Below are positions 1-46,437 of a DNA stretch of 46,437 nucleotides, piece by piece. The position numbers and the translations under genes are program-made. The notes below the pieces were generated by a model that searched no databases, was not told where the DNA came from, and was given only the letters and a program-made list of their open reading frames with translations. This stretch comes from Bacillota bacterium (GTDB lineage Bacteria; Bacillota; Clostridia; Peptostreptococcales; Anaerovoracaceae): assembly GCA_017431785.1 (NCBI GenBank), contig JAFRKJ010000060.1:1-46437 (forward strand), in the 5' to 3' direction. How positions within the stretch are numbered: position 1 is the first letter of the stretch; every line of letters begins with the position of its first letter.

Positions 1-3000
1 ACAACCAATACAAACTACACCGTAACATTTGATGTAACTGATGGCTGGCTGCAGATCACACCGGCAGATCTGACCGTAACGATCACAGGTAACAATGATA
101 CAAAGACCTACACAGGATCAGAACAGTCAGTGACTGGCTATACTGTTAGCATCCCTGAAGGCGCGACACTGACAGAAGCAGAAATAGAAGGCCCTACCCA
201 GACAGCTGCGATCGCTAAGGGAACTGATGTAGGCGGCGGAAGCAATGCGGACAAAACCTATCCAATGGGTCTGAAGGCAGAAGATTTCAGCACGACTAAT
301 ACGAACTACAACGTAACATTTGATATTACTGACGGCTGGCTGAAGATTACGCCAGCAGAACTGACCGTAACAATCACAGGTAACAATGATACAAAGACCT
401 ATACGGGATCAGAACAGTCAGTGACTGGCTATACTGTTAGCATCCCTGAAGGCGCGACACTGACAGAAGCAGAAATAGAAGGCCCTGCTCAGACAGCGGC
501 CATTGCCAAGGGAGCTGATGTAGACGGCGGAAGCAATGCAGACAAGACCTATCCAATGGGTCTGAAGGCAGAAGATTTCAGCACAACCAATAAAAACTAC
601 GATGTTACTTTTGTAGTAACCGACGGCTGGCTGAAGATCACAAAGGCGGATATTATCGTAACGATTACAGGTAATACTGACACCAAGACATATAATGGTG
701 AAGAACAGTCCGTAACCGGCTATACGATTTCTATCCCAGAAGGAGCAAACATAACAGAGGATCAGATTGTTGGTCCTGCACAGAAAGATGCCATTGCCAA
801 GGGAACCGATGTAGACGGCGGAAGCAATGCAGACAAGACCTATCCAATGGGTCTGAAGGCAGAAGACTTCAGCACGACCAATACAAACTACACTGTTGAG
901 TTCCAGATTGAAGATGGGTGGCTGAAGATTGAACCGCTTCCTGTAACAGTACTCATTTATGGAGAACAGGATACCAAGGATTATGATGGAAAAGAGCATT
1001 CCGTTTCCGGATACAATCCAATCATACTTGATGGTACGGGTACGACAGAAATCAATCTTTACAAGGAGACTGACTTCACATTCACGGGAACTGCAGAAGC
1101 GAAGAGAACCGTTGTCGGACAGACTGACATGGGTCTGACAGAAAGTCAGTTTAAGAACAATAACAACAACTTTACAGTTTCATTTAGGGTAGTTGAAGAC
1201 GGTTTCCAGAAGATAGATCCAATCGATGTAACCGTAACAGTTGTTGGTGCAAACAATACAACAGACTATGACGGCGAAGCCCACACCGTTACAGGCTACA
1301 CTGCAACAGCAGATAGCGAGCTGTACGATGTAACAAAAGACTTCACCTTCAGCGGCACTGCTACAGCATCCAGAACAGATGCCGGACAGACTGACATGGG
1401 TCTGGCAGCTGGTCAGTTCACAAACATCAATCCGAATTTCGGAACTGTTACGTTCAACGTAACCGACGGTTTCCAGAAGATAGATCCAATCGACGTGACT
1501 GTAACAGTTGTTGGTGCAAACAACACAACAGACTATGATGGCGAAGCCCACACCGTTACAGGCTACACTGCAACAGCAGATAGCGAGCTGTACGATGTAA
1601 CAAAAGACTTCACGTTCAAAGGCACGGCGGAAGCATCTAGAACAGATGCAGGAACAACCAATATGGGTCTGGCGGCAGATCAGTTCACAAATACAAACAC
1701 GAACTTCAAGACAGTTACGTTTAACGTAACTGACGGTTACCAGAAGATCAATCCAATTGACGTAACTGTAACCATAGTTGGTAACAATAACACAGCTGAT
1801 TATGATGGAACCGAGCATTCAATAAGTGGCTACACAGCGACAGCAGACAATGCATTGTATAACGTGGACAGTGATTTCACCTTCAGCGGGAAGGCAGAGG
1901 CAAAGAGAACTAATGCCGGCAAGACTGGCATGGGATTGACAGCAAGTCAGTTCACAAATACAAATGGTAACTTTGCAAATGTAACCTTCAAGATTACCGA
2001 CGGTTACCAGAAGATTGATCCAATTGACGTAACAGTAACCATCACTGGTCATAACAATACGGCCAATTATGATGGTACTGAGCATGCGGTTGCAGGCTAC
2101 GATGTAGAAATCAGCAATCCGCTGTACAAGCAGACTGACTTCACGTTCAGTGGTACTGCTACAGCATCCAGAACCGATGCTGGAACGACCACCATGGGTC
2201 TGGCAGCGGATCAGTTCACGAACAACAATACAAACTTCGGAACGGTAACGTTCAATGTCACCGACGGTTACCAGAAGATTGAACCGATTGACGTAACAGT
2301 CACCATCACAGGTCACAACAATGCAACGGATTACGATGGCAAAGAACATAGCGTCAATGGCTATGATGTAGAAATCAGCAATCCGCTGTATAAAGAAGCT
2401 GACTTTACATTCAGTGGTACTGCATCAGCGGCCAGAACGGATGTCGGAACGACAGACATGGGTCTGGAGGCAGAGCAGTTCACGAATACGAACAACAACT
2501 TCAAGAACGTAACCTTCAACGTAACTGATGGATACCAGACAATCAATCCAATCAACGTTATAGTAACTATCACAGGACATAACAATACAACGACGTATGA
2601 TGGAAAAGAACATAGTGTCAGCGGGTATGATGTAGAAATCAGTAACCCTCTGTACACAGAAGCAGACTTTACATTCAGCGGCACTGCAGAAGCCAAGAGG
2701 ACGATTGCTGGAACAACCAACATGAACCTTTCAGCAGAGCAGTTCACGAACAACAATACAAACTTCGGAACGGTAACATTCAATGTAGTAGATGGATACC
2801 AGACAATTACAAAGAAAGATGAGGTTGTTGTCACCATCACAGGCCACAACAATACAACTGACTACGATGGAAAAGAGCATAGTGTCAACGGTTACGATGT
2901 AGAAATCAGTAACCCATTGTACACAGAAGCAGACTTCACCTTCAGTGGCGAAGCTGCAGCGGCAAGAACAGATGCTGGAACGACAGACATGGGTCTGGCG

Positions 3001-6000
3001 GCTAGTCAGTTTACAAATACGAATGACAACTTTGAAAATGTTACATTCGTTGTAACGGACGGATATCAGACGATCAGCCCAATCAATGTAACTGTTACTA
3101 TCGTAGGTAATAACAGCACAGAATCGTATGACGGCAAAGAGCATTCCGTCAGCGATTACATCGCAACAGCCAGCAACGATCTGTACGATGTGAAGAAAGA
3201 TTTCACATTCAGCGGAACAGCAGAGGCGGCCAGAACGGATGTCGGAACGACCAACATGGGACTTGCTGCAGACCAGTTCACAAATACAAATAAGAACTTC
3301 GGCACAGTAACCTTCAACGTTACTGACGGTTACCAGACAATCACACCAATCGATGTGACAGTGACTATCGTTGGTAACAACAACACAACAGATTACGATG
3401 GCGAAGAACATACTGTAACAGGTTATGAAGCAACAGCTAGCAGCAATCTGTACGATGTGAAGAAGGACTTCACCTTCAGCGGTACTGCAAAAGCTGCTAG
3501 AACGGATGCCGGTACGACCAATATGGGCCTGGCGGCAGAGCAGTTCGCAAATACAAATCCGAACTTTGGAACAGTAACCTTCAACGTAACAGACGGTTAC
3601 CAGACAATCAATCCGATTGATGTAACAGTAACTATCGTAGGTGCAAATAATACGACAGACTATGATGGAGCAGAGCATGAGGTCACAGGCTACACTGCGA
3701 CAGCAAGCACGGATCTGTACAATGTTGATGCAGATATCGAATTCACTGGCACTGCATCTGCAGCCAGAACAGAAGTCGGAACAACCAACATGAATCTGGC
3801 AGCAAGCCAGTTCGCAAATAAGAATTCGAACTTCGGAACAGTAACGTTCAACGTAACAGACGGTTACCAGACAATCGAACCTATCGATGTAACAGTAACT
3901 ATCGTAGGTGCAAACAACACGACGGATTACGATGGGACAGAGCATAGTGTCAGCGGCTATGAAGTAGAAATCAGCAACCCACTGTACACAGAAGCTGACT
4001 TTACATTCAGCGGCACTGCATCTGCCACTAGAACGGATGTCGGAACGACAAATATGAACCTGGCAGCAAGCCAGTTCACAAATACAAATCCGAACTTCGG
4101 AACAGTAACCTTTAACGTAACAGACGGTTACCAGACCATTGAGCCGATTGATGTAACAGTCATCATCACAGGCCACAACAATACAACAACATATGACGGT
4201 GCGGAGCACAGTGTCAGCGGTTATGATGTACAAATAAGCAATCCACTGTACACAGAAGCAGACTTCACATTCAGTGGCGATGCAACAGCTGCTAGAACAG
4301 ACGAAGGTACGACCAACATGAATCTGGCGGCTGACCAGTTCACAAACAACAATAAGAACTTCAGAACAGTAACCTTCAACGTAACCGATGGTTACCAGAC
4401 CATTGCTCCAGTTGATGAAGTTGTCGTCACCATCACAGGTAACAGCAATACAGCAGCTTACGATGGCGAAGAGCACAGTGTCAGCGGCTATGATGTACAG
4501 ATTAGCAATCCTCTGTACACAGAAGCAGACTTCACCTTCAGCGGCACTGCAGAAGCTGCTAGAACGAATGCCGGAACGACCAACATGGGTCTGGCAGCAG
4601 ATCAGTTCACAAACAACAATAAGAACTTCGCGAAGGTAACCTTCAATGTAACCGATGGTTACCAGACGATCACACCAATTGATGTGACAGTGACGATTGT
4701 TGGTGTAAATGACATATCAGATTATGATGGCGAAGAGCACAGCGTCAATGGCTACTCAGCAACAGCCAGCAACGATCTGTACGATGTGGAGAAAGATTTC
4801 ACCTTCAGCGGCACTGCAGAAGCTGCTAGAACGAATGCCGGAACGACCAGCATGGGACTTGCGGCAGATCAGTTCGAGAATACAAATCCGAACTTCGGTA
4901 CAGTAACCTTCGACGTGACCGACGGCTACCAGACAATCACACCAATTGATGTGACAGTAACTATCGTAGGTAACAACAACACGACCGATTACGATGGCGA
5001 AGAGCACACTGTAACAGGTTATACTGCAACAGCCAATAGTGATCTGTACGATGTAACGAAGGACTTCACCTTCAGCGGAACAGCAAAAGCTGAGAGAACG
5101 GATGCCGGAACGACCAACATGGGACTTGCTGCAGACCAGTTCGAAAATACAAATAAGAACTTCGGAACGGTAACCTTCAACGTAACAGACGGTTACCAGA
5201 CGATCAATCCGATCGATGTAACAGTAACTATCGTAGGTGCGAACAACACAACAGATTACGATGGTGAAGCACATACGGTAACAGGTTATACAGCAACTGC
5301 GGACAACGATCTGTACGATGTAACGAAGGACTTCACCTTCAGCGGAACAGCACACGCTGAGAGAACGGATGCCGGCACGACCAATATGGGACTTGCTGCA
5401 GACCAGTTCGAAAATACAAATAAGAACTTCGGAACGGTAACCTTCAACGTTACTGACGGCTACCAGACGATCAATCCGATCGATGTGACAGTAACTATCG
5501 TAGGTGCGAACAACACAACAGATTACGATGGCGAAGCACATACGGTAACAGGTTATACAGCAACAGCAGACAATGATCTGTATGATGTGACGAAAGACTT
5601 TACGTTCACACCAGATGAAGGCGCAACCATCGTTGATGGCAAGATTGCAGCAACCAGGACAGATGCTGGAACAACCGACATGGGACTTGCGGCAGATCAG
5701 TTCGAAAATACAAATAAGAACTTCGGAACGGTAACCTTCAACGTTACTGACGGTTACCAGACCATCAATCCAATCGATGTGACAGTAACGATTACCGGTC
5801 ACCATGATTCCACGACTTATGATGGCAAAGAACATAGTGTCAGCGGTTACGATGTAGAAATCAGCAATCCGCTCTATAAGGAAGCAGATTTCACATTCAG
5901 CGGCGATGCAACAGCTGCTAGAACAAATGAAGGTACAACCAACATGAATCTAGCGGCAGACCAGTTCACAAACAACAATAAGAACTTTGGAACGGTAACC

Positions 6001-8165
6001 TTCAACATTACAGATGGTTACATGACAATCGTTCCGGTCGATGAGGTTGTCGTCACCATCACAGGTCATCATAATACGACCGCATATGATGGTGCATCCC
6101 ATAGTGTCAGCGGTTATGATGTAGAAATCAGCAATCCGCTCTATAAAGAAGCAGATTTCACATTCAGCGGCACTGCTGAAGCAGAGAGAACCAATGCCGG
6201 CACGACCAATATGGGTCTTTCAGCAGATCAGTTCACAAACAACAATAAGAACTTCGCGAAGGTAACCTTCAACGTAACCGATGGTTATCAGACAATCACA
6301 CCGATAGATGTAACAGTTACCATCACTGGTGCTAGTAACACGACGCCATATGATGGAAGAAACCATAGTGTAACTGGCTACACAGCAACAGCGAGCAGTG
6401 ATCTGTATGACGTAACGAAGGACTTCACCTTTAGTGGGACTGCTGAGGCAGAAAGAACAAATGTCGGCACGACAAACATGGGCCTGGCGGCAGACCAGTT
6501 CGAAAATACAAATAAGAACTTCGGAACAGTAACCTTCAACGTAACAGATGGTTACCAGACCATCACTCCAATCGACGTAGTAGTCACCATCGTCGGTGCG
6601 AATGACACAGTCGACTATGATGGCAATACGCACGGCGTAAAGGGTTACACAGCAACAGTAAACAGCAGTCTGTACGACGTAACGAAGGACTTCAAGTTCA
6701 GCGGTACAGCACTTGCCGAGAGAACGGATGCCGGTACGACTAACATGGGTCTGGAGGCAGACCAGTTCGAGAACACAAATCCGAACTTCGGAACAGTAAC
6801 CTTCGACGTAACAGATGGTTACCAGACCATCAATCCAATTAATACGAAGGTAACGATCGTCGGTGCAAAAAACACAACAGATTACGACGGTGCAGAACAT
6901 ACGGTAACAGGTTATACGGCAACAGCTGACAGTGCTCTGTACGATGTAACGAAGGACTTCACCTTCAGCGGTAGTGCAGAAGCCAAGAGAACTGATGCTG
7001 GTACGACTGAGATGGGTCTGAAGGCAGACCAGTTCACCAATACGAACACCAACTTCAAGACAGTAACCTTCGAGGTAACGGACGGTTACCAGACCATCAA
7101 TCCGATTGATGTGACAGTTACTATCACTGGTGCGAGCAACACAGCACCATATGATGGAGAGAACCACGGTGTAGCCGGCTATACAGCAACAGCCAGCAAT
7201 GATCTGTATGATGTGGACAAAGACTTCATCTTCACTGGCGATGCGACAGCTGAGAGAACAGATGCAGGCACAACGAACATGGGCCTGGAGGCAGACCAGT
7301 TCACGAACAGGAACGATAACTTCGCAAACGTAACCTTCGAAATCACGGATGGATACCAGACAATCACTCCGATTGATGTGACAGTCACTATCACAGGTCA
7401 TAACAATACGGCGACCTACGATAGTAAGGAGCATAGTGTCAGCGGATATGATGTAGAAATCAGCAACCCACTGTACAAGGAGGCAGATTTCACATTCAGC
7501 GGCAAGGCGGAGGCGGCCAGAACAAATGTCGGAACAACCAACATGAATCTGGCGGCAGACCAGTTCAAGAACACGAACAATAACTTTGCAACAGTAACCT
7601 TCAATGTTACAGATGGTTACCAGACAATCACACCAGTCGATGAGGTTGTCGTCACCATCACAGGACATCATAATACGACCGCATATGATGGTGCAGCGCA
7701 CAGTGTTAACGGATATGATGTAGAAATCAGCAACAGCCTGTACAAGGAAGCAGACTTCACATTCAGCGGCAAGGCAGAAGCGTCCAGAACAAATGCAGGC
7801 ACAACGAACATGGGTCTGGCAGAAAACCAGTTCGCTAACACAAATGACAACTTCGCGAAGGTAACCTTCAATGTAACAGATGGTTACCAAACCATCACAC
7901 CGATTGATGTAACAGTTACCATCACAGGCAACAGTGATACAGCAACCTATGATGGAAAAGAGCACAGTGTCAGTGGCTACACAGCAACAGCAAGCAGCAA
8001 CTTGTACGATGTGGCGAAGGACTTCACCTTCAACGGAGAAGCAACAGCGAAGGGCACAAATGCCGGCACGTACAATATGAACCTGAAGGAGGACCAGTTC
8101 ACCAATACGAGTGATAACTTCAATGTTCAGTTCGTAGTCAACGATGGAACACTTGAGATTGAACC
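1..8165 (+). repeat. Tandem 264-291 bp coding repeats with a six-unit super-repeat
   Basis: Units are 291 bp (first three), 267 bp (type A, with TATA..LYDV) or 264 bp (type B, with EISNPLY). The 267-bp period can be measured directly between the ATCAATCC copies at 5203 and 5470. A distinctive linker, DEVVV in place of DVTV, recurs at 2818, 4414, 6040 and 7639, that is every 1596, 1626 and 1599 bp, always six units apart. The 1626 spacing is explained by a 27-bp insertion in one unit near 5610-5650. Units between linkers follow nearly the same order (one B, three or four A, then B), which points to duplication of six-unit blocks. Confidence 0.9.
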
Positions 8166-9294
8166 TGCTCAAATCACAAATGACTTCGATGTTACCGATC
8201 CTGAGGATGTAGAGTACAACGGCAGAGCACAGGAACAGAAAGTTACTGTAGTTGATACACAGGCAGACAATGGTACGACCTTAAAGGAAGGCAAAGACTA
8301 CAAGCTTTCATACAGCGGCGACACAACGAATGTAACAGAGGGCGGAGTAACTATCACGATCACTGGTACAGGAAACTACACAGGAACGATTACGAGAACA
8401 TATCATATTACTCCGGTCGAACTGACGCTCACATCAGCAAGTGACAGAAAGGTTTATGATGGCAAAGCACTCAGAAACGGCACAGTACATGTTAGCCTCA
8501 TATCCAAGGCAAAGACAATCAATGCTGATGTACAGGGAAGCCAGAAGCTCTTAGGCAATGACATCATTACCTTCAATGTAACAGGAAGCCGCGTAGCAGT
8601 AGGAACAAGCGAAAACGCATTCACATATGCATTCGACAGAGCAACTGTTGGTGGTGCAGGTGCGATGATTAAGGAATTCTTCATTGACGCATTTGCGGAT
8701 ACTGAGGAATCCATCGCAGGAAACTACGTCATCAAGAAGGTGAATGGTACACTGACAGTAACGGAGGCTCCAACACCAACACCGACACCAACGCCGACAC
8801 CAACACCTGACGGCGGCGGCAATAACCCTGGCGGCGGCGGTAACCCGGGCGTTGTAGCAGCAGCACCACCGGCACCGGCAGCACCGGCGACCATTGTTGA
8901 TGATACAACACCTACAACGATCACAGATGAGCCTCTGCCAAGAACAGTTGCAGCATACTGGGCACTGATCAACTTGATCTGCGCAATCCTGACTGCACTT
9001 CTCTCACTGATCATGCTGATCAGATACTTCGGCAAGAGACGTGAAGAAGACGAAGAGACAGGTGAAGTCACTGAAATCAACCGCAAGGGCGGCGTCAAGC
9101 TCGCCAGCATCATACCGGCGATCGGCGCGATCATCGCGTTCATCCTCACTGAGGACATGAGTCTGCCAATGCAGCTGGTCGACAAGTGGACTCTGCTCAT
9201 GGTAGTCATCCTGGCAATCCAGGTACTCGTAGCATTCTTCTCAAGAAAGAAAGAAGAAGAGGACGACGAGAATGACGAAGGCGCTATGGCATAG
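1..9294 (+). CDS. Giant YDG-repeat surface protein, 5' truncated by window edge
   Basis: The frame is open from base 1, so the true start lies upstream; 3097 residues are visible. About 30 tandem beta-type modules carry a YDG-like motif (Y-[DTN]-G-x-x-[HQ]-[ST]-V), followed by two divergent MBG-like modules (about 8180-8760). The first three modules are a 97-residue variant and most later ones are 88-89 residues. A PT-repeat and Gly-rich linker (about 8769-8850) leads to a C-terminal region with LPRT followed by a hydrophobic segment, a Lys/Arg/Glu-rich loop, two more hydrophobic segments and an acidic tail. I infer a long extracellular stalk or adhesin held in the membrane; a sortase role for LPRT is doubtful because two more membrane segments follow. 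Ligand and N-terminal domain are not visible. A clear terminator follows the stop, so it is probably the last gene of its transcript. Confidence 0.9.
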   Translation, partial: TTNTNYTVTFDVTDGWLQITPADLTVTITGNNDTKTYTGSEQSVTGYTVSIPEGATLTEAEIEGPTQTAAIAKGTDVGGGSNADKTYPMGLKAEDFSTTNTNYNVTFDITDGWLKITPAELTVTITGNNDTKTYTGSEQSVTGYTVSIPEGATLTEAEIEGPAQTAAIAKGADVDGGSNADKTYPMGLKAEDFSTTNKNYDVTFVVTDGWLKITKADIIVTITGNTDTKTYNGEEQSVTGYTISIPEGANITEDQIVGPAQKDAIAKGTDVDGGSNADKTYPMGLKAEDFSTTNTNYTVEFQIEDGWLKIEPLPVTVLIYGEQDTKDYDGKEHSVSGYNPIILDGTGTTEINLYKETDFTFTGTAEAKRTVVGQTDMGLTESQFKNNNNNFTVSFRVVEDGFQKIDPIDVTVTVVGANNTTDYDGEAHTVTGYTATADSELYDVTKDFTFSGTATASRTDAGQTDMGLAAGQFTNINPNFGTVTFNVTDGFQKIDPIDVTVTVVGANNTTDYDGEAHTVTGYTATADSELYDVTKDFTFKGTAEASRTDAGTTNMGLAADQFTNTNTNFKTVTFNVTDGYQKINPIDVTVTIVGNNNTADYDGTEHSISGYTATADNALYNVDSDFTFSGKAEAKRTNAGKTGMGLTASQFTNTNGNFANVTFKITDGYQKIDPIDVTVTITGHNNTANYDGTEHAVAGYDVEISNPLYKQTDFTFSGTATASRTDAGTTTMGLAADQFTNNNTNFGTVTFNVTDGYQKIEPIDVTVTITGHNNATDYDGKEHSVNGYDVEISNPLYKEADFTFSGTASAARTDVGTTDMGLEAEQFTNTNNNFKNVTFNVTDGYQTINPINVIVTITGHNNTTTYDGKEHSVSGYDVEISNPLYTEADFTFSGTAEAKRTIAGTTNMNLSAEQFTNNNTNFGTVTFNVVDGYQTITKKDEVVVTITGHNNTTDYDGKEHSVNGYDVEISNPLYTEADFTFSGEAAAARTDAGTTDMGLAASQFTNTNDNFENVTFVVTDGYQTISPINVTVTIVGNNSTESYDGKEHSVSDYIATASNDLYDVKKDFTFSGTAEAARTDVGTTNMGLAADQFTNTNKNFGTVTFNVTDGYQTITPIDVTVTIVGNNNTTDYDGEEHTVTGYEATASSNLYDVKKDFTFSGTAKAARTDAGTTNMGLAAEQFANTNPNFGTVTFNVTDGYQTINPIDVTVTIVGANNTTDYDGAEHEVTGYTATASTDLYNVDADIEFTGTASAARTEVGTTNMNLAASQFANKNSNFGTVTFNVTDGYQTIEPIDVTVTIVGANNTTDYDGTEHSVSGYEVEISNPLYTEADFTFSGTASATRTDVGTTNMNLAASQFTNTNPNFGTVTFNVTDGYQTIEPIDVTVIITGHNNTTTYDGAEHSVSGYDVQISNPLYTEADFTFSGDATAARTDEGTTNMNLAADQFTNNNKNFRTVTFNVTDGYQTIAPVDEVVVTITGNSNTAAYDGEEHSVSGYDVQISNPLYTEADFTFSGTAEAARTNAGTTNMGLAADQFTNNNKNFAKVTFNVTDGYQTITPIDVTVTIVGVNDISDYDGEEHSVNGYSATASNDLYDVEKDFTFSGTAEAARTNAGTTSMGLAADQFENTNPNFGTVTFDVTDGYQTITPIDVTVTIVGNNNTTDYDGEEHTVTGYTATANSDLYDVTKDFTFSGTAKAERTDAGTTNMGLAADQFENTNKNFGTVTFNVTDGYQTINPIDVTVTIVGANNTTDYDGEAHTVTGYTATADNDLYDVTKDFTFSGTAHAERTDAGTTNMGLAADQFENTNKNFGTVTFNVTDGYQTINPIDVTVTIVGANNTTDYDGEAHTVTGYTATADNDLYDVTKDFTFTPDEGATIVDGKIAATRTDAGTTDMGLAADQFENTNKNFGTVTFNVTDGYQTINPIDVTVTITGHHDSTTYDGKEHSVSGYDVEISNPLYKEADFTFSGDATAARTNEGTTNMNLAADQFTNNNKNFGTVTFNITDGYMTIVPVDEVVVTITGHHNTTAYDGASHSVSGYDVEISNPLYKEADFTFSGTAEAERTNAGTTNMGLSADQFTNNNKNFAKVTFNVTDGYQTITPIDVTVTITGASNTTPYDGRNHSVTGYTATASSDLYDVTKDFTFSGTAEAERTNVGTTNMGLAADQFENTNKNFGTVTFNVTDGYQTITPIDVVVTIVGANDTVDYDGNTHGVKGYTATVNSSLYDVTKDFKFSGTALAERTDAGTTNMGLEADQFENTNPNFGTVTFDVTDGYQTINPINTKVTIVGAKNTTDYDGAEHTVTGYTATADSALYDVTKDFTFSGSAEAKRTDAGTTEMGLKADQFTNTNTNFKTVTFEVTDGYQTINPIDVTVTITGASNTAPYDGENHGVAGYTATASNDLYDVDKDFIFTGDATAERTDAGTTNMGLEADQFTNRNDNFANVTFEITDGYQTITPIDVTVTITGHNNTATYDSKEHSVSGYDVEISNPLYKEADFTFSGKAEAARTNVGTTNMNLAADQFKNTNNNFATVTFNVTDGYQTITPVDEVVVTITGHHNTTAYDGAAHSVNGYDVEISNSLYKEADFTFSGKAEASRTNAGTTNMGLAENQFANTNDNFAKVTFNVTDGYQTITPIDVTVTITGNSDTATYDGKEHSVSGYTATASSNLYDVAKDFTFNGEATAKGTNAGTYNMNLKEDQFTNTSDNFNVQFVVNDGTLEIEPAQITNDFDVTDPEDVEYNGRAQEQKVTVVDTQADNGTTLKEGKDYKLSYSGDTTNVTEGGVTITITGTGNYTGTITRTYHITPVELTLTSASDRKVYDGKALRNGTVHVSLISKAKTINADVQGSQKLLGNDIITFNVTGSRVAVGTSENAFTYAFDRATVGGAGAMIKEFFIDAFADTEESIAGNYVIKKVNGTLTVTEAPTPTPTPTPTPTPDGGGNNPGGGGNPGVVAAAPPAPAAPATIVDDTTPTTITDEPLPRTVAAYWALINLICAILTALLSLIMLIRYFGKRREEDEETGEVTEINRKGGVKLASIIPAIGAIIAFILTEDMSLPMQLVDKWTLLMVVILAIQVLVAFFSRKKEEEDDENDEGAMA

Positions 9295-9337
9295 TCATAG
9301 GTGATAAACGCCGATAACAGGTAATCAAATGAGAAAG

Positions 9338-9374
9338 ACCACCAAGTTGGAACAACCTCCGACTTGGTGGTTTT
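9338..9374 (+). terminator. Rho-independent terminator after the giant protein gene
   Basis: A 10-bp stem ACCACCAAGT / ACTTGGTGGT (9338-9347 with 9362-9371) runs into TTTT. It lies 44 bp after the repeat-protein stop. Confidence 0.85.
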
Positions 9375-9397
9375 GCATATGCGAAAGGGTGTATAAT
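9371..9397 (+). promoter_or_regulatory. Candidate promoter for the Ldh2-galE pair
   Basis: A perfect -10 TATAAT is at 9392-9397, just downstream of the terminator. The -35 is poor (TTTTGC at 9371 with a 15-nt spacer is the best match), so only the -10 is convincing. Confidence 0.45.
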
Positions 9398-9444
9398 AGA
9401 AACAGGAAAACAGGCTCAGGAGAGTCTGAGAGGAGATGATAGTG

Positions 9445-10554
9445 ATGCCAGAGACAAGACCATATATTCCATGGGAAACGATCGGTGCGTTTATGAAGGA
9501 CGCTTTTGTGGCGTACGGTGTGCCGGCGGAGGACGCGGAGATCTGCGCTGACGTGCTGATGGAGTCGGACCGGCGCGGTATTGAGAGCCACGGATGCAAC
9601 CGGTTCAAACCGATATATTTAGACAGAATCAAAAACGGGACACTGCTCCCGGTGACAGAAATTGAAATTCTGAAAGAGACACCGACGACACTGGTGATGG
9701 ACGCCCATGACGGTATGGGTATGGTCGCCAGTCACAAGATGATGCAAAGGCTCATCGAGAAGGCGAAGCAGTACGGCATGGCTGGCGGCGCAATCAGAAA
9801 CTCCACCCACTACGGTATTGCGGGGTATTGGACTAACATGGCCAGCAAGGAAGGCTTGATCGGAATTTCCGGGACGAACGCCAGACCGTCCATCGCACCG
9901 ACTTTCGGTGTAGAGAATATGCTTGGCACGAATCCACTCACTTTCTCCTTGCCGACAGACGAAGAATTCCCGTTCTGCATCGATTGCGCGACGTCCATCA
10001 TGCAGCGCGGCAAGGTAGAATACTACGCGCGTCAAGGCAAAGACACCCCGCCGGGAACAGTTATTTCGCAGGATGGCGAAACGCTGACCGACAGCAGCCA
10101 GATCCTTGAGATGCTCTCTGCAGGAACCGCATCCTTTGAACCTTTGGGAGGCAAAGGCGACGAGCTTGCCGGATACAAAGGCTACGGGTACGCGACGGTC
10201 GTAGAGATTTTGTCCGCGGCTCTGGCAGGAGGCAGTTATATGAAGGGGCTTTCTGGTAAGGATGCCGACGGAAACAAGCAGATGTATCATCTGGGACATT
10301 TCTTCTTCGTCGTAGATCCGGTAGCGTTCATGGGACTGGATACATTCAGGAAAATCGCTGGCGACATCTGCAGGCAGCTCCGCGCGTCGAAGAAGATGCC
10401 GGGATACGACCGCATTTACACAGCTGGTGAGAAAGAGTACGAAGCATGGCTTGACCGCCGCGATAAAGGCGTGCCGGTTGGTGAGTCCGTGCAGCGTGAT
10501 CTGATAGCCATACGGGACGAAAAGAACCTGCCATATCATTTTGATTTTGAATAG
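9445..10554 (+). CDS. Ldh2-family (malate/L-lactate/ureidoglycolate type) NAD(P)-dependent dehydrogenase
   Basis: The protein of 369 residues belongs to the Ldh2/YlbC/AllD oxidoreductase family, soluble NAD(P)-dependent 2-hydroxyacid dehydrogenases unrelated to classical LDH. Family marks visible: an early DRRGIESHG segment, the STHYGIAGYW block, the GTNPLTFSLP motif and the late GYKGYG segment. The start was set at the second Met (MPETRP): AGGAG at 9431-9435 directly abuts the first ATG (9436) but sits 9 nt before 9445; a GTG at 9442 is also possible. galE follows 10 bp later, so the two are probably co-transcribed. Substrate cannot be told from sequence; malate, lactate, ureidoglycolate and sulfolactate are all used within the family. 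Confidence 0.88.
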   Translation: MPETRPYIPWETIGAFMKDAFVAYGVPAEDAEICADVLMESDRRGIESHGCNRFKPIYLDRIKNGTLLPVTEIEILKETPTTLVMDAHDGMGMVASHKMMQRLIEKAKQYGMAGGAIRNSTHYGIAGYWTNMASKEGLIGISGTNARPSIAPTFGVENMLGTNPLTFSLPTDEEFPFCIDCATSIMQRGKVEYYARQGKDTPPGTVISQDGETLTDSSQILEMLSAGTASFEPLGGKGDELAGYKGYGYATVVEILSAALAGGSYMKGLSGKDADGNKQMYHLGHFFFVVDPVAFMGLDTFRKIAGDICRQLRASKKMPGYDRIYTAGEKEYEAWLDRRDKGVPVGESVQRDLIAIRDEKNLPYHFDFE

Positions 10555-10564
10555 GAGAATACGT

Positions 10565-11599
10565 ATGAAGATATTGGTTACAGGCGGGGCCGGATTCATC
10601 GGTTCCCACACAGTGATCAAACTGATTGAAAACGGCCATAATGTGGTCATCGTCGACAATCTTTGCAATGCAAACGAGAAGGTGCTGGACCGCATTGAGC
10701 AGTTGACGGGTGTTGCGCCTGCCTTTGCAAAGGTCGATATCCGGGATAGAGAAGGGCTGACTGAAGTCTGTGAGAAAGCAGAAGCCGACGGCGGCGCTTT
10801 TGATGCGTGTATTCATTTCGCAGGACTCAAGGCGGTTGGCGAATCAGTCGCAAAACCTTGGGAATACTATGAGAACAACATCGGTGGGACTCTTGTTCTG
10901 CTTGATGTACTCAGGAACCACGGGTGCAAAAGCATCATATTCTCTTCGTCAGCAACCGTCTACGGAGATCCGGAGACAGTGCCGATTACGGAAGAATGTC
11001 CGAAGGGCAAGTGTACAAATCCCTATGGACAGACGAAGTCCATGCTGGAAGAAATCATGATGGATATGCAGAAGGCGGATCCGGAGTGGAACGTCGTGCT
11101 CCTCAGATACTTCAATCCGATCGGGGCACATCCGTCCGGACTCATCGGAGAGGATCCTAACGGCATTCCAAACAATCTGATGCCATATATCACACAGGTT
11201 GCAGTCGGGAAACTGCAGGAACTGGGTGTTTTTGGTGACGATTACGATACACCGGACGGCACAGGCGTACGCGATTATATCCATGTGGAAGACCTGGCAG
11301 ACGGCCATGTGAAGGCGCTGCAGGCCATTGAATCAAATTGTGGCCTGGCAATCTACAATTTGGGCACAGGAACGGGATACAGCGTTCTCGATGTCGTGAA
11401 CGCCTTTGAACGCGCGACAGGCGTGAAGATTCCATACTCCATCAAACCAAGACGCGCCGGCGATATTGCAGCCTGTTATTCGGACCCGTCAAAGGCGGAA
11501 GCGGAACTCGGCTGGAAAGCCCGCTACGGCATCGAAGAGATGTGCCGCGATGCCTGGAACTGGCAGAGCAAGAACCCGAACGGGTATAAGGGAGAATGA
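10565..11599 (+). CDS. galE: UDP-glucose 4-epimerase
   Basis: The protein of 344 residues is an extended short-chain dehydrogenase that interconverts UDP-glucose and UDP-galactose with bound NAD. It begins MKILVTGGAGFIGSH, the G-x-x-G-x-x-G Rossmann motif, and has the SSSATVYG strand with catalytic Ser/Thr and the NPYGQTK motif with catalytic Tyr and Lys. RYFNPIGAHPSG and the late YSVLDVVNAFE segment are typical of GalE. Length is standard (330-345). The start follows TAGGAG with 7-8 nt spacing. Placed after the Ldh2 gene with no other sugar genes nearby, it probably supplies UDP-galactose for surface polysaccharide; that role is inferred. Confidence 0.95.
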   Translation: MKILVTGGAGFIGSHTVIKLIENGHNVVIVDNLCNANEKVLDRIEQLTGVAPAFAKVDIRDREGLTEVCEKAEADGGAFDACIHFAGLKAVGESVAKPWEYYENNIGGTLVLLDVLRNHGCKSIIFSSSATVYGDPETVPITEECPKGKCTNPYGQTKSMLEEIMMDMQKADPEWNVVLLRYFNPIGAHPSGLIGEDPNGIPNNLMPYITQVAVGKLQELGVFGDDYDTPDGTGVRDYIHVEDLADGHVKALQAIESNCGLAIYNLGTGTGYSVLDVVNAFERATGVKIPYSIKPRRAGDIAACYSDPSKAEAELGWKARYGIEEMCRDAWNWQSKNPNGYKGE

Positions 11600-11611
11600 T
11601 CAAAATGCATA

Positions 11612-11643
11612 AAAACAGCGCTCGACCGAATCGGCCGGGCGCT
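11612..11643 (-). terminator. Terminator for the LysR-ligase gene (minus strand)
   Basis: AGCGCTCG (11617-11624) pairs with CGGGCGCT (11636-11643), and on the minus strand the stem is followed by GTTTTTATG. It sits between the convergent galE and LysR-ligase genes and may serve both weakly. Confidence 0.7.
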
Positions 11644-11658
11644 ATTGATTTGCCTCAT

Positions 11659-14157
11659 TTACCGTGCCATCAGCTCATTTCGCTTGATTTTTCCGTTGAA
11701 GGTGCGCGGGATCTGGTCGATGACTTCGACAACCTTCGGCTGCTTGTTGGCGTCGAGAACTTTTGTCAGGAACGACTTGAATGCTTTTGCATCGTATTCA
11801 GCGTCGGCTTCCAGTGCGATGAAGAGCTTCGGCGCCTGGCCGGTCACGGCGTCGTCCATAGGAATGCAGGCGCAGTCGCGGATGATGTCGGACTTGATGA
11901 CCTGACTCTCAATTTCTTCAGGACTGATTTTCACGCCGCCGAAGTTGATGACGTCGTCTTTGCGGCCCAGCATGTAGACGTAGCCGTCTTCGTCGATGTA
12001 ACCGAGGTCTTTGGTGTAGATGTACTCGCCGTCTGTTGCCTTTGCGGTGAGCTCCGGCGCCTTGAAGTACTCCTTCATGTTGATGGCACCGCGGCTTGCC
12101 AGGAATCCCAGGTTGTCGCGGGAGGATTCGATCGGATTGCGGTTTTCATCTACGACGATGAACTCTGCGTTTACAGCCGGACGTCCGATGCAACCGGGAG
12201 CACGCTGTGCGTTTCCGGACACGCCGCTGCCGGATGAGTCGCCAGTACCGTCGGGGTCACCGTTGAAATCCATGAGGCAGGAGCATCCGGCTTCGGTGCT
12301 CCCGTAGAAGTTATACAGGCGTGTCTTTGGCAAAATGCGTGACAGGTGGCCCTTGTCTTCCTCGGAAAGCGGTGCGGAGCCCAGTTGGATGTAGTCGAGA
12401 ATATCTGCATAGTCGCCGAGACGGTCTTTGCTCAGCTTGAAGAAGATGTTGAGGATGCTCGGCGATAAGTCCATAGCAGTCACGTGGTACTTGTCCATCA
12501 GCTTGAAGACATTCTTCAGCAGCATGATGTTATCTGCAAAAACCACACTGCTTCCGTTGGCCAGATTTGCATAAGTTCTGCGCAGGCCGTGGGAATGGGA
12601 GGTCGGCATCGGCACCAACTCAATATTGTCCGGTTTCATCTTAACGCCGAAGCAGACATTCTCAGCAAGAGCGACATCATTGGCATGTGTGAGCACGATG
12701 CCTTTGCTTTTGCCTGTGGTTCCGGTGGAAAAAAGGATCTCCGCAACATCTTCCGCTTCTGGAAATGCGATGAGTTCCAGGTCTTCGATGGAACCTCTGT
12801 AAACGTTATCTATGATCTGCCCCAATGCAAAGTCAGGGACGGTTTTGATGTCCATGTGCGGAATACCCAACTCGCTTTCGAGCTCAGGGATTTCACGGGC
12901 GCCGATGTGAAGTGCAGCTTCCGTTTCTGACGCGATCTCGATGATGCGTCCGGTGGCTGCATTCTTCTCAAGTGGTACAGAAATGGCGCCGAGAAGCTGA
13001 ACTGCAAGGACGGTAACTAAGTAGTCGACGCTCTGGTTGCACTCGATGACAACGCAGGATTGTTTCGAAATGCCGCGGTTGCTGAGTTCCATAGCAAGAC
13101 CGCAGATACCATCCCAGGCTTCTTTGTAGGTGATGGACTTATGCTCGTCCGCCATGCACAGTTTGTCCGGATTCCTGACAGCGTTGCGCGCCAGGTTTTC
13201 GACGATGGAAGGGTAGAAAGCGCGTGCTGGGACGTTGACTTCTTTAAGCGCCTTGATGAATTCTGCAGCGGCTCTTGACAAATATTTGTTGCGTGGATAG
13301 GCAACGTACATGCTGCGGGTGCAGATGGTTTCGTCTGCCAGGTAGAGCTCAGGCAGTTTGGCCAGACCGCTGGTACGGATGCTGTTTTCGGTGATCAGTG
13401 AAACGCCGACACCAGCCATGGTGAGTGCCAGTGAAGTCATGGTTTGCTCAACATGGATCGTCTTCTCTGGACGGCAGCCGTATTTCTCGAAGAGTTGTTC
13501 CATCATCCTGCCGATGTTCTGATCCTCACGAAGTAAGATAAATGGGCAGTTGCAAAGCATTTTGAATTCATCTTTTGTAATGCTTTTGCCGTTGAAACCT
13601 TTGTCTGTGTTGCCGCCTGCAAAGCTGGCGTTGATATCCCAGTCCGCCGGTACTGCCAGAAAGACACGCTCCTTGAGGAGTTCTTCGTAGACGAAGCGGT
13701 CCGGTTCGTCCGCGTCAGGGGTAATAAACAGATCAAGTCTGCCTTTGAGCGCCTCCGTTGCGAGGAAAGGCACATTGCCGTCGACGATTTCAATATTCAC
13801 GCCGGGGTAGTCTTTCGCAAAAGCACCAACTGCCCTTGGAATATATGCAATGTTAAAGAACACGGCGCCGCCGATGGTAAGGCTGCCTGTTTCAAGACCT
13901 TCGATATCTGCGATGGTCTGTTCCAGTTCCTTTTCAAGAGAATGGGTGCGCTCCAGATAATTAAGGTAAGCCTGGCCGGCTTCTGTCAGCTCTAAAGGCT
14001 GGCGGCTCCGGTCGAAGAGAACAGCACCGACTTCTGCTTCAGTCTTCTTTAGATGGGCGCTGAGGGCTGGCTGGGAAATGCCCAGACTTTCAGCAGCGGC
14101 GGAAATACTCCGCATTTCAGCGATAGCTTTGATGTAATTGACAGTCTTTTTTTCCAT
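11659..14157 (-). CDS. LysR-type regulator fused to adenylate-forming (ANL) ligase
   Basis: One uninterrupted 832-residue frame. Residues 1-60 are a LysR winged helix (SISAAAESLGISQPALSAHL, then LFDR and LTEAG). Residues about 90-303 are the periplasmic-binding-protein-like effector domain (GSLTIGG, LKGRLDLFITP, MAGVGVSLI). After a short link (about 303-316) a whole ANL enzyme follows: A3 STGTTGKSKG at 477-486, A5 YGSTE at 618-622, A7 core D717-L-G, A8 GRKDD at 731-735, and A10 NGKIKR with catalytic Lys823. No core residue is obviously lost, so carboxylate adenylation, perhaps to a CoA thioester, is plausible. A Gly/Ser-rich insert lies at about 632-655. The N-terminus is divergent from the DUF3793-flavodoxin promoter and the 3' end converges on galE. 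Inference: a regulator able to activate or sense its own carboxylic-acid ligand. Target genes and substrate are unknown. Confidence 0.93.
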   Translation of the reverse strand: MEKKTVNYIKAIAEMRSISAAAESLGISQPALSAHLKKTEAEVGAVLFDRSRQPLELTEAGQAYLNYLERTHSLEKELEQTIADIEGLETGSLTIGGAVFFNIAYIPRAVGAFAKDYPGVNIEIVDGNVPFLATEALKGRLDLFITPDADEPDRFVYEELLKERVFLAVPADWDINASFAGGNTDKGFNGKSITKDEFKMLCNCPFILLREDQNIGRMMEQLFEKYGCRPEKTIHVEQTMTSLALTMAGVGVSLITENSIRTSGLAKLPELYLADETICTRSMYVAYPRNKYLSRAAAEFIKALKEVNVPARAFYPSIVENLARNAVRNPDKLCMADEHKSITYKEAWDGICGLAMELSNRGISKQSCVVIECNQSVDYLVTVLAVQLLGAISVPLEKNAATGRIIEIASETEAALHIGAREIPELESELGIPHMDIKTVPDFALGQIIDNVYRGSIEDLELIAFPEAEDVAEILFSTGTTGKSKGIVLTHANDVALAENVCFGVKMKPDNIELVPMPTSHSHGLRRTYANLANGSSVVFADNIMLLKNVFKLMDKYHVTAMDLSPSILNIFFKLSKDRLGDYADILDYIQLGSAPLSEEDKGHLSRILPKTRLYNFYGSTEAGCSCLMDFNGDPDGTGDSSGSGVSGNAQRAPGCIGRPAVNAEFIVVDENRNPIESSRDNLGFLASRGAINMKEYFKAPELTAKATDGEYIYTKDLGYIDEDGYVYMLGRKDDVINFGGVKISPEEIESQVIKSDIIRDCACIPMDDAVTGQAPKLFIALEADAEYDAKAFKSFLTKVLDANKQPKVVEVIDQIPRTFNGKIKRNELMAR

Positions 14158-14219
14158 GTTGGTTGCCTTTGCCTCATATTTGTAAATAGTTATAGTTATA
14201 AAAACAGCATAAGAATAAC

Positions 14220-14225
14220 ATTATA
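14220..14225 (-). promoter_or_regulatory. Candidate -10 box for the LysR-ligase gene
   Basis: The minus strand reads TATAAT here, 62 nt before the start codon; no good -35 is present at standard spacing. A direct repeat ATAGTTATAGTTATA at 14186-14200 lies between it and the gene and could be a regulator site. Weak call. Confidence 0.35.
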
Positions 14226-14268
14226 CCTTCGACATGTCAAAAAATCTTGAACGTTGTGAGAAAAAACC

Positions 14269-14297
14269 TTGACGGGGCAGTTGTGAAAAGGTATACT
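14269..14297 (+). promoter_or_regulatory. Sigma-A-type promoter of the DUF3793-flavodoxin operon
   Basis: TTGACG at 14269-14274, a 17-nt spacer and TATACT at 14292-14297. The predicted transcript start near 14304 falls on the first palindromic operator, which suggests repression by a bound regulator. Confidence 0.8.
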
Positions 14298-14303
14298 ACA
14301 AGT

Positions 14304-14321
14304 GGTTAGTGAAGACTAACT
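14304..14321 (+). promoter_or_regulatory. Palindromic operator 1 (GTTAGT-N4-ACTAAC)
   Basis: GTTAGT (14305-14310), GAAG, ACTAAC (14315-14320), placed at the predicted transcription start. The half-sites resemble the TTAG..CTAA core of DtxR/IdeR-type metal-regulator boxes; this family assignment is inference. Confidence 0.65.
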
Positions 14322-14363
14322 AAACGACAGAAGGTGCTTTCGGCACTATTTATTATAACAAAC

Positions 14364-14381
14364 GGTTAGTCATAACTAACC
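14364..14381 (+). promoter_or_regulatory. Palindromic operator 2 (GGTTAGT-N4-ACTAACC)
   Basis: GGTTAGT (14364-14370), CATA, ACTAACC (14375-14381), a perfect 7-bp inverted repeat. Its centre is exactly 60 bp from that of operator 1 and it lies in the 5' leader just before the ribosome binding site. Confidence 0.7.
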
Positions 14382-14406
14382 AATTCAAATCAGAAAAGGA
14401 GATGGG

Positions 14407-14994
14407 ATGTCTGAAGATTTGATCGTGAGACACTGCGCACCAACTTTGGCAGGATTGAAAACTGGAAACATGTTTAGGGCTTCTTTCGCTGACGAAGGAG
14501 AACTCGATGCGGAACTGGAACGTCTGAATTTTATCTTGACCGAAAAGGGTCTGCGGATTACTGCTCTTAGAATTGACTGTCAGGTAAACTGTGGCAAATG
14601 CGGTATTCGCGCTTTGATGTACATCTATCGTCCAGGGCAGCTGCAAAGCGATCTTGATGAGGAAGAAGCCAAGGCGATTCTGTCAGCATTTGGGTATGAA
14701 GATGGGGATCATGAAATCTGCATCAGAAGACTGACCGACAGAATCTGTGAATGTGAGGAATTTCCCCATGAAGTAGGGCTGTTTCTTGGATATCCACCCG
14801 AAGATGTCAAAGGATTCATCGAACTAGGCGGCAGACAGAGCAAAGCCAGCGGATACTGGAAGGTCTACGGTGATGTGGACCATGCGCAGAAACAGTTCGA
14901 ACGTTTCAGCAAATGCACAGGCGTATATCTCAAATGTTTAGAAAGAGGACTGCCGTTCACAAAATTGGCGGTCAAGAAGAAAGTTACTGCTTAG
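14407..14994 (+). CDS. DUF3793 family protein
   Basis: The protein of 195 residues is recognised as DUF3793 from HCAPTLAGLKTGNMF at the N-terminus, the central HEVGLFLGYPPEDVKGFI segment and WKVYGD near the C-terminus. Family function is unknown; members are frequent in anaerobic Clostridia near flavodoxin or iron-uptake genes. Cysteines cluster in the NCGKCG motif (around residues 60-65), which might bind metal or thiol ligands. AAAGGAG is 5 nt before the start. It shares a promoter with the flavodoxin 22 bp downstream, and twin palindromic operators suggest metal or redox control. The name is confident, the role is not. Confidence 0.85.
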   Translation: MSEDLIVRHCAPTLAGLKTGNMFRASFADEGELDAELERLNFILTEKGLRITALRIDCQVNCGKCGIRALMYIYRPGQLQSDLDEEEAKAILSAFGYEDGDHEICIRRLTDRICECEEFPHEVGLFLGYPPEDVKGFIELGGRQSKASGYWKVYGDVDHAQKQFERFSKCTGVYLKCLERGLPFTKLAVKKKVTA

Positions 14995-15016
14995 GGCTAC
15001 AGATTGGAGGTAAAGA

Positions 15017-15439
15017 ATGAGCAAAGTCGCTGTAGTATATTGGAGTATGACAGGTAATACAGAAGCGATGGCAAACGCTGTTGCTGAAGGTGCAAAAGCA
15101 GCAGGTGCAGAAGTTGATTTGCTTACGGCAACAGAATTCGGAGCAGACAGACTGGCTGACTATGATGCTGTCGGATTTGGATGCCCGGCAATGGGAGATG
15201 AGATTCTGGAAGAGGATGAATTTGATCCGATGTTCACAGCATGTGAGGGGTCACTCAGCGGCAAAAAAATCGCCCTGTTCGGATCTTATGATTGGGGTGA
15301 CGGTGAATGGATGCGCATCTGGGAAGGACGCTGCAAAACAGCTGGCGCTGACTTGGCATGCGACTTCGTAATTTGTCATCTTGAACCGGATGAAGACGGA
15401 AAAGAAGCATGTCGGAAACTCGGCGCTGCGTTGGCGTAG
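15017..15439 (+). CDS. Short-chain flavodoxin
   Basis: The protein of 140 residues starts MSKVAVVYWSMTGNTEAMA, whose S-x-T-G-N-T loop binds the FMN phosphate. GSYDWGDGEWM in the second half is the isoalloxazine loop region typical of clostridial flavodoxins. Length matches short-chain flavodoxins (about 137-148). It is a low-potential one-electron carrier that can replace ferredoxin when iron is scarce. GGAGG is 6 nt from the start. Co-transcription with DUF3793 behind a metal-box-like operator fits an iron-limitation response. Confidence 0.95.
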   Translation: MSKVAVVYWSMTGNTEAMANAVAEGAKAAGAEVDLLTATEFGADRLADYDAVGFGCPAMGDEILEEDEFDPMFTACEGSLSGKKIALFGSYDWGDGEWMRIWEGRCKTAGADLACDFVICHLEPDEDGKEACRKLGAALA

Positions 15440-15496
15440 AGAAGCAGGATGTAGAAATCAACTCACTTAAACACACTTATAATGAATAGCCAGAAA

Positions 15497-15532
15497 GCGC
15501 GCCGAAGGGGAGAAACCTTCGGCGCACTTTTT
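15497..15532 (+). terminator. Terminator after flavodoxin
   Basis: GCGCCGAAGG (15499-15508) pairs perfectly with CCTTCGGCGC (15516-15525), followed by a T-rich run. Confidence 0.9.
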
Positions 15533-15547
15533 ATGTTAGTTTAGGTA

Positions 15548-15575
15548 TTGGAATGGGTCGCCTTTGTGTTAGAAT
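15548..15575 (+). promoter_or_regulatory. Candidate eutH promoter
   Basis: TTGGAA (15548-15553), 16-nt spacer, TAGAAT (15570-15575). The predicted start site is at about 15582-15583, that is on the eutH ATG. Confidence 0.45.
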
Positions 15576-15582
15576 ACGAAGT

Positions 15583-16656
15583 ATGAACGCATTTATCGCT
15601 ATCATGCTGGTTTTCGCATGCATTGGATTTATAGATAAGGCCATCGGCGGCAAGTGGGGACTTGCTGATCAATTCGAAAAGGGTCTTTATACGATGGGTG
15701 TCATGGTCATTCCGATCGTGAGCATCTGCACCGTTGGAACCGAGTTCATCCGCAGACATATCGAACAGGTTTCGGCTTTGTCAGACCATCTGTTTTTTGA
15801 TCCGTCCATGATTATCGGAGCTATTCTCGCACCGGATATGGGTGGATATTTCATTTCCCGTGAGATTGCGGCGACCCCGGAACTGCTCGTTTTGAGTGGG
15901 GTTGTTCTGGGAACGCTCCTCGGTCAGGCTATCACGTTCCAGATGCCGGTGTTTATGGCTTCTATCCGGCGGGAGGATTACCCGTTCATGTTTCGCGGAT
16001 TCATTGTAGGAATCATCATGATTCCGGCAGGGCTGATTGTGGCGGAACTGATGATCAGAATGCCTCTCGGTTTGTTCATGCGGCAGTTTCTGCCGGTTCT
16101 TGTAATATGCGCCGTGCTGGCACTGTGCCTTTGGAAAGTGCCTGAGGGAACAACTAAGTTCTTTGCTGTTTTTGCACAGATCGTAAACTGGGCTTTCTAT
16201 TTGATGTTTGCCGTTGCGGTCATCGGCGTCTTCATTCCGAAGCTTGCATATGCCAGTCTTGATTCCGTGGAGGAAGCAGTTCTCATCGTCTTTAAGTCCG
16301 CGGTCATCATTGCCGGCTCCCTCGTAATGTCCGAGCTGATTCTCAAGTTCTTCCGGTCGCAGATCCACGCCGCGGCCAGCAGGATCGGCATCAACGAGAT
16401 TGCGGCTGTCTCACTGCTCATGACATGCGCGACATCGCTGGCTGTTATGCCTTTATTTGAGCGTATGGATGACAAAGGCAAGGAAGTCGTCGCGGCATTC
16501 AGCCTGAGCGGCTCCTTTGTCATCGGCGGATCCCTGGCATTTGTCTCAAATGTCACGACTGGTTATAACGTTTTGATTTTCGTTGTCACGAAGTTCGTCT
16601 GCGCCATCATCAGCGCTTGGGTGATTCATTTGATGTGGAAAAAACGCACCCCTTGA
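15583..16656 (+). CDS. eutH: EutH-like ethanolamine transporter
   Basis: The 357-residue polytopic membrane protein has about ten hydrophobic segments. It has EutH features: an N-terminal IGFIDKAIGG segment, GKWGLADQFEKGLYTMG, ILAPDMGGY and a C-terminal VMPLFERMDDKGK region. EutH lets ethanolamine cross the membrane at low external concentration. The start was taken at MNAFIAIM, which matches the family N-terminus; an in-frame ATG at 15553 would add ten residues but falls inside the candidate promoter. Neither start has a clear Shine-Dalgarno sequence. No other ethanolamine-utilisation gene is in the window, so either it works with a distant eut operon or it moves a related amine. Confidence 0.85.
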   Translation: MNAFIAIMLVFACIGFIDKAIGGKWGLADQFEKGLYTMGVMVIPIVSICTVGTEFIRRHIEQVSALSDHLFFDPSMIIGAILAPDMGGYFISREIAATPELLVLSGVVLGTLLGQAITFQMPVFMASIRREDYPFMFRGFIVGIIMIPAGLIVAELMIRMPLGLFMRQFLPVLVICAVLALCLWKVPEGTTKFFAVFAQIVNWAFYLMFAVAVIGVFIPKLAYASLDSVEEAVLIVFKSAVIIAGSLVMSELILKFFRSQIHAAASRIGINEIAAVSLLMTCATSLAVMPLFERMDDKGKEVVAAFSLSGSFVIGGSLAFVSNVTTGYNVLIFVVTKFVCAIISAWVIHLMWKKRTP

Positions 16657-16681
16657 CTTTTACCGGTCCAAACTGTAGAAT
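16653..16681 (+). promoter_or_regulatory. ileS promoter
   Basis: TTGACT (16653-16658), 17-nt spacer, TAGAAT (16676-16681). The -35 hexamer contains the eutH stop codon, so eutH and ileS are packed tightly with no room for a eutH terminator. Confidence 0.8.
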
Positions 16682-16687
16682 GTCATG

Positions 16688-16928
16688 GTAATTGAATAAG
16701 AGACTGTGACGAGGACAGTAGCCCCGCGTAAAATCCTTACAGAGATGCGCTGCGAGGCCGTAATGATGCAAAAGCAATACGGCTGGAGCTGAGACAGTGC
16801 TGGTGAGGCGGCAAGTGAAAATCACCTCTGAGTCTAACACAATAGAGAGACGGGATGATGGTCCCGTAACTAGGGTGGTACCGCGGTTTATAATCGTCCC
16901 TAACTTTTTGTCAGGGGCGTTTCTTTTT
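16688..16928 (+). ncRNA. T-box leader of ileS
   Basis: The leader upstream of ileS carries the T-box sequence AGGGTGGTACCGCGG at 16872-16886 just before an intrinsic terminator. T-box leaders read through when uncharged tRNA pairs with a specifier codon in stem I and with the T-box bulge. The GACGAGGACAGTAG stretch (16709-16722) resembles the start of stem I. An ATC at 16821-16823, in a GAAAATCACCTCTGAG context, is the best candidate isoleucine specifier, though I did not fold the RNA. Expected effect: more ileS transcription when tRNA-Ile is uncharged. Confidence 0.93.
16895..16928 (+). terminator. T-box regulated terminator
   Basis: CGTCCCT (16895-16901) pairs with AGGGGCG (16913-16919, one G-U pair), followed by TTTCTTTTT. 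It is the off-state structure of the T-box switch. Confidence 0.85.
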
Positions 16929-17017
16929 GAGAAAGCAACTGGCGCAGACAGGCAGCAGCATACGATGGCGCTATGCGGCTGCAAGCAGCTATTATTACTT
17001 ATAGAGAGAGGAAAGAA

Positions 17018-20000
17018 ATGATCAAAAACTTATCAGAAAAGCCTATCGCAGAAGTGCAGAAGGAACAAGCAGAAAAGTGGAATCAGGAAGACCTGCTCGG
17101 AAAGTGCGTCAGCACAAGAGAAGGTCAGCCGAAGTTTATCTTCTATGAAGGTCCTCCGACAGCAAACGGAAAGCCTGGCATCCACCACATGATGGCCAGA
17201 ACGCTGAAGGATTCCGTCAACCGTTACTGGACCATGAAGGGTTACAAAGTAAACAGAAAGGCAGGGTGGGACACTCACGGACTGCCTGTTGAAATAGAAG
17301 TTGAGAAGAAACTCGGCATCGAAGGCAAGCAGCAGATCGAGGATTACGGCATCTCCAAGTTCAATGAGATGTGCAAGGAATCCGTATTCACTTACACAGA
17401 TCTTTGGACACAGATGAGTGAGCGCATGGGCTACATGTGCGATCTGGACAATCCGTACATCACACTCGACAACAACTACATCGAGTCATGCTGGTGGATC
17501 ATCAACGAATTCTTCAAGAAGGGTCTGATCTATGAGGGTCACAAGATTCTGCCGTACTGCCCGAGATGTGAGACGGGACTTGCTTCCCACGAAGTTGCAC
17601 AGGGTTACAAGGACGTCAAGGTCAACACACTGACCGTGAAGTTCAAGCGTAAGGATGCAGACAACGAATACTTCCTGGCGTGGACAACAACTGCATGGAC
17701 ACTGGCAGCCAACGTAGCGCTGACCGTTGGTCCGGACGTCGACTACGTTAAGTGCCGCATGATCGGCGGCGAAGAGGATGGCAACTACTTCTGGGTCGGC
17801 AAGGCACTGGTGGATAAGGTTCTTGCCAACGACGAGTACGAAATCGTAGAAGAGGTTAAGGGTAAAGACCTGGAGTACATCGAATACGAACAGCTCATGC
17901 CATTCTGCGAGGCAGACGGCAAGGCATTCTTCGTCACTTGCATGGATTACGTCAGCACAGAAGACGGTACCGGTATCGTACATACCGCACCTGCTTTTGG
18001 TGAAGACGACTATCAGTGCGGACGCAAATACAACCTGCCTGTCGTACAGCCTGTGGATGAAAACGGAAACTATACAGAAACACCTTGGAAGGGCCACTTC
18101 ATCATGGAAGATGGTCTGGATGTTGAAATCATCAAGTATCTGGGCGAAGGAAACAAAGTTTATTCCAAGCAGAAGATCGAGCATAACTATCCGCACTGCT
18201 GGAGATGCGGAACCCCGCTCGTTTATTATGCAAAACCATCCTGGTACATTGAAATGACGAAGCTCCGTGACGAGCTGGTCGCTAACAATAATGAAGTAAA
18301 CTGGTATCCTGACTTTGTCGGTGAGAAGAGATTCGGAAACTGGCTGGAGGAAGTCAAGGACTGGGCAATTTCCAGAAACAGATACTGGGGTACACCGATT
18401 CCGATCTGGAGATGCGAATGCGGACATCTGGAATGCGTCGGCAGCAGAGAAGAACTGGTCGAAAAGGCAAATGAGCCGATCGATACTTCCATTGAGCTGC
18501 ACAGACCGTATGTAGATGATGTGACATTCACATGTCCTGTCTGCGGCAAGCCGATGCACAGAATCCCTGAGGTCATGGACTGCTGGTTCGACTCAGGCGC
18601 GATGCCTTTTGCTCAGTGGCATTATCCGTTTGAGAATGCGGATAAATTTGACGAGGAACTCTTCCCGGCAGACTTCATCTGCGAAGGAATCGACCAGACG
18701 AGAGGATGGTTCTATTCACTGATGGCCATCTCCACCTTCGTCAAGGGAACGGCTCCTTACAAGAATGTACTGGTAAACGACCTGATCCTGGACAAAGAAG
18801 GCAAGAAGATGTCCAAGCACGTGGGCAACACTGTCGATCCGTTTGAAATGCTGGACAAGTACGGTGCAGACGCGACTAGATGGTATCTGATGCACACATC
18901 ACCGGCATGGGCGCCGACGAAGTTCGACGAGGACGGCCTGATAGATGTTGTAAGCAAATTCTTCGGAACTCTGAAGAACGTATATAACTTCTTCGTACTG
19001 TATTCCAATGAAGATGATGTAGATTTTGCTGCGCTTGAAGTTCCGTATGCTGAGAGACCGGAGCTCGACAGATGGATCATCTCTAAGTACAACAAGCTGG
19101 TCAGAGACGTCCGTGCAGCAATGGATGAGTACGACCATATGAGAGCGACAAGAGCGATCCAGGAATTCGTAGGCGAAGACCTGAGTAACTGGTACATCCG
19201 CCGTGCGCGCCGTCGTTTCTGGGGTGAAGGCATGACGGATGATAAGAAGGCAGTATACGCGACGACTTACGAACTGCTCGTCGGCATCGCGAAGCTGATC
19301 GCACCGTTCGCGCCATTCCTCTCCGATGAGATGTACATCAACCTGACTGGCAAGGAATCCGTTCATCTGGATTACTTCCCGGAAGCAGATGAGTCACTGA
19401 TCGACCCGGCAGTAGAAGAGAGAATGGACCTCGTCAGAACCCTCGTAGCCCTCGGTCGCGGAACTCGTGAAAAGGAAAAGATCAAAGTCCGCCAGCCGCT
19501 GGAATCCGTTCTGATTGACGGTAAGTATGAGGACATCATCAGCGACCTGACGCCACTGATCAAGGAAGAACTGAACATCAAGCAGGTCATCTTCGAGAAA
19601 GACCTGGATGAATATATGAACTTCTCCCTGAAGCCGAACTTCAGGGTTGCAGGACCGGCTCTCGGCAAAAACATCAAAGCCTTTGGTGCGACCATGGCGA
19701 AGGCAGATCCGAAGGAAGTCATGGCAGCATTTGACGCTGACGGCAAGCTGACCGTGGAGCTGAATGGTGAGAATGTAGAAATCACACCGGATATGGTAGA
19801 AGTCCGCATCGATGCCAAGGAAGGTTTCGCAGTAGCAATGGAGAACAACGTATTTACGATTCTGGATACGACGATCACTCCGGAGCTCGAAGCAGAAGGC
19901 CTCGCCCGCGAACTGATTTCCAAGGTTCAGCAGATGCGTAAGCAGAACGATTATGAGATGATGGATAACATCAAGATCTATCTGGATGCGGATGAAGACG

Positions 20001-20146
20001 TAGCAGCTGCTGTTGATACGTTCAAAGACTACATCATGAAGGAAACCCTGGCCGTTGAAATCTGCGGAGCAGATGAAGCCGGCGCGGAACTCAACAAGGT
20101 CAACCTGAACGGTCACAAGAGCGGCCTTGCGCTGGAGCGCATTTAG
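17018..20146 (+). CDS. ileS: Isoleucyl-tRNA synthetase
   Basis: The 1042-residue class I synthetase charges tRNA-Ile. The HIGH-type motif is in the GPPTANGKPGIHHMM segment (residues about 45-58), and KMSKH is near residue 596. The large CP1 editing domain lies between (GWDTHGLPVEIEV, then WTTTAWTLAANVAL and DGTGIVHTAPAFG). Two CxC/CxxC-type clusters (RCECGHLEC, TCPVCGKP) lie before the catalytic DCWFDSG motif. Length and the GIHH form resemble the long, eukaryote-like IleS2 type, which in other bacteria is associated with low mupirocin sensitivity; that is family knowledge, not shown here. The start follows GAGAGAGGAAAG; an upstream in-frame ATG (16973) lies in the leader and is unlikely. Confidence 0.97.
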   Translation: MIKNLSEKPIAEVQKEQAEKWNQEDLLGKCVSTREGQPKFIFYEGPPTANGKPGIHHMMARTLKDSVNRYWTMKGYKVNRKAGWDTHGLPVEIEVEKKLGIEGKQQIEDYGISKFNEMCKESVFTYTDLWTQMSERMGYMCDLDNPYITLDNNYIESCWWIINEFFKKGLIYEGHKILPYCPRCETGLASHEVAQGYKDVKVNTLTVKFKRKDADNEYFLAWTTTAWTLAANVALTVGPDVDYVKCRMIGGEEDGNYFWVGKALVDKVLANDEYEIVEEVKGKDLEYIEYEQLMPFCEADGKAFFVTCMDYVSTEDGTGIVHTAPAFGEDDYQCGRKYNLPVVQPVDENGNYTETPWKGHFIMEDGLDVEIIKYLGEGNKVYSKQKIEHNYPHCWRCGTPLVYYAKPSWYIEMTKLRDELVANNNEVNWYPDFVGEKRFGNWLEEVKDWAISRNRYWGTPIPIWRCECGHLECVGSREELVEKANEPIDTSIELHRPYVDDVTFTCPVCGKPMHRIPEVMDCWFDSGAMPFAQWHYPFENADKFDEELFPADFICEGIDQTRGWFYSLMAISTFVKGTAPYKNVLVNDLILDKEGKKMSKHVGNTVDPFEMLDKYGADATRWYLMHTSPAWAPTKFDEDGLIDVVSKFFGTLKNVYNFFVLYSNEDDVDFAALEVPYAERPELDRWIISKYNKLVRDVRAAMDEYDHMRATRAIQEFVGEDLSNWYIRRARRRFWGEGMTDDKKAVYATTYELLVGIAKLIAPFAPFLSDEMYINLTGKESVHLDYFPEADESLIDPAVEERMDLVRTLVALGRGTREKEKIKVRQPLESVLIDGKYEDIISDLTPLIKEELNIKQVIFEKDLDEYMNFSLKPNFRVAGPALGKNIKAFGATMAKADPKEVMAAFDADGKLTVELNGENVEITPDMVEVRIDAKEGFAVAMENNVFTILDTTITPELEAEGLARELISKVQQMRKQNDYEMMDNIKIYLDADEDVAAAVDTFKDYIMKETLAVEICGADEAGAELNKVNLNGHKSGLALERI

Positions 20147-20179
20147 CCCGGCTGCAGCCTTTGCATAAAGGGTACTGAT

Positions 20180-20731
20180 ATGAGTACGAGTATTGAGAAT
20201 TTGAGAAGACTTGCAGAGCGTGATGTGAAGGACCACACCGCGCTCTTCGATTTGTATGTCACAGTGGGGCGCGATATCGATTACCTTTCCATCAAGTTCG
20301 GCATCGAGCCTGAGGACCTGATCGACCTTCTGGAAGGATATGGTGAGAAGCTGCGCATTACTGCTTCTGATGTTGCCGCTGATCCGAAACTTGCGGCGGC
20401 CATCATGGAAGACAAAACGACTGCAAAGGCAATCGAAGAGTTTGGGATTGCCCTTGATTATTCTGGCAAAGGTCGTCTGAAGAAACTGTCCCGCCTATTG
20501 ATTGAAGAGTATGTGGAACACTTCTATCCAGGGATTGCTTCCGAGCACCCAGAGAATGACTGGATCTGCATCGAGGCATATCTCGACCAGATGCATCCCG
20601 GATGGAGAGCACAGGTAGGCGCATCCAACGTCGCCGAAGGAGCGGACGGAGCTGAAAATCAAACCGTGCAGGGCAGAGTCAAGTCCAGCAAACCGAAACG
20701 CAAAGTCCGCAACAACTTCCGGCTGTACTGA
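20180..20731 (+). CDS. Hypothetical helical protein
   Basis: I do not recognise this 183-residue protein. It is soluble, mostly charged and probably alpha-helical, with no signal peptide or membrane segment. Residues 1-125 look like a compact fold (DHTALFDLYVTVGRDIDYLS, EPEDLIDLLEGYGEKLRI); the last 40 residues are low complexity and end in a basic stretch (KPKRKVRNNFRLY) that could bind nucleic acid. GCATAAAGGG provides a weak ribosome binding site. It lies 33 bp after ileS and 18 bp before rlmN, so a translation-linked role is conceivable from context only. Confidence 0.8.
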   Translation: MSTSIENLRRLAERDVKDHTALFDLYVTVGRDIDYLSIKFGIEPEDLIDLLEGYGEKLRITASDVAADPKLAAAIMEDKTTAKAIEEFGIALDYSGKGRLKKLSRLLIEEYVEHFYPGIASEHPENDWICIEAYLDQMHPGWRAQVGASNVAEGADGAENQTVQGRVKSSKPKRKVRNNFRLY

Positions 20732-20749
20732 TTTGTATGAAATAAGCAC

Positions 20750-21835
20750 ATGAAGAATCTACTAGGCATGACAATGGAAGAGTTAAAACTGTTTGCCGTT
20801 GAGATAGGTGAGAAACCTTTCCGCGGCAAACAGATTTATAATTGGCTGAATCAGGGCGTCAGGAGTTTCGATGAGATGACCGACCTGTCAAAAGCCCTGC
20901 GCGAAAAGCTGAAAGGGTCAGCACAGATCGGCGGGTGCAGAGCGATCAGAATGCAGGAGGACAAAAACGACGGCACCTGCAAGATTCTCTTCGAAGCGGA
21001 CACAGCGACAGAGGACGAAACGGCGACGGAAGCCGGCACGGCTGCGTCGGACAAGCCAGCCGATACCTTTGAAGGGGTCTTCATGCGCTACAGCTACGGC
21101 AACTCTCTCTGCGTATCATCACAGGTCGGGTGCAAGATGGGATGCAAGTTCTGCGCATCGGCGCTGGGCGGATTCGTGCGGGATCTGGATGCCGGCGAGA
21201 TGCTGGGGCAGGTGCTGGAGGCGGAGCGCGTCACCGACAGCACAGTCAGCCGCATCGTCATCATGGGCATGGGCGAACCTTTTGATAATTACGAGAACGT
21301 GGCGAAATTCCTCAGGCTGCTGCATGCAGAAGAAGGCAGGAATATGAGCTGGCGGAACATGACGGTGTCGACCAGCGGACTCATTCCCGGAATCCGGAGG
21401 TTTGAAGAAGACTTCCCGCAGGTCAACCTGGCCATTTCTCTGCACAGACTGACAGATGAAGGCCGGAGTAAAATCATGCCTGTCAACCAGAAATATCCGT
21501 TGGAACAGTTATTAGAGGCGGCACGGGAGTATACAGACAAGACACACCGGCGGATCACCTTCGAGTACGCACTTATCGAAGGGGAAAATGACACGGACAG
21601 AGATGTGGAGCTGATGATCAAAAGGCTTGGCGGCATGCTTTGCCACGTGAACCTCATTCCGTTAAACAAGGTGGATGAAACGGGCTTCAGCGGAACCAGC
21701 AGGAAACGAGCGCATGAAATCGCCGAAAGGCTTGAAAATGCTGGCATTCCGGCAACTGTACGACGTCAGCTAGGCAGCGAAATAGACGGTGCATGCGGAC
21801 AGTTGAGACTGCGTCAGCAAGCGGAAATCGGCTGA
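20750..21835 (+). CDS. rlmN: 23S rRNA/tRNA adenine-C2 methyltransferase RlmN (radical SAM)
   Basis: The 361-residue radical SAM enzyme methylates C2 of A2503 in 23S rRNA and A37 in some tRNAs. Residues 1-60 are the N-terminal helical domain (KPFRGKQIYNWL). The 4Fe-4S CxxxCxxC motif is C128-C132-C135. GMGEPFDNY and the ISLHRLTDEGR region follow, and the methyl-carrying cysteine is C349 in DGACGQL. An unusual Ala/Thr/Glu/Asp-rich insert (residues about 84-107) interrupts the strand leading to the core. Ribosome binding site is weak. It may be translated with the preceding unknown gene. Confidence 0.95.
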   Translation: MKNLLGMTMEELKLFAVEIGEKPFRGKQIYNWLNQGVRSFDEMTDLSKALREKLKGSAQIGGCRAIRMQEDKNDGTCKILFEADTATEDETATEAGTAASDKPADTFEGVFMRYSYGNSLCVSSQVGCKMGCKFCASALGGFVRDLDAGEMLGQVLEAERVTDSTVSRIVIMGMGEPFDNYENVAKFLRLLHAEEGRNMSWRNMTVSTSGLIPGIRRFEEDFPQVNLAISLHRLTDEGRSKIMPVNQKYPLEQLLEAAREYTDKTHRRITFEYALIEGENDTDRDVELMIKRLGGMLCHVNLIPLNKVDETGFSGTSRKRAHEIAERLENAGIPATVRRQLGSEIDGACGQLRLRQQAEIG

Positions 21836-21888
21836 ATAAGAAGACCGAATTTGAACAATAATCAGACCATCAGACACAGAATTATAGG

Positions 21889-21917
21889 TTGCCCGCAAAA
21901 GGCAGATGGTTTATAAT
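21889..21917 (+). promoter_or_regulatory. Promoter for the small P-loop gene
   Basis: TTGCCC (21889-21894), 17-nt spacer, TATAAT (21912-21917). The predicted start near 21924 rules out the in-frame ATG at 21906 as translation start. Confidence 0.75.
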
Positions 21918-21977
21918 TATGGCAAGCTAACGAAAAGGCAACCTAACGATAAATCAATTCACAGGAGGACAAGGGCT

Positions 21978-22400
21978 ATGGTGCAATTGCTTATAGGACA
22001 TAAAGGAAGCGGCAAGACTAACAAGATGATTCAGATCGCCAATGAGAGCATCAAGACCTGTGATGGAAGTATCATTTTTATAAACAAGAATCACAGACTG
22101 ATGTACGAGCTTTCCTATCGGATAAGAGTTATTTGCATGGAGGATTTCGAGCATATAACGAATATCGATGAGTACATCGGGTTCATCTATGGCATCATTA
22201 GTTCAGATCATGATATCGAGACGATTTTCATCGACAGCATTTTGAAGCATGCGGATGTAAGTCTGGGTGATCTGCCTGAATTCATCGACAGGCTCAAAGC
22301 CATTTCCGAGATCTATGGCGTTGACTTCGTCGTAAGCGTAAGCGCTGAGAAGGAAGAGATGATCGGCGTAAACTTCGACGGTTGTGAGATTCTGAACTAA
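21978..22400 (+). CDS. Small P-loop nucleotide-binding protein
   Basis: The 140-residue protein has a Walker A motif (GHKGSGKT, residues 7-14) almost at the N-terminus and a Walker B-like strand (ETIFIDSILKH) in the middle. It is too short to be a usual AAA or ABC protein; the fold could be a minimal P-loop ATPase like those of uncharacterised Clostridia proteins. The start was chosen from AGGAGG at 21963-21968, 9 nt before ATG, and from the promoter position. It forms its own transcript with a strong terminator after it. Partner and function unknown. Confidence 0.85.
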   Translation: MVQLLIGHKGSGKTNKMIQIANESIKTCDGSIIFINKNHRLMYELSYRIRVICMEDFEHITNIDEYIGFIYGIISSDHDIETIFIDSILKHADVSLGDLPEFIDRLKAISEIYGVDFVVSVSAEKEEMIGVNFDGCEILN

Positions 22401-22428
22401 GAGAATACACAAGAGAAATAGCTACGAG

Positions 22429-22453
22429 TGGCGGTGGGTTCACCGCCATTTTT
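22429..22453 (+). terminator. Terminator after the P-loop gene
   Basis: TGGCGGTG (22429-22436) pairs with CACCGCCA (22441-22448), then TTTTT. Confidence 0.93.
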
Positions 22454-22479
22454 GACGGATAAGCAAAGGCAGCAATAAA
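22452..22479 (+). promoter_or_regulatory. Candidate promoter for the EamA-NUDIX-BMP genes
   Basis: TTGACG (22452-22457) overlaps the end of the preceding terminator; the -10 is poor (AATAAA at 22474-22479, 16-nt spacer). Confidence 0.35.
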
Positions 22480-22504
22480 GCAAAAGGCAGCACAGCACAT
22501 CTGA

Positions 22505-23437
22505 ATGAATAAAGCATACATATACGTAGTCATAACTGCATTACTGTTTGGAACCATGGAAGTTTCGTGCAAAATCGGCGGCAACGATCTGGATCCGTTC
22601 CAGTTGACATTCCTGCGTTTTTTGATTGGCGCTCTGGTGCTTTTGCCGTTCGCGCTGAAGCAGATGAAGAGCAGAGGTGTCCGGCTGACAGGCAGAGATT
22701 TGCTGGAACTGACGGGTGTGGGAATCCTCGGCGTCACCATCAGCATGAGCCTGTTCCAGATTTCAGTTATGATGTGCAATGCGTCGACCGTGTCGGTGCT
22801 GATCTGCGTCAACCCGTTCTTCACAATGGTGTTCGCGCACTTCCTGACCAGTGAAAAGCTCAATGGCAGTAAGCTTGTCATTCTGGCGGTAGCGCTCGCC
22901 GGCATCATGTTCATGTTCCGTCCCTGGGACATTCAGGCGGGCAATTCCTGGATCGGCATGATCATCATGGTCATATCGGCACTGTTCTTTGGACTCTATA
23001 CGGTCCTGGGCAAAGTCAGTCAGGAGAAGTTGGGACCATTCGCGCAGACGAGCATCAGCTTCCTGCTTGGTGCGGCAGCGCTCCTCGTGGTAATGCTGTT
23101 CATGGGGAGACCGGTGGTCACAGGTGTCATGGACAATGTACCGATTATCCTGTACACTGGCGTTATGGTCACGGGACTTGGATACTACTGTTACTTCAAA
23201 GCCATTGAGCTGGCAGATGCGGCAACAGGATCCTTCGCCTTTTTCCTGAAGCCGGCCATTGCACCGGTCATCGCAGTCATCGTGCTGCACGAGACGATTC
23301 TGTGGAATACGGTAGTGGGTATCATCCTGGTGCTGATTGCTTCGCTGATGAACATCCTGTACCGCAGAAGGCTGGCGGACCAGGCAGCCTCAGAGAAAGC
23401 GTGCGAGGCATCACTGGAGACAGACGAGGACAAGTAG
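22505..23437 (+). CDS. EamA/DMT family transporter
   Basis: The 310-residue membrane protein has ten hydrophobic segments in two EamA halves, typical of drug/metabolite transporter superfamily exporters. Visible marks: the N-terminal ALLFGTMEVSCKIGG segment, the first-half LRFLIGALVLLPFAL, and the second-half FFGLYTVLGKVSQEK with the final ETILWNTVVGIILVL pair. Substrate cannot be predicted; metabolite or amino-acid efflux is common. No Shine-Dalgarno is obvious before the ATG. The NUDIX gene begins 10 bp after its stop. Confidence 0.9.
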   Translation: MNKAYIYVVITALLFGTMEVSCKIGGNDLDPFQLTFLRFLIGALVLLPFALKQMKSRGVRLTGRDLLELTGVGILGVTISMSLFQISVMMCNASTVSVLICVNPFFTMVFAHFLTSEKLNGSKLVILAVALAGIMFMFRPWDIQAGNSWIGMIIMVISALFFGLYTVLGKVSQEKLGPFAQTSISFLLGAAALLVVMLFMGRPVVTGVMDNVPIILYTGVMVTGLGYYCYFKAIELADAATGSFAFFLKPAIAPVIAVIVLHETILWNTVVGIILVLIASLMNILYRRRLADQAASEKACEASLETDEDK

Positions 23438-23447
23438 AATAGATAGA

Positions 23448-24068
23448 ATGTTTACAACAGAAGATATCAAACAGAAATATGAAAATCACGTTCCCATCGG
23501 CGAGAGCTGGGCGCATCACTTCGCAGTGATTTTGCCCCTTGTTGATTTTGCAGATGGGAAAGGACCTCAGATTTTATATGAGGTACGGGCCATGAAACTC
23601 GATAGGCAGCCGGGGGAGGTGTGCTTCCCGGGCGGACAGATCGAGAAGGGGGAAACACCTGTAGAAGCGGCGCTTCGGGAAACGGAAGAAGAGCTGGGCA
23701 TCTGCAGGGATGAAATTGAAATTATCACAGAGCTTGTGACCATCTGCACCAGAGCAGGGTCACAGATTCACTGCTTCATCGGCAGCATCAGTGAGGATGC
23801 GTTTGCAAACATGGATGTGAGCCGGGCAGAAGTGGCGGAAGTGTTCACAGTTCCGGTGGAGGATCTGCGGAACACGGAGTGTGAAGTATACTGGAATCCG
23901 CTGAAAGAGGTACCAGTTGAGGACTTCCCATACGACAGAGTCACCAGTGGGGAGGCGTATAAATGGAAAGACGGCAGGGCGCCGGTTCCTGTGTTCGATG
24001 TGAATGACAGGATCATTTGGGGCCTGACCGGCAGAATGACGAAGGAATTTCTGGAGGGTTTGACATGA
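23448..24068 (+). CDS. NUDIX hydrolase, CoA-pyrophosphatase-like
   Basis: The 206-residue protein has a complete Nudix box at residues 63-85 (G63, E69, R77-E78, E81-E82, G84). The preceding QPGEVCFPGG matches the extra motif of the CoA diphosphatase (NudL/YeaB) subgroup, which cleaves CoA to 4'-phosphopantetheine and 3',5'-ADP, so that substrate is the first guess. Its stop overlaps the next start (ATGA), implying translational coupling to the BMP lipoprotein. Confidence 0.88.
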   Translation: MFTTEDIKQKYENHVPIGESWAHHFAVILPLVDFADGKGPQILYEVRAMKLDRQPGEVCFPGGQIEKGETPVEAALRETEEELGICRDEIEIITELVTICTRAGSQIHCFIGSISEDAFANMDVSRAEVAEVFTVPVEDLRNTECEVYWNPLKEVPVEDFPYDRVTSGEAYKWKDGRAPVPVFDVNDRIIWGLTGRMTKEFLEGLT

Positions 24069-25162
24069 GAAAATCGTTGATAAAAAAAGCAGGTGCTTTG
24101 ATTACAGGCGGTGTGGTTGCCTTTGCATTTGCGGCAGTGCTGAGCGGATGTGCGAATGAAGAAGAGGCGCTGCCGGAAGAAAACGTTCAATACGAGATTG
24201 CACTCGTTACTGATGACAGCCTTGTCATGGACGGAGGGCATAGTGAGACGGCATGGAACGCAATCACAGAGTTCGGCGGAACCCACGGTATTTCACACAA
24301 ATACTACAAAGCAACGGAACAGACCGATGCGGCGTTTGAGGATGCGATCAAAGTAGCCATCAACAAAGGCGCGAAGGTCGTCATCGTCGACAACAGTGCG
24401 ATTGCAAAGGCAGTATACAACATGCAGGAGGTCTATCCGGAAATCAAATTCGTCATGCTGGATGCCAATCCTTATGATCCGGACAACGGCGACATTCTGA
24501 TCACACAGAACACCGTTGCTGCAGAGTTTGACTCAGCCCAGGCAGGATATCTGGCGGGCTATGCAGCTGTCATTGACGGGTCGACGGAACTGGGATTCAT
24601 CGGACAAAGCGGTGCAGAAGATATCAAAGCCTTTGGATACGGATATGTAATGGGTGCTGAGAGAGCAGCCGGCGAGATCGGTACACCGGTGACGATGGAT
24701 TATAAGTACTGTGAAGACGCATCTGACAGTGATGCTGTCTACAATCAGGCGGTTGGGATGTACGACAATGGCGCGCAGGTGATTTTTGCGGTGGGCCCTA
24801 GAATCCAGGAGCCGGTCATTGAGGCGGCTGAGGCAAAGGACGGCAAAGTCATCGGCAGTGAAACAGATCAGAGCACGAAGTCAGATAAGGTCATCACATC
24901 TGCGATTTACAACATCCGCGGCGCGCTGAAGGAAATTCTCGGCGATTATGCTAAAGATAACTTTAAGGGCGGAGAGGTCATTCAGTACAACGCCCGCAAT
25001 GAAGGTGTCGGTCTGGAACTCAAAAATAACAAGCTCAGCAATCTGACAACTGACCAGTACAAAGAAGTTTACGACAATCTTGCCTCCGGGGAGATCAAAA
25101 TCAACCTGGAGAATATTGAATCCGTAAAGGATATCATTACAGTCAATCTGACATTCAAATAG
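24065..25162 (+). CDS. BMP family lipoprotein (nucleoside-type solute-binding protein)
   Basis: The 365-residue protein has a lipoprotein signal: basic start, hydrophobic stretch and lipobox LSGC at about residue 28. The mature part has BMP/PnrA-like features (YEIALVTDD, HSETAWNAI, QAGYLAGYAA, GFIGQSG, ALKEILGDY). These proteins hold nucleosides or related ligands for ABC importers. The start is the ATG overlapping the NUDIX stop; a longer frame from 24017 lies inside the NUDIX gene. No ABC ATPase or permease is adjacent, so it must pair with a distant transporter or act as a sensor. Confidence 0.9.
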   Translation: MRKSLIKKAGALITGGVVAFAFAAVLSGCANEEEALPEENVQYEIALVTDDSLVMDGGHSETAWNAITEFGGTHGISHKYYKATEQTDAAFEDAIKVAINKGAKVVIVDNSAIAKAVYNMQEVYPEIKFVMLDANPYDPDNGDILITQNTVAAEFDSAQAGYLAGYAAVIDGSTELGFIGQSGAEDIKAFGYGYVMGAERAAGEIGTPVTMDYKYCEDASDSDAVYNQAVGMYDNGAQVIFAVGPRIQEPVIEAAEAKDGKVIGSETDQSTKSDKVITSAIYNIRGALKEILGDYAKDNFKGGEVIQYNARNEGVGLELKNNKLSNLTTDQYKEVYDNLASGEIKINLENIESVKDIITVNLTFK

Positions 25163-25178
25163 ATTGAAACGGAACGGA

Positions 25179-25206
25179 GAGACCGGCACAAGGCCGGTCT
25201 TTTTTT
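25179..25206 (+). terminator. Terminator after the BMP lipoprotein gene
   Basis: AGACCGGC (25180-25187) pairs with GCCGGTCT (25193-25200), followed by six or more T. Confidence 0.93.
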
Positions 25207-25219
25207 CACTGCAATAATA

Positions 25220-25228
25220 TGGTATAAT
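25220..25228 (+). promoter_or_regulatory. Extended -10 promoter for citrate synthase
   Basis: TGGTATAAT gives a perfect -10 with the TGn extension. No good -35 is visible, as is common for extended -10 promoters. Confidence 0.65.
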
Positions 25229-25273
25229 TAATTGCTTTAATTCGTTAAAATAGCATTATGAAAGGGGTTCAGA

Positions 25274-26731
25274 ATGCTTGAGAAATTAAGAGTAAGAAGA
25301 GACGAAGTTAAGAATAAAGTTAATAAGAGTGACAAGAAACAAAAGGAAACACGCGATTGGTCCGTTGGTAAGCACAAAGGGTCGACGGAAAGTTTCTATG
25401 AAAATGGCGAAGTTAAGCTGAAAGCCAGAGACCGCATTTCGGAAGAGCTATATATAGAAAACCGTGTCAAGCGGGGACTCCGTAATTCCAACGGGACAGG
25501 TGTTGTTGTTGGCCTGACGCACATCGGCGAGGTCATCGGTTACGATAAGGATGAGCAGGGAAACAAGGTTCCGCTCGAAGGAAAACTCTACTACAGAGGC
25601 TATGATATCGAGGATCTTGTCAATAATGTGCTGCTCGAAGACCGCTTCGGTTTTGAGGAGATTTCCTATCTTCTCATGCTCGGAGAGCTTCCGGCCAAGA
25701 AGGATCTGAAACTGTTCAATGATATCCTCGGCGACCATAGAGAGCTGCCGATGGGTTTTGCGCGGGATATGATCCTGACAGCTCCGTCGAACAACGTCAT
25801 GAACAAGCTGGCGAGAAGCGTACTGGCTCTGTATAGCTTTGATGACAATCCGGATGATGTTTCACTGCAGAATGTGCTGCGGCAGTCCATGAGTCTCATG
25901 GGATATTTCCCTGCGATCATCTGCTACGCGTACCAGGCGAAGAGCAGTTACTATGATAAAAAGAGTCTGCATCTGCATGATCCGATTCGAGAACTTTCCA
26001 CATCGGAGAATATTCTCAGGATGCTCCGTCCGATGGGTGAGTACTCCGATCTGGAGGCGAAGATTCTGGATGTCTGCATGATCCTCCACGCGGAGCATGG
26101 TGGTGGTAACAATTCATCGTTTACGACCCATCTGATTTCGTCCACAGGAACCGACACCTATTCGGCAATCGCGGCAGCGGTAGGCTCTCTCAAAGGCCCG
26201 AAGCACGGTGGCGCCAACATCGCAGTAATCAACATGATCAATGACATCAAAGCTCATGTGAAGGATATCGATAAGCATTCGGCACTGGATGATTATCTGG
26301 TCAAGATCCTGAAGGGTGAAGCCAATGACAGGACAGGGCTGGTTTATGGTATGGGACACGCCATTTACACCAAGTCAGATCCTCGTGCGAAGATCCTTAA
26401 GGGAATGGCCAAGAAATTGGCGGAATCCAATGACAGAATCGATGACTTCATGCTCTGCGATTACATCGAGCGGCGTACGCCGCAGCTCTACGCGGAAGTG
26501 CACGGCAAGGAGATTCTTATGCCTGCCAATGTGGATCTGTACTCCGGGTTTGTTTACAGCGCGCTGGATATCGCAAGAGATGTTGCAACGCCTTTGTTCG
26601 CTACGGCAAGACTTTCCGGTTGGTGCGCCCACAGACTTGAGGAAATCGTGAACGGCGGCAAGCTCATGCGTCCGGCGTATAATTCCGTTCAGGAAAAACG
26701 CGACTATATCGCGATGGATGATAGGAAATAG
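25274..26731 (+). CDS. gltA: Citrate synthase
   Basis: The 485-residue protein condenses acetyl-CoA and oxaloacetate to citrate. Catalytic residues fit the family: H275 in HAEHGGGN, H362 in GMGHAIYTKSDPR and D421 in NVDLYSG. About 60 N-terminal residues are highly charged (Lys/Glu) and precede the usual core, an extension seen in long clostridial citrate synthases. AAAGGGG precedes the start. It stands alone without aconitase or isocitrate dehydrogenase, so glutamate biosynthesis is a likelier role than a full cycle; 2-methylcitrate synthase activity cannot be excluded. Confidence 0.93.
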   Translation: MLEKLRVRRDEVKNKVNKSDKKQKETRDWSVGKHKGSTESFYENGEVKLKARDRISEELYIENRVKRGLRNSNGTGVVVGLTHIGEVIGYDKDEQGNKVPLEGKLYYRGYDIEDLVNNVLLEDRFGFEEISYLLMLGELPAKKDLKLFNDILGDHRELPMGFARDMILTAPSNNVMNKLARSVLALYSFDDNPDDVSLQNVLRQSMSLMGYFPAIICYAYQAKSSYYDKKSLHLHDPIRELSTSENILRMLRPMGEYSDLEAKILDVCMILHAEHGGGNNSSFTTHLISSTGTDTYSAIAAAVGSLKGPKHGGANIAVINMINDIKAHVKDIDKHSALDDYLVKILKGEANDRTGLVYGMGHAIYTKSDPRAKILKGMAKKLAESNDRIDDFMLCDYIERRTPQLYAEVHGKEILMPANVDLYSGFVYSALDIARDVATPLFATARLSGWCAHRLEEIVNGGKLMRPAYNSVQEKRDYIAMDDRK

Positions 26732-26739
26732 ACTGTGAA

Positions 26740-27546
26740 ATGAACGACGAACAATTCAGGTTAGCATGTGAAAAAGAACTGAAGTACATCGCGAAGCAGG
26801 AGCGGAAGCTGCAAAAGCAGGCCATGAACTCGGGTTCAAGCTGGAAGAACGCCGTTGAGAGTCTCATTCCCGAAAAGATATACATCAACCTTCGCGCTGC
26901 CTTTGCAACAGCATTCAATCTGATTTTCGAGAAAGGTCTCGATGTCATTGAGAAAACTTACAGCAAAGACAGACTGATGAAGGATTTCGAGAACAATGAT
27001 CTGGCGGTGGACAATATCCAGACACGAAGGGAGCTCAGGAAATTCCGCAGCAATGTTTCATCCTCCAAAAGGTGGAAATCCATTATCACCACGGCGGAAG
27101 GCGTGGGGCTTGGCGCGCTTGGAATCGGTCTGCCTGATGTGGTCCTGTTTATCGGATTCATCCTGCAGTCCATTTATGAGGTTGCGCTGAAGTACGGTTA
27201 TGACTACAATAAACCTGAGGAGAGACTGCTGATTCTCAAGATGATGTCAGCAGCAATCGCCAAGCAGGACAAGTGGCTGAAAGCTGATCTTGAAGTGGAA
27301 GAACTCATCAGGAATCCGAAGGAACCGGACTATGATGAAATTGAGATGCAGATTGGTGTTACTGCAGATGATTTCGCACTGGATATGCTGGTGCTGAAAT
27401 TTATCCAGGGTTTGCCGGTCGTCGGTGTCGTCGGCGGGCTCAGCAATCCGGTCTACTACAACAAGATCATGGAATATGTAAGATTAAAGTATCACAAGAG
27501 ATATCTTCTGAATAAGAGGGAAGAGAACAAGGAGGAGATGGAATGA
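26740..27546 (+). CDS. EcsC family protein
   Basis: The 268-residue protein has a charged helical N-terminus (residues 1-100) and a central hydrophobic block (TTAEGVGLGALGIGLPDVVL, about 115-135, then FIGFILQSIYEVALKYGYD) that is the EcsC signature. A second hydrophobic stretch is at about 225-240. It probably associates with the membrane; EcsC in Bacillus is linked to the Ecs ABC exporter, but function is unclear. It begins 9 bp after citrate synthase and its stop overlaps the LemA start (ATGA), so the two are translated together. Confidence 0.8.
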   Translation: MNDEQFRLACEKELKYIAKQERKLQKQAMNSGSSWKNAVESLIPEKIYINLRAAFATAFNLIFEKGLDVIEKTYSKDRLMKDFENNDLAVDNIQTRRELRKFRSNVSSSKRWKSIITTAEGVGLGALGIGLPDVVLFIGFILQSIYEVALKYGYDYNKPEERLLILKMMSAAIAKQDKWLKADLEVEELIRNPKEPDYDEIEMQIGVTADDFALDMLVLKFIQGLPVVGVVGGLSNPVYYNKIMEYVRLKYHKRYLLNKREENKEEME

Positions 27547-28109
27547 CACTAGGAATTATTATTGTAATTATCATCATCATTCTTCTGATCTGGGGAATTG
27601 GTGCGTACAACAAATTCATCAAGATGAAGAACAGGATCGAAGAAGCATTTGCAACGATGGATGTTTACCTCAAGAAGAGATGGGATCTGGTTCCGAATCT
27701 GGTGAACACGGTGCAGGCATATGCGCAGCATGAAAGCAGTACCTTCGAGAAGATCACGAAGCTCCGTACAAGGAACTATGATGCAATGTCACCGAATGAG
27801 AAGATCGAAGCAAACCAGGCGCTGGGCGCTTCTCTCGGTTCAATCGTTGCTACAGCAGAAGCTTATCCTGAACTCAAAGCCAATGAGAACTTCATGACTC
27901 TGATGAAGCAGCTGAACGATTTCGAAGATGATATCGCAAACAGTCGCAAGTACTACAACGGCTGCGTCAGGGAGATGAACACTGCAGTTGAATCATTCCC
28001 GACCAACCTGATCGCAAATCAATTCCATTTTGAGAAGTACAATATGTACGAAGTGGAAGACGTCCGCGAACGCGAGAACGTGAAAGTGGACTTCGGCAAC
28101 ATGCAGTAA
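27543..28109 (+). CDS. lemA: LemA family protein
   Basis: The 188-residue protein has an N-terminal membrane anchor (residues about 3-21) followed by the LemA core: YNKFIKMKNRIEEAF, then KKRWDLVPNLVNTVQAYAQHE, and the late NSRKYYNGCVREMN and FPTNLIANQFHF segments. LemA proteins are anchored helical bundles of uncertain function. AAGGAGG precedes the start and it overlaps EcsC by four bases. Confidence 0.95.
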   Translation: MTLGIIIVIIIIILLIWGIGAYNKFIKMKNRIEEAFATMDVYLKKRWDLVPNLVNTVQAYAQHESSTFEKITKLRTRNYDAMSPNEKIEANQALGASLGSIVATAEAYPELKANENFMTLMKQLNDFEDDIANSRKYYNGCVREMNTAVESFPTNLIANQFHFEKYNMYEVEDVRERENVKVDFGNMQ

Positions 28110-28170
28110 TTGCGAGTTGGCCTGTAGGTGGCCGCGGAGGCTGCCGCTGAAGCATATACACGTCAGACGA

Positions 28171-28215
28171 GGGGCCGCAGCGCCGGCGAAATAAGCCGGA
28201 CTGCAGCCCTTTTTT
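28171..28215 (+). terminator. Two-part hairpin terminator just before sfsA
   Basis: GGGCCGCAG (28172-28180) pairs with CTGCAGCCC (28201-28209, one mismatch), with inner CCGGC/GCCGG stem (28183-28187 with 28195-28199), followed by TTTTTT. The sfsA ATG starts 5-6 bases after the T run. Confidence 0.85.
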
Positions 28216-28220
28216 CAAGC

Positions 28221-28949
28221 ATGAAATACAAGATAATCAAAGAAGCTAAGTTCATAGAGAGAATCAACCGGTTCGTCGCCAAGGTAGAACTGCCAGGCGG
28301 TGAAATCACAAAAGTGCATGTCAAGAATACGGGACGATGCAAAGAATTGCTTTTGCCCGGAAGCAGGGTGTATATGGAGGATTTTGAAGGACGCATGGGA
28401 ACCCGGCGGATGCAGTACTCACTGATAGCAGTGGAGAAGGTGATCGGTCAGGGAGACTGCAGTGAATCGATTCTCATCAACATGGATTCCCAGGCACCGA
28501 ATAAGGTGGTGCAGGAAGCGCTGGCTGACGGTAGGATCTGCTTGCCCGGGATGAGTGATCTGACATTGATCAAACCGGAGACGAAGTATGGTGATTCCAG
28601 ATTTGATTTTTATGTTGAAGCGGGAGATAAGCGCGGGTTCATCGAGGTCAAAGGTGTGACGCTTGAAGAAGACGGACATGCGCGGTTTCCGGATGCACCG
28701 ACAGAGCGGGGTGTAAAACACATCAATGAGCTGATCAGCGCCCACGGAGAAGGGTATGAGTCGTACATCCTCTTCGTGATACAGATGGATGGTGCGAAGG
28801 ATGTGGCGCCGAATTACGTGACGCACCCACGATTTGGGGAAGCCCTTGCAGAGGCAGCAAACGCCGGTGTGAACATCCTTGCCTATGACTGTCTGGTGAC
28901 TGCGGATAGCTTGACAATCAACAACCCGATTCCATTTCAATTTTCATAA
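28221..28949 (+). CDS. sfsA: SfsA-like DNA-binding/nuclease-like protein
   Basis: The 242-residue protein matches SfsA: an OB-like N-terminus (FIERINRFVAKVELPGGE, HVKNTGRCKELL) and a C-terminal PD-(D/E)XK-like half (D613-type DSRFDFYVE then FIEVKGVTLEE, then FPDAPTERGVKHINEL). SfsA was named for sugar fermentation stimulation in E. coli and its biochemical role is not settled. The start at MKYKIIKEAK fits the family; upstream in-frame codons lie inside the terminator hairpin. No Shine-Dalgarno is present. Confidence 0.92.
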   Translation: MKYKIIKEAKFIERINRFVAKVELPGGEITKVHVKNTGRCKELLLPGSRVYMEDFEGRMGTRRMQYSLIAVEKVIGQGDCSESILINMDSQAPNKVVQEALADGRICLPGMSDLTLIKPETKYGDSRFDFYVEAGDKRGFIEVKGVTLEEDGHARFPDAPTERGVKHINELISAHGEGYESYILFVIQMDGAKDVAPNYVTHPRFGEALAEAANAGVNILAYDCLVTADSLTINNPIPFQFS

Positions 28950-28955
28950 AAGCGG

Positions 28956-28984
28956 TTGCAAAGACAACTTGTAACAATTAGACT
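28956..28984 (+). promoter_or_regulatory. Candidate promoter for the NhaC-family gene
   Basis: TTGCAA (28956-28961), 17-nt spacer, TAGACT (28979-28984). The predicted transcript start coincides with the ATG at 28991. Confidence 0.45.
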
Positions 28985-28990
28985 AGCAAT

Positions 28991-30331
28991 ATGGGTCTTA
29001 TTATCGCATTCGTCATTTTTATAGCGAGCATGATATTTATGCTGATCACAGGGCACTCCATGGTGTGGGCACTGTTGGTCGGCCTTTTGTTGTTCACGGG
29101 ACTTGGACTGAAACAGCTGGATATGCCCGTGAGCAAAGGCATCAGGGAACTCAGTTCCAGCAGTTGGGGTTCCATCCGCGATTCTCTTATCGTCATTGAG
29201 GTCATGCTGATTATAGGACTCATTACGGCAGCCTGGAGAATATCCGGGACGATTACCATATTCGTCTATTACGGAATGAAGGTCATCGTACCGCCGCTTT
29301 TTCTGATCATAGCATTCCTGCTATCCTGCCTGCTGAGTTATGCGTTGGGAACGTCCTTTGGCGTGGCAGGCACTGTAGGCGTTATCTTCATGGCGCTGGC
29401 GAGAAGCGGGGGTGTGGATCCGGTCATCACAGCCGGCGTTATTATGTCCGGCATCTATTTCGGTGACAGAGGATCACCAGTTTCCTCCTCCGCCAATATG
29501 GTGGCAGGCATCACGAAAACAGACATCCTGACCAATGTCAAAATCATGATGAAAACAGCAGCGTTGCCATTTGCGCTGACCCTTGCAGCGTATATTGTCG
29601 TATCGATCATGAACCCAATCAGCCACGTGGACACAGCATTGATGGATTCTTTTAAGAGTGAATTCACACTATCACCGTGGGGGTTTGTACCGGCCGTTCT
29701 GATGCTGGCGCTGCCGTTGCTTAAAGTCGGCGTCATTCTGTCTATTGTTATCAGCGTATTGGCCAGCAGCGTCATTGCGTTTGCTGTTGAAAAGATATCA
29801 ATCCTCGAAATATGCAAAGTCCTCTTGCTCGGCTATCACCCGGCAGGCGAGGGTCTGTCTGCGATCCTTGATGGAGGCGGACTTGTTTCGATGATTGAAA
29901 TCGCTATCATTCTGATTATCTCATGCGCCTATTCCGGCATCTTCAACAGAACAGGCATGCTGGAAGGTCTGCTCAGCCGCATCAACACATGCTGCACGAA
30001 AATCGGTCGCTTCGCCACATCTGTACTCGTTGGACTGGCATCCTGCGTGCTCTTCTGCAATCAGACAATTGCGACGCTGATGTGCAATGACTTGCTTACC
30101 AAGCCGTATCTGGATACAGGCGGCACCAGACAGGAACTTGCCATAGATATCGAAAACTCGACCATAATAATTGTTGGTCTCATTCCATGGGCGATTGCCT
30201 GCTCTGTTCCGCTGACATTCTTCGGCATAGGAAATGAGGCCATCCTTTGGGCGTGGTATCTCTATCTGGTACCTTTGTGCTATCTGTTTACGAAGAAACG
30301 CTGGTACGCAGATAAAGCTCCCGCCGCATAA
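28991..30331 (+). CDS. NhaC-family Na+/H+ (or substrate/Na+) antiporter
   Basis: The 446-residue protein has about 11-12 hydrophobic segments. NhaC-type marks: LLSYALGTSFGVAGTVGVIF, GVIMSGIYFGDRGSPVSSSA in the core and the later DIENSTIIIVGLIPWAIAC. Members exchange Na+ for H+ or exchange organic acids such as malate and lactate. No Shine-Dalgarno precedes the ATG. Its last 44 bases overlap the 3' end of the minus-strand DUF6382 gene. Confidence 0.9.
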   Translation: MGLIIAFVIFIASMIFMLITGHSMVWALLVGLLLFTGLGLKQLDMPVSKGIRELSSSSWGSIRDSLIVIEVMLIIGLITAAWRISGTITIFVYYGMKVIVPPLFLIIAFLLSCLLSYALGTSFGVAGTVGVIFMALARSGGVDPVITAGVIMSGIYFGDRGSPVSSSANMVAGITKTDILTNVKIMMKTAALPFALTLAAYIVVSIMNPISHVDTALMDSFKSEFTLSPWGFVPAVLMLALPLLKVGVILSIVISVLASSVIAFAVEKISILEICKVLLLGYHPAGEGLSAILDGGGLVSMIEIAIILIISCAYSGIFNRTGMLEGLLSRINTCCTKIGRFATSVLVGLASCVLFCNQTIATLMCNDLLTKPYLDTGGTRQELAIDIENSTIIIVGLIPWAIACSVPLTFFGIGNEAILWAWYLYLVPLCYLFTKKRWYADKAPAA

Positions 30332-30830
30332 GGCCGATTCTGCTGGTGAGCTCCCGTATATGATAGGTATTCCGGAAGACCAGCAGGGCAAACTGATCCA
30401 GATACTCTTTGTATTCATCGATCACATCTGCTTTTAGCTGCGATATCAATTTCAGCAGGTTTTTGGCCTCGCCGGCAGGTTCTTCCTGCACCGGCACGTA
30501 GGCGATTTTGATGCTGCCTGTTTCTGCATTGTAAAAAACAGTATCCGTGCTCAGTGATACCTTCGCGGGCGTGATCAGATACTCAATGGTGCTGCTCAGA
30601 ATGATCAGAACCTTTTCAAGAATGAAGAGTGCGTCTTCTGTTCTGTCGACACGGTATCTGCTCAAAGGCGCAAACCCTTTGCAGTCGTAGTAGACTACAT
30701 GCTTCGAGTCGCCGCTGATAAACATCATGGGCAGCAAGTCCCTGCACTCACCGGACGAGAGCATCGCCCGTTCAAAGTCCAGGATAGAATCCTCTCTAAA
30801 ACACATTCTGTATTCGTTGTTTTCCCACAT
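30288..30830 (-). CDS. DUF6382-like protein of the Tad locus
   Basis: The 180-residue soluble protein resembles DUF6382, usually found in front of an FHA domain in clostridial Flp/Tad loci; here the FHA half is absent. Features: N-terminal YRMCFREDS, central YYDCKGFAPLSRY and EYLITPAKVSLSTDTVFYN. It is the last gene of the minus-strand pilin block, with AAGGAG 7 nt before its start, 21 bp after the TadE-like gene. It ends inside the convergent NhaC gene. Family assignment is from recall. Confidence 0.65.
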   Translation of the reverse strand: MWENNEYRMCFREDSILDFERAMLSSGECRDLLPMMFISGDSKHVVYYDCKGFAPLSRYRVDRTEDALFILEKVLIILSSTIEYLITPAKVSLSTDTVFYNAETGSIKIAYVPVQEEPAGEAKNLLKLISQLKADVIDEYKEYLDQFALLVFRNTYHIRELTSRIGLMRRELYLRTSVSS

Positions 30831-30851
30831 AACAATTCTCCTTATTTATCG

Positions 30852-31607
30852 CTATCCGCCACATTTGCTGCAGGGAGTGTATCCTTTTTCTTCTGCTTCC
30901 CCGCGGTCAATGACGATGGTGTGTCGTTTGATGGAACGACAATCCGCCCGATGGTAACAAGTATCTTCTCCGTTAAAACAGAAGACGATGCAGCCTGTCG
31001 GAAGTTTTCCGGAACCGCACATGCTGCAAGGTGAATACTGCTTTTTCACCGCATTTGTAAGAATGCAGCTGTGGACAGTTGCCTTGACATAGGTGCAGTT
31101 CTCCTTGTGATACTTTGTGCCGCATTGCGGAAAAATCCATACTTCTGTGGAATCCTCAGACTGTTCCAGTCCCTCAGCGCCCAACGCATGGCGGGTGTAT
31201 TTCAATCCTGTAAAATCCCTGTATTTGACGGTATCTTCATATTCAAATTCCCGCCCGAAGTGCAAAGGCAGCGCCAGGTCCACATCAGCGTCAAGGCGAA
31301 AAGAATTCAAATCTGTATGCCGTCCGTCAGAATAGTTGTAACGCTGATGAATCAGACGCAGACTGACATCCTGCCCGAAGTCCATGGACTCCCGTCTGAG
31401 TTTCATTCCCATGGCATATTTGGAAAGGTCGAGCCCGGATGCCTGTGCGTAAGAACATTCTTTGAACGCTGCGTTCATACAGTATTCCCATGCTGAGTCG
31501 GCTTCGATAAAATATCCCAACGTTATGACAGCGAGCATGACGAGCGGCAGACAGATTGCAGCTTCTATGGTATATACCCCTTTTTTGTTTCTCGTGAATA
31601 ATGCCAT
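30852..31607 (-). CDS. TadE-like pseudopilin with two tandem H-x3-C-x22-C-x2-C modules
   Basis: The 251-residue protein has a TadE-type N-terminus: basic start, then GVYTIEAAICLPLVMLAV, a pseudopilin hydrophobic helix with the conserved Glu. After a middle domain (50-150), two related modules follow with identical spacing: H167-C171-C194-C197 and H219-C223-C246-C249. Each has Y-H-x3-C then a GY/QY-x-PC-x2-C ending. The pattern resembles Ada-like or zinc-ribbon-like metal-binding modules found at the ends of some secreted proteins; metal binding is inference. It starts 2 bp after the DUF5702 stop, in an operon. Confidence 0.8.
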   Translation of the reverse strand: MALFTRNKKGVYTIEAAICLPLVMLAVITLGYFIEADSAWEYCMNAAFKECSYAQASGLDLSKYAMGMKLRRESMDFGQDVSLRLIHQRYNYSDGRHTDLNSFRLDADVDLALPLHFGREFEYEDTVKYRDFTGLKYTRHALGAEGLEQSEDSTEVWIFPQCGTKYHKENCTYVKATVHSCILTNAVKKQYSPCSMCGSGKLPTGCIVFCFNGEDTCYHRADCRSIKRHTIVIDRGEAEEKGYTPCSKCGG

Positions 31608-31609
31608 CT

Positions 31610-32812
31610 TTAATAAATCCTGTCATAGGACAGTTTCCTGCCGTTTATATCTGCATCAATGGAGATGCCTGTCGCGCACTCCGGAATAAGGAAATACGCA
31701 TCATGATTTTTTCGCATGTTGATCTGGATGAGATCGAGTACACGCGCCGTTTTGATGTTTTCATCTTTGGCGTATAGAAGAATGCGCAGGTAATCATCGT
31801 AGGTCCTTCCAAGATTCACCTGCGGGCGGATGCAACCGTCCTCACCGCTGTAACCTTCCAGAATGGAGTCAAGATCGATGGCCCAACTGGCGGGTGTTTT
31901 GACAATCGGTACCTTGTAACCTTTGTGCAAAAGCTTCACATCGTTGATGGATTCTGCTGCCGCCCAGGCTGCGGCGATGGCAAGCTGGGTGACAAGAGCA
32001 CCTGGTCCAGGCGTGATTGTCTCTGCCGCCGTTGCAATTGCAGATACCTTCTCCGGATCAGAATATATATGGGTGATATTCAGACCAGTCCGTACAGCTT
32101 CCAACGCCAGATCGGTCTGTCGCCTGTTCTTCACATCGGACAGTTCCCCGCAGATGATGTACTCGACTTCGCTGCTGAAAAAGTGATCTGCCGCTCGGAC
32201 CGTTTCCGCGCAGTTGAATTTCTGCAGGATGTATTCCGACATGATGAACTTGCTGGTACCCGTTCTGAAAATAGCATCCGGATTGGTCAGATTCTCACCT
32301 AGCTTTCTGGCTGTCGTGATGATATCGGTGTCTGGAACAGAGCGGGAGGGGAGACCGGTTATGGTCGGCCCGTGCCGCAGGGTTCTGTCCGGCATGCTGC
32401 CACCTGTACCGCTCTTGCCGCCTGTGCCGTTCTCTTTAGACAGTGCGTCTGTTACGATGGAAGCGGCGCCGGTCGATTTCATGTAATCCAGAATCTGTTT
32501 GTGCATAGGCTCTGTATCGACAACACAAAAGCGGCTGGCAGAAGCCTTTGCAGCAAGTCCTGTGTAGTCTCGCACCGCAGAGGAAAGGTGAGAATCTGTT
32601 CCATTGATCAGGAACAGCCCATAATCCTGCTGCACGTAGTAATCATATTCGGACAGCAAGGAAACAGATGCAAGATTCAGCGCCCCATCGGCGATGCTGA
32701 TCCGGACCTGACTTCTTCCTGCAAAAACAAGAATGAGGGTAATGGAAATCAAAGCAGACAGTATCACAGCCAGAAAGACCGCGCTGCTCCCTTGCTTTCG
32801 CAGCATGTTCAT
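31610..32812 (-). CDS. DUF5702-type protein of the Tad pilus locus
   Basis: The 400-residue protein has a single N-terminal membrane segment (SSAVFLAVILSALISITLIL) after a basic start, then an extracytoplasmic region beginning SLLSEYDYYVQQDYGLFLI, typical of DUF5702 proteins that accompany TadE genes in Clostridia. A Gly/Ser/Thr-rich stretch lies near residues 145-165. Start set by AGGAGGT at 32821-32827 (minus), which overlaps the stop of the upstream TadE-like gene; a longer frame to 32857 would begin inside that gene. A structural or assembly role in the pilus is likely but unproven. Confidence 0.75.
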   Translation of the reverse strand: MNMLRKQGSSAVFLAVILSALISITLILVFAGRSQVRISIADGALNLASVSLLSEYDYYVQQDYGLFLINGTDSHLSSAVRDYTGLAAKASASRFCVVDTEPMHKQILDYMKSTGAASIVTDALSKENGTGGKSGTGGSMPDRTLRHGPTITGLPSRSVPDTDIITTARKLGENLTNPDAIFRTGTSKFIMSEYILQKFNCAETVRAADHFFSSEVEYIICGELSDVKNRRQTDLALEAVRTGLNITHIYSDPEKVSAIATAAETITPGPGALVTQLAIAAAWAAAESINDVKLLHKGYKVPIVKTPASWAIDLDSILEGYSGEDGCIRPQVNLGRTYDDYLRILLYAKDENIKTARVLDLIQINMRKNHDAYFLIPECATGISIDADINGRKLSYDRIY

Positions 32813-32825
32813 AAGAATCCACCTC

Positions 32826-33296
32826 CTAGGAATCATCAATCTGTTCGTTTGACACATCTTTTTGATTATCTAAAACATCACTTTGATGATCCGATGCATC
32901 ATGATGTACGATCTGCCGCAGCCTCAGCAAGCTGACGGGATCGACTGCGCGAAGCTCAGCGGAAAGCTGCCTCCTGCCGGTGTGCGACAGGAGACCTTTT
33001 GACACCATAGAAACATCGCTGCTGGCGCAGATGCGTTTCGCAGGAGCAACGCCGGATGTGGTGATGCTTCCGGACCAGATTCTTTCAGGTGAAAGAATAC
33101 CTCCGTCAGGCGAATAAGCAGTGCTTTTTTCCGTCACAAGACCAGATTCACAGCGAAGAGCCATGTGCATCTGACTCTCGGACACGGAAGAATCATAAAA
33201 ATACATGATGATCAGCACCGTTGTGATGACCGCGAAAATGACGAAGGGCAGAACAACTGCAGCTTCCGCGATGTAACTGCCGCGCCGGGTTAGAAG
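32826..33296 (-). CDS. TadE-like pseudopilin, start codon unclear
   Basis: The translated frame gives RRGSYIAEAAVVLPFVIFAV, a typical TadE pseudopilin helix, then a 110-residue domain with a charged Asp/Gln/His tail. The frame is open well into the upstream flp gene, but no ATG, GTG or TTG occurs between its upstream stop near 33480 and the hydrophobic helix. The first ordinary start (GTG, 33218) would delete the helix. The given 5' end is only a practical guess near the flp stop, about 156 codons. A sequence error, a rare start codon (for example ATT near 33350) or coupling to flp could explain it. Confidence 0.6.
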   Translation of the reverse strand, partial: LLTRRGSYIAEAAVVLPFVIFAVITTVLIIMYFYDSSVSESQMHMALRCESGLVTEKSTAYSPDGGILSPERIWSGSITTSGVAPAKRICASSDVSMVSKGLLSHTGRRQLSAELRAVDPVSLLRLRQIVHHDASDHQSDVLDNQKDVSNEQIDDS

Positions 33297-33478
33297 TTGT
33301 CCAGACCTTCGAAGGTCCTGTTTACAAAATCCGTGATCTGTGTTCTGAATATGAGCCCCAGAGCGACAGCGATGGCGACCATGATGGCGACCTGAACAAG
33401 CTCCATGCCAGACCGTTGCCGGAATAATCCCATATGCTGCCGCAGGGCGAAAGAACCCTTTATGAATAATCTTCCCAT
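33290..33478 (-). CDS. flp: Flp-like pilin
   Basis: The 62-residue protein has a basic leader, a likely prepilin cleavage site after G24 (RSG/MELVQVAIMV) and a single hydrophobic helix, matching Flp1-like type IVb pilins. AGGAGG is 7 nt before the start, the strongest ribosome binding site in the locus, as expected for the major pilin. It is the first gene after the minus-strand promoter and is followed by the TadE-like gene. The prepilin peptidase was not found in the window. Confidence 0.8.
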   Translation of the reverse strand: MGRLFIKGSFALRQHMGLFRQRSGMELVQVAIMVAIAVALGLIFRTQITDFVNRTFEGLDNF

Positions 33479-33575
33479 CTCAATACCTCCTGTTAACAAA
33501 AGTTTTCATACCCCGAAAAAAGTACCCCTGTAGACGTGCAGAACAGTCTGTAATGACTTGTCCTTTGTGTGGCTT

Positions 33576-33604
33576 ATTATAACATAAATGGAAATAAATA
33601 ACAA
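33576..33604 (-). promoter_or_regulatory. Promoter of the flp-tadE block
   Basis: On the minus strand TTGTTA (33604-33599), 17-nt spacer, TATAAT (33581-33576). The leader to flp is about 90 nt. Confidence 0.75.
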
Positions 33605-33643
33605 TATAAATATGTTTATGAACAAGTAATAATAAACAGAGCA

Positions 33644-33652
33644 TGATATAAT
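33644..33652 (+). promoter_or_regulatory. Extended -10 promoter of the Thr-rich secreted protein gene
   Basis: TGATATAAT gives a perfect -10 with TGn extension, 42 nt before the start; -35 not evident. It is divergent from the flp promoter. Confidence 0.6.
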
Positions 33653-33693
33653 ATCAGCGAACAATAATACTACTGACAGAAGGATTGACATAC

Positions 33694-34905
33694 ATGAAGA
33701 ACAGAAGGTTTTTATTAAGTTGGATGATTGCTTTTGCAATGGCGTTCACATTGCTTCCGTCAACGGTTGTTTGCGTATACGGTGGCAATGAAAATACTAC
33801 AGAGCCAACAGGAACGGCATCTGATATGTCGAAAGACAGTGATTCCGGAACGGGTGAAACCGTGACTGAGAATCCTTCGACAGAAAGCTCTGAGGAAACA
33901 TCCGAAAACGTGGAGACAACGTCAGAGAGTCAGCCGGAAGAAACGACTGAAACGGAATCAGTAACAACAACTACAACAAAAGCCACAACAACGACAACGA
34001 CAACCACCAAGGCCACGACGACGAAGATATCAACGACCATCAACACATCTGGCAAGAAATGGGTTACGCCCAAAGGCAATAAAACCCTTAAACTGACGAT
34101 TTGCCGCAATTCCGATGGAACGGTCTTCGATCTCACGAAACAGGCAGGCCAGAAACTGTACGCCTATGACACACTGCAGGGCGCGACAGCTGGCAAGGGA
34201 TACGGATACTTCAGTCTTTACAACAGAAAGAACACCACTGCGAAAATCGTGAAGGTCAGACTCCGCGATATGAAGGTGATGAAGGTTTCCGGCGTTTTGT
34301 ATGTCAAACACGCCAATGAACTGACATACAATAAAAGAAATAATACGATTGTCGTAGCGAATGCAGATCCGACGCCAAAGAGGATCAGCGTCGTGGACGC
34401 GAATACACTTCGGGTCAAGTTTCATAAAAAACTGGTCATGCCGAAGACAGTCAAGGGAATGTCCAAGAAACAGCGTAAGAAGTTCAAAGGAATCGGTGCG
34501 ATTGCATATAACGAGAAACACAACATCTATGTCTGCCGCATGAGAAAGACCAACGATCTGCTGTTCCTCAATGCGAGTTTCAAACCGTATAAGAGGGTCA
34601 AGCAAAAGTCAAAAGTCAAAGGGATGCTGTATCAGGGACTGGACAGCTACAAAGACTGCATCATGGTCTGCCAGAGCTTCAAGGGCAAGAAAAAGTATAA
34701 TCTGATTACAGTCTACAACATGAAGGGAAAGAAACTCGCCAGATTCAAAATGTACCTGGGCAAACCGAAAAGAGAGCTGGAGACGATTTTCCACGACGGC
34801 AATCAGTTCTATGTGGGATGCTATAGCAGCTACGGATCGAAATCTGACCTTCAGAAATATCACGTCAAGAGGGAAAACAAAATCTACCGGATCAACAATC
34901 TTTGA
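33694..34905 (+). CDS. Secreted Thr-rich stalk protein with Lys-rich C-terminal domain
   Basis: The 403-residue protein has a signal peptide (MKNRRFLLSWMIAFAMAFTL... cleavage near residue 30). A Ser/Thr/Glu-rich segment and a nearly pure Thr tract (residues about 86-120) follow, the kind of linker that is often O-glycosylated. The C-terminal 270 residues are rich in Lys and short beta strands with repeating YNKRNNTIVVAN, IAYNEKHNIYVC and FHDGNQFYVGC units, resembling a beta-propeller; no known family recognised. ATG chosen because AGAAGGA lies 9 nt upstream; a TTG at 33685 is too close. It is divergently oriented inside the Tad locus. Confidence 0.82.
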   Translation: MKNRRFLLSWMIAFAMAFTLLPSTVVCVYGGNENTTEPTGTASDMSKDSDSGTGETVTENPSTESSEETSENVETTSESQPEETTETESVTTTTTKATTTTTTTTKATTTKISTTINTSGKKWVTPKGNKTLKLTICRNSDGTVFDLTKQAGQKLYAYDTLQGATAGKGYGYFSLYNRKNTTAKIVKVRLRDMKVMKVSGVLYVKHANELTYNKRNNTIVVANADPTPKRISVVDANTLRVKFHKKLVMPKTVKGMSKKQRKKFKGIGAIAYNEKHNIYVCRMRKTNDLLFLNASFKPYKRVKQKSKVKGMLYQGLDSYKDCIMVCQSFKGKKKYNLITVYNMKGKKLARFKMYLGKPKRELETIFHDGNQFYVGCYSSYGSKSDLQKYHVKRENKIYRINNL

Positions 34906-34989
34906 TGCAATCACCAATTATAAATGTAGTGTTTTCATACAATTTTCATACTTTGCCCCATTGCTTTAATGTGATAAAATAATAACAAG

Positions 34990-35018
34990 TTGCATTTGCA
35001 ATATGCTTTTGGTACAAT
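34990..35018 (+). promoter_or_regulatory. Promoter of the AGCS symporter gene
   Basis: TTGCAT (34990-34995), 17-nt spacer, TACAAT (35013-35018) with TGG extension. The leader to the ATG is about 45 nt. Confidence 0.75.
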
Positions 35019-35068
35019 GACTCGGTATTGTCAAATCATTATTTTATTAATATAGGAGGTTATTTTTT

Positions 35069-36496
35069 ATGGGCGCTATTGACAGTGTTGTTCTTGCAAT
35101 CAGCAACATTCTGTATCAGCCATGGTGCGTGCCTCTCATCCTGATTGGCGGCGCGATCTACCTGACGTTCAGATGTGGCTTTCTGCAGATCGGCATGTTC
35201 AGAGAAGCATGCAAAGTAATCATGGAAAAACCGCACGAAGGCGGCGTATCCTCATTTGGTGCGTTGATGGTATCGACGGCATCCAGAGTCGGTACAGGAA
35301 ACATCATCGGTGTTTCCACCGCGATTGTATGCGGAGGTCCCGGAGCAATCTTCTGGATGTGGATCACGGCATTCTTCGGCGGTGCATCGGCGTTCGTTGA
35401 GTCAACTCTGGCTCAGATCTATAAGAAAAAAGATGACGACGGAACATTCAAGGGCGGACCTGCATTCTACATGAGAGATGCTCTCGGTCAGAAATGGCTC
35501 GGTGTTATTTTCTCAATTTTTATCATCTTCACTTACATGATCGGTTACAATATGCTTGCTGCATACAACCTGCAGTCAACATTCGCGGTATTTGATTTCT
35601 ACAATGAATCATCAACACCTGCGATTATCGGTCTGATTCTGATGATTCTTTTCGGCGTCATCGTATTCGGCGGAGCAAAGAGACTGATCAACGTTACAGA
35701 AGTGCTCGTACCTGTCATGGGTGTCATGTACATCATCGTAGCAATCATCGTCCTGGTCATGAACATCGGAAACATTGGACACATGTTCGGAATGATTTTC
35801 TCAAGTGCATTCGACTTCGAGGCAATCTTCGGCGGTTTTGCCGGATCATGCATCATGTATGGTGTTAAGAGAGGTCTGTACTCCAATGAAGCTGGTATGG
35901 GTTCTGCTCCAAATGCTGCGGCAAGAGCAGACGTATCACACCCGGCTAAGCAGGGCCTTGTACAGATGCTTTCCGTATTCATCGACACACTGCTCATCTG
36001 TACAGCGACAGCATTCATGTGCCTGTCCACAAACGTTATTCCGACTGACTACCTGGCTGCAGACGGAAGTGCAGACGCAGCAGGGTATGTGCAGGGATCA
36101 ATGGCAGATGTATTCGGCGGATTCGGACCGGTATTCATCTGTATCGCAATGATCTTCTTCGCATTCACAACGCTGATCGGTAACTATTCATACTGCGAAG
36201 GATGTTTCGAGTTCATCATCAACAGAGAAGCGAAGACTTCAGAACTTAGAGTAATGCGTATCATCGCATCCATCCTTATCTTTCTGGGTGCTGTTGCATC
36301 AGCAGGACTGGTATGGGATCTGGCTGATATGGCACAGGGACTCATGGTTATCACAAACGTACCAACGATCATCATACTGGGCAGAATTGCATTTAAGTGT
36401 CTGGATGACTACAAGGCACAGATGAGAGAAGGTAAGAACCCGATTTTCAAGGCGGCGAACATCAATCTCAAGCAGGAAACTGACTGGTGGAACTAG
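35069..36496 (+). CDS. AGCS family sodium:alanine/glycine symporter
   Basis: The 475-residue membrane protein has about 11 hydrophobic segments. AGCS marks: GGVSSFGALMVSTASRVGTGNIIGV near the N-terminus (here 92-125 bp into the gene onwards), GAIFWMWITAFFGGASAFVEST, and SNEAGMGSAPNAAARAD. These couple Na+ to uptake of alanine or glycine. AGGAGGT precedes the start. It is monocistronic, with its own promoter and terminator, and lies between the two blocks of the minus-strand Tad locus. Confidence 0.95.
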   Translation: MGAIDSVVLAISNILYQPWCVPLILIGGAIYLTFRCGFLQIGMFREACKVIMEKPHEGGVSSFGALMVSTASRVGTGNIIGVSTAIVCGGPGAIFWMWITAFFGGASAFVESTLAQIYKKKDDDGTFKGGPAFYMRDALGQKWLGVIFSIFIIFTYMIGYNMLAAYNLQSTFAVFDFYNESSTPAIIGLILMILFGVIVFGGAKRLINVTEVLVPVMGVMYIIVAIIVLVMNIGNIGHMFGMIFSSAFDFEAIFGGFAGSCIMYGVKRGLYSNEAGMGSAPNAAARADVSHPAKQGLVQMLSVFIDTLLICTATAFMCLSTNVIPTDYLAADGSADAAGYVQGSMADVFGGFGPVFICIAMIFFAFTTLIGNYSYCEGCFEFIINREAKTSELRVMRIIASILIFLGAVASAGLVWDLADMAQGLMVITNVPTIIILGRIAFKCLDDYKAQMREGKNPIFKAANINLKQETDWWN

Positions 36497-36542
36497 AAAG
36501 TTGCTTTGAGACTGGTAAGTCACAGAAGACAAGAAATCATTG

Positions 36543-36573
36543 AAGGACGAAGCGTTTGCTTCGTCCTTTTTTT
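36543..36573 (+). terminator. Terminator after the AGCS gene
   Basis: AAGGACGAAGC (36543-36553) pairs perfectly with GCTTCGTCCTT (36558-36568), followed by a run of T. It could also act weakly for tadC from the other side. Confidence 0.95.
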
Positions 36574-36602
36574 CATGATTACGATTCCGACGATTGTCTC
36601 GG

Positions 36603-37700
36603 TTACAATTCCAGCAGGGCAGGGCTCACAGTCACGACGACGAGGACGAGAAGGAAAACTGTAAGGGGCAATGTCAGTTTCGTCTCGGCCAGCCGTCCGC
36701 GCTCCTCGCTGCTCCGCTTGCGGGAGAGCCAGAGCATTTCACTCTCGGACTGGAGTTTATCCGCGAGCTCCACGCCCTTGCTGATATTGTCACTGATAAT
36801 ATTACTGATGCGCATCAGCTCTCGGTCGCCTTCGCCCAAGCCAAGGCCGCTCCGCGCAAAAGCTCTGAATTCTTTTGCCAAAGACCCGTTGGTCTCTTTG
36901 ATTCGGGCGTATATATCGCCCATGCAGTGATAGAAGTAATCGTCACGCCGCCCATCCGATTGAAACCCGTTCGAAGAAAGATTTTCCTCAACAATCTTTT
37001 CAAAGGCAGAGCTCAGAACAAGCCCAGCCCCAAGCAGGAGCACGAGTCTGTTGATGAACTCCGGAAGCTGCCGCCGTACCGAATCCTGTTGTTGCAGCCG
37101 AATCTTCTCCAGCGGATCAAGCCTACGTACGTAGATGAGCACGGCAAGGAGCATCATTCCAAAAGCAATCACAGCCGTGTTGGTTTTTTTCTCTGAAGTC
37201 CAGGTAATCTTTTCTCCCGTACGTAGCTGATCAGGCAGGGAAACACGCTTCGCGCTTTGGTCATCATTGAGCGAACCGATGACACTGCGCATTTCATAAG
37301 CCAGGAGCTCATCTTCCGACATGGCACCGGCATCATCACTGCTGGCACCATTACTGCCGCCTTCGCTGCCGCCGAACAGACCGCCGGAGTTGCCATACGC
37401 GGAACCGCCTTTTCGCGCATACGGATAGAGGGACACATCATACTTCTTCGTCACGGTGCCGTCGTCTGTTTCAATGTCAGCTTTGAGCCTGATGTGTCCG
37501 GCGCTTCTTCCTTCCCCCGGCCTGACAAGATATACACCGTTATCTCCCCGCAGCAGGGAGAGAGATGCGAAGTCAAACCCGATGAAGAAATCGAAAAGCA
37601 AAAGCAATACGCCCGCTGTGATTACGATCATTATTCTCTTCACAGCCAGACGGTTCAGATTGTCTGCCGTCAGGGCAGGATCTTTTCTAAATTTCAACAT
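36603..37700 (-). CDS. tadC: TadC-like inner-membrane platform protein
   Basis: The 365-residue protein has an N-terminal membrane segment (about 22-42), an extracytoplasmic region of about 130 residues with a Gly/Ser-rich insert (96-125), a second membrane segment (about 174-190), and a C-terminal half resembling type II secretion F / TadC: RRQLPEFINRLVLLLGAGL, EFRAFARSGLG..GDRELMR and a final hydrophobic helix. With TadB it should form the platform that the TadA motor turns. The large outside domain is longer than in usual TadC. It overlaps the tadB stop by 14 bp. Confidence 0.8.
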   Translation of the reverse strand: MLKFRKDPALTADNLNRLAVKRIMIVITAGVLLLLFDFFIGFDFASLSLLRGDNGVYLVRPGEGRSAGHIRLKADIETDDGTVTKKYDVSLYPYARKGGSAYGNSGGLFGGSEGGSNGASSDDAGAMSEDELLAYEMRSVIGSLNDDQSAKRVSLPDQLRTGEKITWTSEKKTNTAVIAFGMMLLAVLIYVRRLDPLEKIRLQQQDSVRRQLPEFINRLVLLLGAGLVLSSAFEKIVEENLSSNGFQSDGRRDDYFYHCMGDIYARIKETNGSLAKEFRAFARSGLGLGEGDRELMRISNIISDNISKGVELADKLQSESEMLWLSRKRSSEERGRLAETKLTLPLTVFLLVLVVVTVSPALLEL

Positions 37701-38433
37701 TGGATATCCGCTCCATCATCAGAAGGGCCCAAAGGCCTGCGCCCAGGCAGCCTGTCATAATCAGCCGCCCGGGCACCCCTGCATAAAGAGGAACAATATA
37801 GGATGGCGAGAGAAGATTCAGAATGAGCAGCATTGCCACAGGCATGAGCGCAATCAATCTTCCCTCGAATTTTTTCTGTGCAGTCACCGCCTTGATTTCA
37901 CGTTCGATATTGATTTTATCGGTGAGTATGGCGGAAGTGCGCGCAATGATTTTGCCCAGATCCCCGCCGAGATTCCGGCTAATGATGTAGACCTGGACGA
38001 AATTGCTGATGTCCTCACAGCAGCTCCTCGCAGCAAAGTCAGCCAGAAGCTCTCGGTCGCTTTCATTATTTTCGAGGATGCACCGTTTCATATGATTCAG
38101 TTCCAGCATGATTGGTTCTTCTGGTTCATACATCACAGAAAGGGAATCCGCTGCTTCGATGAGCGCTTCCGGCATCTGTCTGCCTGCTGCGATAGAGGAG
38201 GACAGGGAATAGAGCATATCTTTGAACTGAAGATTCAGCTTCTGTATACGCTGCTTCGCCCTGTAAGATTCATAAAATGGTTTCAGTCTGACGATCAGGA
38301 CTCCGGCCGCCGCCGAAAGAATGATGCTGTGGTAAAAGAGGAACACCAAAACTGCCACAGCCAGGTATCCGCCGCAAAAGAACAGCAGCCCCTCCTGATC
38401 TGTCATTTCATATTCTGAGTAGTTCCGTATCAT
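37687..38433 (-). CDS. tadB: TadB-like inner-membrane platform protein
   Basis: The 248-residue protein has two hydrophobic segments at the N-terminus (about 21-52) and two at the C-terminus with a helical T2SSF domain between (LQFKDMLYSLSSSIAAGRQM, ISRNLGGDLGKII). Start uncertain: ATG at 38433 has GGAG 6 nt upstream and overlaps the tadA end by 26 bp; ATG at 38439 or 38406 is possible. Translationally coupled with tadA and tadC. Confidence 0.85.
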   Translation of the reverse strand: MIRNYSEYEMTDQEGLLFFCGGYLAVAVLVFLFYHSIILSAAAGVLIVRLKPFYESYRAKQRIQKLNLQFKDMLYSLSSSIAAGRQMPEALIEAADSLSVMYEPEEPIMLELNHMKRCILENNESDRELLADFAARSCCEDISNFVQVYIISRNLGGDLGKIIARTSAILTDKINIEREIKAVTAQKKFEGRLIALMPVAMLLILNLLSPSYIVPLYAGVPGRLIMTGCLGAGLWALLMMERISNVEI

Positions 38434-39631
38434 CAGCATCTCCAATCTCAAGTTTTTCTCTGTGCAGCAGACGGTTTCCCGTCATACCGCAGTCCAGCCG
38501 GTACAGACTGTTGATTTGAATCTGTCCGTCCAGGACATCATCCAGTTCAGCGATTTCAATGACCTTGCGGCTGCCATCTCTCATACGGCTCATGTGGATC
38601 ATGATGTCGATTCCTTCGCTGATTTGCGCCCGTATGGCGTCCACGGGAAAGTCGGCGGCTTGCATGAACAACGCTTCCAGTCTCTTCAGCATTCCTGAGA
38701 TGCTGTTGGCGTGTCCGGTACTCAGGGAACCGGCGTGACCGGTGTTCATCGCGTTGATCATATCGAATACTTCGCTGCCCCTGACTTCCCCGACAATGAT
38801 CCGGTCCGGCCGCATGCGGAGACTGGCTTTGACCAGCTGCGTCATATCCACCTGACCTTTGCCGGATACGTTGGCGCTGCGGCATTCCATGCGAACGATA
38901 TTTTTGATTTGGTGAATCTGCAGCTCTGCGGAGTCCTCGATCACAATGATGCGTTCATGGTCTGGGATGAGCTGCGCGAGCACATTGAGCATGGTGGTCT
39001 TGCCGCTTGAGGTCCCACCGGAAACGAAACAGTTGTAGCCGCAGCGTACCAGAATCCTAAGGAGTTCTGCCGCTTCTGGGTTTACCGTCTCATTTCTGAT
39101 GAAATCCCTCATAGTCATGACTGTTTCAGGAAATTTACGAATGGTTAGAATCGGTCCGTTCAGAGCGATGTTTCCGTAGACCGCGTTGACTCTGGATCCA
39201 TCGCTTAAGCGCGCGTCTACTATGGGGTTGAGCTCATTAATCTCACGGTGGACTCTGCCGGCGATACGTCTGATCAGTTCCTGCAGATCTTCTGTGGAAT
39301 CAAAAGCAAGAGGGACTTGTGTAATCACTCCTTTGCGCTCAATGAAGATGCTGTCAGCGCCGTTTACCATGATCTCTGAAATGGACTTGTCATCGATATA
39401 AGGCTGCAGGATATCCATCTCGCAACGCAGGGACAGAAACAGTCTCTCAATGAGGGAAGTGTTGTCCCTGAAACTGCAGGAAGAGGACCGCTCCTGTGAA
39501 AAGACATACTCTTCGATGATCGTAAGGGCTTTTTCATCTGTCATTTCCTCCACGGATTCAGTAAGCAAAAGCCTTATATCCCGAATGTATTCTTTCACAT
39601 CTTGCTTAGTATAAAATGACATAATAACCAT
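38408..39631 (-). CDS. tadA: TadA/CpaF-type pilus assembly ATPase
   Basis: The 407-residue protein is the hexameric motor of the Tad pilus. Visible: N-terminal domain with DDKSISEIMVNGADSIFIE (81-100), Walker A GGTSSGKTT (205-213), Asp box (IVIEDSAELQI), Walker B-like RPDRIIVGEVRG and the His box TGHAGSLSTGHA. GAAAGG is 6 nt before the ATG. First gene of the minus-strand tadA-tadB-tadC operon. No TadZ/CpaE partner and no prepilin peptidase is in the window. Confidence 0.95.
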   Translation of the reverse strand: MVIMSFYTKQDVKEYIRDIRLLLTESVEEMTDEKALTIIEEYVFSQERSSSCSFRDNTSLIERLFLSLRCEMDILQPYIDDKSISEIMVNGADSIFIERKGVITQVPLAFDSTEDLQELIRRIAGRVHREINELNPIVDARLSDGSRVNAVYGNIALNGPILTIRKFPETVMTMRDFIRNETVNPEAAELLRILVRCGYNCFVSGGTSSGKTTMLNVLAQLIPDHERIIVIEDSAELQIHQIKNIVRMECRSANVSGKGQVDMTQLVKASLRMRPDRIIVGEVRGSEVFDMINAMNTGHAGSLSTGHANSISGMLKRLEALFMQAADFPVDAIRAQISEGIDIMIHMSRMRDGSRKVIEIAELDDVLDGQIQINSLYRLDCGMTGNRLLHREKLEIGDADDTELLRI

Positions 39632-39650
39632 TTATTTCCTTTCGCGATGT

Positions 39651-39679
39651 ATAATAACATAAATTCCAAAATTTAGCAA
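39651..39679 (-). promoter_or_regulatory. tadA promoter
   Basis: On the minus strand TTGCTA (39679-39674), 17-nt spacer, TATTAT (39656-39651). Just upstream, AATTTCAAAT occurs twice (39685-39694 and 39697-39706, period 12), a possible regulator or UP element shared with the divergent permease gene. Confidence 0.75.
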
Positions 39680-39772
39680 TCCCTAATTTCAAATTGAATT
39701 TCAAATCACTCTGTGATAGCATAACTATGTTCGTTTATAAGAGTTAATGTTTTGTTTTATGAGGTAGATATT

Positions 39773-41497
39773 ATGAGTCAGCAAGAGCCGCAGCTGCAGG
39801 GTGTAGCCGGACTGAAAAAGCATGATATCAAGGTTTCAGGAATTGTGTTCATGCTCTACTGTCTGGTAGCTGCAGGTGCATTTGGTATCGAGGAGATGAT
39901 TCCGGAAGCAGGTCCAGGTATGACTTTGTTGCTTTTGTGCATCTTCCCGTTTATATGGGCATATCCGATCAGTTCACTGGTAGCGGAATGTTCCTCTGTT
40001 ATGCCGTCTGAGGGCGGTGTGTACGTCTGGGTCAAGGAAGCCTTTGGTGAATTCTGGGGATTCCAGACCGGTTGGTGGGCAACCGTTTCCACCTATATTA
40101 CAAATGGAGTTTATGTAGCGCTGGTATCAGGTTATGTCAGCCAGATGATTCCGATGTCCTATGCTGGTTCTCTGGCACTGAAAATCGGCATGATCGCCAT
40201 CTTTACCATCGTCAATTTGCTGGGTCTTAGAGAGGTTGGAACTGTCAGTACGGTTCTGTCCCTGCTGATCGTTGCAGCATTCCTGCTTGTTGCAATCGTT
40301 GGTTTCCTCAATTGGAACGCCAACCCGGTTGAACCATTCATGCCGGAAGATTACACGCTGATCGATGGACTGGGCGGCGGTATCTGCATCTGCATCTGGA
40401 TGTACTGCGGATATGAATGTATCTCCAATATGGCCGGCGAAGTCAAGAACCCTCAGGTTATCCCTAAGGGACTGAAAATCGCTATGCCGCTGGTAGCACT
40501 GACATATGTACTTCCTACACTGGGCGGACTTGCTACTCTGCCGCAGGGTTCATGGGAGATGTGGTCCACAGAAGGCGGATTTTCCGGCGACCATGTAGGA
40601 TACGCTACAGTACTTACTGCAAACCTGGGACAGGCATGGGGCTATGTGTTCCTCGTCATCGCAATCATTTCACAGTGCGCGATCTTTAATACGTATCTGG
40701 CGTCTGGATCCAGAGGATTCTTCGTTCTGGCAGACGATCACCTTTGTCCGCAGTTCCTGGTCAAGGTCAGCAAGAACAGAGGTGTGCCATATGTCGGCAT
40801 CCTTTCACTGGCAGTCGTTACATTCATTCTTTCATTCAATGACTTCACGACGCTGGTTTCCATGGAAGTTGTATTCATGCTGGCACTGTATATCATCTTG
40901 CCGATTTCAGTGATCAAGCTGAGACATAAACTGCCGGTCGAAGAGAGAAGAAAAAGAGGCCTGTACATCATTCCGGGCGGCAACAAGGCGTTGATTTTCT
41001 ACTGCGGATTCCCGATCGTCATCGCGATCATCGCACTCCTGATCAACGGAACAGACTATCTGACCACAGGTCTGATGGCGCTGTGCTCCGGACCGATTGC
41101 CTACATTCTCTTCCGTAAGATCTGCGGCGGTCTGTCCGTCAATGATCCGGAAGGAAATCCAGTCAACGGATTCGGAATCCCGAAGGGCGATACTGTCAGA
41201 ATCGGCGTGTTCTCCCTTTGCGCAGGCGCAATGGCCTTCTTCGGTCAGTTCTGGCTGAGATGGTATGAAATCAGCTGGGGCGAATGGGAACCGGATGACT
41301 ACGATGTATTCTCAAACTGCATTCCACAGGTACAGACAGGTCTGGCTATCGGCGGTGCAATTCTGATCGTATTCGGTCTGATCATGTACTTCGTCGGCAA
41401 GAAGAACGACCCACCTCTTCCAGAGCATGAACTGGATGTTGAAGCAACACTCAACAAGTATCTGATGGAAGAGAAGACAGAGACATTCTTCGACTAG
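39773..41497 (+). CDS. APC superfamily amino-acid permease
   Basis: The 574-residue membrane protein has about 13-14 hydrophobic segments. APC marks: VFMLYCLVAAGAFGIEEMI near the N-terminus, SSVMPSEGGVYVWVKEAFG and the FGFQTGWWATVS-like segment, then GYECISNMAGEVKNPQ. It is closest in pattern to glutamate/GABA antiporter-type or basic-amino-acid permeases, but substrate is not certain. Start MSQQEPQ has GAGG 8 nt upstream; an earlier in-frame ATG (39752) lacks this. A strong terminator follows. Confidence 0.92.
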   Translation: MSQQEPQLQGVAGLKKHDIKVSGIVFMLYCLVAAGAFGIEEMIPEAGPGMTLLLLCIFPFIWAYPISSLVAECSSVMPSEGGVYVWVKEAFGEFWGFQTGWWATVSTYITNGVYVALVSGYVSQMIPMSYAGSLALKIGMIAIFTIVNLLGLREVGTVSTVLSLLIVAAFLLVAIVGFLNWNANPVEPFMPEDYTLIDGLGGGICICIWMYCGYECISNMAGEVKNPQVIPKGLKIAMPLVALTYVLPTLGGLATLPQGSWEMWSTEGGFSGDHVGYATVLTANLGQAWGYVFLVIAIISQCAIFNTYLASGSRGFFVLADDHLCPQFLVKVSKNRGVPYVGILSLAVVTFILSFNDFTTLVSMEVVFMLALYIILPISVIKLRHKLPVEERRKRGLYIIPGGNKALIFYCGFPIVIAIIALLINGTDYLTTGLMALCSGPIAYILFRKICGGLSVNDPEGNPVNGFGIPKGDTVRIGVFSLCAGAMAFFGQFWLRWYEISWGEWEPDDYDVFSNCIPQVQTGLAIGGAILIVFGLIMYFVGKKNDPPLPEHELDVEATLNKYLMEEKTETFFD

Positions 41498-41550
41498 GCG
41501 ATGACAGATTTGAAAATCGACTAACGCAAAGACTTCTTCTATAAGAATTG

Positions 41551-41579
41551 AAAGACACCACCTAAAGTGGTGTCTTTTT
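41551..41579 (+). terminator. Terminator after the APC permease
   Basis: AAAGACACCAC (41551-41561) pairs perfectly with GTGGTGTCTTT (41567-41577), then T. Confidence 0.95.
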
Positions 41580-41640
41580 AGGGCGATATTTGACATTAAA
41601 TTCCAAAAATGGTAATATCAAGCCACCGAGTATAATTTGA

Positions 41641-41788
41641 TGGGCATAAACTGATTTATTATATGGGTATAGTTCCCATAGTTTTCAAGAAATCGTACCC
41701 ATAACACGAGGCATAGAGACAACGTGTTGGGTACATAATATCAAAAACCATGGGTATTGTTCCCAATAATAAAACGAATATGACCCAA
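41641..41788. repeat. 148-bp imperfect inverted repeat with TGGG/CCCA blocks
   Basis: The two halves are related as reverse complements about a centre near 41714. In left-arm order the shared blocks are TGGG, TTTATTAT, TGGG, CCCAT, GTTTT, GTACCCA and ACACG, with a 2-nt bulge. The inner arms GTACCCATAACACG (41695-41708) and CGTGTTGGGTAC (41723-41734) form a 12-bp stem. TGGGTATAGTTCCCA (41664-41678) and TGGGTATTGTTCCCA (41751-41765) are near-identical. It fills most of the 331-bp gap 41498-41828 between the permease and the nuclease-like gene. It may be an operator array, a degenerate miniature element or an RNA structure. Confidence 0.75.
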
Positions 41789-41828
41789 AATATAAATCAT
41801 TGATTTCAGGAGAAGTATTTGGATTAGG

Positions 41829-42647
41829 ATGAATGAGTTTAAGGAAGCAATAAAACGCGAGCAGAGCCGCATTCAGAGGCTCATCGATTTGACGGATCAA
41901 GTTGAACATCTTGAAAAACGCGGGGCATTGATAGCTGACAAGCGTGGATCCAGTATTTACTGCTATGAGAGGAGAGGTCAGTCCAAAATATATCTTGGAA
42001 AGTCAGATTCAGAAGCAGCAAGAGCCTGTGCAGCATATCATTTCCTCACCGAAAAGAGCAATCGCCTTATGATTGACAAAAGCCTTTTGGAAAAACTGAT
42101 ACAGGATTACAAGGAGTACAATCATGAAGCGATTATCACTGCGCTTCCCACTTCGTACCGCACAATCCTCAACGAGGATTTCAACAATGAGCGCTATGAG
42201 GAACTGAAACGGTGGGCGAACGAAGAATATCCGAAAAACGAAGCGCCTTTTCCGGATTCAGAAACCTATTTGAAGGACGGGAGGCGTGTTCGGTCAAAAG
42301 GAGAATGCCTTCATGGGAACATTCTGATTGATATGGGGATTCCATTCCGCTACGACAGTATGATAATGATCACAGACGGCTATGGTAATTCTAAGTGGAT
42401 CAGCCCGGATTTCCTGATTCAATGTTTCGACCGCTCGCTGATTATCATCGAGCACCTCGGCCGCTTGTTTGATAAAGGGTACGCCATTGACTTCGGGGAG
42501 AAGTGTTACTGGTATCTGCAGGCAGGGTTCATCCTGGGGAAGAACTTCTTCGTCACAAGCGACGATATCCATGGCGGAACGGACAGTCAGGCGATTTGGG
42601 AAGTTGCAAAGGCAATCGAGCGGCTGTTTTACGGTGAGCCGCAGTAG
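41829..42647 (+). CDS. PD-(D/E)XK nuclease-like protein
   Basis: The 272-residue protein has a helical N-terminus (1-35) and a C-terminal region that reads like an uncharacterised PD-(D/E)XK nuclease fold: RVRSKGE (E159), then G-I-P-F-R-Y, SPDF (D194), a hydrophobic strand with IIIEH (E208-H209) and GEKCYWYLQAG (K225). Residues about 42-60 (YCYERRGQSKIYLG) form a second small beta unit. Nuclease activity is inference. The ribosome binding site is ambiguous: AGGAG at 41808-41812 is 16 nt from the ATG. The large inverted repeat lies immediately upstream. Confidence 0.7.
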   Translation: MNEFKEAIKREQSRIQRLIDLTDQVEHLEKRGALIADKRGSSIYCYERRGQSKIYLGKSDSEAARACAAYHFLTEKSNRLMIDKSLLEKLIQDYKEYNHEAIITALPTSYRTILNEDFNNERYEELKRWANEEYPKNEAPFPDSETYLKDGRRVRSKGECLHGNILIDMGIPFRYDSMIMITDGYGNSKWISPDFLIQCFDRSLIIIEHLGRLFDKGYAIDFGEKCYWYLQAGFILGKNFFVTSDDIHGGTDSQAIWEVAKAIERLFYGEPQ

Positions 42648-42747
42648 CAGGGCGTGGCAATTGGGTCGCACTAATCTTCGTTATTTATTTCAAGACCGTT
42701 ATGTGATAAAGTAAAGCAAAGGCAATAGCACTAACCGGGGGAATGAT

Positions 42748-44043
42748 ATGATACCACTTTCCACAAAGATGAGACCCTCAAAACTGGAGGATTTCGTGGG
42801 GCAGAAGCACTTCATGTATGAAGGCTCGCTCTTTTATAATTCCATACGGAACAAGACTTTTGAGTCGGCCATTTTCTTCGGACCGAGCGGCACCGGCAAG
42901 ACTACACTGGCCCGCATCATCGCCGGGGAACTGGACGGTAGTTTTGTTGAAATCAACGCCTCGACAACGGGGACGAAGGAACTCAAGGAGATTCTCAAAA
43001 ACGCCTCCGACCGTTTCAATGGTCTGCTGCAGGAAACGACGGTCCTTTACGTTGATGAGGTGCACAGATGGAACAAGCTCCAGCAGGACTCTCTGCTGAA
43101 GGCAATCGAGGACGGTGTCATCAAGTTCATTGGGAGCACAACTGAGAATCCGTATTTTTCAATCAACAACGCAATCATTTCCCGCGTCAGAAACATCTAT
43201 GAGTTCAAGCGGCTCTCTGCCGACGAGATACTGATCATACTGAAGCGGACGCTCTCAGATACAGAAAAAGGGTTCGGCGGTCTGAATGTAAAATACGACG
43301 AAGACGCGCTGCATACGCTGGCTGCCATGGCAGGAGGAGACTGCAGGGTAGCCCTCGACGCGCTGGGATTCATCGTAGACAATCTCCAGGAAGGACAGAC
43401 GCTGGACAGAGCCATTGTTGCCGAGGCAATGCAAAAGCAAACCACCTTCTATGACAAGGAAGAGGATAAATACAATCTACTTTCAGCCCTGCAGAAATCA
43501 GTCAGGGGATCGGACCCGGATGCTGCCATTCATTATCTGGCTCGCCTAATCGATGGCGGCGCTGACGAGATGATGATTGGAAGGCGCCTGATGGTCATGG
43601 CCAGTGAGGATATCGGCATGGCATATCCGAATGCCATTTCAATCGTCACTTCCTGTGTACAGGCAGCCCAGATGATTGGATCCCCGGAAGCACAGATTCC
43701 ATTGGCACACGCCACGATTCTGCTGGCGTCCTGCCCGAAATCCAACCGTGCAAACGAAGCACTGAACGCAGCGCTGGCAGATATTCACTCACGCAAAATT
43801 GACGATGTTCCTGCACACCTGATGGACTCCCATTACGGCGGCGCAAAGGACCTCGGCAGGGGCATCGGTTACAAATACCCACACGCCTACGGCGGGTACA
43901 TCACACAGCAGTATCTGCCGGATGACCTCTACAAAGAAGGAGTAAAGTACTACGAACCATCCACCAATGGCAGCGAAGGAGCCTTCAAAAAGTATCTAGA
44001 TGAACTCAGAGAAATCGACAGGAAGAACGGCAAGAACAGATAA
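42748..44043 (+). CDS. rarA: Replication-associated recombination protein RarA (MgsA)
   Basis: The 431-residue AAA+ ATPase acts at stalled forks with clamp-loader-like activity. Walker A FGPSGTGKTT (44-53), Walker B VLYVDEVHRW (D103-E104), sensor 1 IGSTTENP, then the C-terminal MgsA domain (YHLARLIDGGADEMMIGRRL-like and the final YKYPHAYGGYITQQYLPD). GGGGGA lies about 6 nt before the start. It ends 34 bp before the ispH-rpsA start. Confidence 0.95.
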   Translation: MIPLSTKMRPSKLEDFVGQKHFMYEGSLFYNSIRNKTFESAIFFGPSGTGKTTLARIIAGELDGSFVEINASTTGTKELKEILKNASDRFNGLLQETTVLYVDEVHRWNKLQQDSLLKAIEDGVIKFIGSTTENPYFSINNAIISRVRNIYEFKRLSADEILIILKRTLSDTEKGFGGLNVKYDEDALHTLAAMAGGDCRVALDALGFIVDNLQEGQTLDRAIVAEAMQKQTTFYDKEEDKYNLLSALQKSVRGSDPDAAIHYLARLIDGGADEMMIGRRLMVMASEDIGMAYPNAISIVTSCVQAAQMIGSPEAQIPLAHATILLASCPKSNRANEALNAALADIHSRKIDDVPAHLMDSHYGGAKDLGRGIGYKYPHAYGGYITQQYLPDDLYKEGVKYYEPSTNGSEGAFKKYLDELREIDRKNGKNR

Positions 44044-44077
44044 CGCACCAGCAGATAATGAACAAGCAGGAGCGCAG

Positions 44078-46258
44078 ATGATTTTCAGAGCAGGAGACAA
44101 AACAATTACATTAGCCGAAACCGCAGGTTTCTGTTTTGGTGTCAAAAGAGCCATCGACATCGCTTTGGAATCGGCGCCGGCAGCGAGCCTCGGTCCGCTC
44201 ATCCACAACGATGAAGCAGTCGTGCATCTCGCAGAGAAAGGCATTCGTGTAATTGACAGCCTCGACGATGTGGCAGAACCTGGCGGAACCGACGCATCAG
44301 GCGGTAGGGGAAGACTTCCTGTCATCATCCGCTCCCATGGAGAGGGCAAAGCTACTTACGAAGAAGCAAAGGTGAAGGGCATCGAGTTGATTGACGCCAC
44401 ATGTCCTTTTGTTGAGAAGATACATAAGATCGTCAGAGAAACAGACCGTCAGGTCGTGATTGCGGGAGATCCGGACCACGCCGAGGTCAAAGGCATTGCC
44501 GGCTGGTGCGCAGAAGAGAAACCGGCCATCGTCTGCCGCTCCGCAGAAGAGGCCGTGTCGCCTTTGCAAGAAGGGGGTAAGGTTCTGCTCGTGGCGCAGA
44601 CGACAATCAAGGAAGAGACCTTCGAGGAAGTGGCGCGGGCTTTGGAAGAAGCAGGCTGCGATGTGGAGAAACAAAACACGATCTGCAGCGCGACATCGAA
44701 GCGTCAGGAGGAGTGTGCAAGGCTCGCACAGGAGAATGAACTCATGATCGTCATCGGCGGGAAGGGCAGTTCCAATACACGCAAGCTTTTCGAGATTGCC
44801 TCAAAACACTGCGAGAGCACGTATTTTGTTGAAAATTTAGAGGATTTACCGTTGCACGAGGTTGTGAAATGTAATAAAATAGGCGTGGTGGCTGGTGCGT
44901 CAACACCAGACTACACAATTAAGGAGGTTATTGCCAATATGAGTGATGTGACACTTGAAAACAAAGACATGACTATGGAGGAACTGCTTCAGTCAGAAGA
45001 GTTCAACAAGACACTGAAGCTGCCAAGAAACGGTGAAATCGTAGACGGCAAAGTTCATCAGGTCAACAATGAAGAAGTTATCGTAAATCTTGGAGTCAAA
45101 AAAGACGGAATCCTGCAGAAATCAGAAGCCAGCCTTGAGGAAGGGCAGACCCTGGCCGATGCTTACAAAGTAGGTGATGAGATCAAGGCTAAGGTAATCA
45201 AGACTGATGATGGAGACGGCGGGATCCTGCTGTCAACTAAGAAACTCGAGTACATTGCCAACTGGGAAGAAGTTGTCAAAGCGTATGAAGATAAATCCGT
45301 TATCGAAGTCAAAGTTACAAGAGCTGTCAGAGGCGGCGTAATCGCTGAGTACAAAGAGTTCTCAGGATTTATTCCACTTTCACAGCTTTCAGATCACTTC
45401 GTAGTAGATGCAGAAGAGTTTGTAGGACAGACTATGAACGTTAGAGTCTTCAGAATCGATCCTGCTAAGACAAAGGCTGTATTCTCACACAAGATGTATC
45501 TGGCAGACGAGAGAAAGAAACTCGTACAGGAAATCTGGGAGAAACTGCATGTTGATGATGTAGTGGAAGGTACCGTAATGAGATTCACTGACTACGGCGC
45601 ATTCGTAGACATCGGCGGAATCGACGGACTGCTCCACATCTCAGAGATTTCATGGGGCAAGCTGAAGCACCCTCAGGAAGTTCTTTCAATCGGCGAGAAG
45701 ATCAATGTTAAGATCCTTTCCATGAACGAAGAAAAAGAAAAGATCTCGCTTGGTCTCAAGCAGAACACTCCGGAACCATGGAGCGTTATCGATGAGAAGT
45801 ACGAAGTTGGACAGGTCATCGAAGGCAAAGTTGTTCAGATCAAGGAATACGGCGCATTCGTAGAACTGGAACCAGGACTCGACGGACTCGTTCACATCTC
45901 AGAAGTTGCTCACAAGAGAGTTGAGAACATCAACAATGAACTTCAGGTTGGACAGGCTGTCAACGTTAAGATTCTCGAGATCGACAAAGACAGAAAGCGT
46001 ATCTCCCTGAGCATCAGAGAGACAATCGAGCCGCCTACACCGGAAGAGATCGCTGCAGAGAAGGCTGCGAAGGCTGCAGAAGCAGCTGCTGCTGAGGAAG
46101 CACCTGCAGAAGAAGTTCCGGCTGAAGAACCAGTTGCTGAAGAAGCTCCGGCTGAAGAACCAACTGCAGAAGAAGCTCCAGCTGAAGAACCGGCTGCAGA
46201 AGAAGCTCCGGCAGAAGAGCCAGCTGCTGAAGAAGCACCTGCAGAAGAGGCTGAGTAA
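44078..46258 (+). CDS. ispH-rpsA: Fused HMBPP reductase (IspH) and ribosomal protein S1 (RpsA)
   Basis: The 726-residue protein has an IspH half (1-285) making isopentenyl and dimethylallyl diphosphate in the MEP pathway, with Fe-S ligands C19, C109 and C203 and substrate-binding His in LIHN, RSHGEG and DPDHAEV. A Gly/Asp-rich insert (about 66-79) breaks the usual sequence. From about residue 315 four S1 RNA-binding domains follow, the third and fourth with YGAFVDIGG and YGAFVELEPG. A 75-residue Ala/Glu/Pro tail ends the protein. This fusion is well known in Clostridia. Start chosen at MIFRAGDK: AGGAG is 5 nt upstream and it is the family N-terminus; an earlier ATG (44000) lies inside rarA. 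Confidence 0.96.
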   Translation: MIFRAGDKTITLAETAGFCFGVKRAIDIALESAPAASLGPLIHNDEAVVHLAEKGIRVIDSLDDVAEPGGTDASGGRGRLPVIIRSHGEGKATYEEAKVKGIELIDATCPFVEKIHKIVRETDRQVVIAGDPDHAEVKGIAGWCAEEKPAIVCRSAEEAVSPLQEGGKVLLVAQTTIKEETFEEVARALEEAGCDVEKQNTICSATSKRQEECARLAQENELMIVIGGKGSSNTRKLFEIASKHCESTYFVENLEDLPLHEVVKCNKIGVVAGASTPDYTIKEVIANMSDVTLENKDMTMEELLQSEEFNKTLKLPRNGEIVDGKVHQVNNEEVIVNLGVKKDGILQKSEASLEEGQTLADAYKVGDEIKAKVIKTDDGDGGILLSTKKLEYIANWEEVVKAYEDKSVIEVKVTRAVRGGVIAEYKEFSGFIPLSQLSDHFVVDAEEFVGQTMNVRVFRIDPAKTKAVFSHKMYLADERKKLVQEIWEKLHVDDVVEGTVMRFTDYGAFVDIGGIDGLLHISEISWGKLKHPQEVLSIGEKINVKILSMNEEKEKISLGLKQNTPEPWSVIDEKYEVGQVIEGKVVQIKEYGAFVELEPGLDGLVHISEVAHKRVENINNELQVGQAVNVKILEIDKDRKRISLSIRETIEPPTPEEIAAEKAAKAAEAAAAEEAPAEEVPAEEPVAEEAPAEEPTAEEAPAEEPAAEEAPAEEPAAEEAPAEEAE
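46092..46254 (+). repeat. 30-nt coding repeat in the S1 tail
   Basis: The last part encodes an AEEAPAEEPx ten-residue unit repeated about five times with mostly synonymous changes. Low-complexity acidic tail, probably variable in length. Confidence 0.85.
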
Positions 46259-46274
46259 TTTACACAAGGCAAGC

Positions 46275-46303
46275 AAAGAGCCGCTCACAGAGCGGCTCTT
46301 TTT
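46275..46303 (+). terminator. Terminator after ispH-rpsA
   Basis: AAAGAGCCGCT (46275-46285) pairs with AGCGGCTCTTT (46291-46301), then TT. Confidence 0.95.
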
Positions 46304-46313
46304 GTATAGGGAA

Positions 46314-46336
46314 AACCCCGCGTTTGACGCGGGGTT
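46314..46336 (-). terminator. Second hairpin, probable minus-strand terminator
   Basis: AACCCCGCG (46314-46322) pairs perfectly with CGCGGGGTT (46328-46336); on the minus strand it is followed by TTTTC. No minus-strand gene is visible nearby, so its direction is uncertain. Confidence 0.55.
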
Positions 46337-46430
46337 CAATAAACGCTATGCGTTTGACCAGAAATCCTCCAGCACTTAAGATGTGGATGCGGTCTGCCAA
46401 CTGCAAACATATCTAAAGGAGGAGGATCAC

Positions 46431-46437
46431 ATGGGTC
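46431..46437 (+). CDS. Start of a further gene, cut by window edge
   Basis: AAAGGAGGAGG (46415-46425) followed by ATG at 46431 marks a translation start; only two codons are visible, so the product is unknown. Confidence 0.55.

Follow-up and report, generated by a model that had tools for sequence, protein, structure and literature searches.

Regulator-enzymes of the BirA type are textbook cases of metabolism feeding into transcription, and their beginnings are rarely visible. In the excerpted accounts of group II biotin protein ligases (PMC4016012, PMC6391492), an N-terminal DNA-binding part of the enzyme controls genes for biosynthesis and transport. The excerpted text of PMC12754631 reports that two acyl-CoA ligases, FadD1 of Pseudomonas aeruginosa and DsfR of Burkholderia cenocepacia (the latter known here only through its description in that paper), are DNA-binding regulators too, and attributes the DNA binding of FadD1 to a part of its AMP-binding domain that resembles a leucine zipper; and MocR-type regulators and BzdR, as described in excerpts of PMC5320631 and PMC3602430, have a DNA-binding domain joined to an enzyme-like domain.

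The window analysed here, a 46,437-nucleotide stretch of DNA from a member of the Anaerovoracaceae (contig JAFRKJ010000060.1), encodes a single chain in which a LysR-type regulator is followed by an adenylate-forming (ANL) ligase. Like BirA, as excerpted from PMC4016012 and PMC6391492, the protein is an adenylate-forming ligase that carries a DNA-binding part at its N-terminus and is predicted to control genes for its substrate, but it is made of other folds, namely a LysR regulator complete with an effector domain and an ANL ligase; a Pfam scan of the fusion found no biotin ligase domain, AMP-binding standing in its place. By analogy, the fusion would be BirA logic built from unrelated domains. 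It differs from FadD1 and DsfR, for which the excerpted source describes no fused LysR (PMC12754631), and from MocR and BzdR, in which, as far as the excerpts go, the enzyme-like domain serves as the sensor, whereas the fusion retains both catalytic motifs and an effector domain of its own. The first-pass annotation of this DNA knew of no described family that pairs these proteins, and our searches of open-access papers likewise brought up no description of a LysR fused with an ANL ligase or with a Dlt enzyme.

Structure and conservation of the fused gene

The strand of the gene, which the first-pass annotation did not name, is minus, and its parts are as follows.

11659 to 14157, minus strand: LysR-ANL fusion gene (P0001), 832 amino acids, one uninterrupted ATG-to-stop frame
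13972 to 14139, minus strand: LysR DNA-binding domain (HTH_1), residues 7-62; Pfam, 66 bits against a cut-off of 26.6
13237 to 13899, minus strand: LysR effector-binding domain (LysR_substrate), residues 87-307; Pfam, 95 bits, profile positions 2-207 of 209
13216 to 13233, minus strand: linker, residues 309-314; 6-13 residues across the six fused species, joining the final LysR helix to the ligase start xPSIVE
12064 to 13191, minus strand: ANL N-terminal (AMP-binding) domain, residues 323-698; Pfam, profile positions 2-384 of 384
11689 to 11916, minus strand: ANL C-terminal domain (AMP-binding_C), residues 748-823; Pfam, profile positions 1-76 of 76
11689 to 11691, minus strand: codon of the catalytic Lys823, last residue of the ANL C-terminal domain

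All four Pfam domains exceed their gathering cut-offs. The regulator half has the N-terminal HTH and the complete effector-binding domain of the LysR family, and its effector domain aligns over its full length with those of LysR proteins encoded as separate (split) genes. A typical LysR-type regulator has about 300 amino acids and ends after the effector-binding domain; the fusion has 832, the ligase following. The ligase half has both ANL subdomains and the motifs A3 (STGTTGKSKG), A5 (YGSTEA), A8 (GRKDD) and the A10 lysine (K823, which is K509 in our alignment A2), and in an alignment of 20 fused and split homologues these columns either do not vary or are conserved to 90% or more. The junction reads VPARAFYPSIVEN; split ligases begin M(F)YPSIVEN or similar, and the window protein has ARAFYPSIVE at this point, so that a whole ligase stands behind a whole LysR. 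The single chain of LysR and complete ANL ligase, with motifs and K823 intact, that had been read from the letters of the window is thus upheld by Pfam, by the alignment of 20 homologues and by its recurrence in six species.

Our search covered 61 genomes (37 of the genus, the window's own included, and 24 others of the order; genomes carry our handles G, loci L, contigs C). In G000, G008, G015, G007 and G004 the protein was matched over its full length within a single frame, with identities to the window fusion of 93% in G008, 83% in G015, 81% in G004 and 80% in G007. In G021 (assembly 96% complete, 7% contaminated) the fusion gene spans two contigs that overlap exactly over 141 bp. The fusion is therefore present in 6 of the 37 genus genomes, representing six species. 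The outcome that the first-pass annotation had named as fatal to its claim, that all relatives would encode the two halves separately, is thus not what is seen. A wider draw of 247 genomes from 120 genera of the order gave a full-length, one-frame match only in G000 and G004, the other fused species being absent from that draw. An open frame of 722 codons in G016 was considered as a further fusion and rejected, its upstream part lying antisense to a DASS gene.

Averaged over the five fused genes that are complete, pN/pS comes to 0.11 in the HTH, 0.22 in the hinge, 0.19 in the effector domain, 0.49 in the linker, 0.17 in the N part of the ligase and 0.14 in its C part, with mean pS between 0.57 and 0.80 by region: purifying selection acts on both halves of the fusion, and constraint is weakest in the linker. 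A chimeric assembly or a missed stop would be the trivial explanation of the gene, and the named records that carry it (RUG10876, RUG13204 and UBA1191, loci L009, L010 and L011) are indeed metagenome assemblies; we give this explanation practically no chance, and rule out an artefact or frameshift at the junction, since six separate assemblies from six species, low pN/pS and a single clade (see below) all speak against it. The recurrence of the single frame in further species likewise argues that the fusion is neither chance nor assembly error. No chain among the solved structures listed, 60 out of 217 with the ligase profile and those given out of 68 with the LysR profile, is named as a LysR-ANL fusion.

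Origin from separate genes

Elsewhere in the genus and family, orthologous halves with the same catalytic motifs are encoded by two genes, each with its own start and stop, and in all 14 loci with both genes these lie on opposite strands; identity to the window is 48-65% for the split LysR and 65-76% for the split ligase. Of the 247 genomes drawn from the order, those with the ligase belong to the genus or, in 7 cases, to other parts of its family. In maximum likelihood trees of the ligase and the LysR, i) the fused ligase halves form one clade (100/100) nested among split genes; ii) four split ligases are the neighbours of that clade (93/92); and iii) the fused LysR clade (100/99) includes a LysR-only gene of G020, placed beside G021 (98/93), which stops a few residues beyond the junction. 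The fused clades and the position of G020 show that the fusion arose once, within one genus, and that the ligase half was later lost once, in G020. Separate genes, fusion and secondary loss of the enzyme thus all survive within one genus; with this series among close relatives, and with the candidate operator described below, the step to a self-regulating enzyme becomes testable.

The same comparisons bear on the simplest account of the gene, in which the two halves keep their old separate jobs, no information passes between them, and the fusion is neutral or fixes only their ratio. Split homologues do perform both jobs apart, the linker varies in length and sequence, and the LysR half persists in G020 with its ligase gone; against this, one frame has been kept in six species despite pS of 0.57-0.80, and the only loss seen took away the ligase half and befell a genome with neither of the carrier and MBOAT genes discussed below. 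We put this account at slightly less than an even chance, and note that it is compatible with most of the explanation that we prefer.

One split ligase departs from the rest: in L026 (8001-9866) the ligase match falls in two pieces within one open frame of 649 codons, about 280 extra bases lying just ahead of the last 47 residues.

Neighbourhood and likely role of the ligase

We read 25 split loci, 19 in a first comparison and 6 in a second, with L025 and L135 treated as the single locus that they are; contig ends truncate many of the loci. Of the 25, 16 have an SsuABC-like ABC importer or a DASS symporter and 13 have an MBOAT gene. The MBOAT protein matches Pfam MBOAT and is DltB-like (165 bits, below the cut-off of 375), and its gene usually comes after that of a protein of about 75 amino acids with a phosphopantetheine motif, which matches PP-binding narrowly (22.2 bits against a cut-off of 20.8). 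Ligase, carrier and MBOAT share one locus in all 7 family members found outside the genus, one of which (L139) has a ligase only 31% identical, and a ligase lies with an MBOAT in 6 further split loci. In 6 of the 7 loci outside the genus there is also c3, a protein of about 360 amino acids with no Pfam match, which we read as a DltD-like partner. The neighbourhood of the relatives therefore resembles DltABCD in its ANL ligase, small carrier, MBOAT and, often, c3. Because the split loci hold an importer or symporter, a DltB-like MBOAT and a small carrier, the ligase is most likely the "A" (activating) enzyme of a Dlt-like surface-acylation system, a reading for which this gene context argues fairly strongly.

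The ligase nevertheless differs from DltA in its sequence and in its company. Against the NCBIfam DltA model (TIGR01734) the fusion ligase scores 126.3 bits, far below the cut-off of 559.85; a LysR and an anion importer accompany it; and its A4 region reads SHSHGLRR, invariant in 20 homologues. Amino-acid-activating enzymes have Asp in the A4 region, where the ligase has His; the acid is therefore probably one other than D-alanine. The invariant Arg pair, together with the anion importers, suggests an anionic acid as the substrate. If the Dlt-like reading is true, the system would acylate a surface polymer with an acid other than D-alanine and tie this to import of the acid.

Co-occurrence across the genus is in keeping with a joint role. 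Of 37 genomes, 21 have the ligase, 21 have the MBOAT and 18 have both (Fisher p 6e-5, in a test that ignores shared ancestry); the ligase occurs without a close MBOAT in G016 and G029, and the MBOAT without a close ligase in G014, G031 and G036. The fused species have a looser arrangement: MBOAT and carrier are present in 5 of the 6 fused genomes, always away from the fusion (in G000 on two different contigs), and neither could be found in fused G021 or in ligase-less G020. The carrier gene of G000 is at C80:15674-15898. G004 has a second ANL gene, 25% identical, near its MBOAT.

This unlinked arrangement, and the absence of both genes from G021, would also fit a ligase half that makes an acyl-CoA for catabolism or some other pathway, unrelated to carrier and MBOAT in the fused species, and the highest-scoring of the 25 NCBIfam models listed (of 153) is a CoA ligase subfamily, at 248 bits, below its cut-off of 476. 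We consider an acyl-CoA product rather unlikely, in view of the loci outside the genus, all 7 of which join ligase, carrier and MBOAT, the 6 further split loci with ligase and MBOAT, and the MBOAT found in 18 of the 21 ligase genomes.

Two side observations concern the genes of these loci. L017, L057, L059 and L064 share a recurrent run of c3, a gene for an AAA ATPase whose match to MadB falls below the cut-off, and a VWA_CoxE-like gene, and such c3-AAA-VWA genes occur away from ligase loci too. Clusters c10 and c32 of our first gene list were discarded, each being the antisense shadow of a real gene, the carrier gene and EutH respectively.

Candidate operators and other genes of the window

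Upstream of the fusion we recognise two further elements.

14212 to 14240, minus strand: putative promoter of the fusion, TTGACA-N17-TATTCT
14208 to 14225, minus strand: putative autoregulatory dyad over the -10, TATAAT-N6-CTTATG

The promoter pattern TTGACA-N17-TAT[AT]CT is found in 6 of the 7 members of the clade (the six fused genes and the LysR-only gene of G020), G008 having TATCCT. The dyad CATAAG-N6-CTTATG scores at least 10 of 12 at the members' own promoters in 7 of 7 cases, compared with 1 of 87 control upstream regions, a count that is not blind, as some of these very promoters had served for picking out the half-sites by eye; at the same threshold it occurs in 21 of all 57 target regions (shuffled mean 0.4), which overlap one another and have 65% A+T as against 59% in the controls. 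A blind search for inverted repeats gave a mixed picture: among 500 shuffles, those as good as the real sequence numbered 8 for G007, 13 for G020, 7 for G021 and 26 for G015 (only marginally above shuffles), and 481 for G000, 476 for G008 and 404 for G004, which is no signal. A longer dyad, CTTATG-N11-13-CATAAG, occurs exactly, and at the own promoter only, in G007, G015 and G020; in G000 its only exact copy lies at an unrelated place on C48, there is none in G004, G008 or G021, and the reversed control is present in G008, G015 and G021.

The same dyad, with one more half-site, stands at an unlinked importer operon in G000, G008 and G007 (importer binding proteins 62-64% identical), and no LysR match was found in the stretches read at these three operons. 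The importer promoter of G000 lies at C87:48650-48720. The full array, ATAA-N8-TTATG-N4-CATAA, is exact at 6 places in the 37 genomes: the importer promoters of G000, G007, G014, G030 and G034, and the gap between ligase and LysR genes in G022. Four of the 6 were known before the genome search, those of G014 and G034 being new; with one mismatch allowed the array gives 42 rows, as against 31 for its reversed control. The exact site in G014 (L104, G014:C123:16466-16491) lies at an importer operon, and no close ligase or LysR was found in that genome despite it. Two LysR-like genes of about 90 amino acids that consist of the HTH only (L102, 6097-6366, minus strand, in G034; L067, 2655-2933, minus strand, in G019) sit just upstream of an ABC importer operon, and are possibly remnants or mini-regulators.

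Since the dyad stands both at the clade's own promoters and, in three fused genomes, at an importer operon elsewhere, the chimera probably autoregulates through this candidate site and probably controls acid import in trans. Of the targets offered by the first-pass annotation, "itself" has gained a conserved candidate dyad over the -10 of the gene, and "at a distance" the same dyad at the unlinked ABC-importer operon of three fused genomes.

Taken as a whole, the explanation that we think probable is a single-chain regulator-enzyme, a Dlt-like ligase joined to its own regulator. Specifically, i) the ligase half would adenylate an imported, probably anionic carboxylic acid, and ii) the activated acid would be loaded on the dedicated carrier of about 75 amino acids, for use by the DltB-like MBOAT and the DltD-like c3, two steps to which gene context lends fairly strong support; more tentatively, iii) the LysR half may bind the acid or its adenylate, iv) it may act on the dyad over its own -10, negative autoregulation being the simplest reading, such that the chimera would repress or tune its own promoter in answer to the acid, and v) in G000, G007 and G008 it may also act on the dyad at the unlinked SsuABC-like importer. 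With regulator and enzyme made from a single gene, and hence in a fixed ratio, import of the acid, its activation and transcription would be tied together.

A closer coupling would make the ligase the true sensor, an acyl-adenylate or an idle state of the enzyme switching the LysR half on its operator. The excerpted account of group II biotin protein ligases shows the same logic (PMC4016012), and in our case the fused gene itself and an importer are the predicted targets; we nonetheless hold it to be quite unlikely, because the LysR half retains a full effector domain of its own and a second sensor is then unneeded. The corresponding evolutionary conjecture, that the fusion is a second "BirA" that evolved recently in one step, with the state of the enzyme (acyl-adenylate formed or carrier depleted) setting how far the operators of its own gene and of the acid importer are occupied, seems to us no less improbable than the coupling itself.

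Returning to the window, a transporter gene lies beyond the 5′ end of the fusion.

15553 to 16656, plus strand: EutH-family transporter, found in all 7 clade members 5′ of the fused gene or of the LysR remnant

The EutH gene has the same strand as the fusion or LysR remnant in 4 of the 7 and the opposite strand in 3 (the window, L010, L011, L056, L060 and L061 being among the seven), and the association may be positional only. No close importer binding protein was found in fused G004, G015 and G021, where EutH may replace the importer as cognate transporter, but its orthologues (60-75%) also occur in ligase-less G001, G003, G010, G011, G012 and G025.

The divergent promoter of a DUF3793-flavodoxin pair, also put forward by the first-pass annotation as a target, did not survive comparison: of 30 loci compared, only the window and L009, its nearest relative, have the pair next to the fusion, which makes 2 of the 7 clade members, and the dyads there differ from the candidate operator. 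Two such TTAGT..ACTAA dyads on the minus strand upstream of the pair (14305-14320 and 14364-14381, GGTTAGTTATGACTAACC and GTTAGTCTTCACTAAC) resemble DtxR/IdeR-type iron boxes, which would fit with the flavodoxin downstream. Finally, positions 130-9294 of the window hold a frame of more than 3,000 amino acids with many similar repeats of about 70 residues, a stretch rich in Pro/Thr and Gly/Asn/Pro, and hydrophobic segments near the C-terminus, whose product looks like a surface protein.
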